Assembly (NCBI GenBank): GCA_018222405.1
Contig: JAAFAI010000023.1
Coordinates: forward strand, 1-64,000
Reading direction: 5' to 3'
Source: Gammaproteobacteria bacterium
Lineage (GTDB): Bacteria; Pseudomonadota; Gammaproteobacteria; Enterobacterales; Alteromonadaceae
Length of the DNA: 64,000 nt
Under the pieces are notes generated by a model. That model did no database searches. It was not told the DNA's origin and was given only the letters and a program-made list of their open reading frames with translations. The position numbers were made by a program, and so were the translations under genes. How positions within the stretch are numbered: position 1 is the first letter of the stretch; each line of letters opens with the position of its first letter. Positions 1 to 64,000 of this stretch are shown here, piece after piece.

Positions 1-54
1 CCCGCGACCCCCGGCGTGACAGGCCGGTATTCTAACCAACTGAACTACCGCTCC
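1..54 (-). tRNA. tRNA-Asp (GTC), partial at window edge
   Basis: The minus strand reads the 5' acceptor strand, D arm, anticodon arm with GTC and part of the T arm of tRNA-Asp. Every base present is identical to the complete copy at 97-173. The 3' part lies outside the window. Confidence 0.93.
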
Positions 55-96
55 AACGGTATGCGTAGTGGTATACGCTTTTTTGAATCAGGCTAA

Positions 97-173
97 TGGC
101 GGAGCGGACGGGACTCGAACCCGCGACCCCCGGCGTGACAGGCCGGTATTCTAACCAACTGAACTACCGCTCC
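97..173 (-). tRNA. tRNA-Asp (GTC)
   Basis: On the minus strand this is a complete 77-nt cloverleaf starting GGAGCGG and ending CCGCTCC-G-CCA. The acceptor stem pairs fully, the anticodon loop reads CTGTCAC (GTC, aspartate), the T loop is GTTCGAGTC, and the 3' CCA is encoded. A second copy lies 42 bp away at the window edge, so this is a tandem tRNA-Asp pair. Confidence 0.97.
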
Positions 174-359
174 ACATTTTCAATCATTTCAGCAAGTTAC
201 TTGGGTAAGTGCATTACCCTGTCCCTCACTGCGGCGCAGATGATACGTATTACCCCGAAAGGAGTCAACGGTTTTTTTCACGAAAATGTCATTCTTTGGA
301 TCGTTTGCCTGATAATTCGCCACGTTGGCCGAAAAGCCAGCAAAACCGGCGTATACAGG

Positions 360-1775
360 TTATTCTTTAGGCTTTTTAAACTTACCCAGCAGACCGCCTA
401 ACAAACCTGGCCTGGCCGCCTCAGCAGGTTTAGCTGCGGCTTTCGCATTAGCCTTTGCTTTAGCTGGCTGTGCACTACCCTTGCCTTTACGGCGCTTCAG
501 GAAGATAACCACAACAGCACCGAGTAGCCCAACGCCAACAATACTGCCGTTAACAATGATCAGCCACATCATCAGGGTGTCGTCGTCCATACCCTCTTCT
601 TCTTCGATGGTAACCTGCGGTTCAGGAATAACTTCATCCACGTTGTTGTCGGCGGCCGATTCGGTAACCTCAGGCTCGGGTAATTCAGGTTCGGCCACCA
701 AAAAGGTGAATTCCGGCACATCAAGGATAAAATCACGGCCGTTGACGGTTTTACCATAAGCGGTCATTTTTACCCTGAAAATACCGTAATCGTAGGCAAT
801 GATGAGGTATTCGCGCACATCGCCGCCTAACTCAGTGAGCGAAAAATTACGCACGTCGGCGTTGGGGTAACGCACTTTGCCGTCTACCAGCAAGGTGTTT
901 ATATCCACCAGGTCACGGTCTACGTCGATTAGCAGTTTGTGATAATCGTTACCACCGCCGTCGAGCTCAACGTCTATTTTAACCGGATTAGGATAAAGCC
1001 TGAGAGGCGGGTCAACCTGTTCACGGGTAAACATAGGCGTGGTAACCCGAAAAACCGGTTGCCACTCACCAGCCGGTACATTCAGATTAAACTGGCCAGT
1101 AAACACGCCGTCCAGTGGCGCCTCATCCATGCCGCGGCCATTATCTTCAAAGGTGGCAATTTGCTGGTCGTCGGCTCCGAAATTATCGTAATTCGGGTTA
1201 TTCGTGCTCACCAAATCAATGGTCAGCTCGACCACGTCACGAAACTGGCTGTAATCGATAGGCTTATCGCCGTTGGTCAGGTAGGCTGTTTGCTTTAGGA
1301 TTTCGCCGGAAAATAAAATGGGTGGTAAGGGCTCGGCATGCAAGGCAATGTCAGAGAGCACCATCACGCGGCTGCCTTCTACTATTTGCCCTACCGCCTG
1401 CCAGGGGCCAGGCACCGGATTTTTAATACTGATCATGTCGTAGGTATCAGAATCAAACCAGAAGATGTCCTCACCCTCTACCTGCGACTGGAATATCTTA
1501 GAGCCATCCGGGCGCACCAGCACCACGGGCGCGGAACCATACTCCCGGAAGAACACCATGGTGACTTCCTTAACATTGTGATCGATACGAAAACGGTTTT
1601 GTAGCAGCTTAATACCATTTTCGTAATCGTTACCAATCAGCGCAATGGGTGATTCACTCTCGGCTTGCTCAGCGGTCGCCTCAGGCATTGGCTCAGCACT
1701 CTGCTCTGCAGGCTGCTGGGCTCCAACCGTAAAGGCCAGTGCTACACTCAAGATTGTCAGTAATGCTCTGCTCAC
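360..1775 (-). CDS. TIGR03503 family membrane-anchored protein
   Basis: A 471-residue protein that I recognise as the TIGR03503 family of gammaproteobacteria, whose function is unknown. It starts at GTG with a signal peptide (hydrophobic residues about 4-18, likely cleavage after TVGA). A long beta-rich periplasmic region follows, then an acidic linker, one transmembrane helix (about residues 404-427) and a basic Ala/Lys-rich cytoplasmic tail ending in a Gly-Leu-rich segment. The topology is therefore a periplasmic domain tethered to the inner membrane. It lies 33 bp downstream of dnaQ on the same strand, so cotranscription is possible. The 180-359 stretch beyond its stop holds no gene. Confidence 0.8.
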   Translation of the reverse strand: MSRALLTILSVALAFTVGAQQPAEQSAEPMPEATAEQAESESPIALIGNDYENGIKLLQNRFRIDHNVKEVTMVFFREYGSAPVVLVRPDGSKIFQSQVEGEDIFWFDSDTYDMISIKNPVPGPWQAVGQIVEGSRVMVLSDIALHAEPLPPILFSGEILKQTAYLTNGDKPIDYSQFRDVVELTIDLVSTNNPNYDNFGADDQQIATFEDNGRGMDEAPLDGVFTGQFNLNVPAGEWQPVFRVTTPMFTREQVDPPLRLYPNPVKIDVELDGGGNDYHKLLIDVDRDLVDINTLLVDGKVRYPNADVRNFSLTELGGDVREYLIIAYDYGIFRVKMTAYGKTVNGRDFILDVPEFTFLVAEPELPEPEVTESAADNNVDEVIPEPQVTIEEEEGMDDDTLMMWLIIVNGSIVGVGLLGAVVVIFLKRRKGKGSAQPAKAKANAKAAAKPAEAARPGLLGGLLGKFKKPKE

Positions 1776-1808
1776 CCAATTAGCCCTGTGTTGGCAAAAT
1801 TCACCGGT

Positions 1809-2501
1809 TTACTGGCGCCAGATTGGATTTTGTACCAGGTCCAGACGCGCCTCATGCTGTGTTAATTCATCGGCAGTAGCTTGAATAACCTTTAATTTTT
1901 TTCCATTACGGGGGATTCGGCGGATCACCTCGGCACCGCCGGTATTGGCCTGATTGTTACCGCTAAGATTCAGATCGGTCTGCCCACCGGTCATCATAAG
2001 GTATACGTCGGCCAGGATCTCGGCATCCAGCAATGCGCCGTGCAGTTCACGATGGCTGTTGTCGATACCATAGCGCTTACACAGCGCATCCAGGTTATTT
2101 TTTTGCCCGGGGTGCATATCACGGGCCAGTACCAGTGTATCCAGCACGCCGCAAATTTCTTTAGTTTTTACGCTCGCGGTGGGGCCATGCATAGCGAACT
2201 CGTGATCCATAAAGCCCACATCGAAAGGCGCGTTATGAATCACTAACTGGCCGCCGCGAATAAACTCTATAAATTCGCCGGCCACATCGGCAAATACCGG
2301 CTTATCAGCCAGAAATTCATTGGTAATGCCGTGAACCTCAATGGCTTCCTGTTCAATTTCGCGCTTGGGGTTAATGTAAACATGAAAATGATTGCCCGTA
2401 AGACGGCGGTTAATCACTTCCACACACCCTATTTCGATGATCCGGTGGCCTTCTTTTGGATCAATACCCGTTGTTTCTGTATCCAGTACAATTTGACGCA
2501 T
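1809..2501 (-). CDS. dnaQ: DNA polymerase III epsilon subunit (3'-5' proofreading exonuclease)
   Basis: Proofreading subunit of the replicative polymerase core. The 230-residue length fits the family (E. coli 243). The DEDDh exonuclease motifs are visible: Exo I LDTETTG (D7, E9) and a C-terminal HGALLDAEILADVY block carrying the catalytic His and Asp. The C-terminal tail expected to contact the alpha subunit is present. The start ATG lies behind a GAGTGG-like ribosome site. The gene is divergent from rnhA with about 85 bp between start codons, the arrangement commonly seen in gammaproteobacteria. Confidence 0.95.
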   Translation of the reverse strand: MRQIVLDTETTGIDPKEGHRIIEIGCVEVINRRLTGNHFHVYINPKREIEQEAIEVHGITNEFLADKPVFADVAGEFIEFIRGGQLVIHNAPFDVGFMDHEFAMHGPTASVKTKEICGVLDTLVLARDMHPGQKNNLDALCKRYGIDNSHRELHGALLDAEILADVYLMMTGGQTDLNLSGNNQANTGGAEVIRRIPRNGKKLKVIQATADELTQHEARLDLVQNPIWRQ

Positions 2502-2587
2502 AAACCACTCTTATCTTATTGCTGTTTGCGGTAGTATACCAAGCCACTGCCAAGTGACCACGCTTGAGGTTAAAAAAAGGAGAATCC

Positions 2588-3052
2588 GTGGCCCAACAAT
2601 CTGTGCATATTTATACCGACGGCTCTTGTTTAGGCAATCCCGGCCCTGGCGGCTATGGCGCGATTTTGATTTATGGTAAGCACCGTAAAGAGATCAGCGA
2701 GGGATTTACGCTTACCACTAACAATCGCATGGAACTGCTGGCCACTATTGAAGCGCTCAAATTGCTAACTAAACCCTGCCAGGTGGAACTCACCACCGAC
2801 AGTCAGTACGTAAAGAATGGTATAAATCAGTGGATCCACAACTGGCGGCGCAATGGCTGGCGTACCAAAGATAAGAAGCCGGTAAAAAATGCCGACCTGT
2901 GGCAGGCCCTCGATGAGGTGATCCAGCAACATGAAGTCAACTGGCACTGGGTAAAAGGTCACAGTGGCCACCCTGAAAACGAACGCTGCGATGATCTAGC
3001 CCGTAACGCCGCAGAATCACCGACCAAAGAAGATACCGGTTATAACCCCTAA
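2588..3052 (+). CDS. rnhA: Ribonuclease HI
   Basis: Cleaves RNA in RNA:DNA hybrids (Okazaki primers, R-loops). I chose the GTG at 2588 because AGGAG lies seven bases upstream and the resulting 154 residues match the E. coli length of 155. An ATG eight codons earlier (2564) has no ribosome site and would place the Shine-Dalgarno inside the gene. With this start the catalytic acids are D11, E49, D71 and D135, with H125 in the [11 protein letters not shown] loop. The handle region with the [12 protein letters not shown] motif is intact. Divergent from dnaQ. Confidence 0.95.
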
Positions 3053-3103
3053 TCAATTGGCTCGGCATTCAGAAAGCGTGACTTTTGGTCATCCTGGTAT
3101 TTA

Positions 3104-3253
3104 AGTCTAAGAAAGAAGAACTTGTGCCCTTCTTCAGTGTTGTCATTGTCACTGATAAGGGCTGCGGGGAGTCCAGAGTGGTTCACGGTCACCGGTTCGC
3201 ACAACACCCTGTGGTCGCCGCCGGCGACTCCGGCAACCATCTATAAACAGCCT
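3104..3253. repeat. Dispersed intergenic repeat, copy A (short form)
   Basis: This gap between rnhA and the GST gene shares two blocks with 32729-32982. Block 1 is GCCCTTCTTCAGTGTTGTCA followed by YGTCACTG (3126-3154). Block 2 is CGGCGACTCCGRCAACCAT followed by YTATAAACARCCT (about 3222-3253). Between the blocks there are about 66 bp here against about 167 bp in the other copy, and the interiors do not align. A minus-strand open frame of 63 codons (3049-3240) crosses it but is not conserved in the other copy, so I do not call it a gene. Confidence 0.7.
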
Positions 3254-3332
3254 TATGCACTAACACTTAAAATAGGTACAAACCGATACCTGAAAGAACT
3301 ATTTAATGAAATAATTCTGAATACCAGGCATC

Positions 3333-4193
3333 TTAAGCTGGCTTATTAGCCAGTACTTTATCAATATCTGCAGCCTGGTGGCGCTCCCGAAGTTGTTCCC
3401 ACTCCTCACCAAAGGTGCGGTTAACAATGCGGCCACGCTGCACGCCTTCGCGGGCCTGAACCTGCCCGGCCCAGCGCCTTACGTGAGTATAGGCGTGAAC
3501 CTGCAGGAACTCGGCGGCGTTATACAGATAACCCAAAGCCAAACAGCCATACCACGGCCAGATAGCCATATCAGCGATAGTGTATTCTTCACCCGCCATA
3601 TAGGTATTCTGCGCCAGATGCTTATCCAGCACATCCAACTGACGTTTCGCTTCCATGGCAAAGCGATTAATCGGGTATTCCTGTTTCTCATCGGCATAGG
3701 CGTAAAAATGGCCGAAGCCGCCACCTAAAAACGGTGCCGATCCCTGCGCCCAGAACAGCCAGTTTAAGGTTTGGGTTCTGGCCGGGCCTTCTGTTGGCAG
3801 GAACTTACCAAATTTCTCTGCCAGATAAACCAGAATAGACGCCGATTCGAACACGTTAACCTCATTTTCACCGGATTTATCCACCAGCGCCGGAATTTTC
3901 GAATTCGGATTCACCGCCACGAACCCCGATGAGAACTGATCGGACTCACCAATATTGATCAGAAAAGCATCATACTCTGCAGCGGTAACGCCGGTCGCCA
4001 ACAATTCTTCCAACATAATAGTGACTTTCTGGCCATTCGGTGTGCCCAGCGAATAAAGCTGCAGCGGATGCTCGCCTACCGGCAGTTCGCGCTCAAAACG
4101 GGCTCCGGACTCCGGACTGTTGATGTTAGCCCACTTATTGCCGCCAACTGCGTCATTTACCCAGACCTTTGGCGGGACATATTGTTCACTCAT
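3333..4193 (-). CDS. yghU: Glutathione S-transferase family disulfide-bond oxidoreductase (YghU type)
   Basis: A GST-fold protein of the Nu class, using glutathione for disulfide reductase and organic peroxide reduction in the cytoplasm. Near-identity to the family is seen in PLQLYSLGTPNGQKVTIMLE, in the VNPNSKIPAL turn, in the ESASILVYLAEKFG glutathione-binding segment and in the C-terminal YTIADMAIWPWYG helix, with an RGRIVNR tail. I chose ATG at 4193, behind AGGAGA, rather than the in-frame start 13 codons upstream; this gives 286 residues, close to the E. coli protein. It stands 44 bp after the quinone reductase on the same strand. Confidence 0.92.
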   Translation of the reverse strand: MSEQYVPPKVWVNDAVGGNKWANINSPESGARFERELPVGEHPLQLYSLGTPNGQKVTIMLEELLATGVTAAEYDAFLINIGESDQFSSGFVAVNPNSKIPALVDKSGENEVNVFESASILVYLAEKFGKFLPTEGPARTQTLNWLFWAQGSAPFLGGGFGHFYAYADEKQEYPINRFAMEAKRQLDVLDKHLAQNTYMAGEEYTIADMAIWPWYGCLALGYLYNAAEFLQVHAYTHVRRWAGQVQAREGVQRGRIVNRTFGEEWEQLRERHQAADIDKVLANKPA

Positions 4194-4237
4194 AACGTCT
4201 CCTGAAAAATCATTTAAAATTCGAGGTAGCAAACGCG

Positions 4238-5227
4238 TTACCAGCTGATGACTACCTTGCCGCTGGTGTTGTTGCTCTGTACCTGCTGATGTGCCTGCTC
4301 GACTTCATTCACTGTATAGACCGTATCAACCGGCACTTTTAATTCACCGGTACTAAAAGCCGGCAAACAATCCCGGCTAAATGCCTCTACTAACCGGGCT
4401 TTATAATCATTGTCGCGATTACGCAGCGTGGTGCCGCGTACACTGGCTCGCTTACCTAATAGCAGTGCCATATCGAGCTTGTCAGCAAAACGTCCGGCCA
4501 TCATGGCCAGGAACACCACCGAGCCGTCGGTAGCGAGCACTTTGAGATTACGGTTAAGATAGTCGCCCGCGACCATGTCCAGCACCATATTCACGCCCTC
4601 AGGCCAGTGTGCTTTAAGCTCTGTTGCAAAGTCCTGCTGTTTATAATTCACCAGTAAATCGGCCCCGGCCGCTTCACAAATGGCCAGTTTTTGTGCCGAT
4701 GACGCTGTAGTCGCCGTGCTGATATCCCACAACTTACACAGTTGCAGGGCAGCCAGCCCTACTCCGCTGGCACCTGCATGAATAAGCGCTTTCTGGCCAT
4801 TGTCTATCTGCCCCACCCAGCGCAGCGCCTGGTAAGCGGTTAAAAACACTTCACTTAAACCGGCCGCTTCGGCATCAGATAGCGCTTCGGGCACGGCCAT
4901 CAGGTGACTGGCTTCAATGGCCACATATTCGGCGTAACCACCACCTGAGACGATGGCACACACCCGCTGTCCGGGCTGCCAGTCAGTCACCGCTTCGCCA
5001 ACGGACTCAATAACCCCGCTCACTTCCAGCCCTAAAATCGGGCTTTCACCTTTGGGCGGCGGATAATGCCCGGCGCGCTGAAGCAAGTCGGCGCGGTTAA
5101 CCGCAAACGCGGCGACTCTAACCAGTACCTGAGTGTCTGAGGGAACCGGTAACTCAGTGGTTTGCAGCGACAAACCCGACTCCATGTTACCTTCGGTATG
5201 TTGAATAAATTGCATGATAAAACTCAT
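4238..5227 (-). CDS. NAD(P)H quinone oxidoreductase, PIG3-like MDR family
   Basis: A 329-residue zinc-independent medium-chain reductase. The N-terminal GroES-like catalytic domain contains FAVNRADLLQRAGHYPPP and GLEVSGVIESVG. The Rossmann domain carries the HAGASGVGLAALQLCK nucleotide loop. No structural-zinc cysteine cluster is visible. The sequence pattern matches the quinone oxidoreductase/PIG3 subgroup, which reduces quinones with NADPH. The start ATG overlaps the stop of the upstream GNAT gene by one base (TAATG), so the two are translationally coupled. An in-frame ATG four codons later is an alternative start. Confidence 0.88.
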   Translation of the reverse strand: MSFIMQFIQHTEGNMESGLSLQTTELPVPSDTQVLVRVAAFAVNRADLLQRAGHYPPPKGESPILGLEVSGVIESVGEAVTDWQPGQRVCAIVSGGGYAEYVAIEASHLMAVPEALSDAEAAGLSEVFLTAYQALRWVGQIDNGQKALIHAGASGVGLAALQLCKLWDISTATTASSAQKLAICEAAGADLLVNYKQQDFATELKAHWPEGVNMVLDMVAGDYLNRNLKVLATDGSVVFLAMMAGRFADKLDMALLLGKRASVRGTTLRNRDNDYKARLVEAFSRDCLPAFSTGELKVPVDTVYTVNEVEQAHQQVQSNNTSGKVVISW

Positions 5228-5655
5228 TATTGATAAATATCCGGCTGCCAGATTTGCATTAACGGACTGGCGTCTTCCACCGGTGAAAAGCCGTATTTTG
5301 TGTATAAACCATGGGCGTCTTTAGTGGCCAGCATAAATCGTCTGAGCCCTTGTAAATCAGGATGGGCAACTACTGCATCGAGTATTTCACGGCTCACACC
5401 GCGACCGCGCCATTCAGGTAGTACAAATACATCAGCCAGATAACCAAAGGTGGCTTTGTCTGTGATCATGCGGGCAAACCCTACGGTGTTTTGCTGCGCA
5501 TCGAGGGCCGCAAAACACAGCGAATTTTCCAGTGCTTTATGCAATGTTGCCATCGGGATGTTTTTCGCCCAGTAACTGTTACGGATAAACTCATGAATGG
5601 TTTGAAAATCCATTTCATGTAAATGATTGGTGATACTAACGGCAGAAGCAGACAT
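5227..5655 (-). CDS. GNAT family N-acetyltransferase
   Basis: A GCN5-type acetyltransferase with unknown substrate. The acetyl-CoA loop is seen as VFVLPEWRGRGVSREILDAV (Q/RxxGxG/A pattern), followed by the terminal beta-bulge and LYTKYGFSPVED. I prefer the ATG at 5655 (142 residues); an upstream in-frame TTG at 5700 would add 15 residues of unconserved sequence. It is the first gene of a two-gene unit with the quinone reductase, and is divergent from rlmI with about 90 bp between the starts. Confidence 0.82.
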   Translation of the reverse strand: MSASAVSITNHLHEMDFQTIHEFIRNSYWAKNIPMATLHKALENSLCFAALDAQQNTVGFARMITDKATFGYLADVFVLPEWRGRGVSREILDAVVAHPDLQGLRRFMLATKDAHGLYTKYGFSPVEDASPLMQIWQPDIYQ

Positions 5656-5747
5656 AGCCAGTCCCGTGGCAACTAAACCGGGCCGTGCAGTGAACAGCAA
5701 TAACCAGTATACTGCGCGCCGGTCGAACTTAAGAAGAATGTCAGAGT

Positions 5748-6935
5748 ATGCCTGCTACCGTTATATTACAAGAAGGTCGCGATAAATCGCTTAAACGTCA
5801 CCACCCCTGGGTATTCGATGGTGCAGTGGCTAATGTAAAAGGTCGCTGCCGCAGCGGTGATACGGTAGACGTAGTGGCCGCTGACGGTTCATGGTTGGGC
5901 CGTGGTGCGTATTCCCCGGCATCACAAATCCGTGTGCGTATCTGGACATTCGACCAGCAGGAAGTCATTGATAACGCGTTTTTTCTGCGCCGTATCGAGC
6001 AAGCCTGGCAGCTTCGCCAGCGCCTTATGCAACAGGCAAATACCAATGCCTGTCGGCTGATAGCTGCCGAGTCCGACGGTTTACCGGGCGTTACTATAGA
6101 TTTATATAACAACCTGGCAGTACTGCAATTGCTTAGTGCCGGTGCCGATAAACACCGCAGTAAGATTGTCTGGGCATTACAAAAATTACTACCTGACGTG
6201 GCAATCTTTGAACGCAGCGATGTGGATGTAAGAAGTAAGGAAGGGCTTGAGCCGCTTATTCAGCCCCTGCACGGCGACATTCCTGAAGAAGTAGAAATCG
6301 TTGAGCACGGCGTAAAAATTCTGGTAAACCCTCATACCGGCCATAAAACCGGGTTTTATCTCGACCAGCGCGAAAACCGGTTAGCGGCCAGCCGCTATGC
6401 GGATCAGGCCAGCGTACTCAACTGTTTTAGTTACACCGGCACCTTTGCCTGTTACGCCCTTAACGGCGGCGCCTCCCACGTGACTAACGTTGATGTTTCG
6501 CAACCGGCACTGGATATGGCCAGCCGTCATATCGAGCTCAATGGCTTTGCCCCTGAACAATGTACTCAGGTAAAAGGCGATGTTTTTGAGGTGCTGCGTA
6601 ATTACCATAGTCAGCAACAGCAATTCGATATGGTGATCCTCGACCCGCCCAAATTTGTCGACAGCAAAGCGTCGCTTAAACGGGCCTGCCGCGGCTACAA
6701 GGATATCAACATGTATGGTATTCACGCGGTTAAACCCGGCGGTATTTTGCTGACATTCAGCTGTTCGGGCTTAATGGAGCAGTCGCTGTTTCAGAAAATT
6801 GTTGCAGATGCGGCACTGGATGCCGGTCGACAAGTACAAATACTGGAGCATTTGTCGCAGGCGCCTGATCATCCGGTTGGTCTGAATTATCCGGAAGGCT
6901 ATTATCTGAAAGGGTTAGTTTGTGTGGTTTTGTAG
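5748..6935 (+). CDS. rlmI: 23S rRNA (cytosine1962-C5)-methyltransferase
   Basis: Methylates C1962 of 23S rRNA using S-adenosylmethionine. The 395 residues equal the E. coli length (396). The N-terminal PUA domain carries RHHPWVFDGAV and GRGAYSPASQIRVR. The Rossmann methyltransferase domain has SVLNCFSYTGTFACYALNGG (SAM loop) and DMVILDPPKFVDSK (DPPxF motif), with the cysteine of FSCSG as the likely catalytic residue. It is a single-gene unit converging on the PilZ gene; the gap of 75 bp shows only a weak imperfect hairpin. Confidence 0.95.
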   Translation: MPATVILQEGRDKSLKRHHPWVFDGAVANVKGRCRSGDTVDVVAADGSWLGRGAYSPASQIRVRIWTFDQQEVIDNAFFLRRIEQAWQLRQRLMQQANTNACRLIAAESDGLPGVTIDLYNNLAVLQLLSAGADKHRSKIVWALQKLLPDVAIFERSDVDVRSKEGLEPLIQPLHGDIPEEVEIVEHGVKILVNPHTGHKTGFYLDQRENRLAASRYADQASVLNCFSYTGTFACYALNGGASHVTNVDVSQPALDMASRHIELNGFAPEQCTQVKGDVFEVLRNYHSQQQQFDMVILDPPKFVDSKASLKRACRGYKDINMYGIHAVKPGGILLTFSCSGLMEQSLFQKIVADAALDAGRQVQILEHLSQAPDHPVGLNYPEGYYLKGLVCVVL

Positions 6936-7010
6936 CAGATAAGCAATAAAAGAAGCATACGAATCCCAGCGCTGCCCACCAGAGGTAGCGCTTAACCAGA
7001 TCACCGTAAC

Positions 7011-7313
7011 TTATTTCATCTCAGAAATTTCAACACCCACAATACAACTGCTATCAGACTCGGGTACGCAACGCACCACCTTAGCCACCGCTGATAACGA
7101 CGGTATCTGTGAACTGGTTGAATCGATGCTAACGCTCACCTGCGTGCCGACTTCAATTGATGGCTCATCAACTTCCAACGACATACCGGTTGCGCTGATA
7201 TCCTTACACACCGCCTGAAGCGTCCGGCTCGACTCATCATCGATTATTTGTAACTGACACGGAGAGTTAACCATCATCCTGAAAAAGTTGCGTTTATCAT
7301 CGTATCCTAACAT
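7011..7313 (-). CDS. PilZ domain protein (c-di-GMP binding)
   Basis: A 100-residue single PilZ domain. The c-di-GMP signature is complete: RxxxR at R8-R12 (KRNFFRM) and DxSxxG at D38-G43 (DISATG). No other domain is attached, so it is a stand-alone adaptor or sensor. Its target cannot be inferred from the neighbours. It lies between rlmI and hrpA, about 170 bp from the end of hrpA on the same strand. Confidence 0.88.
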   Translation of the reverse strand: MLGYDDKRNFFRMMVNSPCQLQIIDDESSRTLQAVCKDISATGMSLEVDEPSIEVGTQVSVSIDSTSSQIPSLSAVAKVVRCVPESDSSCIVGVEISEMK

Positions 7314-7482
7314 TTACTTACTTCTCCTCTCACCTCAACTGCAAATGGAAAGGCAAAACTGCCCTACTACTAACAAGTTTATAGGGTGACATCCGTGAGT
7401 TGTCAATGTAATTTCAGACCAGCCCGGAGGGTTAAGTTTAAAATAACGTTATTTGTTGGTTTCTATGCCCCCTGAAAGGCTT

Positions 7483-10400
7483 TTAATACGCTTCCAGTAC
7501 GCTTAACACCCGTTTGGCTGAAATTGGATAAGCCGTTCCCAGTTGCTGAGCAAACAGCGAAACCCTTAACTCTTCAATCATCCAGCGCACTTCTGCCAGT
7601 TCGGCGGGCACCTTATCGGCATGATATTTATTAAGTACCGCCGCATAGGCCTGCTCTACCTTATCCAGCGTAATTTGTTGTAAACGGTCACGATTCGGAT
7701 CGACCGGCAGCTTTTCCAGCCTGCGGGCCAGTGCCTTAATGTAGCGGTTCCAATCGGCCAGCCGGGCAAAGCCCACCTCGGCCACAAAGCCCGGGTACAC
7801 CAGCGTCCCCAGATGTTGTTTAATGTGATTAAGGCCTGCCACCATGTCCAGTGACACCTTACCTTTCATTTTCTTCTGACACTGATGGGCCAGTGTCAGA
7901 CCGGTTTCGACCTGCTGAGCGATGGCAAGAACCGACTCGTTGATGTTAGCCCGCACATGGTCGAGGCAATGGTCGAAGCTTTCTTTATCGCGAATAACCA
8001 GCTCTTGCTTAGCCTGAAATTCGTGGCTGAGCGCGTCGATGCCGGCCAGAATACAATCGTCAATAAGCGCTTTAATCTGGCCAAAGGGGTTGAAGTACAG
8101 CCCCAGTTTGGCTTTGTTTGGCAGCTTCTGCTCAAGATAATTCACCGGTGAGGGCATGCCTAGCATTAATAAGCGATTCAGCCCCTGTTGATGCAGTGCA
8201 TTGGCTTTTTCCTGTTCGGCAATCAGCTCAATGTCTACCCGGCCATTGTGATTAACCAGCGCCGGATAGGCCTGTACCTCAAAGCCGCCGTGCTTCTGGG
8301 TAAAGCTGGCTGGCAGCGTATTGAAATCCCAGGTGGTGATATCCTTACGCTCAAGCTCCGGTGTGGCAGCCTGCTCAAAGGTTTCTTTTACCCGCCCTTG
8401 CAGGCGGTCTTTTAAGGCTTGCAAATCATCACCGCGGCCAAGCACATTGTTATCGGCATCCACCACAGCAAAATGCATTATCAGGTGTTTATCCAACTGC
8501 TCTGGTTGCCAATCTTCCGGCTCTACCCTAACCCCGGTCATTCTTAGCAACTTGGTGGTCAGTGCATCAAGCAGCTTAATTGGCTTACCGGACTTTTCTT
8601 CCTGCATGCGCATATCAGCCAGTGCCGCCTGTGCGTAATTTGGCGCAGGCACAAAGTTACGCCGCAATCGTTTCGGCAGGCTCTTGATCAGTTGCACCAC
8701 GCGCTCCTCGCGCAGCCCCGGCACCTGCCAGTCAAAGCCGTCTTCCACCACCTGATTAAGCAGCGGCAAAGGGATGCTTACCGTCACGCCATCGTCGTCG
8801 GCGTTAGGCTCAAAATGATAGTTCAGCGGCAGAGTAATATTGCCCTGTTGCCAGACGTCCGGAAACGCATTGGCCGCGGAGGTGCCGGGTTGCTCGCGAA
8901 ACACATCCTGCTCGGTCAGGCGCAAAAAGTCGGTTGATGGCTGCTGCTTTAACCATTTTTTAAAGGCGGCATCGTTATTCACCTCGACCGGCAGTTTATC
9001 GGCGTAAAAATCCACCAGGATTTGTTCGTCGACCATAAGATCCCGACGTCGGGTTTTCTGCTCCCAGCCATCGGCGAGTTCAAGTAACGCCTGATTATCC
9101 TCTAAAAAGGCATAGCGTAGCTTTGTCTCGCCATTAACCAGTGCCTCACGGATAAAGAGCTGATGACAGGTGGCCGGATCTATCTGGCTGTAAGTCACAT
9201 AACGCTGCGCCACAATCGGCAGGCCAAATAAGGTCACCCGCTCGCTGGCTGTCACTGCGCCACGTTTTTTCGACCAGTGCGGTTCAGCGTAATTGCGTTT
9301 CACCAGATGCTCGCCCAGCGCTTCCAGCCATTGCGGCTCAATTTTGGCTACCATACGGCCGAACAGCTTGGAGGTTTCCACCAGCTCGGCCGCCACAATC
9401 CACTTTGGACTGGCTTTAGCCTGCCCGGAGCCGGGAAAGATCATAAATTTGGTATTGCGCGCACCAAGGTATTCGCGGTCCTTGTCTTTCATGCCCACAT
9501 GGGATAACAAACCGCTACACAAAGCCTGATGGATAGCCTGATAGTCGGCCGCCTGACTGGTAATGCGCAAATCGATTTCAGCAACAGACTTACGTAACTG
9601 ACTAACGATGTCCTGCCACTCGCGCATGCGCAGATAATTGATGAAGTGACCATGGCACCATTTACGCAACTGGCTGTTCGACAGCGCTTTTTGCTGTTCC
9701 CGGAACGCCACCCATAAATTCCACAGGGCAATAAAGTCTGAGTCCTTATCGGCAAATTCACTGTGCGCCTCATCGGCCTGCGCCCGTTTATCCTGCGGAC
9801 GCTCACGGGGATCCTGAATGGATAATCCGGCTGCAATCACCATCACTTCCATCAGCGCGTTAAACTCACCGGCAGCCACCACCATGCGGGCATAGCGCGG
9901 ATCGACCGGTAGGCGGGATATCTGCCGGCCAAGTTTGGTTAACGCTACCCGGCCTTTTTTACGGGTAATGGCTTCAATTTCTTCCAGCAAGCGAAAACCA
10001 TCGTTTATCTGTCGGCTGTCGGGCGGTTGCACAAAATCAAACTGGTTGATGTCTCCTAAGCCAAGACTGGCCATTTGCAGAATAACTGAGGCCAGATTGG
10101 TCCGCAGAATTTCCGGATCGGTAAACGCCGGCCGGTTATCGTAATCCTGCTCGGAATACAAACGAATACAGATACCTTCTGAGACCCGGCCACATCGACC
10201 GGCCCGCTGATTCGCTGAGGCCTGAGAAATAGGCTCTATGGGCAGGCGCTGCACTTTACTGCGCGCGCTGTAGCGGGAAATACGCGCCGTGCCAGGGTCG
10301 ATAACATATTTAATGCCCGGCACGGTTAATGAGGTTTCCGCAACGTTAGTCGACAGCACAATGCGCCGACCGCTGTGCGACTGAAAGATCCGCTGTTGTT

Positions 10401-11394
10401 CAGAAGCCGACAATCTTGCATACAGCGGAATAATTTCGGTGTGACGATACTGGCGACGACTCAGTGCATCCTGAGTATCACGAATCTCTCGCTCACCGCT
10501 TAAAAATACCAGAATGTCACCCGGCGGTTCGCGCATCAGTTCGTCCACGGCGTGGATGATCCGCTCCACCTGGTCTGCATCATCCTCGGCATCTTCGGGA
10601 TCGTGATAACGAAGTTCTACCGGGAAGGTTCTGCCACTTACCTCAATAATCGGCGCATCATTGAAATAGCGCGAGAAACGCTCAGGGTCGATAGTTGCCG
10701 AAGTAATAATGACCTTCAGTTCCGGGCGTTTGACCAGCAGTTGCTTAAGGTAACCAATCAGAAAGTCGATATTCAGGCTGCGCTCGTGGGCCTCATCGAT
10801 AATGATGGTGTCGTACTGATTAAGAAAACGGTCCTGCTGCATTTCTGCCAGCAGCATACCGTCGGTCATCAGTTTTACCAGACTGTTGTCGCTGACCTGA
10901 TCAGAAAAGCGAATTTTAAAACCGACCAGATCACCAATGGTGGTATTGAGTTCATCGGCAATGCGGTTGGCCACGCTGCGGGCGGCCAGTCGTCGCGGCT
11001 GAGTGTGGGCAATGGTGCCGGCCACGCCGCGGCCAAGTTCCAGGCAGATTTTAGGGATCTGGGTGGTTTTACCGGAGCCGGTCTCACCGGCGATAATGAC
11101 TACCTGATTGTCGGCGATCGCCTGTTTAATGTCATCTTTTCTGTCGCTGACCGGCAGTGGCGGATAATCGATGTCCGGAATAGACGCCTGGCGCGCCGAG
11201 CATTTGTCCACCGACGCATTAATACGCTCGATGACTTTTGCCAATTGCTGCTGATTGCCCTCATTGGTTAGATCGGCCTTATCCAGCTTTTGTAACTGGC
11301 GACGTAGAGGAAACCTGTCTTTAATAAGACATTGCGGCAATTGACTGAGTAACGCACCGATCGGCGAAGGCTTTGACATAAAAGCAGATAACAT
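7483..11394 (-). CDS. hrpA: ATP-dependent RNA helicase HrpA
   Basis: A DEAH-box RNA helicase of 1303 residues, the expected size for HrpA (E. coli 1300), involved in rescue of stalled or colliding ribosomes. Motif I GETGSGKTTQ, motif II DEAH, motif III SAT, and motif VI QRAGRCGR are all present in order, followed by the helicase-associated HA2/OB region and the long C-terminal DUF3418 domain. An in-frame ATG at codon 6 is an equally possible start because neither has a strong ribosome site. Large antisense open frames inside it are shadows. Confidence 0.96.
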   Translation of the reverse strand: MLSAFMSKPSPIGALLSQLPQCLIKDRFPLRRQLQKLDKADLTNEGNQQQLAKVIERINASVDKCSARQASIPDIDYPPLPVSDRKDDIKQAIADNQVVIIAGETGSGKTTQIPKICLELGRGVAGTIAHTQPRRLAARSVANRIADELNTTIGDLVGFKIRFSDQVSDNSLVKLMTDGMLLAEMQQDRFLNQYDTIIIDEAHERSLNIDFLIGYLKQLLVKRPELKVIITSATIDPERFSRYFNDAPIIEVSGRTFPVELRYHDPEDAEDDADQVERIIHAVDELMREPPGDILVFLSGEREIRDTQDALSRRQYRHTEIIPLYARLSASEQQRIFQSHSGRRIVLSTNVAETSLTVPGIKYVIDPGTARISRYSARSKVQRLPIEPISQASANQRAGRCGRVSEGICIRLYSEQDYDNRPAFTDPEILRTNLASVILQMASLGLGDINQFDFVQPPDSRQINDGFRLLEEIEAITRKKGRVALTKLGRQISRLPVDPRYARMVVAAGEFNALMEVMVIAAGLSIQDPRERPQDKRAQADEAHSEFADKDSDFIALWNLWVAFREQQKALSNSQLRKWCHGHFINYLRMREWQDIVSQLRKSVAEIDLRITSQAADYQAIHQALCSGLLSHVGMKDKDREYLGARNTKFMIFPGSGQAKASPKWIVAAELVETSKLFGRMVAKIEPQWLEALGEHLVKRNYAEPHWSKKRGAVTASERVTLFGLPIVAQRYVTYSQIDPATCHQLFIREALVNGETKLRYAFLEDNQALLELADGWEQKTRRRDLMVDEQILVDFYADKLPVEVNNDAAFKKWLKQQPSTDFLRLTEQDVFREQPGTSAANAFPDVWQQGNITLPLNYHFEPNADDDGVTVSIPLPLLNQVVEDGFDWQVPGLREERVVQLIKSLPKRLRRNFVPAPNYAQAALADMRMQEEKSGKPIKLLDALTTKLLRMTGVRVEPEDWQPEQLDKHLIMHFAVVDADNNVLGRGDDLQALKDRLQGRVKETFEQAATPELERKDITTWDFNTLPASFTQKHGGFEVQAYPALVNHNGRVDIELIAEQEKANALHQQGLNRLLMLGMPSPVNYLEQKLPNKAKLGLYFNPFGQIKALIDDCILAGIDALSHEFQAKQELVIRDKESFDHCLDHVRANINESVLAIAQQVETGLTLAHQCQKKMKGKVSLDMVAGLNHIKQHLGTLVYPGFVAEVGFARLADWNRYIKALARRLEKLPVDPNRDRLQQITLDKVEQAYAAVLNKYHADKVPAELAEVRWMIEELRVSLFAQQLGTAYPISAKRVLSVLEAY

Positions 11395-11524
11395 CCGGAA
11401 ATTAAAAAACGCAGCGATCCTAGAAGAACCGCAACCATTTTTCCAGTCTCAATATCCCGAATGCCAGCCCGCTGGTCTTTTTGCAAGCCAGTATCATTAT
11501 ATAAATCGGACGTTATCGGCCTTA

Positions 11525-11944
11525 TCAGGCGGTTTTTGGGTATTCCGCATGTAAATGTTTATCGATAGCAAACAGGATCTGACTGCGCGTAATGCAGCCT
11601 ACCAACTTGTTATCGCTATTAACTACCGGGTACACCTTAGGTTTTTCAACCAGCAGTTTTTCTGCCACTTCCAGAATCGACATGTCATCACGCACCGTCA
11701 GTACCGGCGTTTTCATGATTTCACCCACGCGACACACCTGCTCACGGTAATAGGTCGATTCCACCATGGCTTTAATGCAGTCCTGTTCGGATAAAAAGCC
11801 ACACAACTGCCCTGCACTATCCAGCACAGGTCCACCGGACTGGTTGTTTTGCAATAGCTTTTCTACCGCTTCAGCCACCGGCATGGACTCAGTGAGCTTG
11901 ACCGGATGCTGACTCATGTATTTACCTACCAGTAACGATTCCAT
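11525..11944 (-). CDS. Tandem CBS-domain protein
   Basis: Two CBS domains fill the 139-residue protein: the first from about residue 5 to 60 (MSQHPVKLTESMPVAEAVE; GFLSEQDCIKAM) and the second from about 70 to 128 (MKTPVLTVRDDMSILEVAEK; GCITRSQIL). Such stand-alone pairs bind adenine nucleotides and act as energy sensors or regulatory subunits; the partner is not evident here. ATG at 11944 sits behind a perfect AGGAGG; an upstream in-frame start 20 codons earlier would put that site inside the gene. Confidence 0.9.
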   Translation of the reverse strand: MESLLVGKYMSQHPVKLTESMPVAEAVEKLLQNNQSGGPVLDSAGQLCGFLSEQDCIKAMVESTYYREQVCRVGEIMKTPVLTVRDDMSILEVAEKLLVEKPKVYPVVNSDNKLVGCITRSQILFAIDKHLHAEYPKTA

Positions 11945-12172
11945 AGATCCTCCTTTGCCACGATTAAACCTTACGCTCTGCTGTGGCGTGATTGTTATTA
12001 TCAAGAGGGTGATAGCGCATACTACAGCTATATAACGGGGCTATTTTGCCCGGCTATTAAGACAGCCTCTGGGGCGTCTTGCCCTGTAATAAGCCTAGTT
12101 CAGAATACGATGAAATGTTAACTTTTTCTTAACACTACTTTGGTCGTAATTAGGGGGTATTTTAGGAGGATG

Positions 12173-12262
12173 AAAAGGTGATTTCAGCAGGCTGAATTAA
12201 CCTGGAAGCACTACCTGTATCACCTTTTAAGGCATTGGGGGCATTAACAGGTGTTAATGCCC
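12173..12262. other. Intergenic hairpins downstream of iaaA
   Basis: The 328-bp gap between the CBS gene and iaaA holds no gene but three inverted repeats. AAAAGGTGAT (12173-12182) pairs with ATCACCTTTT (12219-12228). Inside it, TTCAGC-AG-GCTGAA forms a small stem. GGGCATTAAC (12239-12248) pairs perfectly with GTTAATGCCC (12253-12262), 11 bp past the iaaA stop. The last lacks a T-run, so it is a weak terminator candidate or an mRNA-end stabilising stem for iaaA. Confidence 0.5.
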
Positions 12263-12272
12263 GGTAGCAGTT

Positions 12273-13295
12273 TTACTCAACCCATTCTTTATAGATACCA
12301 ACTTTCACTTTGCCGTCAGTATCGATTTGCGCCCGGTACATACCGGCAGAATTAAACACCGCGGCAATATTGCCATCGTGGTCAATGGCGATAATACCGC
12401 CATCGCCGCCGGCTTCAACCAGCACATCGTTAATCACTGCATTGGCCGCTTCATCAAGGCTGACGCCGGTATATTTCATCCGTGAGCAAATGTCTGCAGC
12501 TACATGGTAGCGAATAAAATACTCACCATGGCCGGTGGCTGATACCGCACAGCTGCTATTATCAGCCCAGGTACCGGCACCAATGACCGGCGAGTCACCA
12601 ATGCGGCCATAACGCTTGGCTGTCATGCCGCCGGTGGACGTGCCAGCCACCAGGTTACCCTGCTTATCGATTACTACAGCACCAACCGTGCCGAAGCGCT
12701 CATTGCCCTGTTGGCCACCGTAAGCAATCCCTGCCTTTAAAATTCGTTCCCGGGCTTTTTCCAGCGCTTTGTAGCGACGTTCAGTATCGAAAATATGGTT
12801 ATCGACCGGCTCCATGCCGCGCGTCAAGGCAAATTCTTCGGCGCCTTTACCGCTTAACATAACATGGGGAGAATGCTCCATCACCGCTTGTGCTGCGGCA
12901 ATCGGGCTGGCGATGGTTTTAACGCCTGCTACAGCGCCAGCGTTTAACGTACCACCATGCATCATGGAGGCATCCAGCTCATGTTCGCCTTCAAAAGTGT
13001 ATACCGCGCCAATACCAGCATTAAACAGTGGCGATTGCTCCAGCACCTGAATGGTTTCTACCACGGCGGTTTCACCATCTACACCGGCCTGGAGTAACGT
13101 GTAACCCTTTTTTACTGCTTCGGTGAGTTTCTCAACGTAGGCTTTCTCACGCTCCGGTGTCATGTTTTTTTTCAGTATCGTGCCGGCACCGCCGTGGATA
13201 ACAATGGCAACATCCGCCGCCATAGCCTGAAAGGATAAACCCAGTGCGCACAAAGAAGCGGCGAGAAGAGGTTTGATAGATACATTATTCAACAT
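12273..13295 (-). CDS. Periplasmic isoaspartyl peptidase / plant-type L-asparaginase
   Basis: An Ntn-hydrolase that cleaves isoaspartyl dipeptides and L-asparagine after autoprocessing into two subunits. The nucleophile is T203 in the FGTVGAVV motif, with TSTGG and GDSPVIGAG substrate-binding loops downstream. The amino end is a clear Sec signal peptide (cleavage after AMA, residue 27), so the enzyme should be periplasmic, unlike E. coli IaaA. The 340-residue length is normal with the leader. The ATG has GGGGAA six bases upstream. It is a single-gene unit. Confidence 0.93.
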   Translation of the reverse strand: MLNNVSIKPLLAASLCALGLSFQAMAADVAIVIHGGAGTILKKNMTPEREKAYVEKLTEAVKKGYTLLQAGVDGETAVVETIQVLEQSPLFNAGIGAVYTFEGEHELDASMMHGGTLNAGAVAGVKTIASPIAAAQAVMEHSPHVMLSGKGAEEFALTRGMEPVDNHIFDTERRYKALEKARERILKAGIAYGGQQGNERFGTVGAVVIDKQGNLVAGTSTGGMTAKRYGRIGDSPVIGAGTWADNSSCAVSATGHGEYFIRYHVAADICSRMKYTGVSLDEAANAVINDVLVEAGGDGGIIAIDHDGNIAAVFNSAGMYRAQIDTDGKVKVGIYKEWVE

Positions 13296-13484
13296 TAGTG
13301 GTTCCCCAAATTTATTATCGTTGTGTAATTTACTCTACTGCCTATCGCCTGCAGGTACCAGAGTCATTCACCCTGCAAGGCCGGGACTTCCTCCCGAACA
13401 CGGATTTTCTGGCTTCTCCCCCGGTTAACCATGTTAGGATATCGCTATAAAAGCAAAAGCGTTACGGATTAATCGACCTAAACC

Positions 13485-14924
13485 ATGAGTACTACCACTT
13501 CTGCAACTTTTCTCTGGCACGATTACGAAACCTGGGGAGTCAGCCCGCAAAAAGACCAGCCGAGTCAGTTCGCTGCCATCCGCACCGATCAGGATCTCAA
13601 TGAGGTGGGCAGACCCATTAATATAATGTGCCGCATTAGCAACGATTACCTGCCCCACCCCCAGGCCGCACTGGTGACTAAGCTGACACCACAACACACC
13701 CTGCGGGATGGTATGACGGAAGCAGACTTTGCCGCCAAGGTACATCAGGCCATGAGCGAACCCAATACCTGCGTAGTGGGCTACAACAGTATTCGCTTCG
13801 ATGATGAAGTGAGTCGCTACATGTTTTATCGAAACTTTTACGACCCGTATGGCCGGGAATGGCAAAACGGTAACAGTCGCTGGGATATCATCGATCTGGT
13901 CAGAGCCTGCTACGCGCTCCGCCCCCAGGGCATTGAATGGCCACTAAGGGAAGACGGTAGCCCGAGCTTTAAGCTTGAGTTACTCACCGCAGCAAACGGT
14001 ATCGACCATGGCCAGGCACACGATGCCCTGGCCGATGTGCGGGCCACCATTGCCCTGGCTCGTCTGATAAAAGAAAAACAGCCTAAGCTATTCGACTATG
14101 CTTTCTCGTTACGCCAGAAAGCCCAGGTAATTAAACAAATAAACCTGCAGCAGCTCACCCCACTGGTACATGTATCATCGAAGATCCCCGCCAGTCAGGG
14201 CTGTTGCACGTGGATCCTGCCGGTAGCGCAGCATCCCACCAATCCCAATGCAATTATTTGCGTGGACTTAAGCAAAGATCCACAAGCCATTTTAAGCGAG
14301 AATGCCGAAACCTTGCGTAGCCTGCTTTATGCGCGCCAGGAGAGCTTTGAGGAAGGCCAGCAACGCCCGGGTATTAAGCTTATCCACGTTAACCGTTCGC
14401 CGTTTATTACTACCGCCAAGGCGCTGACCGAAGACAATGCCGATCGCCTGGGCCTGGACCGTGAACAGTGCCTGGAGAATTACAAACGCCTGGCCGAAGA
14501 TACCGCATGGCGGGATACCCTGATTGAGCTTTACAATGAGCCCCATGAAGATAGTGAAGTCGATGCCGATCATGCGCTCTATAGCGGCGGTTTTTTAACT
14601 AACGAAGAGAAGCACTGGTGCGATGATGTGCGAGAGGCTCAGCCTGAGCAGCTCAGTGTACTGGCCGAGCGCATGCAAAACCCCAAACTAAAGACCCTGC
14701 TGTTTCGTTATCGGGCCAGAAACTACCCGCATACGCTGACGTTTGAGGAAAGCCAGCGCTGGCAGCAGCACCGCCAATTTAGATTGACAGCGCCAGATTC
14801 TCCGGCCAGTATCACTATAGATGCTTACCTGCTGGAGCTGGAACAACTGGCCATGCAACATGCAGAAAATCACGAGCACAAAGCGATATTAAAAGCGTTA
14901 TACGATTACGCACAAAATTTGTAG
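13485..14924 (+). CDS. sbcB: Exodeoxyribonuclease I
   Basis: Processive 3'-5' single-strand DNA exonuclease acting in recombination and mismatch repair. The 479 residues match the family (E. coli 475). The DEDDh exonuclease domain shows WHDYETWG (Exo I), VVGYNSIRFDDEVSRYMFYRNFYDPY (Exo II) and HDALADVRATIALA (Exo III). The SH3-like and C-terminal helical domains follow, including FRYRARNYPHTLT near the end. It is a single gene with a weak ribosome site. Confidence 0.96.
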   Translation: MSTTTSATFLWHDYETWGVSPQKDQPSQFAAIRTDQDLNEVGRPINIMCRISNDYLPHPQAALVTKLTPQHTLRDGMTEADFAAKVHQAMSEPNTCVVGYNSIRFDDEVSRYMFYRNFYDPYGREWQNGNSRWDIIDLVRACYALRPQGIEWPLREDGSPSFKLELLTAANGIDHGQAHDALADVRATIALARLIKEKQPKLFDYAFSLRQKAQVIKQINLQQLTPLVHVSSKIPASQGCCTWILPVAQHPTNPNAIICVDLSKDPQAILSENAETLRSLLYARQESFEEGQQRPGIKLIHVNRSPFITTAKALTEDNADRLGLDREQCLENYKRLAEDTAWRDTLIELYNEPHEDSEVDADHALYSGGFLTNEEKHWCDDVREAQPEQLSVLAERMQNPKLKTLLFRYRARNYPHTLTFEESQRWQQHRQFRLTAPDSPASITIDAYLLELEQLAMQHAENHEHKAILKALYDYAQNL

Positions 14925-15031
14925 TATTTGTGTAGGGTCAACCGCTACAGAAATACCCAAAATTGCAGATATAGAATAATAATAACGACGACTTGTTCAC
15001 ATGCGCGCAGCGCTAACAGACAGGAATGGCA

Positions 15032-16690
15032 ATGCAAGGTGTAAATTTTTCTTTCGATACCAACCGGGAAAACGTAACGTTAACTATCTCCCCCGGTGAA
15101 TTGGAACAGGAGCTCTCGGCAGAAGAGGTTCATAAAGCACTGTGTGAACAGGGCTTTGATGAAGTCTATTTGTCTGAGAATGCCATCAAGACAGCCTGTG
15201 ATAAGGCTAATCACCTGTTCAAAACCCGTGACAGCTCACAACAGGTGGTTGAACAGGTTGGCGAACGACGCCATACCGAAGTTGAGTTTCGCATTAGCGA
15301 AGACAATATGAGCGCCTATGCCATTCTCACAGCGCCTCACGGCGGCCAGTTGCCGCGGGCTGAACAAATCCAGGTTATGGCAAAAAATAATGGTATTCGT
15401 CGCGGTGTGGGCATCAAACGCATTCGCTCATTGCTTGAAAAAGTCGCCGAAGCAGAGCCTGGCAGTCATGTTGAAGGTGAGATAGCCAAAGGGCTACCGC
15501 CTCGCGACGGCCACTCATCTAAACAGGTGCCATTGGTCCCCAACGCGCTGGAACGCGTACTCAAACCTCAGGCCAAAACCGATAAAAAAGTCGATTTACG
15601 TAACCTTGGTGAAATTGTCTGCGTTAAAGCCGGCGCCGAAGTGTTACGTCGGGAAGCGCCGGGCAAAGGCCGCCATGGCTTTGATGTGCGCGGCAACGTG
15701 CTGCCATCAAAAATTGGTGACTGGGTACCACTCAATCTGGGCAGTGGCACCGCACTTAGCGATCACGATGAAAACCTGGTGGTTTCTACCATTGCGGGCA
15801 TGCCCAAATACAGCAACATGGTGATGCAGGTAGACGATACCTTTATTTGCCAGGGCGTTAACGTGGGTACCGGCCATATCACCTATGAAGGTTCTGTGCT
15901 GGTTAATGGCGACGTGACAGAAAATATGATTGTCAAAGCCAAAGGGGATGTCACCGTTAATGGCTTTGCCGAGTCTGCCCACATCCAGGCTGATGGCGAT
16001 GTCATCATCACTGAAGGGGCGATGGGTAAACAATCCGATGATCATAACGAATATACCTGCACTATCCAGGCGGGAGGCAGTGTTTACCTGCAACACGGAC
16101 AAGGGCTCGACATTATCTGTGGTGGCAACCTGAATGTAGGCCGCCAGCTTGCCCATTGCCGGGTTATTACCGGTGGCCAGATTGTGGTTGGACAGCCGGA
16201 TAACCCTCAGGGTAATCTGTTTGCCTGCGAAATCAGCAGCCATGGCCCGGTCATCGCCGGTACCGTGGGCGCAGTCTCTGGCAGTACTTTGCGCATTGAT
16301 TTCAGCATGGGCTTTAATCAACTCCAGGCCCGTAAAGACAGTTTTGAGGACCTGCTGCGTCAGCTCCGCGGCAATACTGAACGGCACAAACAGAAAATTG
16401 ACAACATCAATAACCGGGTTGTGCCCAAATCCTTACTCAGCAAGGTCGACGAAGCCAGGGAAATGCTCAAAAACGAGTCAAACCTGCTGACCTGGATGGA
16501 AAGTAAAGCGGTCGAGATGTCACAGGCGAAACAGCAGTATCAGGAAGCCGCTAAACTGATTGCTAACAAAAAGCTGTACTCTGGCGTGTCGGTGAAACTG
16601 AATAACCGTAACTGGCGTTCCGAACGGGAATACGACCGGGCGCAAGTCAGTTACGATATGCACCAGTGGAAATACGAACCACTGGTTTAG
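15032..16690 (+). CDS. FapA/DUF342 family protein
   Basis: A 552-residue protein of the FapA (DUF342) family. The conserved core includes the GRHGFDVRG and GDVTENMIVKAKGDVTVNGFAESAHIQADGDV regions, the latter a right-handed beta-helix of polymer-forming type, followed by a coiled coil (about residues 430-510). Family members in vibrios and Shewanella affect motility or cell-surface properties; the role here is unknown. I use the second ATG (15032) because AGGA at 15022-15025 is six bases away from it but abuts the first ATG at 15026. Confidence 0.85.
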   Translation: MQGVNFSFDTNRENVTLTISPGELEQELSAEEVHKALCEQGFDEVYLSENAIKTACDKANHLFKTRDSSQQVVEQVGERRHTEVEFRISEDNMSAYAILTAPHGGQLPRAEQIQVMAKNNGIRRGVGIKRIRSLLEKVAEAEPGSHVEGEIAKGLPPRDGHSSKQVPLVPNALERVLKPQAKTDKKVDLRNLGEIVCVKAGAEVLRREAPGKGRHGFDVRGNVLPSKIGDWVPLNLGSGTALSDHDENLVVSTIAGMPKYSNMVMQVDDTFICQGVNVGTGHITYEGSVLVNGDVTENMIVKAKGDVTVNGFAESAHIQADGDVIITEGAMGKQSDDHNEYTCTIQAGGSVYLQHGQGLDIICGGNLNVGRQLAHCRVITGGQIVVGQPDNPQGNLFACEISSHGPVIAGTVGAVSGSTLRIDFSMGFNQLQARKDSFEDLLRQLRGNTERHKQKIDNINNRVVPKSLLSKVDEAREMLKNESNLLTWMESKAVEMSQAKQQYQEAAKLIANKKLYSGVSVKLNNRNWRSEREYDRAQVSYDMHQWKYEPLV

Positions 16691-16698
16691 TCAAAATT

Positions 16699-16728
16699 AA
16701 AAAGGGCAGCTTGACGCTGCCCTTTTTA
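16699..16728. terminator. Bidirectional rho-independent terminator
   Basis: AAAAGGGCAGC pairs with GCTGCCCTTTT across a TTGAC loop, with a T-run after the stem on the plus strand and on the minus strand. It lies between the converging FapA-type gene and the GGDEF-like gene and can serve both. Confidence 0.9.
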
Positions 16729-16746
16729 ATTCTAAGCTGAAGTCTC

Positions 16747-18165
16747 TCAGGTTTCCGCTATCATCACCTTACCACTATGATGGCGACGCGCCAGGTATAA
16801 CGCCTGACTGGCTCTTTCGTACCAGTCGGCAAAGGTTTCACCTTCCTGCAGAGCGGCAAGGCCAATCGAGAAAGGTAATAAACGAATGTCATCCCGTGGA
16901 TGCGTTTCAATGGCATCCTTTAATCGTTCAGCCAGAATTTTCGATGCTGCTATAGGCGTTTGCGGGCACAGGATAATAATTTGTTCAGCACTCCAGCGAC
17001 CAGCTATATCAACCTCCCGTACACTGCGCAGGCACACTCTGGCCAGCTCACGCATGCCCTCTTCCGAGAATGGTTTATCGCCGGGGTTTGGCCGCACATT
17101 CTGGGTAGAAAAATCAAACAGGATCAGCGTAGCGGCAGTGTGGAAGCGGTTAAAACGAGACACCTCATCCTCAGCCCGGTGCAACATAAAATTGCGGTTA
17201 TACAGATTGGTGGCGGTATCATGAGAGGATAAAAACTCCAGCATGCGATTTTTTTCCAGTAATACCGACTGCAGGTTTTCCATTTCTTCCTGCTTTGAGC
17301 GTAATTCCCGGCTGTATCTGCGCATGATATTTCGTCGCCAGAACAACGTGGCCAGGATCACCGCAACACAGGCAATGCCCAGCACCGCCAAACGAAAGTC
17401 CTGATGGTACTGGCGCTTCACGTTACTCCAGCGTTTATAAATATCCACCCGGGCGGCTTCCGGAATGCGTTCAATGGCGTCGTTAATCTGGACAACCAGC
17501 TCCGGGTAAGCTTTGTTTACGCCCATGCGTAGCGAGTTATAGGGTTCGGCATAGCCGACGATGGCCATTTCCTGCATGTTCATTTTATTCAGTTCTGAGT
17601 TAATACTCAGCAGCGCGCCGGCAAAGACATCAACGTCACCACTGCTTAATGCTCTTAGCCCCTCCCCTTCGCTATCGAACAGCTGTAAGCTGAGCTGCGA
17701 ATAATAACGGGTCAGGTAATCGGCCAGAAAAGAATCTTTTGCCACACCCACCAATTGATTATTAAGCCCTTCCAGGCCCTGATACATCACTTTAGCATCA
17801 CGGGCAATCAGCACATTCGGCGACTGAAAGTATGGCACCGTAAAATCGAGGTATACATTGCGGTGGGCAGAACTGTTGAGCATCGAAATCAGCATGCAAC
17901 GGCCGGTTTGCACATACTCAAGTGACTGACGGAAAGAATCGGTTTTAACCAGTTTAAAATTCAGGTTGCCCAGCTCCCCGATTAGTTTGAGGTAGTCGGC
18001 AGAAATCCCCACATGTTTGTCATTGCGGAGCATTTCATAAGGAACCCAGGCCGGGTCAATACAGTAGGTTACCGATTTTGGGCTGGCACTTGCCTTACCT
18101 GCAAAATTAGCAACGCAGATAACAAAGCAAAGCGTAAATACTGTTCGTAACTTGAACATCACCAT
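16747..18165 (-). CDS. Periplasmic solute-binding sensor with degenerate GGDEF domain
   Basis: Signal peptide (cleavage after KASA), then a bacterial SBP_bac_3-type periplasmic domain (about residues 30-255: YCIDPAWVPYEML, VDVFAGALLSINSELNK), one transmembrane helix, a short coiled coil and a C-terminal GGDEF fold (HDTATNLYNRNFMLHR onwards). The active-site GG[DE]EF is replaced by SAEQI (DNA 16978-16992), so diguanylate cyclase activity is doubtful; it may bind GTP or act as a scaffold. The start at 18165 keeps the signal peptide; ATG at 18159 is also possible and the longer TTG start at 18189 is unlikely. Confidence 0.85.
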   Translation of the reverse strand: MVMFKLRTVFTLCFVICVANFAGKASASPKSVTYCIDPAWVPYEMLRNDKHVGISADYLKLIGELGNLNFKLVKTDSFRQSLEYVQTGRCMLISMLNSSAHRNVYLDFTVPYFQSPNVLIARDAKVMYQGLEGLNNQLVGVAKDSFLADYLTRYYSQLSLQLFDSEGEGLRALSSGDVDVFAGALLSINSELNKMNMQEMAIVGYAEPYNSLRMGVNKAYPELVVQINDAIERIPEAARVDIYKRWSNVKRQYHQDFRLAVLGIACVAVILATLFWRRNIMRRYSRELRSKQEEMENLQSVLLEKNRMLEFLSSHDTATNLYNRNFMLHRAEDEVSRFNRFHTAATLILFDFSTQNVRPNPGDKPFSEEGMRELARVCLRSVREVDIAGRWSAEQIIILCPQTPIAASKILAERLKDAIETHPRDDIRLLPFSIGLAALQEGETFADWYERASQALYLARRHHSGKVMIAET

Positions 18166-18273
18166 GTCATTTATTCTTGTTTTTACCAAGTATGCGTTGC
18201 AGCGTGCCTTAAATCAACTCATTGAAACAATTACGAATAAAATCAATGTAATGTTCAGATATTTCTGATCGTT

Positions 18274-18309
18274 AAATGAACACAGGGCCGCCTGAAGCTG
18301 GCCCTGTGC
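18274..18309 (-). terminator. Candidate terminator of the thiolase gene
   Basis: CACAGGGCC (18281-18289) pairs with GGCCCTGTG (18300-18308) around a 10-base loop, 17 bp past the thiolase stop. The following T-run on the minus strand is short and interrupted (TTCATTT), so termination may be partial. Confidence 0.65.
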
Positions 18310-18325
18310 TACTGATGGCTCAGTT

Positions 18326-19501
18326 TTACAGCATTTCTACTGCCAGTGCCACACCTTCACCGCCACCGATGCACAGTGAGGCAATACCTTTACTCAGGCC
18401 TTTTTGTTTAAGACCGTGCAACAAGGTAACCAGGATACGGGCACCAGAGGCACCGATCGGGTGACCCAACGCGCACGCACCACCCTTAATGTTAACCTTG
18501 CTTTCATCCAGACCAAGTTTTTTAATGGCCAGCATGGTCACCATGGCAAATGCTTCGTTGATCTCAAACAGATCCACATCGTCTTTAGCCCACCCGGCTT
18601 TTTCCAGTACTTTTTCCATCGCGCCCACCGGAGCAACAGTAAAGTCTTCCGGTGCAATAGAGTTTGTTGCATGGGCTACGACTTTAGCCAGTGGCGTTAA
18701 GCCCAGCTCAGCCGCTTTTGACTCACTCATCACCAACAGCGCTGCAGCACCATCAGAGATAGAGCTTGAGTTAGCGGCAGTAACTGTACCATCGCGCTTG
18801 AATGCGGGGCGCAGAGACGGAATTTTGTCAGGGCGAGCAGAACCCGGGCCTTCGTCGGTGTCTACCACTACATCACCTTTACGGGTAGCAATGGTTACCG
18901 GCACAATTTCATCACCAAAGGTACCACTGTTAATAGCTTCGTTGGCTTTCGACAATGAACCAATCGCAAATTCATCCATCATTTCACGGGTCAGGCCCTC
19001 TGCATCGGCAGTTGCCTGGGCAAAACAACCCATGGCCTGGCCATCGTAGGCATTTTCCAGCCCGTCCATCATCATGTGATCAAGCACTTTGCCATGACCC
19101 ATGCGATAGCCGCCACGCGCTTTAGGCAACAAATACGGAGCACCACTCATGCTTTCCATACCACCGGCAACAACCACTCCGGCACTGCCCGACTGAATCA
19201 TGTCGGATGCCAGCATTACAGCTTTTAAACCTGAACCACATACTTTGTTAATGGTTAACACGCCTGCCGATAACGGTAATTCTGCTTTCAGTGAAGCCTG
19301 TCTGGCCGGTGATTGTCCCAAACCTGCTGGCAGTACGCAGCCCATAATGACTTCGTCTACCGCAGCAACATCAATATCACCGCATGCTGCTTTTATCGCT
19401 TCTGCGCCTAAATCAGTGGCTGGCAGCGTTGACAGCGATCCCATAAAACCGCCCATGGGAGTACGTTTCGCAGCTACAATAACGACAGATTCTTTACTCA
19501 T
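18326..19501 (-). CDS. Acetyl-CoA C-acetyltransferase (thiolase)
   Basis: A biosynthetic/degradative thiolase of 391 residues that interconverts acetoacetyl-CoA and two acetyl-CoA. The catalytic residues are C88 (NKVCGSGLKAVM), H347 (GHPIGASG) and C377 (CIGGGEG). It is divergent from liuR, so it may share regulation with the leucine pathway, whose end product acetoacetate feeds this enzyme once activated to its CoA ester. The ATG has AAGGAA four bases upstream. Confidence 0.93.
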   Translation of the reverse strand: MSKESVVIVAAKRTPMGGFMGSLSTLPATDLGAEAIKAACGDIDVAAVDEVIMGCVLPAGLGQSPARQASLKAELPLSAGVLTINKVCGSGLKAVMLASDMIQSGSAGVVVAGGMESMSGAPYLLPKARGGYRMGHGKVLDHMMMDGLENAYDGQAMGCFAQATADAEGLTREMMDEFAIGSLSKANEAINSGTFGDEIVPVTIATRKGDVVVDTDEGPGSARPDKIPSLRPAFKRDGTVTAANSSSISDGAAALLVMSESKAAELGLTPLAKVVAHATNSIAPEDFTVAPVGAMEKVLEKAGWAKDDVDLFEINEAFAMVTMLAIKKLGLDESKVNIKGGACALGHPIGASGARILVTLLHGLKQKGLSKGIASLCIGGGEGVALAVEML

Positions 19502-19636
19502 AGTTTCCTTGCCTCAATTGAGATTTAAACAAATACAGATAACCACCTGCTCGAGCCTACTACTGCACATAGCCTACACCTGTATAAAAAAATAAACACA
19601 CGACTTTGGTTTTATGTCAGCCATGACGTTTATAAA

Positions 19637-19701
19637 TTTGACGTTAAATAAATGTTACATTAAATTCACTTTAACCTAACCCTAACGTTAACGTAAATCA
19701 A
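19637..19701. promoter_or_regulatory. Candidate LiuR operator region between thiolase and liuR
   Basis: The 253-bp divergent spacer holds a perfect 10-bp palindrome ACGTTAACGT (19685-19694) in the context TAACGTTAACGTAAA, and upstream half-sites TTGACGTTA (19638-19646) and TGACGTTT (19624-19631). Palindromes of this composition fit what I know of LiuR (MerR family) operators in gammaproteobacteria. The site sits about 60 bp before the liuR start. Confidence 0.65.
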
Positions 19702-19754
19702 TTTTACCAGTACAGTTATCACGCCTGAACGTAGGTGACAAAAGGATACCGGCA

Positions 19755-20159
19755 ATGACCAATCAAAATAATGAAATAACCTACTCCATTGGTGAACTCG
19801 CTAAAGAATTTGATATTACACCCCGTTCAATTCGCTTTTATGAAGAACAAGACTTATTAAGTCCCGAACGAACCGGGCAAACACGTATCTACTGTAACAA
19901 AGACCGGGTCAGGTTAAAGCTAATACTACGTGGTAAGAGGTTGGGCTTCTCGTTAGCTGAAATCAAGAACCTGTTTGAACTCTACGATAGCAACGCCAAC
20001 TCCATGCTGCAACTGCAAGCCATGTTACAGATGACAGAACAAAAACGCGCCATCCTGCGCCAACAGCTCGACGATATCCAGATGCTCATGAATGAACTGG
20101 ATGAAGTTGAAAAACGTTGCCGCGACGAACTGGCCGACTTACAAAAAAGAGGTAGTTAA
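19755..20159 (+). CDS. liuR: MerR-family regulator of branched-chain amino acid degradation
   Basis: A 134-residue MerR-type regulator: winged helix-turn-helix at the amino end (YSIGELAKEFDITPRSIRFYEEQDLL), then the long dimerisation coiled coil (about residues 78-130). No cysteine-rich metal site is seen. It is the first gene of the leucine-degradation operon, three bases ahead of liuA, which is the known position of LiuR in Alteromonadales. AAGGAT precedes the ATG by eight bases. Confidence 0.93.
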   Translation: MTNQNNEITYSIGELAKEFDITPRSIRFYEEQDLLSPERTGQTRIYCNKDRVRLKLILRGKRLGFSLAEIKNLFELYDSNANSMLQLQAMLQMTEQKRAILRQQLDDIQMLMNELDEVEKRCRDELADLQKRGS

Positions 20160-20162
20160 GCC

Positions 20163-21332
20163 ATGACGACACATTACCCCACACTAAATTTTGACCTCGG
20201 TGAAGACATCGACATGCTGCGCGAGCATGTTCGCCAGTTTGCCCTGAATGAAATCGCGCCGTTAGCCAGCCAGGCCGACGAAGATAATGCCTTCCCCAAC
20301 CAGTTGTGGCCCAAGCTTGGCGATATGGGCTTGCTTGGCGTCACCGTCAGCGAGCAGTACGGCGGCTCAGAAATCGGCTACCTGGCTCATACCGTCGCCA
20401 TGGAAGAAATCAGTCGCGCCTCTGCCGGTATTGCCCTTAGCTACGGCGCCCACTCTAACCTGTGTGTTAATCAGATCTTTAAAAACGGCAATGACGCCCA
20501 GCGCGAAAAGTACCTGCCGAAGCTGGTAAGCGGTGAGCACATTGGCGCGCTGGCCATGAGTGAGCCCAACGCGGGTTCTGATGTGGTGAGTATGAAGCTC
20601 AATGCCCGTAAAAGCGGTGATAAATACATTCTTAACGGCAACAAAATGTGGATCACCAATGGTCCTGATGCCCATACTTTTGTGATTTATGCCAAAACGG
20701 ATGTCAGCGCCGGGCCCAAAGGGATCACCGCGTTTATCGTCGAACGTGACTTCCCCGGTTTTAGTCGCGCGCAGAAGCTCGACAAACTCGGTATGCGTTC
20801 TTCAAACACCTGTGAACTGGTGTTTGAAGACTGCGAAGTACCGGCTGAAAATATCCTCGGTGAGGAAGGCGGCGGCGTACGCGTACTCATGAGTGGCCTC
20901 GACTACGAACGGCTGGTGTTATCCGGTGGCCCGCTGGGCATAATGCAGGCCTGTATGGACGTGGTAGTGCCCTATATTCACGACCGTAAACAGTTTGGCC
21001 AGTCTATCGGTGAGTTTCAGTTGGTGCAGGGTAAAGTGGCCGACATGTATACCCAGATGAACGCCGCCCGCGCCTATGTGTATGCAGTAGCAAAAGCGTG
21101 CGATCGCGGCGAAACAGCACGTAAAGATGCTGCCGGGGCAATTCTGTACTCAGCCGAACTGGCGACCAAAATGGCTCTTGATGCCATTCAGTTACTGGGC
21201 GGCAATGGCTATATCAATGAGTTTCCTACCGGCCGCCTGCTACGCGACGCAAAACTGTACGAAATTGGTGCGGGTACCTCAGAAATACGCCGCATGCTGA
21301 TTGGTCGGGAACTGTTTAAAGAATCAGCCTGA
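20163..21332 (+). CDS. liuA: Isovaleryl-CoA dehydrogenase
   Basis: An acyl-CoA dehydrogenase of 389 residues, FAD-dependent, converting isovaleryl-CoA to 3-methylcrotonyl-CoA. Family marks include [15 protein letters not shown], the [20 protein letters not shown] segment, [23 protein letters not shown] with the position of the catalytic Glu typical of isovaleryl-CoA dehydrogenases, and the C-terminal [19 protein letters not shown]. Its place directly before liuB-D fixes the substrate. It starts three bases after liuR. Confidence 0.95.
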
Positions 21333-21373
21333 ACCAATCCCCGTTATTAACGACAGGACACAGAGGAGGCACT

Positions 21374-22981
21374 ATGCCTGTACTCACCAGTCAGGTTAAT
21401 CCACAAAGCGATGCCTATAAACAAAATCAACAAGGCATGCAGAAAGTAGTGGATGATCTGCAAAATACCATTGCGACCATTTTAAAAGGTGGTGGCGAAA
21501 AATACGTGGCCCGCCATAAGGCCAAGGGCAAACTGCTGGCCCGTGAGCGTATCGACGCGCTGCTGGATGCCGACTCGCCATTTCTTGAAATCGCTCAGTT
21601 GGCCGCCCACAACGTATATGGCGAAGACGTACCCTGTGCCGGCGTAGTGGCCGGGATTGGTCTTATTCACGGCAGTGAATGTATGGTGGTGGCCAATGAT
21701 GCTACCGTCAAAGGCGGTAGTTACTATCCCTTAACAGTTAAAAAGCATCTGCGCGCTCAGGCCATTGCCGAGCAGAATCACCTGCCCTGTATATACCTGG
21801 TCGACAGCGGCGGGGCTAACCTGCCCCGTCAGGATGAGGTGTTTCCGGATCGCGATCACTTCGGCCGTATTTTCTTTAATCAGGCACGCATGTCGTCAAT
21901 GAACATCCCGCAAATCGCGGTAGTCATGGGCTCTTGTACCGCCGGTGGTGCTTACGTACCAGCCATGGCCGATGAAAGCATTATTGTTAAAGAACAAGGC
22001 ACTATCTTTCTGGCTGGTCCGCCACTGGTTAAAGCCGCGACCGGCGAAGAAGTGAGTGCCGAAGAACTTGGCGGCGGCGATGTGCATACTAGGGTATCGG
22101 GTGTTGCCGACCATCTGGCCAATAACGATCTGCATGCACTGGATATTGCCCGCAACGCAGTAGCCCGCTTAAACCGCCAGAAGCCGGTGACCACTGCGAA
22201 TCAGGCAGTTAAACCACCGCGTTACCCCATTGCCGAACTATACGGCATCGTGCCGCAGGATCTGCGCCAGCCTTTTGATGTCAGAGAAGTGATTGCGCGA
22301 ATTGTCGATGACTCCGACTTTGATGAGTTTAAGGCCCGCTACGGCACCACCTTAGTGTGCGGTTTTGCGCATCTGTACGGCATGCCGGTGGGCATTGTGG
22401 CTAACAACGGCATTCTGTTTGGCGAGTCAGCCCAGAAAGGCGCTCACTTTGTAGAGCTATGCAGCCAACGCAAGATCCCGCTGATATTCCTGCAAAACAT
22501 CACCGGTTTTATGGTGGGTAAACAATACGAAGCATCCGGTATCGCAAAACACGGCGCCAAAATGGTAACTGCCGTGGCCTGCGCCAATGTGCCTAAACTC
22601 ACCGTACTGATTGGCGGTAGTTTTGGTGCCGGGAACTACGGCATGTGCGGGCGCGCCTACGATCCCCGGTTTATGTTTATGTGGCCCAATGCTCGGATCT
22701 CGGTAATGGGCGGCGAACAGGCCGCAGGCGTACTGGCCCAGGTGAAAAAAGACCAGGCCGAACGAGCCGGCACAAGCTGGACTGACGCCGATGAGCAGGC
22801 AGTCAAACAGCCGGTTATCGACAGCTACGAACAGCAAGGCCATCCGTATTATGCGTCTGCCCGTTTGTGGGACGACGGCGTAATCGATCCGGCGGATACC
22901 CGCAAGGTACTGGGTTTAGCATTAAGCGCCAGTCTCAATAAACCCATCGAGGATACGCAGTTTGGCGTATTCAGAATGTAG
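21374..22981 (+). CDS. liuB: Methylcrotonyl-CoA carboxylase, carboxyltransferase (beta) subunit
   Basis: The carboxyltransferase subunit that moves CO2 from carboxybiotin to 3-methylcrotonyl-CoA. At 535 residues it has the expected size. The N-terminal half shows [27 protein letters not shown] and [14 protein letters not shown]; the C-terminal half shows [26 protein letters not shown] and [38 protein letters not shown]. The ribosome site AGAGGAGG is strong. Partner subunit is LiuD, two genes downstream. Confidence 0.96.
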
Positions 22982-22987
22982 GGGGAA

Positions 22988-23791
22988 ATGATGACCGAAC
23001 ACGTTTTATATGAGTTAAACGAACAAGGCGTGGCGCGCATTACGCTAAACCGCGCGGATAAACACAATGCCTTTAATGAAGACATGATTGCCGGGTTGAC
23101 CGCCAGTTTCGAGCGCGCTGGTAAGGATCCTGCCGTGAAGGTTGTAGTTCTGGCCAGTAACGGTAAAAATTTCAGTGCCGGTGCCGATTTAAACTGGATG
23201 CAGAAAATGGCCGGCTATACCGAAGCGCAAAACCGCGCCGACGCCATGAACCTGGCTACCATGTTACATACCCTGTATACCCTGCCCAAACCAACCATTG
23301 CCCGGGTTCAGGGCGCGGCTTACGCCGGCGCGGTAGGGCTGATTGCCTGTTGCGATATCGCCATCGCCTGCAAGCTCAGCAAGTTTTGCTTAAGCGAAGC
23401 TAAAATAGGCCTGGTCCCGGCCACCATCAGCCCCTACGTTATCGAAGCCATGGGCAAGCGCATTGCTAAACGTTACTTTATGACCGCCGAAGTCTTTACT
23501 GCCCGCCGCGCCCGTCGTCTGGGCCTCATCAGCGAAGCGGTCAGTGAAGACCAGCTCGATGCTACCATCGAGCAACTTACCGATACACTTCGCCACAACA
23601 GCCCCGAAGCTGTCAGCCAGTCAAAGTTATTAGTGAATACTGTGGCCGGTCAGCCTATTGATGAGTCCATGCGCGCGCTTACCAGCGACTGGATTGCCCG
23701 GATCCGCGTGTCGGAGCAGGGTCAGGAAGGCCTTAACGCCTTTTTGCAAAAACGCCCGCCCAACTGGTTACCAGCAGGGTCAAAGGAGTAA
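22988..23791 (+). CDS. liuC: Methylglutaconyl-CoA hydratase
   Basis: An enoyl-CoA hydratase/isomerase family member of 267 residues, hydrating 3-methylglutaconyl-CoA to HMG-CoA in leucine breakdown. It has the crotonase oxyanion-hole segments SAGADLNWM and QGAAYAGAVGLIACCDIAIA, with SEAKIGLVPATISPYV downstream. Six bases separate it from liuB. Two consecutive ATGs (22988, 22991) follow a GGGGGA site; the second is slightly better spaced. Confidence 0.93.
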   Translation: MMTEHVLYELNEQGVARITLNRADKHNAFNEDMIAGLTASFERAGKDPAVKVVVLASNGKNFSAGADLNWMQKMAGYTEAQNRADAMNLATMLHTLYTLPKPTIARVQGAAYAGAVGLIACCDIAIACKLSKFCLSEAKIGLVPATISPYVIEAMGKRIAKRYFMTAEVFTARRARRLGLISEAVSEDQLDATIEQLTDTLRHNSPEAVSQSKLLVNTVAGQPIDESMRALTSDWIARIRVSEQGQEGLNAFLQKRPPNWLPAGSKE

Positions 23792-23794
23792 ATC

Positions 23795-25771
23795 ATGTCA
23801 GTCACCAAAAACATCAATAAAGTACTGATTGCCAACCGTGGCGAGATAGCCTGTCGGATTATTGCCACGGCACGTCAGCAACATATCCGTTCTGTAGCGG
23901 TGTATTCTGAGGCCGACCAGCATGCCATGCATGTTAAACAGGCCGATGAAGCCGTTGCAATTGGCCCTGCCCCGGCCAGTCAGAGCTATCTGGTGCAGGA
24001 CAAAATCATAGCGGCCGCCAAACAATGTGGCGCCGACGCCATTCATCCCGGTTACGGCTTTCTGTCGGAAAATGCCACCTTTGCCAAACGCTGTGAACAG
24101 GAAGGGATTATTTTTATTGGCCCGCCGGCCAGTGCCATTGAAGCCATGGGCTCTAAATCCCGGGCCAAGCAAATAATGGAAGACGCCGGTGTTCCGCTGG
24201 TGCCCGGTTATCATGGCGATGAGCAAAGTGCTGAGTATTTACTTAACGAAGCGCGCCGGATTGGTTTCCCGGTGATGCTTAAAGCCGCTGCCGGCGGCGG
24301 TGGTAAGGGTATGCGTCAGGTAATGACCGAGGCTGATTTTCAGGCTGCGCTCGATGCCGCTAAGCGGGAAGCTAAAGCCAGCTTTGACGACGACCTGATG
24401 CTGGTTGAAAAGTTTTTAACCGAGCCCCGCCATGTGGAAATACAGGTTTTTTGCGATCACCACGGTAACGGGGTTTACCTGTTCGACCGCGATTGCTCGG
24501 TACAACGCCGCCATCAGAAAATCATTGAAGAAGCGCCGGCCCCCGGCATTAGCGACACCGTGCGTCAGCAAATGGGCGAAAGTGCTCTCGCTGCGGCCAA
24601 GGCCATTAACTATGTAGGCGCCGGCACGGTTGAGTTTCTGCTCAACGGCGATGATTTTTACTTTATGGAAATGAATACCCGTCTGCAGGTAGAGCACCCG
24701 GTAACGGAAATGGTAAGTGGTGAGGACTTAGTTGCCTGGCAGCTTGCGGTAGCCGCTGGCCAGCCACTGCCAAAAACTCAGCAGCAATTGCGCTGTAGCG
24801 GCCATGCCTTTGAGGTACGGCTGTACGCCGAAGACCCGGATAATGAGTTTTTGCCATCCACCGGTTTGCTTCAACGCTTACGTTTTCCGACTGAGGGCGA
24901 TGGTGTGCGAGTTGATACCGGGTTTACTGAGGGTGATACGGTCAGCGTGCATTACGACCCCATGCTGGCAAAGCTCATCACCTATAGCGATAACCGCGAA
25001 AAGGCATTGGCAAAAATGCTCAACTGCCTTGAACAAACCCGGGTTACCGGCGTGACCACTAATTTACCCTATGTACACCGGGTGCTGGAAAATGCAGACT
25101 TTGCCGCAGCCAGGTTAACAGTACATTTTATCGCCGAGCACAGTGAGGCCCTGGCGCCCCGGGCCTTTAACACCGATTATCTGCCCGCCATGGCGTTTTG
25201 CCTGTTTCAGACCATGCAGTCTGATAGCGCGCCTCTGGGTGATGAAAGGCTCAGAGGTTTCCGCTTAAATCATCAGCGTCAGTACTACCTGGCAGTCCAG
25301 TGTCAGCATAAAGCCTATCTGCTCTCAGTCACCACGAGTGATGGCCTGCTTAGTGTAACCTGCGAAGACAACCACTGGCAGGTGAGTGGCGACTGGCAGG
25401 ATGAGAACCTTAACCTGACCGTCGATAACTATCAGCGCCGCTATACCGTTTGCCCGGATAGCGCCGACGGCTGGGTGCTGTTTGACGGTGCCAGCGCCCT
25501 GCCCTTTACGTTGCAACGCCCGGATTTCGGCCAGCATGAAGATGCCCACGAAAACGAATGTGTTGCGCCCATGAACGGTACGGTGGTTAAGTTACTGGTT
25601 GAGCCCGGCAGTAAAGTCACTAAAGGGTCTTCGCTGCTGATCCTGGAAGCAATGAAAATGGAGCACAACGTAAAAGCCCCGGCTGACGGTGAAGTTGCAG
25701 AGTTTTATTACCAGGCCGGCGATATGGTTGACGGTGGCGCAGCCCTGCTGGAGTTTGTCGCTGATGAGTAA
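23795..25771 (+). CDS. liuD: Methylcrotonyl-CoA carboxylase, biotin-containing (alpha) subunit
   Basis: Contains biotin carboxylase and biotin carboxyl carrier domains in 658 residues. The carboxylase part has VLIANRGEIACRII, the HPGYGFLSENA segment, the glycine-rich ATP lid KAAAGGGGKGMR and the MNTRLQVEHPVTEM motif. The carrier domain at the C-terminus has the biotinylation site EAMKMEHNV with K621 as the attachment lysine. It forms the enzyme with LiuB. The start is three bases after liuC, and its 3' end overlaps liuE. Confidence 0.96.
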   Translation: MSVTKNINKVLIANRGEIACRIIATARQQHIRSVAVYSEADQHAMHVKQADEAVAIGPAPASQSYLVQDKIIAAAKQCGADAIHPGYGFLSENATFAKRCEQEGIIFIGPPASAIEAMGSKSRAKQIMEDAGVPLVPGYHGDEQSAEYLLNEARRIGFPVMLKAAAGGGGKGMRQVMTEADFQAALDAAKREAKASFDDDLMLVEKFLTEPRHVEIQVFCDHHGNGVYLFDRDCSVQRRHQKIIEEAPAPGISDTVRQQMGESALAAAKAINYVGAGTVEFLLNGDDFYFMEMNTRLQVEHPVTEMVSGEDLVAWQLAVAAGQPLPKTQQQLRCSGHAFEVRLYAEDPDNEFLPSTGLLQRLRFPTEGDGVRVDTGFTEGDTVSVHYDPMLAKLITYSDNREKALAKMLNCLEQTRVTGVTTNLPYVHRVLENADFAAARLTVHFIAEHSEALAPRAFNTDYLPAMAFCLFQTMQSDSAPLGDERLRGFRLNHQRQYYLAVQCQHKAYLLSVTTSDGLLSVTCEDNHWQVSGDWQDENLNLTVDNYQRRYTVCPDSADGWVLFDGASALPFTLQRPDFGQHEDAHENECVAPMNGTVVKLLVEPGSKVTKGSSLLILEAMKMEHNVKAPADGEVAEFYYQAGDMVDGGAALLEFVADE

Positions 25772-26681
25772 TTATCCGCAGCAGGTCAGCATTGTTGAAG
25801 TAGGCCCCCGCGACGGCTTACAAAATGAAGCCTCGGTGATCGAACTGCCGGTGAAGCTGGCATTTATCGATGGCCTCTTACGTGCCGGACTCAAACGCAT
25901 TGAAGCTGGTAGTTTTGTATCGCCCAAATGGGTGCCACAAATGGCCGACAGCGCAGCGGTATTTAACGGCTTACCGCAACACTCAGGCGCTACCTTCAGC
26001 GCTCTCACTCCTAACGAAAAAGGCATGCTGGCGGCTATCGATGCGGGCGTCGATGAGGTTGCGGTATTTGCCGCTGCCTCTGAAAGCTTTTCACAGCGCA
26101 ATATTAACTGCTCCATTGAGCAAAGCCTGCAACGTTTTGACCCGGTCTTCAGTTTAGCCCGTCAGCATAATCTGCGCGTTCGTGGCTATGTGTCCTGCGT
26201 GATGGGCTGCCCCTATGAGGGTGCTATCAGCCCGGATGCCGTACTGGCGGTTAGTCAGACATTACTCGACAAGGGCTGCTACGAGATATCCCTGGGCGAT
26301 ACGATAGGCACCGGCACGCCGGGTCAGACGGCGCAGTTGCTGAACACCTTATTAAACACCATCCCCGTTTCAAAACTGGCGGTACATTTTCACGATACCT
26401 ATGGTCAGGCACTGGCCAATATTCTGGTTGCCTTACAACATGGTATTAGTGTGATTGATTCGGCCGCCGGTGGCTTAGGCGGCTGCCCTTACGCGGCAGG
26501 TGCCAGCGGCAATGTTGCCACCGAAGACGTGGTGTATATGCTAAACGGCATAGGGATTGATTGCGGTGTTGATATCAATGCGTTAGTGGCCGCGTCCACG
26601 CAAATATTTGAACACCTTAACCGCGAGCCAGGCTCGCGGACCATGCGGGCGTTAATGGCCAAACTTCATAATGTAATTTAG
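25764..26681 (+). CDS. liuE: Hydroxymethylglutaryl-CoA lyase
   Basis: Splits HMG-CoA into acetoacetate and acetyl-CoA, the last step encoded here. A TIM-barrel HMGL-like enzyme with VEVGPRDGLQNE at the amino end, HFHDTYGQALAN (metal-binding His residues) and the C-terminal GGLGGCPYAAGASGNVATEDVVYML with the catalytic cysteine. The ATG at 25764 lies inside the end of liuD (8-bp overlap), giving 305 residues; the longer open frame starting at 25689 is a frame extension through liuD. Confidence 0.95.
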   Translation: MSNYPQQVSIVEVGPRDGLQNEASVIELPVKLAFIDGLLRAGLKRIEAGSFVSPKWVPQMADSAAVFNGLPQHSGATFSALTPNEKGMLAAIDAGVDEVAVFAAASESFSQRNINCSIEQSLQRFDPVFSLARQHNLRVRGYVSCVMGCPYEGAISPDAVLAVSQTLLDKGCYEISLGDTIGTGTPGQTAQLLNTLLNTIPVSKLAVHFHDTYGQALANILVALQHGISVIDSAAGGLGGCPYAAGASGNVATEDVVYMLNGIGIDCGVDINALVAASTQIFEHLNREPGSRTMRALMAKLHNVI

Positions 26682-26710
26682 CCTTCAAACAGACTGCCTG
26701 GTTGTGTTGA

Positions 26711-27886
26711 TCAGGCCGCCTGCTGCTTTTCTTTCGGCAGAATAAGACTTAAACCAATCCCAACAAGCAGCATTGCCGCCATGGTGGCGACGATATTGAT
26801 CTCAAAAGCTGCCTTAAGCGCCGCATAAAGCGCACCAAAACCCAGTAGAATAAGCCCGATTGCAGTATTGCTAAAAGCCACCAGTTCGGTGCGTTGCTGA
26901 CCGTCTTTAACATCGAGGCTATAGGTTTTACGGCCTGTGCGAACGCCAGTGTGCGCCACGGCTAAAACAAAGAACAAGCCGCCGGAAATCCACAGCGAAT
27001 GACCCGGCAATAATAACAAACCGCCGCAGGCAACAAGCGCCAGCACGCCAGCCAGTTGCAAGGTCAGTCTGGCACTGTAATCGGCCACACTGCCCCAGAT
27101 AAACGACGAGAGCATGGTTGCTGCCGCCTGCGCGCCAAGATAAAAAGGCAACAGGCTGGAAGCGTCCTGCTCGGTTTCGAGCATAAAGTACGGCGCTACC
27201 AGTGCGCTGTGAACAAACAGCCCCCGGACCACAATAAACTTGTACACCACGGCATCGAAATCCCACCAGCTGTGACCGCTCTGCTGTTCACCCTTGTTTA
27301 CCTCAACGCAGGTTTTTACCGGCAATAATATAAACAGGCCGAGTAACATGGCGGTGACAGCCCCAATGAGTAAACCAAAGATCAGGGTTTCACCCAGTTG
27401 GTCAGCAAAATACACCAGTGGTACAGCAATAATTAACGTTAAAACGCCCGATGTGGTAGAAGCAATCCCCAGCAATTTGCCCCTGTCGCCCTGCTCCGCC
27501 ACGTCGGCCTGAATGTCTTTCATGGTCAGCGAACAGGCCGAGCGGCCTAAGCTCAGTAAACAAAGTCCGCCTAGTACAAACCATCCGGCGGTCATGCCTT
27601 CGTACCAAAAAGCGCCAAGAATAATGCCTGACAGAGAAAACGACTGCACAACCATGCCTAAGCGCCAGACATGGTGACGCGCCGGATAGTTGCGCAGCAC
27701 CACACCAATGGCAGCCTGAGGAAGCAAGGCTCCTGACTCGCGGATCGGTACCAGCCAGCTAATCATCCAGGCGGGCGCACCCAGCGCCAGCATCAGGGCC
27801 GGTAAGGTTGTTTTAGCAGAAATAAGTAAATCGGCCAGTTTAGTGCTGGCAAGGCTGGCGATTAAGCGACGTTTAGCAGAGTTCAC
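26711..27886 (-). CDS. Major facilitator superfamily transporter
   Basis: A 391-residue integral membrane protein with about 12 hydrophobic helices and an MFS-like central hydrophilic loop near residues 195-215. Glycine-rich loops such as FIWGSVADYSARLTLQ resemble the inter-helix motif A. The substrate cannot be deduced. It converges on the liu operon with 29 bp between stop codons. It is not in an operon with another gene of clear function. Confidence 0.75.
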   Translation of the reverse strand: MNSAKRRLIASLASTKLADLLISAKTTLPALMLALGAPAWMISWLVPIRESGALLPQAAIGVVLRNYPARHHVWRLGMVVQSFSLSGIILGAFWYEGMTAGWFVLGGLCLLSLGRSACSLTMKDIQADVAEQGDRGKLLGIASTTSGVLTLIIAVPLVYFADQLGETLIFGLLIGAVTAMLLGLFILLPVKTCVEVNKGEQQSGHSWWDFDAVVYKFIVVRGLFVHSALVAPYFMLETEQDASSLLPFYLGAQAAATMLSSFIWGSVADYSARLTLQLAGVLALVACGGLLLLPGHSLWISGGLFFVLAVAHTGVRTGRKTYSLDVKDGQQRTELVAFSNTAIGLILLGFGALYAALKAAFEINIVATMAAMLLVGIGLSLILPKEKQQAA

Positions 27887-28024
27887 AGCGCAGATACCGG
27901 TCCGAAAGATACTACTTCAGACCGCCTTAGTAATTGATTAGGCTGTAGTATACGCCGAAATTCCGGGTTGAGATCCCCCAGGCAGCATAACAGTACTAAA
28001 GGCTAATACCGGGCAGCAAAGCCG

Positions 28025-28558
28025 CTATCCCATGCTGTTTTCTACCAGGGTTTTGATATTTTCCAGGCCCACCTGAATGTCTTTACCCAACTTATTATCA
28101 AAAAACAGTAGCTTGTAACGGTCGATAATATTGACACCAACACTACCACGACTGCTCCAGGTGAGCTCTGTGCCGGAATCGAGAGGTTTAAGGCGTAATT
28201 CACCGTGGGCAGTAATGCCGTGGGCAGGGTTATCAACGCTGTACACCAGTTGGCGGTTAAACTGCAGAGAGGTAATTTCAATGGTGCCGCGGCCAAGGAT
28301 ATCGCTGCGCCAGCGCACACGCATACCGATGGCGCGATCAGGCCCGTCATAGGTCATCACGGCATTGGGATCCATCTGGTACCAGGTACTCCACTGCTCC
28401 CATTTGCGTAAATCAACAATAGCGGCGTAAACCTTTTCGGTGGGCGCGTTTATTTCGATGGAACGCTCAACTTCGTACTCTTCGGGCAGAAACAATCCTG
28501 TCAGAATGACAAGAAAAGCCACAATAAATAGATTTACGAGCCATTTACTGCCCCACAT
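28025..28558 (-). CDS. SRPBCC (START-like) domain protein with N-terminal anchor
   Basis: One transmembrane segment (about residues 7-23) followed by a START/polyketide-cyclase-like fold of about 145 residues. Recognisable parts are EVERSIEINAPTEKVYAAIVDL near the start of the domain, the WSTWYQMDP segment, and GTELTWSSRG in the second half. Such domains bind hydrophobic ligands; the ligand is unknown. The ATG at 28558 follows GGGAGA, which I prefer over an in-frame start 10 codons upstream. 177 residues. Confidence 0.8.
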   Translation of the reverse strand: MWGSKWLVNLFIVAFLVILTGLFLPEEYEVERSIEINAPTEKVYAAIVDLRKWEQWSTWYQMDPNAVMTYDGPDRAIGMRVRWRSDILGRGTIEITSLQFNRQLVYSVDNPAHGITAHGELRLKPLDSGTELTWSSRGSVGVNIIDRYKLLFFDNKLGKDIQVGLENIKTLVENSMG

Positions 28559-28999
28559 AGTGTCTCCCGATAAAACCACCTCGACCAATTATAACATTAA
28601 TTTAACAAAATAAGAGTTTAACGTCGTTTTTTGTTTGAACTAAATCAAATAAAGGTTTATTGCCCGCTGAACAAACGCCTGACCAGCTCGCTGATGTCGA
28701 TAAAAACCGTTGTAACCCCTGTAAACTATTCTGCTCGCGAGCAACAGCAACTGATCGTAATAGGCGCGACGCTCTGGCTAACTTTGCGCTGCAAATTAAA
28801 CATTAGCGCTCATCTGCAGCCTCGAAAGTATCATCTGAACACAATGATATTTATCTATGTGCTGTAACCGGCTTAAACAAGCGTTTCTGTAATAATTGCG
28901 GCCGGCGATTTTGTCTGCACAGACTCTCATTTGCAATTAACAGTTTTACTACAAACAAATTAATCTTTATTTACACTGACGGCGCTTGAGCATTTTTTA

Positions 29000-29027
29000 T
29001 TCAAGGCGTAAGATAGTGAAATATAAT
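29000..29027 (+). promoter_or_regulatory. Candidate sigma-70 promoter for glgC
   Basis: The 570-bp gap between the SRPBCC gene and glgC (28559-29128) is AT-rich and shows no convincing gene. A perfect TATAAT (29022-29027) lies 16 bp after TTCAAG, a weak -35. It would leave a 5' leader of about 95 bases for glgC. A 78-codon plus-strand open frame at 28631-28867 has no ribosome site or family features and is left out. Confidence 0.4.
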
Positions 29028-29128
29028 GTAATTTAATTACAAATAACCTATCCTTCAATAAATGGATACGGTCATCAAGACCGGCAGGCATTAGCCGTTA
29101 CCACACAGCGCGTCGATGGAGAAACAGA

Positions 29129-30403
29129 ATGTCCGACAAGAGCCCTCGTTATATAAGTAATCTTACCCGCGATACCTACGCATTGATCCTCGCCGGTGGC
29201 CGGGGGTCACGATTACACGAACTCACCACCTGGCGGGCCAAACCGGCGCTCTATTTTGGCGGTAAGTTTCGCATCATCGACTTTCCACTGTCTAACTGTA
29301 TTAACTCGGGTATTCGCAGAATTGGCGTTGTCACTCAGTATAAGTCACACTCTCTTATCCGCCATCTGGTGCGCGGTTGGGGGCACTTTAAAAAGGAGTT
29401 GGGCGAGTCGGTAGAAATTTTGCCTGCGTCACAGCGCTTTTCAGAAAACTGGTACGAAGGCACCGCCGACGCGGTATTCCAGAATATCGACATTATCCGT
29501 GATGAGCTGCCCAAATTCGTGATGATTTTGTCCGGCGATCACATTTACCGGATGGACTACGCCAACCTGCTGGCCCGCCATGTGGAAACCGGCGCAAAAA
29601 TGACCGTATGCTGTATGAAGGTGCCACTGGAAGAAGCGGCCGGCGCATTTGGTGTTATGTCGGTAGACGAAGACTACCGTATTAAGGGCTTTACCGAAAA
29701 ACCAGCTAACCCGGACCCGGTGCCTAATGAGCCGGATTTATGCCTGGCTTCCATGGGTAACTACGTATTTGATACAGAATTTTTGTTTGAGCAACTGGCA
29801 CGCGATGCTGAAACCTCAGGCTCTGAGCGTGACTTTGGTAAAGACATCATTCCCAGCATTATTAAAGATCACGACGTATTTGCTTATCCGTTCCAGAGCA
29901 GCGAGAACGAACACGTTTACTGGCGTGATGTAGGCACCCTGGACTCATTCTGGGAAGCCAATATGGAAATGGTAGCGCCCGTTCCGGCACTTAACCTATA
30001 CGATCGTAAGTGGCCAATCTGGACTTATCAGGAACAACTGCCGCCAGCCAAGTTTGTCTGGGAAGACCATGACCGTCGCGGAGAAGCCATCAACTCAGTA
30101 GTCTCCGGTGGCTGTATTATTTCCGGCTCTACCCTGCGACGCTCACTGTGTTTCTCAAATGTCCGTGTCCACTCTTATGGCCTGATTGAGGAAGCCGTTA
30201 TTCTGCCAGACGTGGAAATCAAACGTCACTGTAAACTGCGTAAGGTGATTATTGACCGCGGCTGCGTGATCCCGGAAGGTACCGTCATTGGTTACGATCA
30301 CGACGAAGACCGTCGCCGCGGCTTCCGCGTATCCGATAAAGGTGTAGTGCTGGTAACCCGTGAGATGCTCGGCCAGCCCGTAGGCGGCACTGCGTTAAGC
30401 TAA
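29129..30403 (+). CDS. glgC: Glucose-1-phosphate adenylyltransferase
   Basis: Makes ADP-glucose for glycogen synthesis. At 424 residues it has the family length. The nucleotidyltransferase amino end shows [16 protein letters not shown], with [24 protein letters not shown] following; [20 protein letters not shown] and the GFTEKP loop are present. The C-terminal left-handed beta-helix carries the allosteric part. No glgA, glgB or glgP is adjacent, so its partners must lie elsewhere. GGAG precedes the ATG. Confidence 0.96.
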
Positions 30404-30408
30404 TGCTT

Positions 30409-31701
30409 CTACCCACGGGCCTGGCGCTTAGCCAGGTCCTGCGGTAACCGTAACGACGTCCAGCCAAACACCAGTATTGATAACACAAACGGAATAGCCA
30501 GCCAGTCGAGTGCGGCTATCAGCCCTTCCAGTTCCCCCAGACTCGCCGTGTAATGCTCGCTCAGCACACCCACAAACGTTGGCCCACCGCCAAGCGCAAT
30601 CAGATTCAGAACAAAGAAAAATAACGCGGTAGACATGGCCCGGCAATTAGCCGGAGACAGCGTTTGTGCCATGGCAAAACACGGCCCGAAATACGTGCCG
30701 CTGGTAACCTGCAATAAGGTAAAACCAGCAATCGCTACCCATAGCGATTCAATGTGAATAGCCAGCAAAAACGCCGGTACGCCAGCGCACAGCGCCAGGG
30801 CTGGCAGGCGTGCATATGCGCCGGGATTACTGCGCCCCCATTTATCGGCAATAGCACCGCCGGCCCACACCCCTATGGCATATAAAGTGCCGTTAATAAC
30901 TCCAAATATCACCAGCAGCCAAACAATATCTACGTCACTGAAGCGCCGGACAAAGTAATCCATCTGCCAGCCAATCACCGCATAGTTTGCAAACGACGAC
31001 AACGTAATCCCCATTACCATGCCCCACCAGCTCGGCGTTTTAAGCAGCTCAACGATGCTATCAAGCATTGGTCGCTGGCGCTCTTGTTCGGTTTGCTGAC
31101 GGACAGGCTCTTTAACTGTTAGTTTCAGTACGACGGCCAGTACAACGCCGGGCAGCCCCACCGCTATCATTACCGTGCGCCAGTTGGCCTGGCCTCCGCT
31201 GAGCACAAATGCTGAGGCCAGATACGCCAGCATAATGCCAAAGGGAATGCCCAGCGCATAAAGCGCCATGGCCGAGGCCCGCTCTTTGGGGGCAAAGAGA
31301 TCAGCAATCATACTGTGTGCCGGTGGCGTACCACCGGCTTCGCCAATCCCCACACCAATCCGGCATAAGGCCAGTTGCAGGTAGCTGCCCGCAAGGCCTG
31401 ACAGTGCCGTAAAGCCACTCCATAAACTTAACGATACGGCAACGATATTTACACGGCTATAGCGGTCTGCCAGCCAGGCCACCGGAATGCCCATCACGGT
31501 ATACAACACCGCAAAATAGATCCCTTTAAGGTAACCAAGCTGAGCATCATCGAGCCCTAAATCCTGCTTAATAAACGGTGATAAAATACCAATGATCTGA
31601 CGGTCGATAAAATTAAACGCGTACACCAGCGTGAGCATCAGCAACACGTAATACCGATAACGATCAGGTTTTTCAGCGGGGGTAACAGAATTAGGGTTCA
31701 C
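30409..31701 (-). CDS. MFS transporter, spinster-like
   Basis: A 430-residue protein with 12 predicted helices. The first helix YAFNFIDRQIIGIL, the WLADRYSRVNIVAVS motif A loop and the RIGVGIGEAGGTPPAHSMIAD segment match the spinster-like group of MFS transporters common in Alteromonadales and sphingomonads. The substrate is unknown. It starts at GTG with AGGTGAT upstream. It converges on glgC with only 5 bp between stops. Confidence 0.82.
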   Translation of the reverse strand: MNPNSVTPAEKPDRYRYYVLLMLTLVYAFNFIDRQIIGILSPFIKQDLGLDDAQLGYLKGIYFAVLYTVMGIPVAWLADRYSRVNIVAVSLSLWSGFTALSGLAGSYLQLALCRIGVGIGEAGGTPPAHSMIADLFAPKERASAMALYALGIPFGIMLAYLASAFVLSGGQANWRTVMIAVGLPGVVLAVVLKLTVKEPVRQQTEQERQRPMLDSIVELLKTPSWWGMVMGITLSSFANYAVIGWQMDYFVRRFSDVDIVWLLVIFGVINGTLYAIGVWAGGAIADKWGRSNPGAYARLPALALCAGVPAFLLAIHIESLWVAIAGFTLLQVTSGTYFGPCFAMAQTLSPANCRAMSTALFFFVLNLIALGGGPTFVGVLSEHYTASLGELEGLIAALDWLAIPFVLSILVFGWTSLRLPQDLAKRQARG

Positions 31702-31824
31702 ACATCACCTGTGATACAAATACATTAACAAGCAGACTTATAGCGGAATATCATTAAGAATAAGTCGAAACGCGGCCAGCGAGCCGGGATAATACCATCC
31801 TATTTATCTGATGTTGAACTCTGT

Positions 31825-32643
31825 ATGCACATAGACAAACTATTAGCCCTGACTTCCGACGTAACGACCATTAACGATAATGAATGGCTGATGACCCACC
31901 CTGGCCTGCCCGATACCTGGGGTCAGGGCCGCACTGCATTTGGTGGTATCACCGCCGGTTTCCTGCACCATGCTCTGGCTCAGGTGGTGGATAAGGACCG
32001 CAGCTTACGCGCATATCACACCAATTTTGTCGGGCCGGTGAGTTTCGATAAACCGCTGGAATTTATTGTTGAGAAATTACGCTCGGGGCGCAATATGTCG
32101 CAATACCTGGCCAGGCTGCAGCAGGATGGCAAAGTCTGTGTTTGTGTGCAGGCCTGTTTCGGCGTAGAGCGCAGTTCAAAAATACAGGTGGATAAACTGC
32201 CTACCCACTCAATGAAGCTGCCGCAAAAAGCCAAATTTATTCCGCAAATCCCTAAAGTGACACCCCGCTTCTTCCGGCACTACGAACTGGCTATCGAGCA
32301 AGGCCAGATCCCGTTCAGCTGGAGTAAGCACAGTCATTACCATGGCTGGATGCGCTTTAAAGAGGCCGTCAGCGAGTTTAATTACACTCACCTGATATCT
32401 CTGATTGATGCCTGGCCGCCAGCCATTATTCAGCAACTTAAACTACCAGCACCGGTAAGCACTGTGAGCTGGGATATTGAATTGGTACAGCCGCTTGCGC
32501 CAAGTAATGAAAATCCTTGGTTTGGCTACCAGGTGGATACTAAACTCGCCAATGGTGGCTATGCCCACACCGAAGCAACCATCTGGGACGATAAAGAGCG
32601 GGTAATCGCGCTCAGCCGCCAGACCATCGCAGTCTTTGATTAG
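31825..32643 (+). CDS. Acyl-CoA thioesterase family protein (TesB-like double hotdog)
   Basis: A 272-residue protein matching the TesB-like thioesterase superfamily. The amino half has TWGQGRTAFGGITAGFLHHAL, a hotdog-fold helix segment, and FVGPVSFDKPLEFIVEKLRSGRNMSQYLARL. The C-terminal half repeats the hotdog, with VSWDIELVQPLAP and GGYAHTEATIWDD. It probably hydrolyses an acyl-CoA ester; chain-length preference is not evident. The ribosome site is weak. It is divergent from the MFS gene. Confidence 0.82.
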   Translation: MHIDKLLALTSDVTTINDNEWLMTHPGLPDTWGQGRTAFGGITAGFLHHALAQVVDKDRSLRAYHTNFVGPVSFDKPLEFIVEKLRSGRNMSQYLARLQQDGKVCVCVQACFGVERSSKIQVDKLPTHSMKLPQKAKFIPQIPKVTPRFFRHYELAIEQGQIPFSWSKHSHYHGWMRFKEAVSEFNYTHLISLIDAWPPAIIQQLKLPAPVSTVSWDIELVQPLAPSNENPWFGYQVDTKLANGGYAHTEATIWDDKERVIALSRQTIAVFD

Positions 32644-32728
32644 GTCTATTCAATATTCAATTAGGAAAAGAACCTATCATTTAAACAAGAAGGCTTTGCA
32701 GTGCTCCACTAAAAATTAGACTCTATTC

Positions 32729-32982
32729 AAGTCGAAGAAAGAATATTACTTTCGCCCTTCTTCAGTGTTGTCATCGTCACTGGCAGATATAACAAACCAG
32801 AGGAATCATCATGGATGAGGATTCAGTCAATGCGGCACAGGGGTGACGAATAACCGAAATGCCAGTGGCATTTCGCAGTATGAGGAACGACACGCCATGG
32901 ATGGCGTGGCTGGAATGAATCACAGGACGTTTGTTTCAATACGTGCCCTCGGCGACTCCGACAACCATTTATAAACAACCTC
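32729..32982. repeat. Dispersed intergenic repeat, copy B (long form) with two perfect hairpins
   Basis: Shares both end blocks with copy A near 3.1 kb. Its longer interior holds two perfect inverted repeats: CGAAATGCCA-G-TGGCATTTCG (32855-32875) and CACGCCAT-GG-ATGGCGTG (32891-32908). A short frame ATG GAT GAG GAT... (11 codons, from 32811, with AGGAA upstream) lies inside and may be chance. This fills most of the 574-bp gap between the thioesterase gene and the TonB receptor. Confidence 0.7.
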
Positions 32983-33057
32983 TGTTTCTAGCTACTAGCA
33001 ACGCGGACAAAGTCCAACCACTAGCACTTTACCTACCGAAGTAGTTAGTTTAAAACA

Positions 33058-33082
33058 TAAAAAAACCCGGCACAGGCCGGGT
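33058..33082 (-). terminator. Rho-independent terminator of the TonB receptor unit
   Basis: On the minus strand ACCCGGC-CTGT-GCCGGGT is followed by a run of T residues. It lies 136 bp past the receptor stop codon and should end the GH16–receptor transcript. Confidence 0.88.
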
Positions 33083-33160
33083 AAATCTTTAACGCACTTA
33101 TTATTATTATAAAGCTAGCAAGGTAGATTGCCGGAGTCAGAACTCGCTGCCCCGACAACC

Positions 33161-33226
33161 TTTAACTAATCAGTGGAGAGCTATTGCTAACTCTCCACAG
33201 GTTGGTTGGGAGGTTGATTAGTTAAA
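33161..33226 (-). other. Two-level stem structure spanning the TonB receptor stop codon
   Basis: TTTAACTAATCA (33161-33172) is the exact complement of TGATTAGTTAAA (33215-33226), which contains the receptor's TAA. Inside it, GTGGAGAG (33173-33180) pairs with CTCTCCAC (33191-33198). The predicted mRNA end is therefore a 12-bp outer stem stacked directly on an 8-bp inner stem, with a 16-base bulge on one side. Confidence 0.6.
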
Positions 33227-36169
33227 TCCGTAACGAACACCCAGCGCATAGCGTGTGCCATACTGGCGGGCAAACAGGAACTGCTCCTCGTAACGGCCGT
33301 AGCCCTGTTCCGTTTCGTTGTTCAGGTTTAACGCATCAAAGAACACGGTGAGGTTTTCATTGATGTCGTAGTTAATGCTCATATCCACCTGACCATAGTC
33401 TTTAAAGAACTGTGGAGGTGCATCAGCAGAGCCCTGAGCCTGACCAACACCTAACAGGTAATCATCACGCCAGGCGTAAGTCACCTTCACTGACAGACCG
33501 TCTTTCTCATAAAACGCCTGCAGGTTAGCTGAGTCGCCCAAACCGGTTAGTGGCGCTTGTTGAGTAAGACTGTCTACGTCGAACTCTACATCACCGTTAA
33601 CAAAGGTGGCGTTCACGTTGAAACCAAAACCGGTTTCACCAATCATGTGCTGCAACGCCACTTCCACACCATCAACCGATTTTGCATCGGTGTTATTTGG
33701 CTGGCTGACATTCCATACAATCAGTGGATCATTGCTGTTTGGCTCAATCTGACCGTCGGCATTGCCGTGACCATTGGCCAGCATCTGATCGAAGATCGCC
33801 GTGCTGGTTGCCTGCTCCCCGCGGGCTTCAATATCGGCAATCGCCTGCTGATAGCGCGGACCATTGTAGATATCGTACAAGCCATCGATGGTGGTCTCGG
33901 TAATCGTGGTCTGAATGAAGTTATCAACGTCTTTCTTAAACCATACGATTGACGCGTAACTTGCTTCACCGTAGTAGTACTCCAGCGCTAAATCGAGGTT
34001 AGTCGACTCAAACGGTAACAGGTTAGGGTTACCCTGTGAGCCCGTCCGTGAACCTGGTTTGGGGCTGCCGCTCAGGGCACGACCACCGGCTAAGAAGCCT
34101 AATGGTGCACGTGACATGGTTTTACCCCATGATACCCGTGCCTGTAACTCGTCGGTGACGTCCAGACGGAAGTCGATCGACGGCAGGAACACATCGTGTG
34201 AGCCTTCCTGGGTCAGGTAGTTGGCGGTACCGCCTTCTTCGTACTGCATGATCCACTCAGAGGCTGCAACCCAGTTTACCTGCTGCTCAACACGCTGACG
34301 TACGGTACTGGTTACATCAGTTTCTTCGTAGCGGGCACCGGCAATTAACTGCGCCGGATAGTCACCAATGTCAAATTCCCATTCGGTCTGAACGTAAATA
34401 CTATTGGTCACTTCCTCTACTTCACTTTCGCCCGTAATGCCATTGAAATAAGCATCTGGTACATACGCATCACCGCCCATGACGTCTTCGGTCAGGTAGG
34501 CCATTTGACGCGCTACGGCTTCGTCGAAGTCGTAGGTGTAGTAATAGTTAGGCATCAGGTTAGCGCCACCGCCGGCAAACTCATCGAGGAAGCTACCAGT
34601 ATCATGACGGGTAAACATGCTGTCCGGGAAGATCTCCGGGAAAGACGGATTGAAGCCCGGTCCACCACGCAGACCGCTCCACGCGTTGGTGCCGTACATA
34701 GTTTGTTCGGTGCGGGCAAAACCAAATTTAACTACCGGCATAGGGATATCAAATTTAGAGTTGTACCATTCACCATCAAACTGCAGCTGTTCTACATTTG
34801 ATTCGCCCGGAGAGTGAATAAACTGACTGAAGTTAGAATCAATTTCACTTGGCATCAGTTCATTGGTGCCGTTTTGCCATCTGATGAAAGCATGGGGTAC
34901 TTCACCGTTACGATAGTCGTAAACTTTGGTGATGAGTTTATCGGAACCCAGAATGATCTGGCCATTGCTGCCCATACCATCGTCTGCACCGTTATCGATT
35001 TCATTGCTGGAATCGTGATAATCGATGTTGAATTTCAAATCGTCAGTCACCTGCCAGTCGATATTCAGACCGATTGAGCGGGCATCTACCTCAGTGGTTT
35101 CACGGAAGGCGGTAAATGAGCCATCGTTACCACCAATATCGGCGTAAATTGCCGTACCGTTTTCATCCAGCTCGTAACCGTTAATGTTACCGCCAAATTC
35201 ATTCCAGATACCCCAGCCAACACTCTCCAGACCCACAATCGCATTGGTCATGGTGTAGTCGAGTGTCATGGTTATGTCGTCGTTAGGCGCGTACTGGAAA
35301 GTTACCTGAGCATTGGTACGGTCATTTTCCACATTATCGATACCATAGTTCATATCTTTCGGGAAAAAGTGATTACCGATGCGGTTGCCTTCATCATCCA
35401 CGGCGCGCGGATCGATCATGGTGGACTCGTTAAATTCCGGTAAATCCACATTTGCCTGCCAGCCCTGAATATTGGCCTGCTGACGCTGGAAGTCACGCTG
35501 ATAATGAGAGAAGCTTACCGCAAATCCCAGTTTGTCATCGTTGAAAGTGTTACTGTAAACACCGGCGATTTCAGGCGTTACATCATCCCCTTCCACTACA
35601 GACGTATCATGCAGCGCCTTGGCCATAAACGAGTAACGCTGACCCGGCTTCTGCAATGGCTTTGAGGTAACGATGTTGACCGTCGCACCCAAACCACCAC
35701 TTGGCAGTTCGGCCTTCGCTGTTTTGTACACTTCCAGGGCACTGACGCCCTCAGAAGAAAGGTGCTGCAGGCTGTAAGAACGGGTAAAACCCGTACCCGG
35801 CATCTGACGACCATTTAAGGTGATCAGGTTAAAGCCCGGACCAAAACCACGCACGGTGATTTCGCTTCCCTCACCATTGGCGCGGCTTACCGATACACCC
35901 GTAATACGTTGCAGTGATTCAGCCAGGTTAGAATCCGGGAATTTACCCATTTCTTCCGCTGAAATCGCATCCATCACACCCGGTGTGCTGCGCTTGATAT
36001 CCATTGCACGAATTAAACTGCCACGGATACCCTGCACTTCAATAACTTCAACTGCCGGTTCCTGTTCAGACTCGTTCGCTTCCTGCGCGAAGGCTGCCTG
36101 ACCTGCGGTGCCCAGCAATAACCCTACGGCTATAGCCAGACGATTTTTATTAAAAGTTGTGTAGTTCAT
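33218..36169 (-). CDS. TonB-dependent receptor (TonB-Xanth-Caul type), probable glucan transporter
   Basis: A 983-residue outer-membrane receptor. Signal peptide (cleavage after AFA, about residue 28), then the plug domain (VIEVQGIRGSLIRAMDIKRSTPGVMDAISAEEMGKFPDSNLAESLQRITGVSVSR; split here only for description) and a large 22-strand-type barrel ending in aromatic YALGVRYGFN. The plug wording fits the TIGR01782 group, used for carbohydrate uptake in marine bacteria. It lies 76 bp after the GH16 gene on the same strand, so the imported ligand is probably beta-1,3-glucan oligosaccharide released by that enzyme (inference). Confidence 0.92.
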   Translation of the reverse strand: MNYTTFNKNRLAIAVGLLLGTAGQAAFAQEANESEQEPAVEVIEVQGIRGSLIRAMDIKRSTPGVMDAISAEEMGKFPDSNLAESLQRITGVSVSRANGEGSEITVRGFGPGFNLITLNGRQMPGTGFTRSYSLQHLSSEGVSALEVYKTAKAELPSGGLGATVNIVTSKPLQKPGQRYSFMAKALHDTSVVEGDDVTPEIAGVYSNTFNDDKLGFAVSFSHYQRDFQRQQANIQGWQANVDLPEFNESTMIDPRAVDDEGNRIGNHFFPKDMNYGIDNVENDRTNAQVTFQYAPNDDITMTLDYTMTNAIVGLESVGWGIWNEFGGNINGYELDENGTAIYADIGGNDGSFTAFRETTEVDARSIGLNIDWQVTDDLKFNIDYHDSSNEIDNGADDGMGSNGQIILGSDKLITKVYDYRNGEVPHAFIRWQNGTNELMPSEIDSNFSQFIHSPGESNVEQLQFDGEWYNSKFDIPMPVVKFGFARTEQTMYGTNAWSGLRGGPGFNPSFPEIFPDSMFTRHDTGSFLDEFAGGGANLMPNYYYTYDFDEAVARQMAYLTEDVMGGDAYVPDAYFNGITGESEVEEVTNSIYVQTEWEFDIGDYPAQLIAGARYEETDVTSTVRQRVEQQVNWVAASEWIMQYEEGGTANYLTQEGSHDVFLPSIDFRLDVTDELQARVSWGKTMSRAPLGFLAGGRALSGSPKPGSRTGSQGNPNLLPFESTNLDLALEYYYGEASYASIVWFKKDVDNFIQTTITETTIDGLYDIYNGPRYQQAIADIEARGEQATSTAIFDQMLANGHGNADGQIEPNSNDPLIVWNVSQPNNTDAKSVDGVEVALQHMIGETGFGFNVNATFVNGDVEFDVDSLTQQAPLTGLGDSANLQAFYEKDGLSVKVTYAWRDDYLLGVGQAQGSADAPPQFFKDYGQVDMSINYDINENLTVFFDALNLNNETEQGYGRYEEQFLFARQYGTRYALGVRYGFN

Positions 36170-36245
36170 AGTTCGATACTCACGTTTTATTCTTTACCTT
36201 GTGCAGGTACCGGCCAGTGGGCTGCGGCACCTGCGACCGGCTGCA

Positions 36246-38894
36246 TTACTCGGCAGCGATTTCTGCGTTATCGATACGGTAGACGGCGCCGTCACCAGTC
36301 CCCCAGGCCGGGAAGACCATCAGTACATTGATGTCACTGATATCCAGGCCAGCATCGAATAACTGTTGCAAGGTAAAGGTGTAGGTTTGCCATTGACCCA
36401 GCACTGGCGCTTCGCCTTCCACACTGTCAGTCAGTGGCAGTTCAACAGCCGTGGCCGCACCGGTAGATTCAATTTTGAATAACCAGCTTGAATCCGGATC
36501 AGACGGGTTAGATACCACTTTCATGTCAAAGCGAACCACACCTGTGCTCAGCAGAGCGGAAGCGTCGTAAGACACGCCGTCATCGGCCAGAAAGCCCATT
36601 ACCGTTGGCTGCGAGCCAATGATGAACTGTGCTACGGCACCTTTGCTATCGTCTTCGTCCATCTCTACTGTTGGTGTAGAACCACCACAGCAATCCCAGA
36701 TAGACCAGCCATCGGCAGCGACATCTTCGAACAGTTTAATGCCGTTAGCCGATTCCACAGACGGGTCATAGATGCGGGCGTTATCCACACGGTACACCGC
36801 ACCATTACCGGTTCCCCAGGCAGGGAAAATCATCAGTACATCAATGGCACTAACATCCAGTCCAGCGGCTGATAAGTCAGACAGTTTAAAGGTATAGGTC
36901 TGCCATTCGCCGGTCACCGGCGCAACGCCTTCCTGACTGTCAGTAACAGGCAGTTCCACCGCGGTCGCTCCGTCGCTGGATTCCAACTTGATTAACCAAG
37001 AGGCATCCGGGCTTGATGGCGCATCAACCACTTTCATTTCAAATTCCAGTACGCCGGTTTCTAAAATGGCACTGGCGTCAAACGGCGTATCACCACCACC
37101 ATTGGCACCGCGGGTAATAAAGCCCATTACGGTTGGCGCTTCGCCGATAGAGAACTGAGCAACCAGACCATGATCATCATCGTCAAGTTCTTCAGTAGGC
37201 ATCGAACCGCCACAGCAGTCCCACATTACCCAGTCAGGGTTTTCACCGTCATCAAAGAACACTACCTCTGGTGATGGCGCCTTAATTTCAACATTATCTA
37301 ACTGATAAACGGCACCTTCGCCCAGTCCCCATGACGGGAACACCATCAGTACGTCAATCGCACTGACATCCAGTCCCATATCAGCCAGCATCTGCAGAGG
37401 AAATACGTAGGTCTGCCATTCGCCGACCACTGGTGTTACACCGTCACGGTTATCAGCCAGAGGCAGTTCGGCAGCACTTGACGCGTTGTTGCTTTCTACC
37501 TTGAATAACCAGGTAGCATCCGGACTGGCCGGTGCAGATACGACCTTCATATCAAATGAAATCACGCCAGTTTCGAGCATGCCAGAGCCATCAAAAGGAG
37601 ATGCCTGACCGTTTTCATCGGTAATAAACTCATCACGGCTGATAAAACCGTTAACCGTTGGCGATGCGCCTACCATGAATTCATACACGGCACCTTGATC
37701 CGGGTCTTCAACGATCATTGGCGTCGAGCCACCACAACAGTCCCAGGCAGGCCAGTTAGGGTTCGCCGCATCGTTAAAGATGGTCAGGTTTTGTACAACA
37801 CCACTTGAGGGTGGCGTTGGAATAGGTGCTTCACCCTCAACCAGGGCATCATCCAGGCTTTCATAGCCAGGGCGGATGGTTTCACAGCCTTTACCGGTGT
37901 CCGGATCAGAAGCACACTCATACACGTGTACGTAGTCGATAACATATTCCTGGCCAGCGGCAAACGCGTCAGCGTCGATGCCCATGTTATTGACGTTTTC
38001 AGGCCAGTCACCGCCAACCGCCAGGTTCAGTAACAGGTGGAATTCCTGATCGAACGGCGCATTATTCCAGAAAGTGGTTAACTCACCGGTGATTTGATCG
38101 TAATACTCAGCAAACCAGCCACGGTGGCTCAGGCCCATGGCCTCGCCACTGGCGTTGTAGCGTACTGTGGATTTACGCTGGGTGGCATACAGGTAACCGT
38201 CTACATACCAGCGAATTTCCCCTTCCTGCCATTCAATCGCATAGGTGTGGAAATCGTCAGCCGGATTCATGTCGGCCGGGAACTCGTAGGCTTTACCGGA
38301 ATTCACATTGTTTGGCCAGTCGCGACCATAATGCAGGGTGCCGTGGATGTTAGATTCAACATTCCCTTCTTCATCGGCCACTTTCAGGTTAACCGCTTCC
38401 ATAATGTCGATTTCGCCGGACTTCGGCCAACCGCCATATACATAGTCGGTAGGCAGCATCCAGAATGCCGGCCAGCTGCCCTGCCCTGAAGGCAGTTTGG
38501 CGCGCATTTCAAAACGGCCGTATTTAAAGTCCCCTTTATAACGGGTGTTTAACCGGGCAGACGTGTAAGGCTTTTCAGCCCCTTCCTCTGCTGGCAGTGC
38601 AACGATATGCAGCATACCGTCGGCAACATAAGAGTTTGCCGGATCGTCGGTATAGCACTGTTGCTCATTGTTACCGCCGCCGGCGCAATTTACTTCGTGT
38701 GTCCATTTAGCGCTATCGATTGCGCTACCATCAAAATCATCACTCCAGACTAATTGCCAGTCGGATACCGGCTGAGCCGGATCAACGGTGGTAAAATCTG
38801 ATTCTGTTTTGGCGCTTTCGCCGCCACAACCCATCAGCGTTGCCGCGGTCATAGCAGCAAGCAACCGAGATAGTTGCATTGTTGTGTTTTTCAT
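36246..38894 (-). CDS. GH16 laminarinase-type lipoprotein with three C-terminal repeat modules
   Basis: An 882-residue lipoprotein (lipobox LMGC, C23). The GH16 domain spans about residues 45-328, with catalytic GEIDIMEA (nucleophile E161, D163, acid/base E166), typical of endo-beta-1,3-glucanases (laminarinases). Three tandem modules follow at about 367-538, 543-710 and 717-882. Each has a WDCCGG signature near its start, a TGVxxFxMKVV strand, GEWQTY/GQWQTY, and ends FPxWGxGxGAVYxxDNxxI, resembling a CBM4/9-type beta-sandwich. The module family is not certain. The gene heads a two-gene unit with the TonB receptor. Confidence 0.9.
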   Translation of the reverse strand: MKNTTMQLSRLLAAMTAATLMGCGGESAKTESDFTTVDPAQPVSDWQLVWSDDFDGSAIDSAKWTHEVNCAGGGNNEQQCYTDDPANSYVADGMLHIVALPAEEGAEKPYTSARLNTRYKGDFKYGRFEMRAKLPSGQGSWPAFWMLPTDYVYGGWPKSGEIDIMEAVNLKVADEEGNVESNIHGTLHYGRDWPNNVNSGKAYEFPADMNPADDFHTYAIEWQEGEIRWYVDGYLYATQRKSTVRYNASGEAMGLSHRGWFAEYYDQITGELTTFWNNAPFDQEFHLLLNLAVGGDWPENVNNMGIDADAFAAGQEYVIDYVHVYECASDPDTGKGCETIRPGYESLDDALVEGEAPIPTPPSSGVVQNLTIFNDAANPNWPAWDCCGGSTPMIVEDPDQGAVYEFMVGASPTVNGFISRDEFITDENGQASPFDGSGMLETGVISFDMKVVSAPASPDATWLFKVESNNASSAAELPLADNRDGVTPVVGEWQTYVFPLQMLADMGLDVSAIDVLMVFPSWGLGEGAVYQLDNVEIKAPSPEVVFFDDGENPDWVMWDCCGGSMPTEELDDDDHGLVAQFSIGEAPTVMGFITRGANGGGDTPFDASAILETGVLEFEMKVVDAPSSPDASWLIKLESSDGATAVELPVTDSQEGVAPVTGEWQTYTFKLSDLSAAGLDVSAIDVLMIFPAWGTGNGAVYRVDNARIYDPSVESANGIKLFEDVAADGWSIWDCCGGSTPTVEMDEDDSKGAVAQFIIGSQPTVMGFLADDGVSYDASALLSTGVVRFDMKVVSNPSDPDSSWLFKIESTGAATAVELPLTDSVEGEAPVLGQWQTYTFTLQQLFDAGLDISDINVLMVFPAWGTGDGAVYRIDNAEIAAE

Positions 38895-38959
38895 TCTTCA
38901 GCCCCGATCTAAACGGAATTTATGTTGCGTCACCTGTCGGCTCTCGTCCGCCGCAAAAG

Positions 38960-39005
38960 TGTAAGCGCTTACATGTGCAATCACAAAATTATGTAAGCGC
39001 TTACA
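38960..39005. promoter_or_regulatory. Two perfect LacI-type operators upstream of the GH16 gene
   Basis: TGTAAGCGCTTACA occurs at 38960-38973 and again at 38992-39005. Both are perfect 14-bp palindromes with the CG centre typical of LacI-family operators, and their starts are 32 bp apart (about three helical turns). They lie 65 and 97 bp before the GH16 start. A third imperfect site, TGTAAGCGCAATCA, lies near 39365, and an AAGCGCT core near 39222. The remaining 39006-39428 stretch is AT-rich with no gene. No LacI-family regulator gene is in the window. Confidence 0.8.
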
Positions 39006-39428
39006 GAGATTATTACATTAAGTTAGAGAAGTAAATTCAAATTAACAATTTTTTTACTATAAAGTGCATCACGATTGTGATTTTTGGTTTGTGCTATCAG
39101 CACAGTTGGCTCAATGGGGCAAGGTTACACCCCAATCATGAAATTCGCTTTAATTACATTGATTTGTATTAATCTCATTCAACTACACGTGGAAATGAAA
39201 CCGTATATAAGCGTGGGGGTTTAAGCGCTAAACGCGCTCACCGCCTTCATTTTTCTGCTCTGGTGTAATGAAAAACAGACAGTTAGCAAATCATTTGATT
39301 AACAATTAAACAATGGCTGAATAAGGCAAAATTAAGCACAACAGCGGGATTATTGGTCACTTTTATGTAAGCGCAATCATTCATGTAAGGCAAGTAAACG
39401 AATGTCAGATCTTAAGACAATGCGTGCT

Positions 39429-40277
39429 TCAGTAAAGCATAAAGGCACTGGGATTAAATAAGCTCATCACACTGAGGCATTGGAGATTAGTGATGTCCAG
39501 CGCATCTTCCAGATCTTCATGAGCCAGTCCCAGGGTTTCATGCAAATGAGGTAACAGGTTGTTATAGCTTGGATAAACCTCGGTGTTTACGTTATCCAGC
39601 GCCAGTACATAGGACAACTGCAGGATTTGAACATCCAGTTCGGTAGCCGGTGTGTCGGTATTATGAATATGCTCCAGAGGATGACTGATAGCCTCTGGAA
39701 TCCCCCAGTTGTTAATAATACCCGCCGATAATGAAGCGTAGGTAAAGCCACAGATCGCCTGTTGTAATTCTGCTGGCTTCACCCTGGCATTAAATGCGGT
39801 GCAGCGCTGTGCTTCCTTGGGATACATAGAAACCATCGCCAGCTCACCAATGTTATGCAACAAGCCAGACACAAACAGCCGTTCTGACTCCTTGTGTTTC
39901 TTTTGTTCAGCAATGTATTTAGCCAGCAAACCGCAGCTAACGCTCTGCTCCCAGAACCGGTCCAGGTCGATTATCTTGGCTTCGACATTACGAAACGCGT
40001 GGGAAATACCGTAGGCTAACGCCAAATCATAGGCGGCACGGGTACCTATCACCTGCAATGCCTTGGTGATAGTTTCGATACGGTTGGGGAATTTATACAA
40101 CGCACTGTTAGCCACTTTAAGTAACTGGCCGGTCAGCGCCGGGTCGAAGGCGATAATTTCGCCAATATCATCCATGCTGGCAGCGCTATCATCCATGCAC
40201 GCTTTCAGACGGGTCACAGCTTCAGGTAACACGAATATTTCGGTAGCTTGTGAAGCAATTTCAGACACATTTTTCAT
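39429..40277 (-). CDS. HDOD domain protein
   Basis: A 282-residue protein consisting mostly of one HDOD domain (about residues 15-220): FDPALTGQLLKVANSALYKFP, ITKALQVIGTRAAYDLALAY, and FVSGLLHNIGELAM, with the HD-like residues not in a catalytic arrangement. HDOD proteins act as non-enzymatic adaptors in signalling, often tied to motility or c-di-GMP. No other signalling domain is attached. AGAGG precedes the ATG. It is a single-gene unit. Confidence 0.87.
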   Translation of the reverse strand: MKNVSEIASQATEIFVLPEAVTRLKACMDDSAASMDDIGEIIAFDPALTGQLLKVANSALYKFPNRIETITKALQVIGTRAAYDLALAYGISHAFRNVEAKIIDLDRFWEQSVSCGLLAKYIAEQKKHKESERLFVSGLLHNIGELAMVSMYPKEAQRCTAFNARVKPAELQQAICGFTYASLSAGIINNWGIPEAISHPLEHIHNTDTPATELDVQILQLSYVLALDNVNTEVYPSYNNLLPHLHETLGLAHEDLEDALDITNLQCLSVMSLFNPSAFMLY

Positions 40278-40391
40278 ATTAAAGCCTCTGCTGCGAAAGC
40301 AATCCTTGTATATACTTATTCACAACAATTTCCATTCTCTGCACTACTGATATAGCGCATCTCTGCTGGCACTGCCACTAAATTGGCGCCA

Positions 40392-41426
40392 TTATTCCAA
40401 GTGTAGCTGAAATTTCAAAGTATTCCCGTCCAAAGGGGGTCGCACTGCGACTAGCGCCGAGGTTTCCAGAGATTTCACCAGGTCAGTTACGCTTTTGTTT
40501 ATCGGGCAGGTTACTCCGCTTAAAGCCCCCTGCTCTGACACGGCGCCGTTAAGGTAATCAATTTCGGTTACCCGGCCGGCTTGCAAATCCCACCACATGG
40601 AAGACCGCGCAGTAGGTTCTATATGCAACATAGCGCTGGCCAGACGCTTAAACAGCCAGTCAGGTAAACGCAAAACGGTGGGTAAATAGCGAGCCGGTAC
40701 CCGGGTAAGCATGGGGAGTCTGATGTTGCGCGCGGCAGTCACTGCCAACAGCTCATCCATCAGCGCTGCGATCACCTGCCGGCAACCTCTGTCGAGTAGC
40801 ATGGTTCTGACCGGCTGATTAACAATAGCATTGATACTGTTTGCCATATTGAGCTGTAACTTAGCCCAGGCGACGGCTTCAATATCCTGACGCCAGGAAA
40901 GCATCAAAAGTTTATGCTGCACCACACTCAGCACTTTCATGAGCTGAGGCGCCAGATCCTCTGGCTGCTCCAGGTAAAACTCCCCTTCCGTGGTCTTTTG
41001 CAACTGCATCAGTGATTCATCCCAAACCACGTTGCAGCCCACAATGCCCTGTAAAACGCGAATGCCGGGTAAGTACTTTCGGGTAAGCGCTGCTGCGCCA
41101 AGACCGTTCTGACAGCAAACCACAACGCAATCCGGCGCGACCAGCGGCTGCAACCGCATCAGCATTTCAGCTAGTGCCGTATTTTTTACTGTCAGCCAGA
41201 TAACGCTGCGTTCAATTTTGGCCGGTAAATCCTCCAGGCATTCTGCTGCGTTCGCCCTGAACTGTGCTTCGTTACCAGCATAGTCAGTCAGGGTGATGCC
41301 CTCAGCCAGTCGCCCCAGCCAGATTGGACGACCAATAAAGCTCACCCGGGCAGACTGGCCAATAATGCCGCCCAGTAAGCCGCCAATTAAACCACTGCCG
41401 ACAATAACATGCTGATACGGCTCCAT
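40392..41426 (-). CDS. Ketopantoate reductase family protein (2-dehydropantoate 2-reductase-like)
   Basis: A 344-residue NAD(P)-dependent reductase with the amino-terminal VGSGLIGGLLGGIIG Rossmann loop, VVCCQNGLGAAALTRKY (family QNG motif) and the helical C-terminal ketopantoate-reductase domain with AKLQLNMANSINAIVN, which holds the conserved Lys and Asn. It may be PanE, but the sequence is divergent and a paralogue acting on another 2-keto acid cannot be excluded. ATG at 41426 with AGGA upstream is preferred to the longer frame beginning at 41489. Divergent from the glycosyltransferase. Confidence 0.75.
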   Translation of the reverse strand: MEPYQHVIVGSGLIGGLLGGIIGQSARVSFIGRPIWLGRLAEGITLTDYAGNEAQFRANAAECLEDLPAKIERSVIWLTVKNTALAEMLMRLQPLVAPDCVVVCCQNGLGAAALTRKYLPGIRVLQGIVGCNVVWDESLMQLQKTTEGEFYLEQPEDLAPQLMKVLSVVQHKLLMLSWRQDIEAVAWAKLQLNMANSINAIVNQPVRTMLLDRGCRQVIAALMDELLAVTAARNIRLPMLTRVPARYLPTVLRLPDWLFKRLASAMLHIEPTARSSMWWDLQAGRVTEIDYLNGAVSEQGALSGVTCPINKSVTDLVKSLETSALVAVRPPLDGNTLKFQLHLE

Positions 41427-41529
41427 AGAGTTTATCCTGCCTCTAATAGGTTTACCTATGTTACCCAACTTTGCTCGTCGGCAAAGCATAAGTCATGGTA
41501 TATTTGCGCTTTTTATTGATGGGCCAGAT

Positions 41530-42759
41530 ATGACAGAAAAGGTGTTGATAATAGGCGCAGTTTGGCCGGAGTCGAAATCTTCTGCGGCCGGGCAGAATAT
41601 GGCGGCATTGATTAAACTGTTTGCCGGCCGGGGCTACTTCATCCACTTTGCCAGTGCGGCGGCTGAAAGCCTGCACAGGGACAACGATCTGCTTGACAAG
41701 TGTGCGCTGCACTCAATAAACCTGAACGACGCCTCTTTCGACACGTTCGTTGCGAAGTTAAACCCTGCAATCGTCATCTTCGACCGCTTTATGACCGAAG
41801 AGCAGTTTTCAGCGCGGGTTAAAAAGCACTGCCCCGATGCCCTGCATATTCTCAACACCGAAGATTTACACAGCCTGCGTCATGCCCGCCATGAAGCGGT
41901 GAAGCAAGGCGGTTCAGCCAGCGACGCAGAGTTAAACAATGCCTTTTCGCAGCGGGAAATCGCCGCTATTCTGCGCAGTGATATCAGCCTGATCATTTCA
42001 TCGGCAGAATACCGCCTGCTCACCGATTATTATCAGGTACCCGAAAAACAGTTGCAGTTATATCCACTTCAGCAACCACTGACTGCTCCGTCTGAACTGC
42101 CCGAATACGCGGCGCGCCAGCATTTTATTACCGTGGGTAATTTTCGACACGCGCCAAACTGGGATGCGGTCTTACAGTTAAAACAATTGTGGCCTGCCAT
42201 AAGAGCCCGGTTACCTGATGCTGAGCTGCACATTTACGGGGCTTACCCACCGAAAAAAGCCACCCAGCTTCATAATGCAAAACAAGGCTTTGTTGTTAAG
42301 GGTTGGGTAGACGACATCGGCCAGGCAATGGCCAGCGCCCGGATTTGCCTGGCACCACTTCGCTTTGGCGCCGGGATCAAAGGTAAACTGCTAACAGCCA
42401 TGCAATACGCCACGCCCAGTATCACCACAGAGGTTGGTGCTGAGGGCATTGCCAGTGCTGAAGAATGGCCCGGTAAAGTGGTCAGCTTAACGCCACCAGC
42501 GGCGTTTATCGATGCTGCCTGCGACCACTACAGCAAAGAAGCACAATGGCAACAAGCCAGTCAGCAGGCTCACACGGTCAACGCCGCCTATCAGGACGCC
42601 CAGCACCAGGCGCAGGCTGCCTTATTTGAGATAATTACTGTTGCGCGTAACGATTTACCGGCATTTCGTCAGGGCTTATTTCTGCATAGTCTGATGTGGC
42701 ACCACAGCCTGCGTGCCTCACAGTTTATGAGTCAGTGGATAGAAGCGAAAAACCGCTAA
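41530..42759 (+). CDS. Glycosyltransferase, GT4-like
   Basis: A 409-residue GT-B fold enzyme. The amino domain begins KVLIIGAVWPES and the donor-binding C-terminal domain contains FITVGNFRHAPNWDAVLQLK, ELHIYGAYPPKKATQL and the APLRFGAGIKGKLLTAMQYATPSI segment that binds the nucleotide sugar in family 4. A C-terminal extension of about 60 residues is unassigned. No other polysaccharide gene is adjacent, so the acceptor is unknown. The ATG at 41530 is used; the 24 upstream codons of the longer frame lie in the divergent promoter region. Confidence 0.8.
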   Translation: MTEKVLIIGAVWPESKSSAAGQNMAALIKLFAGRGYFIHFASAAAESLHRDNDLLDKCALHSINLNDASFDTFVAKLNPAIVIFDRFMTEEQFSARVKKHCPDALHILNTEDLHSLRHARHEAVKQGGSASDAELNNAFSQREIAAILRSDISLIISSAEYRLLTDYYQVPEKQLQLYPLQQPLTAPSELPEYAARQHFITVGNFRHAPNWDAVLQLKQLWPAIRARLPDAELHIYGAYPPKKATQLHNAKQGFVVKGWVDDIGQAMASARICLAPLRFGAGIKGKLLTAMQYATPSITTEVGAEGIASAEEWPGKVVSLTPPAAFIDAACDHYSKEAQWQQASQQAHTVNAAYQDAQHQAQAALFEIITVARNDLPAFRQGLFLHSLMWHHSLRASQFMSQWIEAKNR

Positions 42760-42815
42760 TCAGTTTTGCAGTTAACCACGTATACACTTTTACAGGTTAC
42801 CAACAGGACAGTCGA

Positions 42816-43262
42816 ATGAGGCAATATATTACACTTGGCGTGAGCATGCTTTTGCTCACTTACAGCCAGGCTGCCGGCGCACAGTCGCGTTTGGCACCAC
42901 AAAACATGATGGCGCTTTGCCAGGGGCTCGGACAGGCCACTGCCACGGTTGCACAGGGCCGCGAACAGGGTGTCCCCGACGACAAAAACGAAGGTGTGCA
43001 AGTACTTAAACGTATCTCTGTGCACAGCGGTAACGACTTTGTCAGTCACATTGGCCAGTTTCTTAACCACTCGAAAGACTTGCCATACCTTTGGCAGGGC
43101 ATGTTGTATACCCACGCCTGCTGGCACAGTTATCAGGATAATCCGGCTCAGGTAAGTCTGATGTCGTCCCTGCTACCGTTTCGTTGCGACATGGACAGCC
43201 CGGCCATGGAATGTATTGATAAAACCTTTTCAACTCTGCCCGGCCAGGCAGAGCAAATTTAA
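42816..43262 (+). CDS. Secreted hypothetical protein
   Basis: I do not recognise this family. From ATG 42816 (CAGGAC upstream) it encodes 148 residues with a signal peptide (cleavage likely after AAGA, about residue 22). The mature part has four Cys (CQGLG, HACWH, FRCD, MECI) that could form two disulfides, consistent with a periplasmic location. The longer open frame from 42696 overlaps the glycosyltransferase and is rejected. The stop codon directly abuts that of the sufE-type gene on the other strand. Confidence 0.65.
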   Translation: MRQYITLGVSMLLLTYSQAAGAQSRLAPQNMMALCQGLGQATATVAQGREQGVPDDKNEGVQVLKRISVHSGNDFVSHIGQFLNHSKDLPYLWQGMLYTHACWHSYQDNPAQVSLMSSLLPFRCDMDSPAMECIDKTFSTLPGQAEQI

Positions 43263-43673
43263 TCAATTTGTGACTACAGCCTGGTGCCGTATCTGCCTGA
43301 TCACTTCAGCAATACCACTGGCCCTGGACTGGCTCAGATAACGTTCGAGCTGTATCGACGCAAACCAGTCATCAAAGTCGAAGACAGCGATTTGCTCTGG
43401 CGATAGCTGGTTGACTCTTTCCTGGATCACCGCCAGTACGCCGCGGATTATTTTACTGTCTGACCAGGCCAGCATCGCTACCTGGTGGTTATCATCCACA
43501 GTGAGTTGCAACCACACACGGCTCTGACACCCCTGCACTTCGCTGTCTTCATTACGCGCCTCAGCGCTCAGCGGATGCAGCGCCTTGCCAGCCAGCATCA
43601 GTTGCCGTAGCAGATTATCCCATCCCTTTGCCTGTGCCAGTTGCGCGGCGAGGTTGGGGCTATTCGTCGTCAT
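43263..43673 (-). CDS. SufE/CsdE family sulfur acceptor
   Basis: A 136-residue SufE-like protein that accepts persulfide sulfur from a cysteine desulfurase. The active cysteine is C49 in VQGCQSRVWL, and RGVLAVI plus the C-terminal LSQSRASGI match the family. No sufS or csdA gene is adjacent, so its desulfurase partner lies elsewhere. It overlaps the DUF2750 gene by 14 bp and is probably translated from the same mRNA. Confidence 0.9.
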   Translation of the reverse strand: MTTNSPNLAAQLAQAKGWDNLLRQLMLAGKALHPLSAEARNEDSEVQGCQSRVWLQLTVDDNHQVAMLAWSDSKIIRGVLAVIQERVNQLSPEQIAVFDFDDWFASIQLERYLSQSRASGIAEVIRQIRHQAVVTN

Positions 43674-44031
43674 CGGTCAGTTGTAACAGTAATTCGTCGG
43701 CAGACGTGACAATGCCCTCGCGCAGATTGCCTGAGGGAAATAACACCAGACCAATCTGATTCTTTTTCAGGCCAGGTAACCAGGTCCCGGTAAACTCATC
43801 CAGCGCTATAGCCTGAGGCTTACTGTCGGGTAAATCCTTACGCTGCCAGAATGCTACGCTGGCCTCATCGGGCCATACCGGCAAACAGGTCTGGGTATCA
43901 CTGTCGACCATTACCCAGCCATCGACGCCCATCAGCCCCCAGATCGTTTGGGTTTCCAGTACCCGTTCAACCAATAACTCTCCCCGCTCACGGGCCGGAA
44001 GCTGACTTTCCTGTTCTGTTTGTGCCGTCAT
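43660..44031 (-). CDS. DUF2750 domain protein
   Basis: A 123-residue protein I assign to DUF2750: ETQTIWGLMGVDGWVMVDSD, CLPVWPDEASVAFWQ and DEFTGTWLPGLKKNQIGLVLFP are the characteristic blocks. The function of the family is unknown. It is cytoplasmic, with an acidic C-terminal tail. The gene overlaps the following sufE-type gene by 14 bp, suggesting translational coupling. No good ribosome site is visible. Confidence 0.83.
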   Translation of the reverse strand: MTAQTEQESQLPARERGELLVERVLETQTIWGLMGVDGWVMVDSDTQTCLPVWPDEASVAFWQRKDLPDSKPQAIALDEFTGTWLPGLKKNQIGLVLFPSGNLREGIVTSADELLLQLTDDDE

Positions 44032-44059
44032 AATGTAACTCAGTTAGTTATTTTCGCCG

Positions 44060-44356
44060 ATTATACCAATTCGCATAGAAGTTTGCCTTCTCAGCAATAC
44101 TGTCAGGTTTTCTGGCTAGGCTTGGTTGCACAGGTTTGGTGGTTCCAAATCAAGCAAGCGTAACAACGCCAGAAAGCCTGGTAGCTCGCCCTCAGGGAAT
44201 TGCCCGAAGGGAGTGGCAAAATCGACTAATACTGTGTTGCGTCCTTTGGATATAGAATAGCTATGCCGCAGAGAATGCGTCGTGCTCTGAGTCGTTTTCG
44301 ACTAGCCCTCAGGGATCACTCTGAGAGGGTAAACTTCTATGCGAGTTGGTATTATA
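44060..44356. mobile_element. MITE-like element with terminal inverted repeats
   Basis: The 429-bp gap before xthA is mostly one element. The left end CCAATTCGCATAGAAGTTT (from 44066) and the right end AAACTTCTATGCGAGTTGG (to 44349) are inverted repeats with one mismatch; weaker pairing continues inwards (GCCTTCTCAG against CTGAGAGGGT). ATTATA flanks both ends (44060-44065 and 44351-44356). The interior has no start-bearing gene; an open frame of about 60 codons on the minus strand ending TAG lacks a start. It looks like a non-autonomous element. Confidence 0.7.
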
Positions 44357-44460
44357 CCTGTTTCTGACAATTTGTAAGCCCGGGCGTAACCGGCGGTTAA
44401 GCTCAGCCTGGCTTTCTGGTACTATGCCCGGCATCGAAGATTTATCTATCTGTGGATTCA

Positions 44461-45270
44461 ATGAAAGTCATCTCTTTTAATATTAACGGCATCCGTGCCC
44501 GCATTCATCAGTTAACCGCCCTTATCGAAAAGCACCAGCCGGATGTGGTGGGGTTACAGGAAATCAAAGTCGATAATCCCCAGTTTCCGGTGGCCGACGT
44601 AGAAGCACTGGGTTATAACGTGTATTTTCATGGTCAGAAAGGCCACTATGGCGTGGCGTTTATGACGAAGCAAACGCCAGAAAAGGTGCAATACGGCTTT
44701 CCTACCGACGATGAAGATGCGCAGCGCCGCATGATCATGGTCACGATCAAAAATGATCAGGGCGAACCGGTTACCTTGCTCAACGGCTATTTCCCGCAGG
44801 GCGAAAACCGCAGTCACGAAACCAAATTCCCGGCCAAAGAAAAGTTTTATGCCGATCTGATGACCTATGTCACCACGTCGCATACGCCTGAAGATAACCT
44901 GGTGATCATGGGCGATATGAATATTTCCCACACCGACAGTGATATCGGCATTGGCGAAGATAACCGCAAACGCTGGTTACGCACCGGTAAGTGCAGCTTT
45001 TTGCCAGAAGAACGGGAATGGCTCAATGCGTTGCTCGATTGGGGCCTGTACGACAGTTTTCGGAGTCAGCACCCGGACTGCACCGATCAGTTCAGCTGGT
45101 TTGATTACCGCTCCAAAGGCTTTAACGATAATCGCGGCCTCAGAATCGATCTGATCCTGGCCACGCAGAGTATGCATAATACGTTGCAGGAAAGCGGTAT
45201 CGACTACGAACTTCGCGGTATCGAAAAGCCTTCTGATCATGCCCCCATCTGGGCCACCTACAAAGGATAA
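44461..45270 (+). CDS. xthA: Exodeoxyribonuclease III (AP endonuclease)
   Basis: Class II AP endonuclease and 3'-5' exonuclease of base-excision repair. 269 residues from the ATG at 44461 match E. coli (268); the GTG three codons upstream is less likely. Motifs: [17 protein letters not shown] (metal-binding N), GLQEIK (Glu), [10 protein letters not shown] (Tyr), [13 protein letters not shown] (Asp-Asn), IDLILAT and SDHAPIWA (catalytic His). Confidence 0.96.
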
Positions 45271-45273
45271 ACC

Positions 45274-45924
45274 ATGACCACATTACAACTGGTCGGGCTG
45301 TGTTTATTTGTGGTGTTGCTGGGATTTATTGTCCGCAACATTCACTGGCCCGAGTTTGTTGCCTCTAAACAAAAACAGCATATGCTGTTTGGCTGTGCAG
45401 CGGCCGTATTCTTTTTATGGATTTTTCGCGCCAGTGTACCCGGCGATCCAAGCCCCAGCGTGCATTTCATGTGGTTGGTTGCACTCGCGCTAATTCTCGG
45501 TTTCCGATACGCCATGATAGCTGCCACCATCGCCCTGCTTGGCGCTACCGCTATTGGTAAGGAAAGCTGGGCGATGTTCGGGATTAACGGCATGCTTGGC
45601 ATTGCTGCCCCGGTAGCCTTTAGCTACATGTTGTTTATGCTGGCGTTTCACAAGCTACCCAGAAACCTGTTTATTTACGTGTTTCTGTGCGCTTTTATTC
45701 CCGGCGCACTGGCGATTGCCCTGAAAATTGCGCTGATGAGCGGTTATTACGTTATCGACGATATTTACAGCTGGTCGGTAGTGAAAGATAACTATCTTAT
45801 TCTTATACCGTTGCTGCTCTTTCCGGAGGGGATGCTAAACGGCATGACCATGACCATTCTGATCATTTACTTTCCGGGCCTCGCTTACACCTTCCACGAT
45901 AAATTCTATATCGACGGCAAGTAG
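45274..45924 (+). CDS. Integral membrane protein, CbiM-like (COG3235 type)
   Basis: A 216-residue protein with about six transmembrane helices. Segments such as FGINGMLGIAAPVAFSYMLF and FPEGMLNGMTMTILIIYFPG, and the conserved FHDKFYID tail, match a gammaproteobacterial family often labelled energy-coupling factor transporter permease (CbiM-related). The typical CbiM amino-terminal His is not present, so metal transport is unproven. It starts three bases after xthA, probably in its transcript. Confidence 0.75.
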   Translation: MTTLQLVGLCLFVVLLGFIVRNIHWPEFVASKQKQHMLFGCAAAVFFLWIFRASVPGDPSPSVHFMWLVALALILGFRYAMIAATIALLGATAIGKESWAMFGINGMLGIAAPVAFSYMLFMLAFHKLPRNLFIYVFLCAFIPGALAIALKIALMSGYYVIDDIYSWSVVKDNYLILIPLLLFPEGMLNGMTMTILIIYFPGLAYTFHDKFYIDGK

Positions 45925-45927
45925 GCC

Positions 45928-47355
45928 TTAGTTTCGTGTTGCCTGAACGGCAACGCGAAACTTAAGCGTTACACATAAACCACCAGCAGGCTCTAAAGCA
46001 AAATTTATCTCGCCCTCGTTAAGACGCATGGCTTCGGCTGTTATGGCAAGCCCCAGGCCTAAGCCGCCGGTATCTGAATTGCGTGCGCTGTCAGTACGAT
46101 AAAAAGCTTTGGTCAGTCGCTCAAGCTCCTCGGGGGCCACACCGGGCCCATCGTCGCAAATGATAACCTTAAACCACTCAGCATCCCGCTCACAGCGCAG
46201 CGATACCGATGAACTGGCATATTTAAAGGCATTGCGCACCACATTTTCGATAGCCGTAACAAAAGGTTCCTCGTAAATATTTAAGGTGGCGCTGCACAAC
46301 GTATGTTGCCAGGTAATATTCATTCCTTTAGCTTCAAAGGCGGCGTCTTCACATAGATCATCCAGTAATGCTTCTGTAGTGAGTAGCTGGCGCCCCTGTT
46401 GAATGGCATGGGCTTCCATGGTGGTCAGGTCACTCAGACGCTGGATATGTAAATTGAGTAGTTCGCTCTCCCTCTCAGCCCGTTCCAGCAATGGCAAAAT
46501 GGTGGCGTCATCAGACTTTTTGCGGACCAGTGCCAGCGTCATTTGCAGTCGGGTTAACGGCGTACGCAGTTCATGGGAGATGTCGGCACTCTGACGTTTC
46601 TGGTTCTGAATAAGTGCGGCAATCCGCGCTGTCATATCATTAAACTGTTCAAACAGGCTGGCAAACTGCGCGTTGGATGCAAAGCGTTTATCTTCACTGG
46701 CCGGATTATCCACCTCAACTTTGTGCGAAAGCTGGCCCCGCCCAACTGCGTTAAACGCACTGCCGAGGCGGTTAAGTGGCTGCGCAATCGAGCGAACCAG
46801 TAATAAGCTCATCACACTGGTAACGAGCAGAAAAATGCCAATAATGCTCCACCATGGCATGGCGCGGAAAATCTCCATTGGCCGGGGCCGTTCCGGTCGC
46901 CACAGAATGAGCTTAAGTTCAGGCCGCGATGGCAGCACGCCCGGGCCCAGTAAGCGGGTCCATTCCAGGTTAATATCGCGCAGGTGATCGCTTTGCAGAA
47001 AGTACCAGAAACGCGGGTTTTCAAAGCGATCTCGTAACGACTTTCGCAACGGCGCACTGCTAAGAACAATATCGAGCTCGTTATTAATCACAAACCACTC
47101 AAAGGGCATGCGCCGATCAGATTTGTTTAGCATTCGGCCGAGGCGTCGAAAATCTCCGTTGTTATCGGCAATCAGAGTATCCACACGGTTAACCATAGCG
47201 TTGAGAAGTTCACGATCTTTGTCATGCAGGTGATTGTCGTCTGAAAACTGCTGGATCAACACGGCCGGAATGGCAATTGACAATACCGACACTAACAGTG
47301 TCAGCCAGAACCAGCCTAGTACTTTGACATTAAAACTGCGAATGGGGCTTATCAT
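45928..47355 (-). CDS. cpxA: Sensor histidine kinase, CpxA-like
   Basis: A 475-residue inner-membrane histidine kinase. TM1 about residues 12-34, a periplasmic sensor loop, TM2 about 169-187, HAMP, then the kinase: H-box ADISHELRTPLTRL (H261), N-box ENVVRNAFKYA, and ATP lid DDGPGVAPEE and GGLGLGLAI. The kinase resembles E. coli CpxA closely, including NAAFEA-like text after the H-box helix. It overlaps the response regulator by 4 bp (ATGA). The divergent Spy/CpxP-like gene supports a Cpx assignment. Confidence 0.88.
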   Translation of the reverse strand: MISPIRSFNVKVLGWFWLTLLVSVLSIAIPAVLIQQFSDDNHLHDKDRELLNAMVNRVDTLIADNNGDFRRLGRMLNKSDRRMPFEWFVINNELDIVLSSAPLRKSLRDRFENPRFWYFLQSDHLRDINLEWTRLLGPGVLPSRPELKLILWRPERPRPMEIFRAMPWWSIIGIFLLVTSVMSLLLVRSIAQPLNRLGSAFNAVGRGQLSHKVEVDNPASEDKRFASNAQFASLFEQFNDMTARIAALIQNQKRQSADISHELRTPLTRLQMTLALVRKKSDDATILPLLERAERESELLNLHIQRLSDLTTMEAHAIQQGRQLLTTEALLDDLCEDAAFEAKGMNITWQHTLCSATLNIYEEPFVTAIENVVRNAFKYASSSVSLRCERDAEWFKVIICDDGPGVAPEELERLTKAFYRTDSARNSDTGGLGLGLAITAEAMRLNEGEINFALEPAGGLCVTLKFRVAVQATRN

Positions 47356-48056
47356 CCGCTGAAGATCCCGTAGCCCCTGCCACGCTGACTTTTAATTTCA
47401 CAGGCAGAATCAGCCGTACTAAGCTTTTTACGTAAATTACTGATATGCGTATCGATACTGCGGTCAAACGCCTGCAAGCGCCGTCCTAAGCACTGTTCCG
47501 ACAAATCATCTTTACTGATCAATTCGCCGGGCGCATTGGAAAGCTGCTTAAGCAGCGCAAACTCGCTGCCGGTAAGTTCCAGCAACTGATTGTTACAGCG
47601 CGCTTCCATCCGTTGTAAGTCAAGCTGCAGATCGCCCAGCTCGATGCGTTTTGCCCGCGTGCCGGCCCCATTATTTTCAGGCGCGTCACTGCGATCTTTG
47701 GTGCGGCGCATAATGGCCCGGATCCGCGCCAGTAACTCACGATCGTTAAACGGCTTAGCAAGGTAATCATCGGCACCAAGCTCAAGGCCCAGCACTTTGT
47801 CCAGGTCGTCGCCACGGGCGGTGAGCATCAGTACCGGTATTTCACTGTGCTGACGCAGCACTTTCAGCACATCCAGACCATTCAGTTTGGGCAGCATGAC
47901 ATCCAGCAAAATTAACTCGATATTATCGTAATGCAAAGCGGCGTTAAGGCCAGATTCACCGTCTGCGCAATGCAGCACTTCATAGCCGGACATGCCGAGA
48001 AATTCGCTCAGCAGCTCCGCCAGGCCGGCGTCATCTTCAATTAATAATAGGGTCAT
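47352..48056 (-). CDS. cpxR: Response regulator, CpxR-like (OmpR family)
   Basis: A 234-residue OmpR-type regulator. Receiver domain with D52 as the phosphoacceptor (LLDVMLPKLNG) and K101 (YLAKPFNDREL), then a winged-helix DNA-binding domain (LELTGSEFALLKQLSNAPG; FDRSIDTHISNLRKKL; RGRGYGIF). The wording of both domains is CpxR-like. It is the first gene of the unit with cpxA. Expected to control envelope-stress genes, including the divergent spy-like gene 154 bp away. Confidence 0.9.
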   Translation of the reverse strand: MTLLLIEDDAGLAELLSEFLGMSGYEVLHCADGESGLNAALHYDNIELILLDVMLPKLNGLDVLKVLRQHSEIPVLMLTARGDDLDKVLGLELGADDYLAKPFNDRELLARIRAIMRRTKDRSDAPENNGAGTRAKRIELGDLQLDLQRMEARCNNQLLELTGSEFALLKQLSNAPGELISKDDLSEQCLGRRLQAFDRSIDTHISNLRKKLSTADSACEIKSQRGRGYGIFSG

Positions 48057-48210
48057 CTTTTTTACTGTCTACATCTATTGCTTAAGGCTAATAATGCCTG
48101 ACTTTTCACATGTTCACAGCACATTTGCATATCTTAACGTTACCTGACTCTTAACCAGATATTATTAAAACCGTCCTCATACGGGGAAGCCAAATAACCA
48201 GGAGAACCTG

Positions 48211-48603
48211 ATGAAACGTCTAATGAAAAAACTCAGCATTATTACCTGTGCCGCAATGATTGTTGGCACTGGCATTAGCGGCATGGCTATCGCCGCTAAC
48301 AGCAACCAACCACAGGCAGAACGGGAAATGCCGTTACTGCCGCCCATGATGGAAAAAATGGCCGATAAGCTTAACCTGACCGAGGCCCAGCAAGCAGAGC
48401 TGAAAAGCCTCAGAGAGCGTCAGCAGGCACTACGCGCCGAATTCTGGGAGGTCTTTACCGAAGAACAGAAAACCACCATGCTGCAGGCCATGATGAAGCA
48501 CCGCAAAGACCGCGGTGGGGATAAACACTTCCGTAAAGGCCATCACCAGGGCGAGCGTGGAGACCGGGGGGAACGTCCGGATAGCCCGAATCCAGGCCGC
48601 TAA
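48211..48603 (+). CDS. Spy/CpxP-family periplasmic protein
   Basis: A 130-residue secreted protein: signal peptide (cleavage about residue 29, AIA|AN), then a helical region with the LTxxQ-type motif (LNLTEAQQAEL) and a second FTEEQK copy, as in the chaperone Spy and the regulator CpxP. The tail is very basic and His/Arg/Gly-rich (HKDRGGDKHFRKGHHQGERGD region), which could bind metal. It is divergent from the Cpx pair, the usual place for a CpxR target and feedback regulator. AGGAGA precedes the ATG. Confidence 0.87.
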   Translation: MKRLMKKLSIITCAAMIVGTGISGMAIAANSNQPQAEREMPLLPPMMEKMADKLNLTEAQQAELKSLRERQQALRAEFWEVFTEEQKTTMLQAMMKHRKDRGGDKHFRKGHHQGERGDRGERPDSPNPGR

Positions 48604-48623
48604 TAGTTCGTCTTCCCAACTTT

Positions 48624-48650
48624 GGCCGCTTCACTCAGCGGCCTTTTTTA
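48624..48650 (+). terminator. Rho-independent terminator after the Spy-like gene
   Basis: GGCCGCT (48624-48630) pairs with AGCGGCC (48637-48643), followed by a T-run. It lies 21 bp after the stop codon. Confidence 0.92.
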
Positions 48651-49184
48651 TGCCGTTGGCTTTTCTTGAACCACGTAGCGCCATACCACTGCGCCATCAT
48701 CCATTTCAACTTCACTTTCCAGCTCACCGCCACAGTGTTCAATCATCCCCCGCGAGGCGAGGTTATCTTTATAACAATGAATATGCACGTCGCCAATTCC
48801 CAGTTGGCGGGCAAAGTTAATAGATTGCTGCATAAGGTAATTTCCCAGCGACTGGCCACGGGCAGACGGGCGAACGCCAAGGCCGATATGCCCGCCGGCG
48901 TAACGCAAATTATCGTTAAGGGTATGACGAATATTGGCCACAGCCAGCAGTTCATCGCCGGTGACCAGCCACAGCGTGGTGCTAGCCACATAGCCATCCG
49001 GCAGGTTCACACCGGCAGCGAAATCCGCAATTTTTTGCAGCATGGCGGCAAAATCGCGATGGTCAAAGTCCATCGGGAAAGGATAGCGCTCTTCGTCCCC
49101 CAACTCTTCTATGTAACTAATATAAGAGGCTTGCCAGGCCATTCCCGGCGTTACCAGAGACAGTTTATCAGGGTTGATTATCAT
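48648..49184 (-). CDS. GNAT family N-acetyltransferase
   Basis: From ATG 49184 it encodes 178 residues with the GNAT acetyl-CoA loop GLGVRPSARGQSLGNYLMQQ and a C-terminal RGMIEHCGGELESEV, as in aminoglycoside-like or general acetyltransferases. The substrate is unknown. The long frame to 49259 enters the preceding gene's end; with the chosen start the overlap with the upstream small membrane protein is 17 bp. Ribosome site unremarkable. Confidence 0.82.
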   Translation of the reverse strand: MIINPDKLSLVTPGMAWQASYISYIEELGDEERYPFPMDFDHRDFAAMLQKIADFAAGVNLPDGYVASTTLWLVTGDELLAVANIRHTLNDNLRYAGGHIGLGVRPSARGQSLGNYLMQQSINFARQLGIGDVHIHCYKDNLASRGMIEHCGGELESEVEMDDGAVVWRYVVQEKPTA

Positions 49185-49407
49185 TGCTCTTTTCCGGTAA
49201 ATCATTACACAGTGCGCAGTACTGGTTACGGTGAAAATTCCACGCTCGCGTGACAGCAAAGATACTCAAACTAACCAGGGTCCAGAACAACGCAAAGCTC
49301 AGTGAATCTTTCAGGGTATAACCCTTTACGTATTGCGACAGGGTAAAAATACCCGTGAGCACAGGAAACGCAATCGCATACTGGCGTAACCACTTTTTTA
49401 CCGGCAT
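49168..49407 (-). CDS. Small membrane protein
   Basis: 79 residues from ATG 49407 (AGAGGA upstream): a basic amino end (MPVKKWLRQY), two transmembrane helices (about 10-30 and 38-58) and a short tail with a CALC pair. I recognise the general pattern of short unclassified inner-membrane proteins but no family. The longer open frame to 49479 overlaps yaiI and is rejected. It overlaps the next gene by 17 bp. Confidence 0.65.
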   Translation of the reverse strand: MPVKKWLRQYAIAFPVLTGIFTLSQYVKGYTLKDSLSFALFWTLVSLSIFAVTRAWNFHRNQYCALCNDLPEKSNDNQP

Positions 49408-49448
49408 TGGAGATCCTCTTGGTTTAGGCGGTCTTTTAACGTTGCTGG

Positions 49449-49907
49449 CTAGCTTTGGCGCTGCCTGAATACCAGCCACTTATCCAGTTCATTACCAAAC
49501 GCCTGTTTTTCACTGGCTCCCAGTGCCGGCGGCCCACCAGTTTGCACACCGCTACTACGCAGGGTATCCATAAAGTCACGGATATTGAGCCGTGATTTTA
49601 TATTTTCGCGGGTAAACAGTTCCCCTCGCGGGCTTAGTGCCTGAGCGCCTTTGGCGATCACTTCATCGGCCAGCGGTATATCACTTGTGATCACCAGATC
49701 GTTTTCATTGCAGCGCTGGACAATTTCATTGTCGGCCACATCAAAGCCCTTAGGCACCTGAATACTGTTAATAAACTTTGATGGTGGCGTGCGAATATAC
49801 TGATTGGCAATCAGTGTGACTTCGGTTTTGGTGCGATTAGCCGCCCGAAAAATAATTTCTTTAATGACCACCGGGCAGGCATCGGCATCAACCCAAATTT
49901 TTAGCAT
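49449..49907 (-). CDS. yaiI: YaiI/YqxD family protein (DUF188)
   Basis: A 152-residue protein of the UPF0178/DUF188 family (PIN-like fold, function unknown). [61 protein letters not shown] and [12 protein letters not shown] are the conserved blocks. It is divergent from the XRE-cupin gene and 41 bp upstream of the small membrane protein. Confidence 0.93.
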
Positions 49908-50053
49908 AGGTGATTTAACAGATAAGTTAGCATGCCGGCAATCATCCTACGCAGCGCAGCGAATAGCAACCTTAATGCCCGGTCTGGTTTTTTCACTTTC
50001 GTCTCAGTACTTTCACTTTACCGCGCAAAATAAAGCGTAGAGCCAGGTATCAC

Positions 50054-50098
50054 TTGACAAATACGCGTTCCTTTTATAGAACGTTCGATATATAGAAC
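50054..50098 (+). promoter_or_regulatory. Promoter overlapped by two abutting GTTC-N8-GAAC palindromes
   Basis: TTGACA (50054-50059) is followed by TATAGA (50075-50080) as a possible -10, spacer 15. Two 16-bp inverted repeats, GTTCCTTTTATAGAAC (50067-50082) and GTTCGATATATAGAAC (50083-50098), abut with no spacer and cover the spacer, -10 and start region. This is likely the operator of the XRE-cupin regulator encoded 23 bp downstream. Confidence 0.7.
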
Positions 50099-50120
50099 AA
50101 TTTTATTGCCAACACAAAGT

Positions 50121-50651
50121 ATGGATAAAGCATCACTGGTCACCCTTGGCCAGCACCTTCAGCAGCTTCGTCTTGAGCGAGGGCTGTCATTATCTCAGCT
50201 GGCTGCCGATGCAGGCATTGCCAAGTCAAATCTGTCGCGGCTGGAACAAGGAAACGGAAACCCGACTCTCGATACTATCTGGCGATTGGCAGTGCAGTTA
50301 AATATGCCTTTTGGCGCACTGGTGGCACCGGTTAACAGTAGTTTTGGTGAAACCGGCATGGAGGTCAGGCTTATCGACCAGGGCCAGGATACCCCAAAGG
50401 TAGATGCTTACTGGATGTCGGTAGCCCCGCATACCAAGCGCCAGGCAGAGCCCCACACTGCTGGCACCACCGAGTCCATTACATTGATAAGCGGCAAACT
50501 ACAAGTGGGTACCACAGAAAACCTCAGGCAACTAAGCGCCGGGGAAACCTTTACTTTTGTTGCCGACCAACCCCACCTGTACGCCACCGCTGAGCACGGC
50601 GCCACGTTTTTAATTACTATCATTTATCATCAGGCCACCCAACATGAATAA
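50121..50651 (+). CDS. XRE-family regulator with C-terminal cupin
   Basis: 176 residues: helix-turn-helix (about 10-65; LRLERGLSLSQLAADAGIAKSNLSRLEQGNGNPTLDTIWRLA split across the domain) and a cupin ligand-binding domain (about 100-172; HTAGTTESITLISGKLQVG, LSAGETFTFVADQPHLYAT). Such proteins usually repress neighbouring transport genes and respond to a small molecule, often an amino acid. It overlaps azlC by 8 bp. I chose ATG at 50121 over the in-frame TTG at 50106. Confidence 0.88.
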   Translation: MDKASLVTLGQHLQQLRLERGLSLSQLAADAGIAKSNLSRLEQGNGNPTLDTIWRLAVQLNMPFGALVAPVNSSFGETGMEVRLIDQGQDTPKVDAYWMSVAPHTKRQAEPHTAGTTESITLISGKLQVGTTENLRQLSAGETFTFVADQPHLYATAEHGATFLITIIYHQATQHE

Positions 50652-51378
50652 TCCAACCAGCGCTTCTACTTTGTCGCCGTGGCTGCAAGGAATGCGCGAT
50701 GCCATGCCATTACTGGGCGGTTATATTCCAGTGGCAATCTCTTTTGGTCTCATTGCCACGCAGGCTAATTTTAGCGTATGGGAAGCCACCGCGATTTCAG
50801 TGCTAATCTACGCCGGCGCTTCGCAGTTTCTGATGGTCGCGATGCTGGCCAGTGGCGCATCAACGTGGCTGGTCGTGGTAATGACGCTGTTAATTAATGC
50901 CCGTCACGTGGTATATGCCCCCAATTTAACACCACTACTACCGCCCGGGCGACGCTGGGTAGCGTTGATGCACGGGCTCACCGACCAGGTGTTTGCCCTG
51001 GCACATAACCGTTTACCCCAGCTACCCATGGCTACCCGTCAGGGCTGGTACAGCGGTGCGGCCTTGCTGGCCTGGACAAGCTGGGTGCTTGGCACAACGT
51101 TAGGCGCAGTAGCCGGTGCCAGCCTGACTCAACAGTGGCCACTGCTTGGCGAGGTTATGCCCTTTGCCCTGCCGGCGCTCTTTCTGGTGCTCATTGCGCC
51201 GCGCTTTACCTCGCCCCTGTGGTTTATTGTGCTGGGGATCACCATTGGCACCGCCTTATTGCTGGCCGTACTGCAATTTAGCAATACCGCCATTCCGGTG
51301 GCAGCCGCTGCCGGCGCATTGGCTTATTACGCGTTGATGGCACTTAACCAAAAAGCCGGAGCTGAGCATGGACACTAA
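50644..51378 (+). CDS. azlC: AzlC-family branched-chain amino acid exporter large subunit
   Basis: A 244-residue integral membrane protein: GMRDAMPLLGGYIPVAISFGLIA and WEATAISVLIYAGASQFLMVAML are AzlC hallmarks, followed by LINARHVVYAP and further helices (about seven in all). AzlC works with the small protein AzlD to export branched-chain or other hydrophobic amino acids (YgaZ/YgaH homologues). It overlaps the regulator gene upstream by 8 bp and azlD downstream by 11 bp. Confidence 0.92.
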   Translation: MNNPTSASTLSPWLQGMRDAMPLLGGYIPVAISFGLIATQANFSVWEATAISVLIYAGASQFLMVAMLASGASTWLVVVMTLLINARHVVYAPNLTPLLPPGRRWVALMHGLTDQVFALAHNRLPQLPMATRQGWYSGAALLAWTSWVLGTTLGAVAGASLTQQWPLLGEVMPFALPALFLVLIAPRFTSPLWFIVLGITIGTALLLAVLQFSNTAIPVAAAAGALAYYALMALNQKAGAEHGH

Positions 51379-51712
51379 TCGTTGGCTGGTGATATTACTG
51401 TGCGCTGCCGGCACCTTTTTAATTCGGGCCCTGCCGCTGGTATGGACCCGCAGACATCTGGCCCGCCGGCAAAATGACACGACCAATACCCTGCCAACCT
51501 GGCTGGGACTGCTAGGGCCGCTGATGATTGCGGCCATGTTTGGCGTTTCACTGGTACCGGTTCGACAGGATTGGATAGGCGTTATCGCCACTCTGGCCGG
51601 TTGTGCCACCACGCTGGCAAGCTGGTATCGCAGCCGCACGCTCGGTAAGCCGGTGTTTATAGGGGTTGTGGTATTTGGGTTGGTTACCTTTGGATTAACC
51701 CAACTGCATTAA
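51368..51712 (+). CDS. azlD: AzlD-family exporter small subunit
   Basis: A 114-residue protein with about four transmembrane helices; AGTFLIRALPLVW and LPTWLGLLGPLMIAAMFGVSLVP match AzlD/YgaH. It forms the two-component exporter with AzlC. The start overlaps azlC by 11 bp. It ends 18 bp before the stop of the CHAT gene on the other strand. Confidence 0.9.
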   Translation: MDTNRWLVILLCAAGTFLIRALPLVWTRRHLARRQNDTTNTLPTWLGLLGPLMIAAMFGVSLVPVRQDWIGVIATLAGCATTLASWYRSRTLGKPVFIGVVVFGLVTFGLTQLH

Positions 51713-51729
51713 CAGGCTGGTCGCCAGGA

Positions 51730-54060
51730 TTAGCGGCCAGACCCGGTTAGCTGAAACGCCGCCCAGTAGTAAGGATGCGCCTGATAGTTATTTTTTACGC
51801 TCAGCTGGGCATTACGCAACGACTGCTGTTTATCCTGGTTTTGCAGGTTGTTATACAGGTTAACCATTAAGCGCGCCGTTGCCTCATCATCCACCATCCA
51901 TAAACTGGCCACAATATTGGCCGCGCCAGCAAACAAAAAGCCACGGGTTAAACCAATCACGTCGTCGCCGGACTGCACATCGCCCAAACCGGTCTGACAC
52001 GCGCTTAAGGTCACCAGTTCACTGTTAAGCTCCAGATCATAAAGCTCGCCTACTGTCAGCGAACCGTCGTTAGACTCATCGCCCACCAGCAGTAACCGGG
52101 AAGACAGTGGCTCCTCAGGATTAAACTCGCCATGGGAGGCAATGTGTAACACCGGCACCCTTGCAGCATAGCTTTTAAACAAACTCTCGGTAGCCTGCTC
52201 GCGCACTGCCACCACCGAATCCGGTACAACGTTGCTAAGTGCCCTTACCTCGTTTTGCGCGCCGGGTAAGTCCAGCGCCGGATCGCCAAGGGCCGGATTA
52301 CCCAGTGCCAGCATGGTAGTTTGCCCCGAGCGCTGAGGTGCTTTTAAATAGGCCATCACGCTGGCCGAGGGCAACACCCGCAAACTGTATTGTTCCAGCA
52401 TAAAATCAGCGCCATCGAACAACGCGGCGAAGGGTAAATAATGTAAGGGACCATGCGGGACGATAACCAGTTTATCAGCAGTCAGGCTGCTCTGTAGCGG
52501 CCCAATCAGTGTCTCATACACCGCTTTGGACGACTGTTGCCAGGCGTTACTGTTGGTTTGCATAATGTCTTGTCGGAACCGACTGATTTTATCTGCCAGT
52601 CCCCTGCCGTTAAGGTGCTTTACCGTTATCTGCTCCCGGTCGACAATAAATGCATAAAACGCCTCGTTGTTCCCGAAAAACTCAATTAACTGTTCGTCAC
52701 CAGCCAGTTGCTGTTGTAAGGCACGGGTATCTACATTTCCCACACTCACCAGAGAAGCCACTTCCGGTGCCTGCGCTTCAAGCGCTTCACGCTGGCGAAG
52801 GATCAAACCGCGGGTACGCGCTGAATTTTTAATTGCCGCCACGGTCGTGCGCTGCATTTGCGATTCCAGCTCTGCCAGCTCAGCGAGCCCGGCCCGGGCA
52901 GCACCATCCCCCGCAAAGGATTGCTTTTGCGCCAGCATATCCACCAGCGCCCGGGCTTTAGCTTTCTCGGCATAGACAAACGCATCGGCGATGCGGTTTT
53001 GTGCCAGCAGATATTCCACCAGTAACTCGTAAACCGCCTGTTTATCGCCCACGAAACCAATTTTATAAGCCTCTGAGCGAATGGTTGAACGCTGGCTTTC
53101 GATAATCTCCACGGCTTGCATCAGCATTTCAATTGCTTCATCGGGCGCTTGCTGTTGCCAGCTGATCACAGCGCGGTCTTTCAGTGCGGCCCAGTGGATC
53201 TCACCAAGGCTGTTGATAATCGGATTGGCCAGTAAGGTATCAAAGCCCTGACGGGCTTTATCGATATCACCGGTTTCAAAATAGGATTTGCTCAGCATAT
53301 AAAGCTCTGGCGTGCGCAACGCGCCTTCTCGCACATCTGCGTCGGTACTGACATTCTCCACCATCAGGATTAACGGGGTTATCAGCGCAGCCAGCGGATC
53401 AGAAATGTCCTGGCGCAGAATATCCAGCGCACGGGCATAGTCTTTTTGCGCAAAGTAGATGCGTCCAAGCGCGGTTTGTTTAACACGCAGAAAGCTTGAA
53501 CGACCCGGAGAATAATAGTTCAGCCCGCTTAACTCTTCGATATACGGCTGTGCCTGAGCACCTTTGTTACGGTAAATCAGTGATAGTGCCTGCACCTCAA
53601 GCGGGGCAACAAGATAACTTAACAAGCGGCCTTCGTTGACTTCCGTAGAGGTGTTTTCCTTTAACAGGGTATAGGCTTCCCCGGCCAGCTCGTAGGCTTC
53701 TTCGTACTCGGTAAATTCGAGCAGCATTTTTGCCTGATAGCTCTTAACATAGCCCTGAAATTCCAGTTTATTCACATACGTAAAATCCAGCCCTGGGTAA
53801 AACTCCGTACCCGGATCCGGGTGGGCCAGCACATAATCGGCGCACTCGGTAAACTTTTCGTATTCGCGTATCTCGTAGTAAGCCGGGCACAGCAGGTACA
53901 GTTTGTGTAACGGCACATCTTCGAGTGTCTGGTGACTACCGGTTACCTCTGCTACCACTTCGGCATAATTACCCTCTGAAAACTTATTCATGTGGGTGGG
54001 GCTGGACACACAGCCCTGTAAACCAAGGAAAGTAACAATCACCAAGGATGTTAAGCGCAT
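51730..54060 (-). CDS. TPR–CHAT domain lipoprotein
   Basis: A 776-residue lipoprotein (lipobox LQGC near residue 17). About residues 40-345 are helical TPR-like repeats, a coiled-coil-like stretch follows (about 360-440), and the C-terminal third is a CHAT (caspase-like) peptidase domain. The catalytic dyad is intact: H643 in HIASHGEF and C688 in LSACQTGLG, with GAANIVASLWMVDD and HPYYWAAFQLTG closing the domain. The family is protease-like, but substrate unknown. The gene starts 10 bp after the DUF4384 gene; both are exported and probably act together. Confidence 0.9.
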   Translation of the reverse strand: MRLTSLVIVTFLGLQGCVSSPTHMNKFSEGNYAEVVAEVTGSHQTLEDVPLHKLYLLCPAYYEIREYEKFTECADYVLAHPDPGTEFYPGLDFTYVNKLEFQGYVKSYQAKMLLEFTEYEEAYELAGEAYTLLKENTSTEVNEGRLLSYLVAPLEVQALSLIYRNKGAQAQPYIEELSGLNYYSPGRSSFLRVKQTALGRIYFAQKDYARALDILRQDISDPLAALITPLILMVENVSTDADVREGALRTPELYMLSKSYFETGDIDKARQGFDTLLANPIINSLGEIHWAALKDRAVISWQQQAPDEAIEMLMQAVEIIESQRSTIRSEAYKIGFVGDKQAVYELLVEYLLAQNRIADAFVYAEKAKARALVDMLAQKQSFAGDGAARAGLAELAELESQMQRTTVAAIKNSARTRGLILRQREALEAQAPEVASLVSVGNVDTRALQQQLAGDEQLIEFFGNNEAFYAFIVDREQITVKHLNGRGLADKISRFRQDIMQTNSNAWQQSSKAVYETLIGPLQSSLTADKLVIVPHGPLHYLPFAALFDGADFMLEQYSLRVLPSASVMAYLKAPQRSGQTTMLALGNPALGDPALDLPGAQNEVRALSNVVPDSVVAVREQATESLFKSYAARVPVLHIASHGEFNPEEPLSSRLLLVGDESNDGSLTVGELYDLELNSELVTLSACQTGLGDVQSGDDVIGLTRGFLFAGAANIVASLWMVDDEATARLMVNLYNNLQNQDKQQSLRNAQLSVKNNYQAHPYYWAAFQLTGSGR

Positions 54061-54070
54061 AATTCACTCC

Positions 54071-54943
54071 TTACTGCGTGATCACCACATCGGCAGACAC
54101 TTCGGCAAACTCAGCAACTTCAGGTGGGGTCTGTGGCGCTGCCGCTTTAGCAGATGGCGGATTAAGAGCTTTAATTTTGATGCCCCGGGTGCGATTGCGC
54201 ACATCAGACGACGTTTGCGAGTTGTTGATCAAATACATGCCCGATACTGCAGAGGTTTGTAATTCACCTAACGGATGGGTGCTGGCATATAAAGTAAGCT
54301 GTTCTACGCCAATAGGCGGTGTGACTTCCAGCACAAAGCTGTCTTTGGCGTCGGGCACCGTGTACAGCACCTGGCCCTGAAAATGGTTTTCACTGCGATA
54401 GGGGTTGGGCAGTAACTGCACCTGGGTACCGTCATTCATGGTATACACCAGACGCCCGAAAAAAGGTTTATTGGCCTTCAGGTAAATACTCACCTGCTCG
54501 CCCAGGGCATATTGCGCTTTGCTAAGCCATAACTTTACGGTAAGGGGAATGGTCGGGTCGGCAAGCAGCTCTTCACTGACAAACTGCTGATCGATATTTT
54601 TCTGCGGCGTGACCTCGGCGCGAATGGTTACGGTTAAACAGCCGTCTTGCAACCGCCTGGACAAGACATTAAGGGTTTCTACCGAGGCATTGGAGTAAGA
54701 CTCAATCAGGTCTTCTACCACCACATAGTTGTTCACTTTACTGTAGCTGTCTACCGAGGTTTGCACGGCTTCGGCAGCATTGCGCCGGGCATCGGTAAGA
54801 GCCAGTTGCAGGCGCTGGGCGTCTCCCCCATCGGCCTCGCAGCTTTCGCCGGTTGCTTCAACAATAGAGGAATAAGCTGCTAAGGTGCTCTGCGCAGAAC
54901 ACAATAACCATAACGCACCACAAAATATCGTTTTTTTAATCAC
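54071..54943 (-). CDS. Secreted DUF4384 domain protein
   Basis: A 290-residue protein with a signal peptide (GTG start; cleavage after LAA, about residue 23). The first half is helical and includes a conserved RRNAAEAVQTSVDSYSKV segment. The DUF4384 domain lies at about residues 140-240 (LWLSKAQYALGEQVSIYLKANKPFFGRLVY, with GVEQLTLYAST at its end). The tail is Pro/Ala-rich. DUF4384 occurs beside CHAT or caspase-like and FecR genes in other bacteria, which fits the downstream CHAT lipoprotein 10 bp away. Confidence 0.85.
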   Translation of the reverse strand: MIKKTIFCGALWLLCSAQSTLAAYSSIVEATGESCEADGGDAQRLQLALTDARRNAAEAVQTSVDSYSKVNNYVVVEDLIESYSNASVETLNVLSRRLQDGCLTVTIRAEVTPQKNIDQQFVSEELLADPTIPLTVKLWLSKAQYALGEQVSIYLKANKPFFGRLVYTMNDGTQVQLLPNPYRSENHFQGQVLYTVPDAKDSFVLEVTPPIGVEQLTLYASTHPLGELQTSAVSGMYLINNSQTSSDVRNRTRGIKIKALNPPSAKAAAPQTPPEVAEFAEVSADVVITQ

Positions 54944-55027
54944 CCTGACTACCCTAAAACTGCAGGCTATATGGCCTTACTTTAGTGAAGAAGTCAGGGT
55001 ATTACAAACAACTTAGTCCACGCCTGT

Positions 55028-55420
55028 TCAGGGCTTAATGGCGTAATCCACCACAAAGACACCATCGAGGATCTCAAGTTCGCCCAACAGCTCACCAAAT
55101 TTACTGTGCTGTGGGTGTGGCAGGTATTTATCCCGCGCTTCGGCATTTTTAAAGGTCATCTGGTAAATGTGCGTAAAGCCCTGGTCAAGGTTTTCCGGGC
55201 TGTTATTTATGCCGTACTCAAAATTAAGAATACCGGGGATCTTATCCTTCAGTGCTCTGAAAGCGTCGGTTACCTGCTGGATCTGTGCGGGTGTACTGCC
55301 CTCTTTGTACTTAAATACAACAATGTGGCGAACCGGCTCATATTCATCGTCTTCCGCTGCTGCACACCAGGGTGATACCAACATCAAACCGACTATCGCT
55401 AACTTCCACCATTTCTGCAT
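55028..55420 (-). CDS. Secreted Dabb (stress-response A/B barrel) protein
   Basis: 130 residues: signal peptide (cleavage after CAAA, about residue 22), then one Dabb domain beginning PVRHIVVFKYKEGST and containing the conserved GINNSPENLDQGFTHIYQMTF and HPQHSKF blocks. Dabb domains form dimeric ferredoxin-like barrels; some bind or modify aromatic ligands. The exported location suggests a periplasmic role. No operon partner is evident. Confidence 0.88.
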   Translation of the reverse strand: MQKWWKLAIVGLMLVSPWCAAAEDDEYEPVRHIVVFKYKEGSTPAQIQQVTDAFRALKDKIPGILNFEYGINNSPENLDQGFTHIYQMTFKNAEARDKYLPHPQHSKFGELLGELEILDGVFVVDYAIKP

Positions 55421-55508
55421 ATTTTGTCTCAGTTGTTAAAAAAATGTGCTTTACCATAGCGATACCGGCTCCGCAGAGCAACGGGAATTTACCGTTGCCA
55501 GCGTAAAT

Positions 55509-55643
55509 TTAGAGCGCCTGACGCAGTAAATCGAAAACCGTAAGGCCTAAAGCAATTAGCACAACAATGGCGCAAAATGCCAGTAAGGTAGTAACGCCGG
55601 CGCGCTCCTGAGCGGGAAGTGATTTCAGCCGTTTTTTTATCAT
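55509..55643 (-). CDS. Small single-helix membrane protein (44 aa)
   Basis: A 44-codon gene in an otherwise empty 341-bp gap. ATG at 55641-55643 has GCAGGAG seven bases upstream. The product has a basic amino end (MIKKRLKSLP), then a 20-residue hydrophobic stretch and a short tail ending DLLRQAL, so it should sit in the inner membrane with the amino end in the cytoplasm. No homologue is recognised. Confidence 0.6.
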   Translation of the reverse strand: MIKKRLKSLPAQERAGVTTLLAFCAIVVLIALGLTVFDLLRQAL

Positions 55644-55761
55644 TAAAATACTCCTGCATGTTGCTGTTACTCAGCCCAATACTAACCTGCGCGGCTTAGG
55701 ATAACCACGATAGTCAGCCGGCGTAAGCAGGGCGAAAACCAGTATTCATTGAGGTGATGTG

Positions 55762-56292
55762 TTACTCAGACGTGTTCTCTACCCGGGCAATGTAAGGGAG
55801 GTTGCGATTTTTGTGCGCCCAGGGCAAACCATAGCCCACCAACAGCTCATCACTTTGCATAGCCAGGCCGTAATATTCCTGCGCGCCAACATCAACCCGG
55901 CCTGGTTTTACAAACAATGTTGCCACACTAACGGACTTTACCGCACGGTGGGAACGGACATGCGCTACCAGGCGCTTCATGGTGCCGCCGGATTCAATGG
56001 CGTCATCCACTAGAATAATATCCTCGCCGTCAAGCGGTACATTGGGGTGAAACACAATTGGCGATGCGTTATTTCGCTCTCCGGGGGTGTGCGGACAGGA
56101 AATAGTGTCCATCATCACGTCAAAATTGAGTTGGCGCAGCAGATCGGCGCTAAAGAAAATCCCACCCGGCACAACCACAATCACCACTGCCCGCTCAAAC
56201 TGGCCATTCAGTTGTGCAGCTACGCGTTTTACCGCCTCGCTGATTTGGTCGGATGTGAGCACACACGCACCCATTGCATTTTTTGTCATCAC
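55762..56292 (-). CDS. Hypoxanthine-guanine phosphoribosyltransferase-like protein
   Basis: A 176-residue type I phosphoribosyltransferase. The PRPP motif is VDDAIESGGTMKRL, and VVPGGIFFSADLLRQLNFDVMM is typical of HGPRT-like enzymes in Alteromonas and Pseudomonas. Purine salvage (hypoxanthine or guanine) is likely. The amino end is uncertain: two adjacent ATGs open the frame and a third is six codons in. Confidence 0.82.
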   Translation of the reverse strand: MMTKNAMGACVLTSDQISEAVKRVAAQLNGQFERAVVIVVVPGGIFFSADLLRQLNFDVMMDTISCPHTPGERNNASPIVFHPNVPLDGEDIILVDDAIESGGTMKRLVAHVRSHRAVKSVSVATLFVKPGRVDVGAQEYYGLAMQSDELLVGYGLPWAHKNRNLPYIARVENTSE

Positions 56293-56301
56293 CGGATCCG
56301 G

Positions 56302-56733
56302 TTAAAAAGTGGGAACAAACATGATCACCAACAATACACTTGCCACCAGCGCCGCGGCCACGGTGATTAACCCGGTGCGTCGGCAGCGCGCAAAGCCACT
56401 TAATCCAAGCCCACTCAGTAACACCACTACACCACTGAAAAAAGTGAGTTCTGTGATCAGCTTAGTACGCAACAGGTGGGCTGGCCAGCTGGCAAAATTA
56501 AACGATAAGCCCATTTGCTGAATGCTTAGCAACGAAAGCGTAGCGCCGAGTGTTGCCACTATCAGTAACACCGCCGCCAGTGCTTTGGCACCAATGCACC
56601 ATAGCGCCAGCGGATGTCCCTTGGGAAAGGCTGACAACAAGACACTTAAAAAAGTCATAGCAAAGCCCCCCAGAATGGCGGCACTGAAAGCCATCTGCCG
56701 AAAAAGCTCGGCGACCAGTTCTACTTCAGTCAT
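56302..56733 (-). CDS. Four-helix membrane protein, unknown
   Basis: 143 residues with four hydrophobic helices (about 12-32, 47-67, 90-110 and 120-140). No family is recognised; the helices have no evident motif for transport. It overlaps the upstream hypothetical gene by 8 bp and precedes the phosphoribosyltransferase gene by 9 bp, so the three probably form one unit. Confidence 0.65.
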   Translation of the reverse strand: MTEVELVAELFRQMAFSAAILGGFAMTFLSVLLSAFPKGHPLALWCIGAKALAAVLLIVATLGATLSLLSIQQMGLSFNFASWPAHLLRTKLITELTFFSGVVVLLSGLGLSGFARCRRTGLITVAAALVASVLLVIMFVPTF

Positions 56734-57028
56734 GACTACTGCCGGTGTAAATGTGGTCGGTAGCCTGTTTTAACCCCGCCTGCGGTAAAAACTGATCGCT
56801 GATGGTTAAAATGGCATGCAGGTTATTTTGCAGTTTATCCAGCGCTAAATCGCCTGGTTTTAACGCCGTTTGCAGGAGGTGTAACGCCATATCGGCCAAC
56901 AACAAACGTTGCTTGTCGTGCCAGGCGTCATCCTCTTTACCTGCCGGGTGTTCAAGATAAGCGCTTTCAACCTGGCTATGCATGTCCCAGCTGGTGTCTA
57001 TAATGGCTTGCCGTTGTGATGTGTTCAT
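56726..57028 (-). CDS. Hypothetical cytoplasmic protein
   Basis: A 100-residue helical protein without signal peptide or membrane helix. I do not recognise the family. Features are a run of leucine-rich helix (LLLADMALHLLQTALKP) in the middle and otherwise charged helices. It overlaps the following membrane protein gene by 8 bp, which suggests the two are coupled. The ribosome site is weak. Confidence 0.6.
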   Translation of the reverse strand: MNTSQRQAIIDTSWDMHSQVESAYLEHPAGKEDDAWHDKQRLLLADMALHLLQTALKPGDLALDKLQNNLHAILTISDQFLPQAGLKQATDHIYTGSSHD

Positions 57029-57130
57029 ATTTTTTAGATGTGAGTTAGTGTTAAGTTGGAGTAAATCATATCCAGGGCACTGTTAAGCAACTTATCCGCC
57101 GGAGAATTTAGCCAAACCGCTGCAGGTCAG

Positions 57131-57955
57131 CTATCGTTTAGCCGCCTGCACATGCATCCAGTCTCGGTCTTCGCTGCGCCCGAGACTTAACCATCCCTCA
57201 CGCTCCCAACTTTGCCACCAGAAATCCAGTGCCGGATCGGCAAGACTTGCGCGGTTGCTGCGCCAGCTCAGTTTATTCTGCGACGGAAACCAGTCTATGG
57301 CTATTCCCCAGGCGTGGGTAGACCAGGCGGTAGCACTGCCGCGCTTTTTACGATGGTTATAACTGCCGCCATACCGGTTGAGCCCGTGTTGCTGGATGCC
57401 GGCATCACCGTAGTGCTCGTAAACCTCACTGAGCACTTTTTCGAGGCTTTCACTGAGCTTTTCATGAATAGCAATCACCCGGGTGGTGGTAGAAAGATCC
57501 CAGTCGAGCCTTAACAGCCAGGGGCACTCTACCCGCACCAGTTCAATACTGCCAGGCTGGCCGTAAAAGGCATTTAGCTCTGCCTCATTTTCCAGCGGAA
57601 ACTGATGAGGGTTTTCCCTGACAGGTATAATGTCGCTGAATTGACGGGCAATAGCACCCTGGGTTAATAACTGCTGCAGCAACGTGGCTGCCGACTCAGT
57701 TTGCGGGCCGTGCAAGCCATCTACCGGCCCCACGTCGAGCTGATTTTGCAGCGCCAGTAACTGCAAAGCGGCCACGCGTTTACGCGCGTTGTTCCACTCG
57801 GTCCAGCGCTCTGCGCTTAGTTGCCCGGTATTATCGCTAAGAAACTGATGCACTGCGGCACGGGTTTTCGGGCCGGATAAGCCATCTACCCCACCGCTGT
57901 AGTAGCCTTTGGATTTTAACTCCGACTGCACCAGTTTAAGTTCAGACTGTTTCAT
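57131..57955 (-). CDS. Peptidoglycan-binding M15-type peptidase
   Basis: 274 residues: two peptidoglycan-binding_1 domains at the amino end (about 6-40, VQSELKSKGYYSGGVDGLSGPKT; and about 62-95, QNQLDVGPVDGLHGPQT) and a C-terminal M15-type D-Ala-D-Ala endopeptidase fold with zinc ligands H214 and D221 (STHAWGIAIDW) and H268 (DWMHVQ). There is no signal peptide. The arrangement resembles phage endolysins and secreted autolysins; no other phage gene is near, so it may be a domesticated lysin. AGGAAGG precedes the ATG. Confidence 0.85.
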   Translation of the reverse strand: MKQSELKLVQSELKSKGYYSGGVDGLSGPKTRAAVHQFLSDNTGQLSAERWTEWNNARKRVAALQLLALQNQLDVGPVDGLHGPQTESAATLLQQLLTQGAIARQFSDIIPVRENPHQFPLENEAELNAFYGQPGSIELVRVECPWLLRLDWDLSTTTRVIAIHEKLSESLEKVLSEVYEHYGDAGIQQHGLNRYGGSYNHRKKRGSATAWSTHAWGIAIDWFPSQNKLSWRSNRASLADPALDFWWQSWEREGWLSLGRSEDRDWMHVQAAKR

Positions 57956-58047
57956 ACACCTTCCTGTGGTTCACCTGACATACTCAAACCTTAAGAGTAA
58001 GCAATCCCGGCCACACTGTACAGTTATTAACCAGCTAACGTACTCGT

Positions 58048-58542
58048 TTAAGCCTGTTTGAGCAGGCTGAAAATATGACTGTTATAAAACTGTCCGTTTT
58101 TAAAGATGGCGCGTTGTAGTACTGCTTCTTCAGCAAAGCCCACCTTGCGCAACAACGCCATGGAAGCCTCATTTCCAGCAAAGACTGTAGCAAACAAACG
58201 CTCAATATCGGTATCCTCAAACACCTGCGTAATGATCTGCCGTGCGGCAGCAGAAGCTATGCCCCGTTGCCAGAAGCCGGACCCTAGCCAATAGCCCAGC
58301 TCGCCACTACGGGCATATTCGAATTCGCCACGATTGACGCCAATACACCCCGCCAGCTTACCGTTAACCTCAATGGCCTGGTTCATCGCCAGCAAATTGC
58401 CTTCCTCAACCCACCAGGTTGCATCATCCTGTGTGTAAGGCTGAGGGATTTTGGTTGATAAGAAGCGCGTAACCGCCTCATCGTTAAGCAGCTTAACCAG
58501 TTCAGAAACATCTGCCGGCACGAACGCGCGCAGTGTGATCAT
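58048..58542 (-). CDS. RimJ/RimL-type GNAT acetyltransferase
   Basis: A 164-residue acetyltransferase with the ordered GNAT blocks ITLRAFVPADVSELV, ELGYWLGSGFWQRGIASAAARQII (acetyl-CoA loop) and RLFATVFAGNEASMALLRKVGF. This is the layout of RimJ/RimL ribosomal-protein and small-molecule acetyltransferases; the target is unknown. It stands alone on the minus strand. Confidence 0.86.
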   Translation of the reverse strand: MITLRAFVPADVSELVKLLNDEAVTRFLSTKIPQPYTQDDATWWVEEGNLLAMNQAIEVNGKLAGCIGVNRGEFEYARSGELGYWLGSGFWQRGIASAAARQIITQVFEDTDIERLFATVFAGNEASMALLRKVGFAEEAVLQRAIFKNGQFYNSHIFSLLKQA

Positions 58543-58640
58543 ATTGGTAACCGTTGTCTTTTCAGTAATTTACTATTCAGGCAGCCTACCACTTACGATA
58601 AGTGGTGCAATCAGGATATTGTAAGCAGACATAAATAAAT

Positions 58641-59078
58641 TCAGGTCGATTTGCTGGAGGCCTGGCTAACGGTTCGTTTACTAGCGCGCTGTTTTCGACA
58701 GATAAGGTAAAACCCCAGAATAAAGATGGCCAATAAAATGCCATCCACTACCTGCAATAACAGAGCAACCTGTTCATAACCGGCGCCATCAATAAATGCC
58801 GCCCCGAGCTCAATAGCCACTGAGCTGACAACCGAACTAAACAAGGCAATCACGATCAGTAAAGCCCCGCGGTTTCGGGTTTGTTGATAGTGATACATAG
58901 CTATCGCGATGAGTGCTACACCACCGATAAATTGCAGAAGTGGCTCAACAAACAACGCCAGCAACAACGCAGGCGTGGTATTGCCCAGCGACTCGTGAAG
59001 CAAAACCAGCTCAGCCAACACGTTGCGCCCGGCTAAGTGAAGATTGAACAAGCCCGGGAAAAACAGCTGTCGGGCCAA
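58641..59078 (-). CDS. Membrane protein, unknown
   Basis: 145 residues with about four hydrophobic helices and a basic, serine-rich cytoplasmic tail. The frame starts at a TTG with AAGG four bases upstream; a later start is possible. No family is recognised. It is followed by 188 bp without a gene before the next small membrane protein. Confidence 0.5.
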   Translation of the reverse strand: MARQLFFPGLFNLHLAGRNVLAELVLLHESLGNTTPALLLALFVEPLLQFIGGVALIAIAMYHYQQTRNRGALLIVIALFSSVVSSVAIELGAAFIDGAGYEQVALLLQVVDGILLAIFILGFYLICRKQRASKRTVSQASSKST

Positions 59079-59265
59079 CGGCCTTTACAGAAGAAAAGCA
59101 CTGGGTAGGCAGAAAAATAGTAAGTGACACAGGCAAAGTCCTTTTTACGATGACGATCACGAAAATCAGACTTTACCTCTGTTATTAAGTTCCCTGCCCG
59201 GCAAATAACAGCGCATGTGATAGCGCTTAATGCCATACAGGTTGCAACTGAGTGAAAGAGTCCAG

Positions 59266-59628
59266 CTAGACCAGGGCGCCGTTAAACAGCATAGCGGGCA
59301 TAAAAAAGCTCAGTACGAACATCAGCGAACCGGTAAAACACAGGGCGGCAACACAAAACGTGGCCTGCACGGCAAAAACCGGAGGTTTGGCAGAGGCGCT
59401 TTGCTGCAGCGAGAGCGCAGCTAACCAGAGCGCACTTCTGGCTTTTTTATACTGAAGCTTCAGCCCATTAATTGCAGGCGTTAAGCCCACTAAAATTAAA
59501 CCAAACGCAATTTCCATCCCGCCAAACTGGATCAAAATGGCAATTTCCGGCAGCGCAATTGCCGCCAGTAAAATAGCAACGCCAACACCCAATTTTTGCA
59601 CCAGCGATAAATCATTCCATAACTTCAT
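59266..59628 (-). CDS. Membrane protein, unknown
   Basis: 120 residues with two to three membrane helices (about 12-32, 36-52 and 88-110). AAGGAAA precedes the ATG by about five bases. No family is recognised. It is 17 bp downstream of the next gene on the same strand, so it probably belongs to a small minus-strand unit. Confidence 0.6.
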   Translation of the reverse strand: MKLWNDLSLVQKLGVGVAILLAAIALPEIAILIQFGGMEIAFGLILVGLTPAINGLKLQYKKARSALWLAALSLQQSASAKPPVFAVQATFCVAALCFTGSLMFVLSFFMPAMLFNGALV

Positions 59629-59645
59629 GTTATTTCCTTAACGGG

Positions 59646-60104
59646 TTAATCAAGGGCGCCTTCTGCCCGTTCTTCCTGAGGTTCAAGAAACAGCGCCAAT
59701 TCTCCGAGCGCTTCATCCATTAACGACCACTCACCATCGAAAAACAGCGAAAATAGCCGGCGAACTTCACTTTGCTGTTCGGCAAGGTAAACCTGTACAC
59801 GCCTTCGAGCGCTGGAGTTTAACGTTTGCTGGTTTAAGGTAGGCGGCGCGTTGACCATCCCCACCATATAGGCAAAATCCTCCCGACTGCCCACCACAGA
59901 TACAAAAAGTTCGGCGCGAGTACTCAGGTGTTTTACGGCCAGGGTAAACTCGTTACCGGCCACGCTATCACCAGTTTGTGGCGGCCAGAGATGAGCGTCC
60001 AGTTCACTTAAAAAAACCTGATAAGACACCAACCCTTTATTTTCCAGCTGGCAAAAGTCGCGTCCATTGCGCTTTATCTGATAGGTATAACCGGTATTTT
60101 TCAT
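59646..60104 (-). CDS. Hypothetical cytoplasmic protein
   Basis: 152 residues, no signal peptide or membrane helix. The amino half is beta-rich with several aromatic residues (YQIKRNGRDFCQLE), and the C-terminal half is helical and acidic. I do not recognise the family. AAGGAT precedes the ATG. It lies 17 bp upstream of the membrane protein at 59266. Confidence 0.6.
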   Translation of the reverse strand: MKNTGYTYQIKRNGRDFCQLENKGLVSYQVFLSELDAHLWPPQTGDSVAGNEFTLAVKHLSTRAELFVSVVGSREDFAYMVGMVNAPPTLNQQTLNSSARRRVQVYLAEQQSEVRRLFSLFFDGEWSLMDEALGELALFLEPQEERAEGALD

Positions 60105-60149
60105 TACAACAATCCTTGTTGTTCGAGGTTTTACATAGCCTCGCAGGCC

Positions 60150-60530
60150 CTATGGCTTATTTTCCCACATGGTGCTCGATACGTTTGAGTAACGGTACAG
60201 CGAAGAAAGCGCTGGTATCGCTATAAGCGCGGTTACCAGTAAGGCAGCGCCAGCAGTAACATTGCCAGCAAAAGCCAGCAGGATAAGGCCGTATACACCA
60301 GCCAGGCTTAGCAATCCACTTAATAGCCAAAAGGTCACTCGCCAGAAAACCCGATTGATCACCGGGCAATTACGGGTAGCGGCAATATAGCCAATCGCCA
60401 GCAGGCCCATTGCCATGAGCGGCCCGTAACGACTCGCAAACCCACCGGTATGGCTGAGCAGTTTCTCGGCTAACCTTAAAATGGCGGGCAGCAACAGCAC
60501 CAGGGCATACATCCATTGTGTTAAGCGCAT
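60150..60530 (-). CDS. Membrane protein, unknown
   Basis: 126 residues with about four hydrophobic helices spread along the length. No family is recognised. AAGGAT lies about 11 bases before the ATG. It follows the 56-residue gene at 60581 by 50 bp on the same strand. Confidence 0.55.
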   Translation of the reverse strand: MRLTQWMYALVLLLPAILRLAEKLLSHTGGFASRYGPLMAMGLLAIGYIAATRNCPVINRVFWRVTFWLLSGLLSLAGVYGLILLAFAGNVTAGAALLVTALIAIPALSSLYRYSNVSSTMWENKP

Positions 60531-60580
60531 AACAGTGGTTAATCCTTAACGTGGCGGTGTTTGTTACATTGACCGGGCAA

Positions 60581-60751
60581 TCAGCGCTGGTTTCGCCGCT
60601 TGATGGGAAATAACCCAAACCAAAAACCGGCTTCCAGTACAAACCCCAGTAGCACAAACAAAAACACACCTGTTTGATTTCCGTAGCTATACGCCGACAG
60701 CGCACCAACCAGCAACGCAAAAATCAGTAAATACCGAAATACACTTTTCAT
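60581..60751 (-). CDS. Small membrane protein (56 aa)
   Basis: A 56-codon open frame filling the gap between two other small genes. It starts at ATG 60749-60751 and ends at TGA 60581-60583. The product begins MKSVFRYLLIFALLVG and has two hydrophobic segments and a basic end (IKRRNQR). It has a modest AGAGCAG-type ribosome site. It reads in the same direction as all its neighbours with 10 bp to the gene upstream, which supports its being real. Confidence 0.55.
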   Translation of the reverse strand: MKSVFRYLLIFALLVGALSAYSYGNQTGVFLFVLLGFVLEAGFWFGLFPIKRRNQR

Positions 60752-60761
60752 AATCTGCTCT

Positions 60762-60959
60762 TTATTCGTTGCAACCGGTTTCAGGCCGTGCTGCTGTTAT
60801 CTCATTAAGTCGACGCTTTAACGTCTTAACATTGGCATTAAGCTCTTTAATTTCAAGTCTGTACTCACACAACAGATCGCGCATGTCACGTGTGTATTTA
60901 ACTAATAGAGACAATACGACAATAACAAACCCGGCCGACAGTAAAATCAACACCGCCAT
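60762..60959 (-). CDS. Small membrane/coiled-coil protein, PspB-like topology
   Basis: 65 residues: one amino-terminal transmembrane helix (about 3-22), then an amphipathic coiled coil (YRLEIKELNANVKTLKRRLNE). The topology and the place next to a PspC-domain gene resemble PspB of the phage-shock system, but sequence identity is not evident, so this is an inference from layout. GGGAG lies eight bases before the ATG. Confidence 0.6.
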   Translation of the reverse strand: MAVLILLSAGFVIVVLSLLVKYTRDMRDLLCEYRLEIKELNANVKTLKRRLNEITAARPETGCNE

Positions 60960-60986
60960 ATATACGCTCCCGCCTTAATCACCTGC

Positions 60987-61250
60987 TCAGTGTTGTGAAT
61001 AGCCGTCTTCTGTTTTCTGGGACCTGGCCTGTGCTGCCTGCAATAGCTCTTCTCGTTTTGAGTAAGCAGGAATACTCATCCACAGCACCAGATAAATAAC
61101 GAATCCAAAACCAAAAAATGCTGCAATCAAAAACACCAGTTGCAGGCCATTAAAGTTTAAGTGATAGTAATTAGCCATTCCTCTCAGAGTACCCGAGACC
61201 AGGCCATGTTTTGAGCGGGTTAATACGCGATGTTCCATGTGTGCTTTCAT
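60987..61250 (-). CDS. PspC domain protein
   Basis: An 87-residue protein with a PspC domain: LVSGTLRGMANYYHLN followed by a hydrophobic helix (LQLVFLIAAFFGFGFVIYLVLW) and the IPAY motif. PspC proteins sit in the inner membrane and take part in envelope-stress sensing. The ATG at 61250 is close to an AAGGG; the ATG at 61238 is an equal alternative. Neighbour of the PspB-like gene; no pspA or pspF nearby. Confidence 0.8.
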   Translation of the reverse strand: MKAHMEHRVLTRSKHGLVSGTLRGMANYYHLNFNGLQLVFLIAAFFGFGFVIYLVLWMSIPAYSKREELLQAAQARSQKTEDGYSQH

Positions 61251-61296
61251 CCCTTGAGTGCCAGGCTGTTACGGAATACAGCCAAAACCAGTGCCG

Positions 61297-61629
61297 CTAA
61301 AGCTCGCCATCTTGCTGATTTTTTAAATCCGAAACTTTAGCGTCGCCATTGCATTTAATCAGCTTTTCGCCAAAGTTAAACACATTGTTAACCGCTACAT
61401 AGCTGGCGGAGATGACCGCACTGGTGGGCATGGTGATAACGCCAATTATCTTTCCCTGCCAGTCGTAAAAACTGGTATCGCCATCGGTTAAATCGACTAC
61501 CTTGAGGTATTTTTGGTTACTGGAGAGATAACACTGGCTCGTATCAGCTGAATCTTCAGGCAGCACTACACAGCCACTCATGGCCAGTATTGCAGTTAGC
61601 GCCATTATCTTTGCTATTTTCAGTCGCAT
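61297..61629 (-). CDS. Small lipoprotein, unknown
   Basis: 110 residues from ATG 61629 with AAGGGAA upstream. The signal peptide ends in lipobox LAMSGC, so it should be lipidated. The mature part is short with beta-strand character (LKVVDLTDGDTSFYDWQGK) and two more cysteines. No family is recognised. The longer frame to 61659 is rejected on ribosome site. Confidence 0.65.
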   Translation of the reverse strand: MRLKIAKIMALTAILAMSGCVVLPEDSADTSQCYLSSNQKYLKVVDLTDGDTSFYDWQGKIIGVITMPTSAVISASYVAVNNVFNFGEKLIKCNGDAKVSDLKNQQDGEL

Positions 61630-61688
61630 CAAAATTCCCTTTTTTGTACCTGATTTCATTTATATATTAATACATCAGTGCCAGCGCG

Positions 61689-62195
61689 CTACCAAAACTT
61701 CCACCATGGCGAGGCAACACCTGGATGCCTTACCTTAAGGTACTGAGGTTCGCTGCGTTCGCCAGCCCCATTTACTGCAACAATGCTGATCGTAAAATCA
61801 ATTGGCTCTTGCTCATTGCTACTGCCATCCAGCCACACAAAGGTAAATGAAGAGTCATCATCTATAAACTTCGACGGTACTACGGCTACCGGCTCAAACA
61901 GTCTGTCTTCAAACTCTCCGCTAATCCGCTCGAAAATATACCCCTGTGGCGGATAATTACCCGACAATTTAAAGGTTATAAAACCAAAATCAGAACAGGA
62001 ACCAAAATTACCATCGTCACTGCCCCGCTCAATACCGGCCACCTTAAAATTGGGCGTTACCGGTGCTATAGCCTCAGTCTGGTTCGCTTCAAAGGCTTCT
62101 AGCAGTGGCACTAGCGAACAGGCATTCAACGGCCCCGACGCACTGCACAGTAGAGTTATTAGTATGGCCAGGCCTGTTCTACTGGTAATCTTCAT
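61689..62195 (-). CDS. Secreted hypothetical protein
   Basis: 168 residues: signal peptide (cleavage after LNA, about residue 25), then a beta-rich domain with FGSCSDFGFITFKLSGNYPPQGYIFE, VWLDGSSNEQEP and VNGAGERSEPQ, suggesting an Ig- or fibronectin-like fold. The sequence ends with an aromatic WWKFW tail. I recognise no family. It lies 12 bp after the TAG-interrupted gene on the same strand. Confidence 0.6.
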   Translation of the reverse strand: MKITSRTGLAILITLLCSASGPLNACSLVPLLEAFEANQTEAIAPVTPNFKVAGIERGSDDGNFGSCSDFGFITFKLSGNYPPQGYIFERISGEFEDRLFEPVAVVPSKFIDDDSSFTFVWLDGSSNEQEPIDFTISIVAVNGAGERSEPQYLKVRHPGVASPWWKFW

Positions 62196-62207
62196 CGTTT
62201 GCAGCCT

Positions 62208-62858
62208 CTACCCCGGCTCTTCACCAAAAGCTATATCCATAGCGGGCCGCTTTTTAAGCTGCCGCGATTGGGCAACCGCCCGTTTTACAAACATCAATTG
62301 CTCTGCCGGAGTCAGACTCAGAAGTTGCTGTATAAATGATTTGACGTCCAATGCCCAGGCTCTGTCATCATTACAGGCCAGCGCCTCAGCAAAAAAATGC
62401 CGGGCCTGGGCAAAATCCCGGGCATTCAGGCAAATCATGCCTTTATTCAGCCCTGCCCAGATGTGCTGGCTACCGCCTGCGGTATTGGCTAACACAAACT
62501 GCATTGCCCGTTGCGGACTTGAGAGTTCGTTACGGTAATAAAGTACCCGCTGCTTTGCCTGCTCCGCCAGCGACCTGGCCTACAGCATAAAGGTCTCCTC
62601 ATTCTCGAACTCAACAAAAGCACTTTCCCGGCTTGCAAGGTCGAAAGCATAATCCGCTCTGGGGTACCACTGCCAGCTAACAGCTACATTCAGGTAGCTA
62701 CCTTTAGACCACTGGGACGGCTGAAATTCAGCAATAGCCACCCACCAGCCGTTATCATCCAGCCATAACCTGGACTGCCCTTTGCGCACCATATTTATTG
62801 GTTTTAATATTTCCCGGGCAGCGGTATTAATAAGCTTATTGTGTATCGAAATAACCAC
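62208..62858 (-). pseudogene. DUF4304-like gene interrupted by one in-frame TAG
   Basis: A single reading frame of 216 sense-length codons broken only by TAG at 62580-62582 (codon 93 from the GTG at 62858, which has AGGA upstream). The first part (KLINTAAREILKP; RLWLDDNGWWVAIAEFQPSQ; YLNVAVSWQWYP) looks like a DUF4304-type domain, and it continues after the TAG into an amphipathic helix (LAEQAKQRVLYYRNELSS) and a TPR-like tail. No start codon lies between the TAG and ATG 62504. It is either a nonsense-mutated gene, a sequencing error, or readthrough. Confidence 0.75.
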
Positions 62859-62990
62859 GGCGTTTTCCTGAGCCAAACGGCACAATTAATACTGGCGATT
62901 TGCCGGACGCGGCTTTTCTTTTAACGGTGGTAAAAATCTGCCAGCCATGACTTTACCCAGCATAACACGAGCTATTATTAAAGCGCTTAG

Positions 62991-63431
62991 CTATTGAGTT
63001 GCCTCAGTAGCCATATGAATAAGCGGAAACGGGTTACCCTGCCCATCCAGAGCCGAGCGACCTGTTCGCTTAAACCCCATATATTCATAAAAGCCAATGG
63101 CTTGCGGATTTTGTTCGTTTACATCCACTTTGCTGGCACCAAGGTGCTGTATGGCATACAGGGTTAATGCACGCCCAATACCCTTACCGAAAAAATCGGG
63201 GTGAACAAAGAGCATTTCGATATTCCCTTCAGCCACGCCAATAAAACCGGCCACCTCGTTGCCTTGTTTTATTGCACCGAGCGAAACAGCGTCAAAGTAG
63301 TGTTCAAGGATCAACGGTTTAAGTTGTGCAATATGCGGTTCGGATAAAAAATGGTGAGTAGCCCGCACAGATGCCTCCCATAGCGTAATTAACGCCGGGT
63401 AATCCTGCTGACTGACTTTCACAACATTCAT
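62991..63431 (-). CDS. GNAT acetyltransferase (YjaB-like)
   Basis: A 146-residue acetyltransferase. MLFVHPDFFGKGIGRALTLYAI is the acetyl-CoA loop, and VDVNEQNPQAIGFYEYMGFKRTGRS completes the fold as in the YjaB/YhhY-like group. The substrate is unknown. GAGGAAAA precedes the ATG by five bases. The 204-bp gap upstream (63432-63634) shows nothing. Confidence 0.87.
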   Translation of the reverse strand: MNVVKVSQQDYPALITLWEASVRATHHFLSEPHIAQLKPLILEHYFDAVSLGAIKQGNEVAGFIGVAEGNIEMLFVHPDFFGKGIGRALTLYAIQHLGASKVDVNEQNPQAIGFYEYMGFKRTGRSALDGQGNPFPLIHMATEATQ

Positions 63432-63634
63432 AAATTTTCCTCAGGTAACAAAGCTTACCGGCGCAGAAATTAGGTACTTAAACCAGCATCGCAATTTGCT
63501 GAATATTCACTGTGGTCGAACTGTTGACCGTTCGCGTAGCACGATTCTCACAAGCTCAAAAGTGGCAACGGCCGGGTTTGGCAGAACACTACCCGCCATC
63601 ACTGGCAATAGCTGTAAGGCTGAGAGTGTTGTGA

Positions 63635-64000
63635 CTATTCACCCTTAAAGTAAATTGTCTGCGTATAATACACCGGCATTTTTAAACGATTAGTGTCAGC
63701 GGGCGCAAACTCTTGTTTTGACAACGCTTTAACCCCGGCGTAATCCCACATACCTGCTGGCATAGATTCAATAACTTCCGGATTAAACGTATTACCATTT
63801 GAGTCAATTAAAAACCGCAATGTAACATGACCATTTTCGTTTTTGCCTATGGCACGCTGGATCGGTAAATTAAACTTAAACCTTTCATTCGTTTGCACCC
63901 AATAATCACTGATGTTTTCGTCAGTAACCTCTAACGGCGTTTGGCTCAGATACATATCGGATGTGGATGAACATCCCAGCAAGAGAAGAGAGAGTAATAA
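63635..64000 (-). CDS. TonB C-terminal domain lipoprotein, partial
   Basis: The frame runs off the window edge. The visible part begins in a hydrophobic leader ending in a lipobox (LLLGC), so a start lies just upstream of the window. The mature part carries a TonB C-terminal (energy-transducer) domain: HVTLRFLIDSNGNTFNPEVIESMPAGMWDYAGVKAL and PVYYTQTIYFKG. No transmembrane anchor other than the lipid is visible, so it may be a periplasmic TonB-like protein rather than a motor component. Confidence 0.8.
   Translation of the reverse strand, partial: LLLSLLLLGCSSTSDMYLSQTPLEVTDENISDYWVQTNERFKFNLPIQRAIGKNENGHVTLRFLIDSNGNTFNPEVIESMPAGMWDYAGVKALSKQEFAPADTNRLKMPVYYTQTIYFKGE

Follow-up and report, generated by a model that had tools for sequence, protein, structure and literature searches.

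Organization of the locus

The window (the whole 64,000-nucleotide stretch of Alteromonadaceae DNA that was analysed) contains two adjacent genes on the minus strand, where all the features described below also lie. One encodes a TPR-CHAT lipoprotein of 776 aa (51730..54060) and the other an exported FlgT_N-DUF4384 protein of 290 aa with a GTG start (54071..54943), both assigned from the sequence and Pfam. The 10-bp gap between them (54061..54070) starts with GGAGTG, upstream of the CHAT start, and its GGAG resembles a ribosome-binding site. A first-pass annotation of this DNA had described an exported DUF4384 protein and a TPR-CHAT lipoprotein 10 bp apart, with an intact His643/Cys688 dyad, and the sequence and Pfam agree with that description; the FlgT_N domain at the N-terminal end of the DUF4384 protein had been overlooked.

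Six neighbouring genes in the window were assigned by Pfam to the Dabb, phosphoribosyltransferase, AzlC, AzlD, HTH-cupin and DUF188 families, and no FecR or sigma family was detected among them. The suggestion that such a gene might be a third component finds no counterpart among these six genes; elsewhere, a FecR gene beside a DUF4384 gene of the full-length type was confirmed by Pfam only in a Thermodesulfovibrionales MAG (L147), a near-identical FecR gene being recognized by eye in L158. Sigma/anti-sigma genes guessed by eye beside a C14-DUF4384 module (L102) were dropped, because neither protein matched a Pfam family at E 0.001.

The TPR-CHAT lipoprotein

The CHAT domain (residues 509-774; 51739..52536) matched Pfam PF12770 with an E-value of 7.8e-71 and 239.3 bits (cut-off 24), covering model positions 2-289 of 289, which places the protein in this family. 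A TPR-like region (residues 196-369; 52954..53475) was recognized from weak Pfam TPR matches, under the curated cut-offs. The structure model was poor (pLDDT 60.9, alignment of 4), and so no claim was built on it.

The sequence and alignments predict His643 (HIASHG; 52132..52134) and Cys688 (LSACQT; 51997..51999) as the catalytic residues. Both were invariant in the 21 close relatives aligned (21/21), and a wider set of 38 CHAT domains kept them throughout, so that the dyad described in the first-pass annotation withstood this check. Among 18 aligned CHATs that are more distant, seven lacked the dyad (L229, L230, L231, L238, L242, L243 and L246), as would suit a scaffold without protease activity whose TPR arm binds peptides; the invariance of both residues in the two former sets and a dN/dS of 0.05-0.06 make such a scaffold very unlikely here. 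For the CHAT and DUF4384 genes alike, dN/dS was 0.05-0.08.

The N-terminus of the CHAT protein, MRLTSLVIVTFLGLQGC, contains a lipobox (LQGC; 54010..54021) with Cys17 as the expected lipidation site and Val at position +2. The Gln at -2 is slightly unusual, and LQGC is also found in a 57% relative from genome G015; most close CHAT relatives have similar lipoprotein signals. Under the Lol +2 rule, a lipoprotein without Asp at +2 is expected in the outer membrane. Inspection by eye and a home-made script, with which the export signals were called, indicated a type II signal peptide and a +2 residue other than Asp, as in outer-membrane lipoproteins. Together with the Sec-type signal peptide of the DUF4384 protein, the lipobox bears out the earlier claim that both proteins carry export signals.

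The DUF4384 protein

The signal peptide was placed by eye at about residues 1-22 (54878..54943). It is followed by a FlgT_N/LPP20-like domain (residues 27-113; 54605..54865; Pfam E 6e-9, 36.7 bits against a cut-off of 28.8) and by the DUF4384 domain itself (residues 144-224; 54272..54514; Pfam E 3.2e-19), for which 69.2 bits with PF14326 (cut-off 27) establish family membership. Lpp20 (5ok8) and FlgT (3w1e) were within the first four Foldseek matches, with E-values of only about 0.01, the top two being GbpA-type chitin-binding proteins. According to PMC6426788, DUF4384 also occurs in proteins that bear kinase domains.

Beyond the DUF4384 domain, the alignment and the model single out Arg253 (54185..54187), in the context NRTRGIKI, which was invariant in 40/40 aligned relatives; the linker that begins there is probably flexible, given its low model confidence. 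The C-terminal strand (residues 279-289; 54077..54109) has a conserved [AS]EFxE motif, and the model shows it as ordered (block pLDDT 93). That this tail might be a CHAT-specific tag was rejected, since it is conserved in members with no protease neighbour and forms an ordered strand in the model.

Distribution of the pair in Alteromonas and its family

Among 59 Alteromonas genomes, the DUF4384 protein was present in seven and the lipoprotein TPR-CHAT (counted at E below 1e-80) in eight, with both in seven. The lipoprotein was therefore found somewhere in the genome of 7/7 DUF4384-bearing strains versus 1/52 of the others, and the full-length DUF4384 protein only where the lipoprotein was present. 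The co-occurrence gave a hypergeometric value of 2.3e-8 with genomes treated as independent and kinship ignored, five of the seven DUF4384 proteins being 95-100% identical, and it held also where the two genes are unlinked.

Beside the DUF4384 gene, the CHAT gene was intact in three of the seven genomes, broken by a stop codon in one (A. oceani) and absent in three (A. alba, G803 and G829). G838 lacks DUF4384 and has a stop-ridden CHAT remnant flanked by the Dabb and AzlD genes, which suggests that both genes were formerly at the locus. In a survey of the family (147 genomes), full-length DUF4384 relatives were found in two genomes and close CHATs (E below 1e-90) in three. At this locus the pair is variable rather than fixed.

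These losses bear on a reading in which the DUF4384 protein is a keeper rather than a substrate, folding, tethering or inhibiting an envelope CHAT in the manner of an immunity protein or antitoxin. Its persistence where the neighbouring CHAT is absent (3/7) or broken (1/7) would fit, as would the fact that the only one of the 59 Alteromonas genomes with the lipoprotein CHAT and without DUF4384 is an assembly 87% complete (G819). Against it, CHATs of this type also occur in two genomes, G390 and G486, where a full-length DUF4384 protein is missing, and for many DUF4384 proteins a protease neighbour was undetected; we regard the keeper role as unlikely.

DUF4384 and caspase-clan genes in other bacteria

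Outside Alteromonas, a DUF4384 gene was found less than 2 kb from this CHAT type in 4/8 genomes found by CHAT. CHAT and a full-length DUF4384 lie within 2 kb of each other in G154 and G550, and no more than 1.1 kb separates the CHATs of G015 and G035 from other DUF4384 proteins, which are hardly related. No such gene was present in G390 and G486; the DUF4384 match in G262 was only weak, and that in G636 (E 1.8e-26) was divergent and not linked to CHAT. At 20/20 other high-scoring CHAT loci, DUF4384 was not found within the DNA stretch fetched.

Searches of 369 Gammaproteobacteria placed 31/51 DUF4384 matches no more than 5 kb from a CHAT (5) or C14 (29) match, three of them near both, a raw count without a random control; the neighbourhood occurred in 25/37 genomes, and some of these ties were gene fusions. 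Within 1.5 kb of 51 distant full-length DUF4384 relatives, CHAT/C14 frames reached a density of 19.0 per 100 kb, as compared with 3.6, 1.6, 4.2 and 0.8 per 100 kb further out. A CHAT/C14 frame was within 5 kb at 23/51 of these loci, and within 600 bp at 18; at the other 28 none was detected within 5 kb, in some cases because the contig was short. Most caspase-clan frames in the sets examined look exported, as called by eye and script.

The recurrence in other genomes indicates that the linkage of DUF4384 with caspase-clan genes is beyond chance and that the association extends past this locus. The conserved co-occurrence anticipated in the first-pass annotation is accordingly upheld for the recurrent CHAT/C14-DUF4384 neighbourhood and for Alteromonas, and not for a fixed pair.

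The same data weigh on the absence of any direct link, in which DUF4384 would be an independent envelope structural protein of the FlgT/LPP20 type and CHAT would only share its operon or stress response. Housekeeping genes adjoin many DUF4384 relatives, Lpp20 and FlgT rank among the best solved-fold matches, and relatives have lost CHAT from the locus, all of which would suit this explanation; the enrichment of caspase-clan genes beside DUF4384, and a co-occurrence in Alteromonas that persists with the genes unlinked, speak against it and leave it doubtful.

A candidate linker motif

In the otherwise variable linker ahead of the CHAT domain, Arg417 (52810..52812) was invariant in the 21/21 close relatives aligned. 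Its context, TRGLI, is the local form of a motif, [TS]RG[VIL][KRT][VIL], which is placed after the DUF4384 domain, ahead of some C14 domains, and, in two CHATs next to such DUF4384 genes, between the predicted catalytic His and Cys. The proteins might be processed or dock at the shared [TS]RG[VIL] motif of the linkers, support for cleavage being weak; the Arg motif of DUF4384 is equally conserved in proteins without a protease neighbour. Motif-matrix matches to IRGVKL in L278, L279 and L099 fall elsewhere in CHAT and are probably due to chance. As a general mark of DUF4384 the RG motif was rejected: in the 70 aa after the domain, an RG-hydrophobic string was present in 6/29 other DUF4384 frames, with 1.2 expected by shuffling.

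A putative envelope module

We tentatively favour, at somewhat less than even confidence, the explanation that the two genes make up a small module of the cell envelope in which the DUF4384 protein is the physical partner of CHAT, perhaps its substrate. The CHAT protein would lie at the outer membrane, facing the periplasm, and hold with its TPR arm the DUF4384 protein, which would act as an adaptor, a sensor or a substrate. A signal in the envelope might then open the CHAT site, so that the partner is clipped or released. The weakest step is the last, in which the protease would dock or cut at the DUF4384 linker, at Arg253. A broader cascade, in which exported CHAT/C14 proteases and their DUF4384 partner have a linker motif in common and are processed or docked there, we consider quite unlikely.

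CHAT proteases in the literature cited here belong to anti-phage or CRISPR systems. Related pairs that occur above chance in distant bacteria suggest, from sequence data, a caspase-type switch working outside the cytoplasm. If the module is real, a recurrent CHAT lipoprotein with an exported DUF4384 partner would locate such a switch in the cell envelope of bacteria, suggest a function for DUF4384 that can be tested, and make CHAT and C14 alternative enzymes of one module; if the shared-motif cascade also held, it would be a bacterial proteolytic switch outside the cytoplasm with CHAT or C14 interchangeable.

Comparison with known systems

Literature searches yielded no paper on an exported CHAT or on an exported CHAT-DUF4384 pair; in PMC10907252, where a CHAT domain is named along with lipoproteins and the periplasm, the CHAT-bearing target is placed in the cytoplasm. 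Like Csx29 of Craspase (type III-E CRISPR), whose TPR-CHAT acts with the RNA-guided gRAMP on Csx30 (PMC9729208), the protein described here carries a His/Cys dyad in a CHAT domain that comes after a TPR region, and the CHAT sequences are related (E about 4e-5 to PDB 7x8a and other entries). Unlike Craspase, it carries a lipobox, and neither gRAMP nor Csx30 nor any other CRISPR partner was among the six neighbours scanned; the NCBIfam Csx29 model (NF041237) gives 58.5 bits against a cut-off of 300.

In bacterial gasdermin systems, a caspase-like CHAT protease clips gasdermin (PMC9729208; PMC9079055), whereas the partner here is an exported FlgT_N-DUF4384 protein. Pfam detected no gasdermin family among the six neighbours, and in PADLOC the CHAT matched BovA only weakly (E 5.6e-4) and the partner nothing. 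By these tests the pair belongs to neither system and, despite the kinship with Craspase and the partial Csx29 score, a cytoplasmic-type anti-phage system of either kind is extremely unlikely for two proteins that carry export signals.

Eukaryotic separase is given in PMC9729208 as the closest relation of the CHAT domain. Unlike separase (residue numbering from that paper), the position of the P1-Arg-binding Asp, eight after a conserved Trp, is A729 here and Ala, Ser, Thr, Arg or Lys, never acidic, in 21/21 close CHAT relatives, and Arg-P1 specificity by this route was not supported. The partner resembles FlgT and LPP20 envelope proteins in its N-terminal domain (Pfam FlgT_N; folds 5ok8 and 3w1e), and differs from them in its DUF4384 domain and in having no flagellar gene among the six neighbours scanned.

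An accessory-domain table in PMC8283722 lists 23 DUF4384 among 473 cyanobacterial orthocaspases (C14). Unlike those fusions, the protease here is a CHAT lipoprotein with a gene of its own, and its DUF4384 neighbour also comprises a FlgT_N domain and a C-terminal strand; the tie between the caspase clan and DUF4384, seen as gene neighbours and in some fusions, is common to both.

The gene pair and its genome

Judged from sequence, the partnership between CHAT and DUF4384 proteins is real and recurrent but loose, and points to the cell envelope. In the window both genes lie on the minus strand, the CHAT gene at 51730-54060 (776 aa) and the DUF4384 gene at 54071-54943 (290 aa, GTG start), which ends ten bases upstream of the former. 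Re-reading of both bore out the frames, domains and motifs of the first-pass annotation: in one product, a full CHAT domain carrying H643 and C688 together with a Cys17 lipobox and weak matches to TPR, and in the other a signal peptide, judged by eye. A FlgT_N domain, new relative to that annotation, opens the DUF4384 protein, whose nearest named relatives come from Alteromonas oceani and A. alba. The six scanned neighbours were ordinary (Dabb, phosphoribosyltransferase, AzlC, AzlD, HTH-cupin and DUF188 genes), and promoter and terminator scans stayed near shuffled-sequence level (3 vs 3.9 and 6 vs 4.9, respectively).

The window's genome (4.96 Mb, 47 contigs) has three CHATs and one DUF4384 domain, and the genome search gave no match to C14 (caspase/orthocaspase peptidases). 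A second CHAT, on contig 4 (locus L068:8847-11321), is of the lipoprotein TPR-CHAT type and matches the window CHAT at 41% over residues 154-774; no DUF4384 was found in the frames listed around it, and the frame that follows is phytanoyl-CoA dioxygenase-like by eye.

Distribution in the family and in Alteromonas

Among 147 genomes of the family (G-numbers denote surveyed genomes), full-length DUF4384 relatives were found in two, the window's genome and G120, the remaining matches covering the FlgT_N part only; CHATs close to the window's (E < 1e-90) were found in three, the window's genome, G015 and G035. The DUF4384 protein was present in seven of 59 Alteromonas genomes, a lipoprotein TPR-CHAT (E < 1e-80) in eight, and any CHAT match in 23, most of them distant. 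Both proteins occurred in seven genomes, CHAT only in one (G819, 87% complete) and neither in 51 (hypergeometric 2.3e-8, treating genomes as independent and ignoring kinship). Identity is 95-100% for five of these seven DUF4384 proteins and drops to 75 and 63% for the remaining two.

An intact CHAT gene adjoins DUF4384 in three of the seven (the window's genome, G839 and G818), and one in-frame stop interrupts it in G811, A. oceani (L111/L272). No CHAT lies beside DUF4384 in G790 (A. alba, L112/L273, where it is cleanly absent) and G803, which share the synteny, or in G829, at another locus, and each still carries a lipoprotein CHAT elsewhere. In G838 (L299), the interval from Dabb to AzlD retains a short CHAT-end remnant with stops and no DUF4384, an arrangement suggesting that this site used to carry both genes. 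The dN/dS values were 0.05-0.06 for CHAT and 0.07-0.08 for DUF4384, with the stop codon excluded for A. oceani. The anatomy and location signals described in the first-pass annotation stood, but its picture of a fixed pair was too strong, since the CHAT is broken or absent beside DUF4384 in relatives.

Caspase-clan neighbours beyond Alteromonas

DUF4384 was detected in 37 of 369 Gammaproteobacteria genomes (51 hits), CHAT in 57 and C14 in 74. For the neighbour count, the 51 DUF4384 places were set against 7 CHAT and 40 C14 places located on those contigs: 31 hits, in 25 of the 37 genomes, lay within 5 kb of a CHAT or C14 hit, a raw count in which several DUF4384 hits share a single frame with their neighbour. 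CHAT was near five of these, C14 near 29, and both near three. Querying 84,980 species genomes with an alignment of three sequences yielded 55 loci of the DUF4384 protein. Of these, 51 were counted, after removal of three near-identical Alteromonas loci (L111-L113) and of L165, which lacked a profile hit; near-duplicates remain in this set, in which L139 and L142 correspond to G154 and G120 contigs. In 23 loci a CHAT or C14 frame was present within 5 kb (CHAT in five) and in 18 within 600 bp, a lower bound because many contigs are short. Such frames had a density of 19.0 per 100 kb over the innermost 1.5 kb around DUF4384 and, outward, of 3.6, 1.6, 4.2 and 0.8. Many other DUF4384 members adjoin housekeeping genes.

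The tie is looser on the CHAT side. None of 20 loci from high-scoring CHATs of the 369-genome search had DUF4384 in the fetched stretch. For window-type CHATs outside Alteromonas, recovered by CHAT searches, a DUF4384 gene lay within 2 kb in G015, G035, G154 and G550 and was not found at that distance in G390, G486, G262 and G636; two of these eight, G015 and G035, come from the family to which the window belongs, and another two, G390 and G486, from a single genus. The two genes are divergent in G015, separated by one gene in G035 and by a C14 gene in G154, and about 0.6 kb apart in G550; the neighbours in G015 and G035 are different, barely related DUF4384 proteins (Pfam E 5.3e-4 and 1.4e-5, below cut-off). 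A recurring neighbourhood was seen from DUF4384 (31/51) but not consistently from CHAT (4/8 and 0/20). The FecR gene proposed as a third component adjoins DUF4384 in two loci, but none was among the window's six scanned neighbours.

These two loci are L147:8847-13695, with a FecR protein (Pfam), a full-length DUF4384 protein and then a C14 caspase, and L158:604-8023, with a FecR protein (by eye), a full-length DUF4384 protein and then a CHASE2-guanylate cyclase and CHAT. L102:4682-7168 and L103:4687-7072 encode, in a row, an exported C14 caspase, an exported-looking protein of ~240 aa and a small DUF4384 protein; two genes upstream in L102 are regulator-like by eye, with no Pfam match at E 0.001. 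One run in G120 (L065:4919-8897) holds a Sel1-C14 caspase with an export-type N-terminus, an autotransporter beta-barrel and the full-length DUF4384 protein. Genes for LPP20-like (below cut-off) and GNA1162-like lipoproteins adjoin a full-length DUF4384 gene in L114:6987-10876 and lie within ~10 kb of one in G550 (L278:617-10836).

Export signals and the catalytic dyad

A home-made, lenient signal-peptide script assigned a lipoprotein signal to 10 of 38 CHAT frames, a Sec signal to 24 and none to three, one being cut by a contig end; two of the 38 are fragments of the disrupted A. oceani gene. For 48 C14 frames it assigned nine lipoprotein signals, 24 Sec, eight none and two membrane anchors, with five frames cut. 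Because the frames were picked for high CHAT score or DUF4384 neighbours, they give no general export rate. The G035 CHAT has a signal without a lipobox. The His/Cys dyad, whose loss in close homologues would have counted against the proposed module, was kept in 38/38 CHAT domains (export set plus window) and was missing in seven of 18 more distant CHATs aligned (L229, L230, L231, L238, L242, L243 and L246). Very large CHAT frames of 2,565-2,804 aa were seen in several Pseudomonadota genomes (L232, L233, L235-L237, L239-L241, L245).

The DUF4384 partner and the shared linker motif

A model of the DUF4384 protein, built on an alignment of 40 relatives (pLDDT 83.8, pTM 0.58), predicts a FlgT_N-like domain, a beta-rich DUF4384 domain, a low-confidence linker and an ordered last strand (279-289). 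No Foldseek match reached E 0.001; the two best were chitin-binding proteins of the GbpA type, and next came Lpp20 of H. pylori (probability 1.00, E 9.3e-3) and FlgT (E 1.1e-2).

The tail string, NRTRGIKI in the window, contains an arginine (Arg253) invariant in 40/40 aligned relatives, and resembles strings that open mature C14 proteins (by eye) and occur in linkers. The pattern [TS]RG[VIL][KRT][VIL], drawn up after the C14 strings were spotted by eye, was present in 35/84 DUF4384-profile frames (the profile also catches FlgT-like proteins), 0/9 other DUF4384 frames, 8/93 C14, 2/23 CHAT (both adjoining such DUF4384 genes, with the string between catalytic His and Cys) and 2/994 other proteins, both hits being one protein that recurs in two genomes. 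A looser pattern preceded the C14 domain in 11/55 C14s near DUF4384 vs 1/38 others (p 0.024), and occurred anywhere in 15/55 near DUF4384 vs 3.9 expected from shuffling, and in 3/38 others vs 3.0. A weight matrix derived solely from the 40 DUF4384 tails hit, at score 12, 7/94 C14, 7/23 CHAT (three elsewhere in the protein, two orthologues) and 4/994 others (p 2e-11, the threshold being picked post hoc); hits in C14, CHAT and others fell to 4, 1 and 2 at 14, 2, 0 and 2 at 16, and 1, 0 and 1 at 18. Arg417, in the linker before the CHAT domain, is invariant in 21/21 rows of window-type CHAT. Near-duplicates are among these rows (sister species contribute three copies of the window's CHAT, and the contig-4 type also appears three times), as are the G035 protein, which lacks a lipobox, and a member whose N-terminus is split. 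Arg417 is not conserved in the 18 more distant CHATs, excluded from these rows.

Comparison with known systems

In the literature drawn on (PMC8283722, PMC7475262, PMC6426788, PMC9729208, PMC11106740, PMC10907252), the passages mentioning DUF4384 concern caspase homologues. No paper was found naming both "CHAT domain" and "DUF4384", nor one whose title or abstract opening treats an exported CHAT. Some observations speak against cleavage at Arg: the DUF4384 motif is independent of a protease neighbour, the separase Asp position is non-acidic in 21/21 window-type CHATs, and orthologous Craspases have unlike cleavage sites (PMC11106740). The published rule for orthocaspases is a cut after positively charged residues (PMC6426788), and this bears on the C14 partners.
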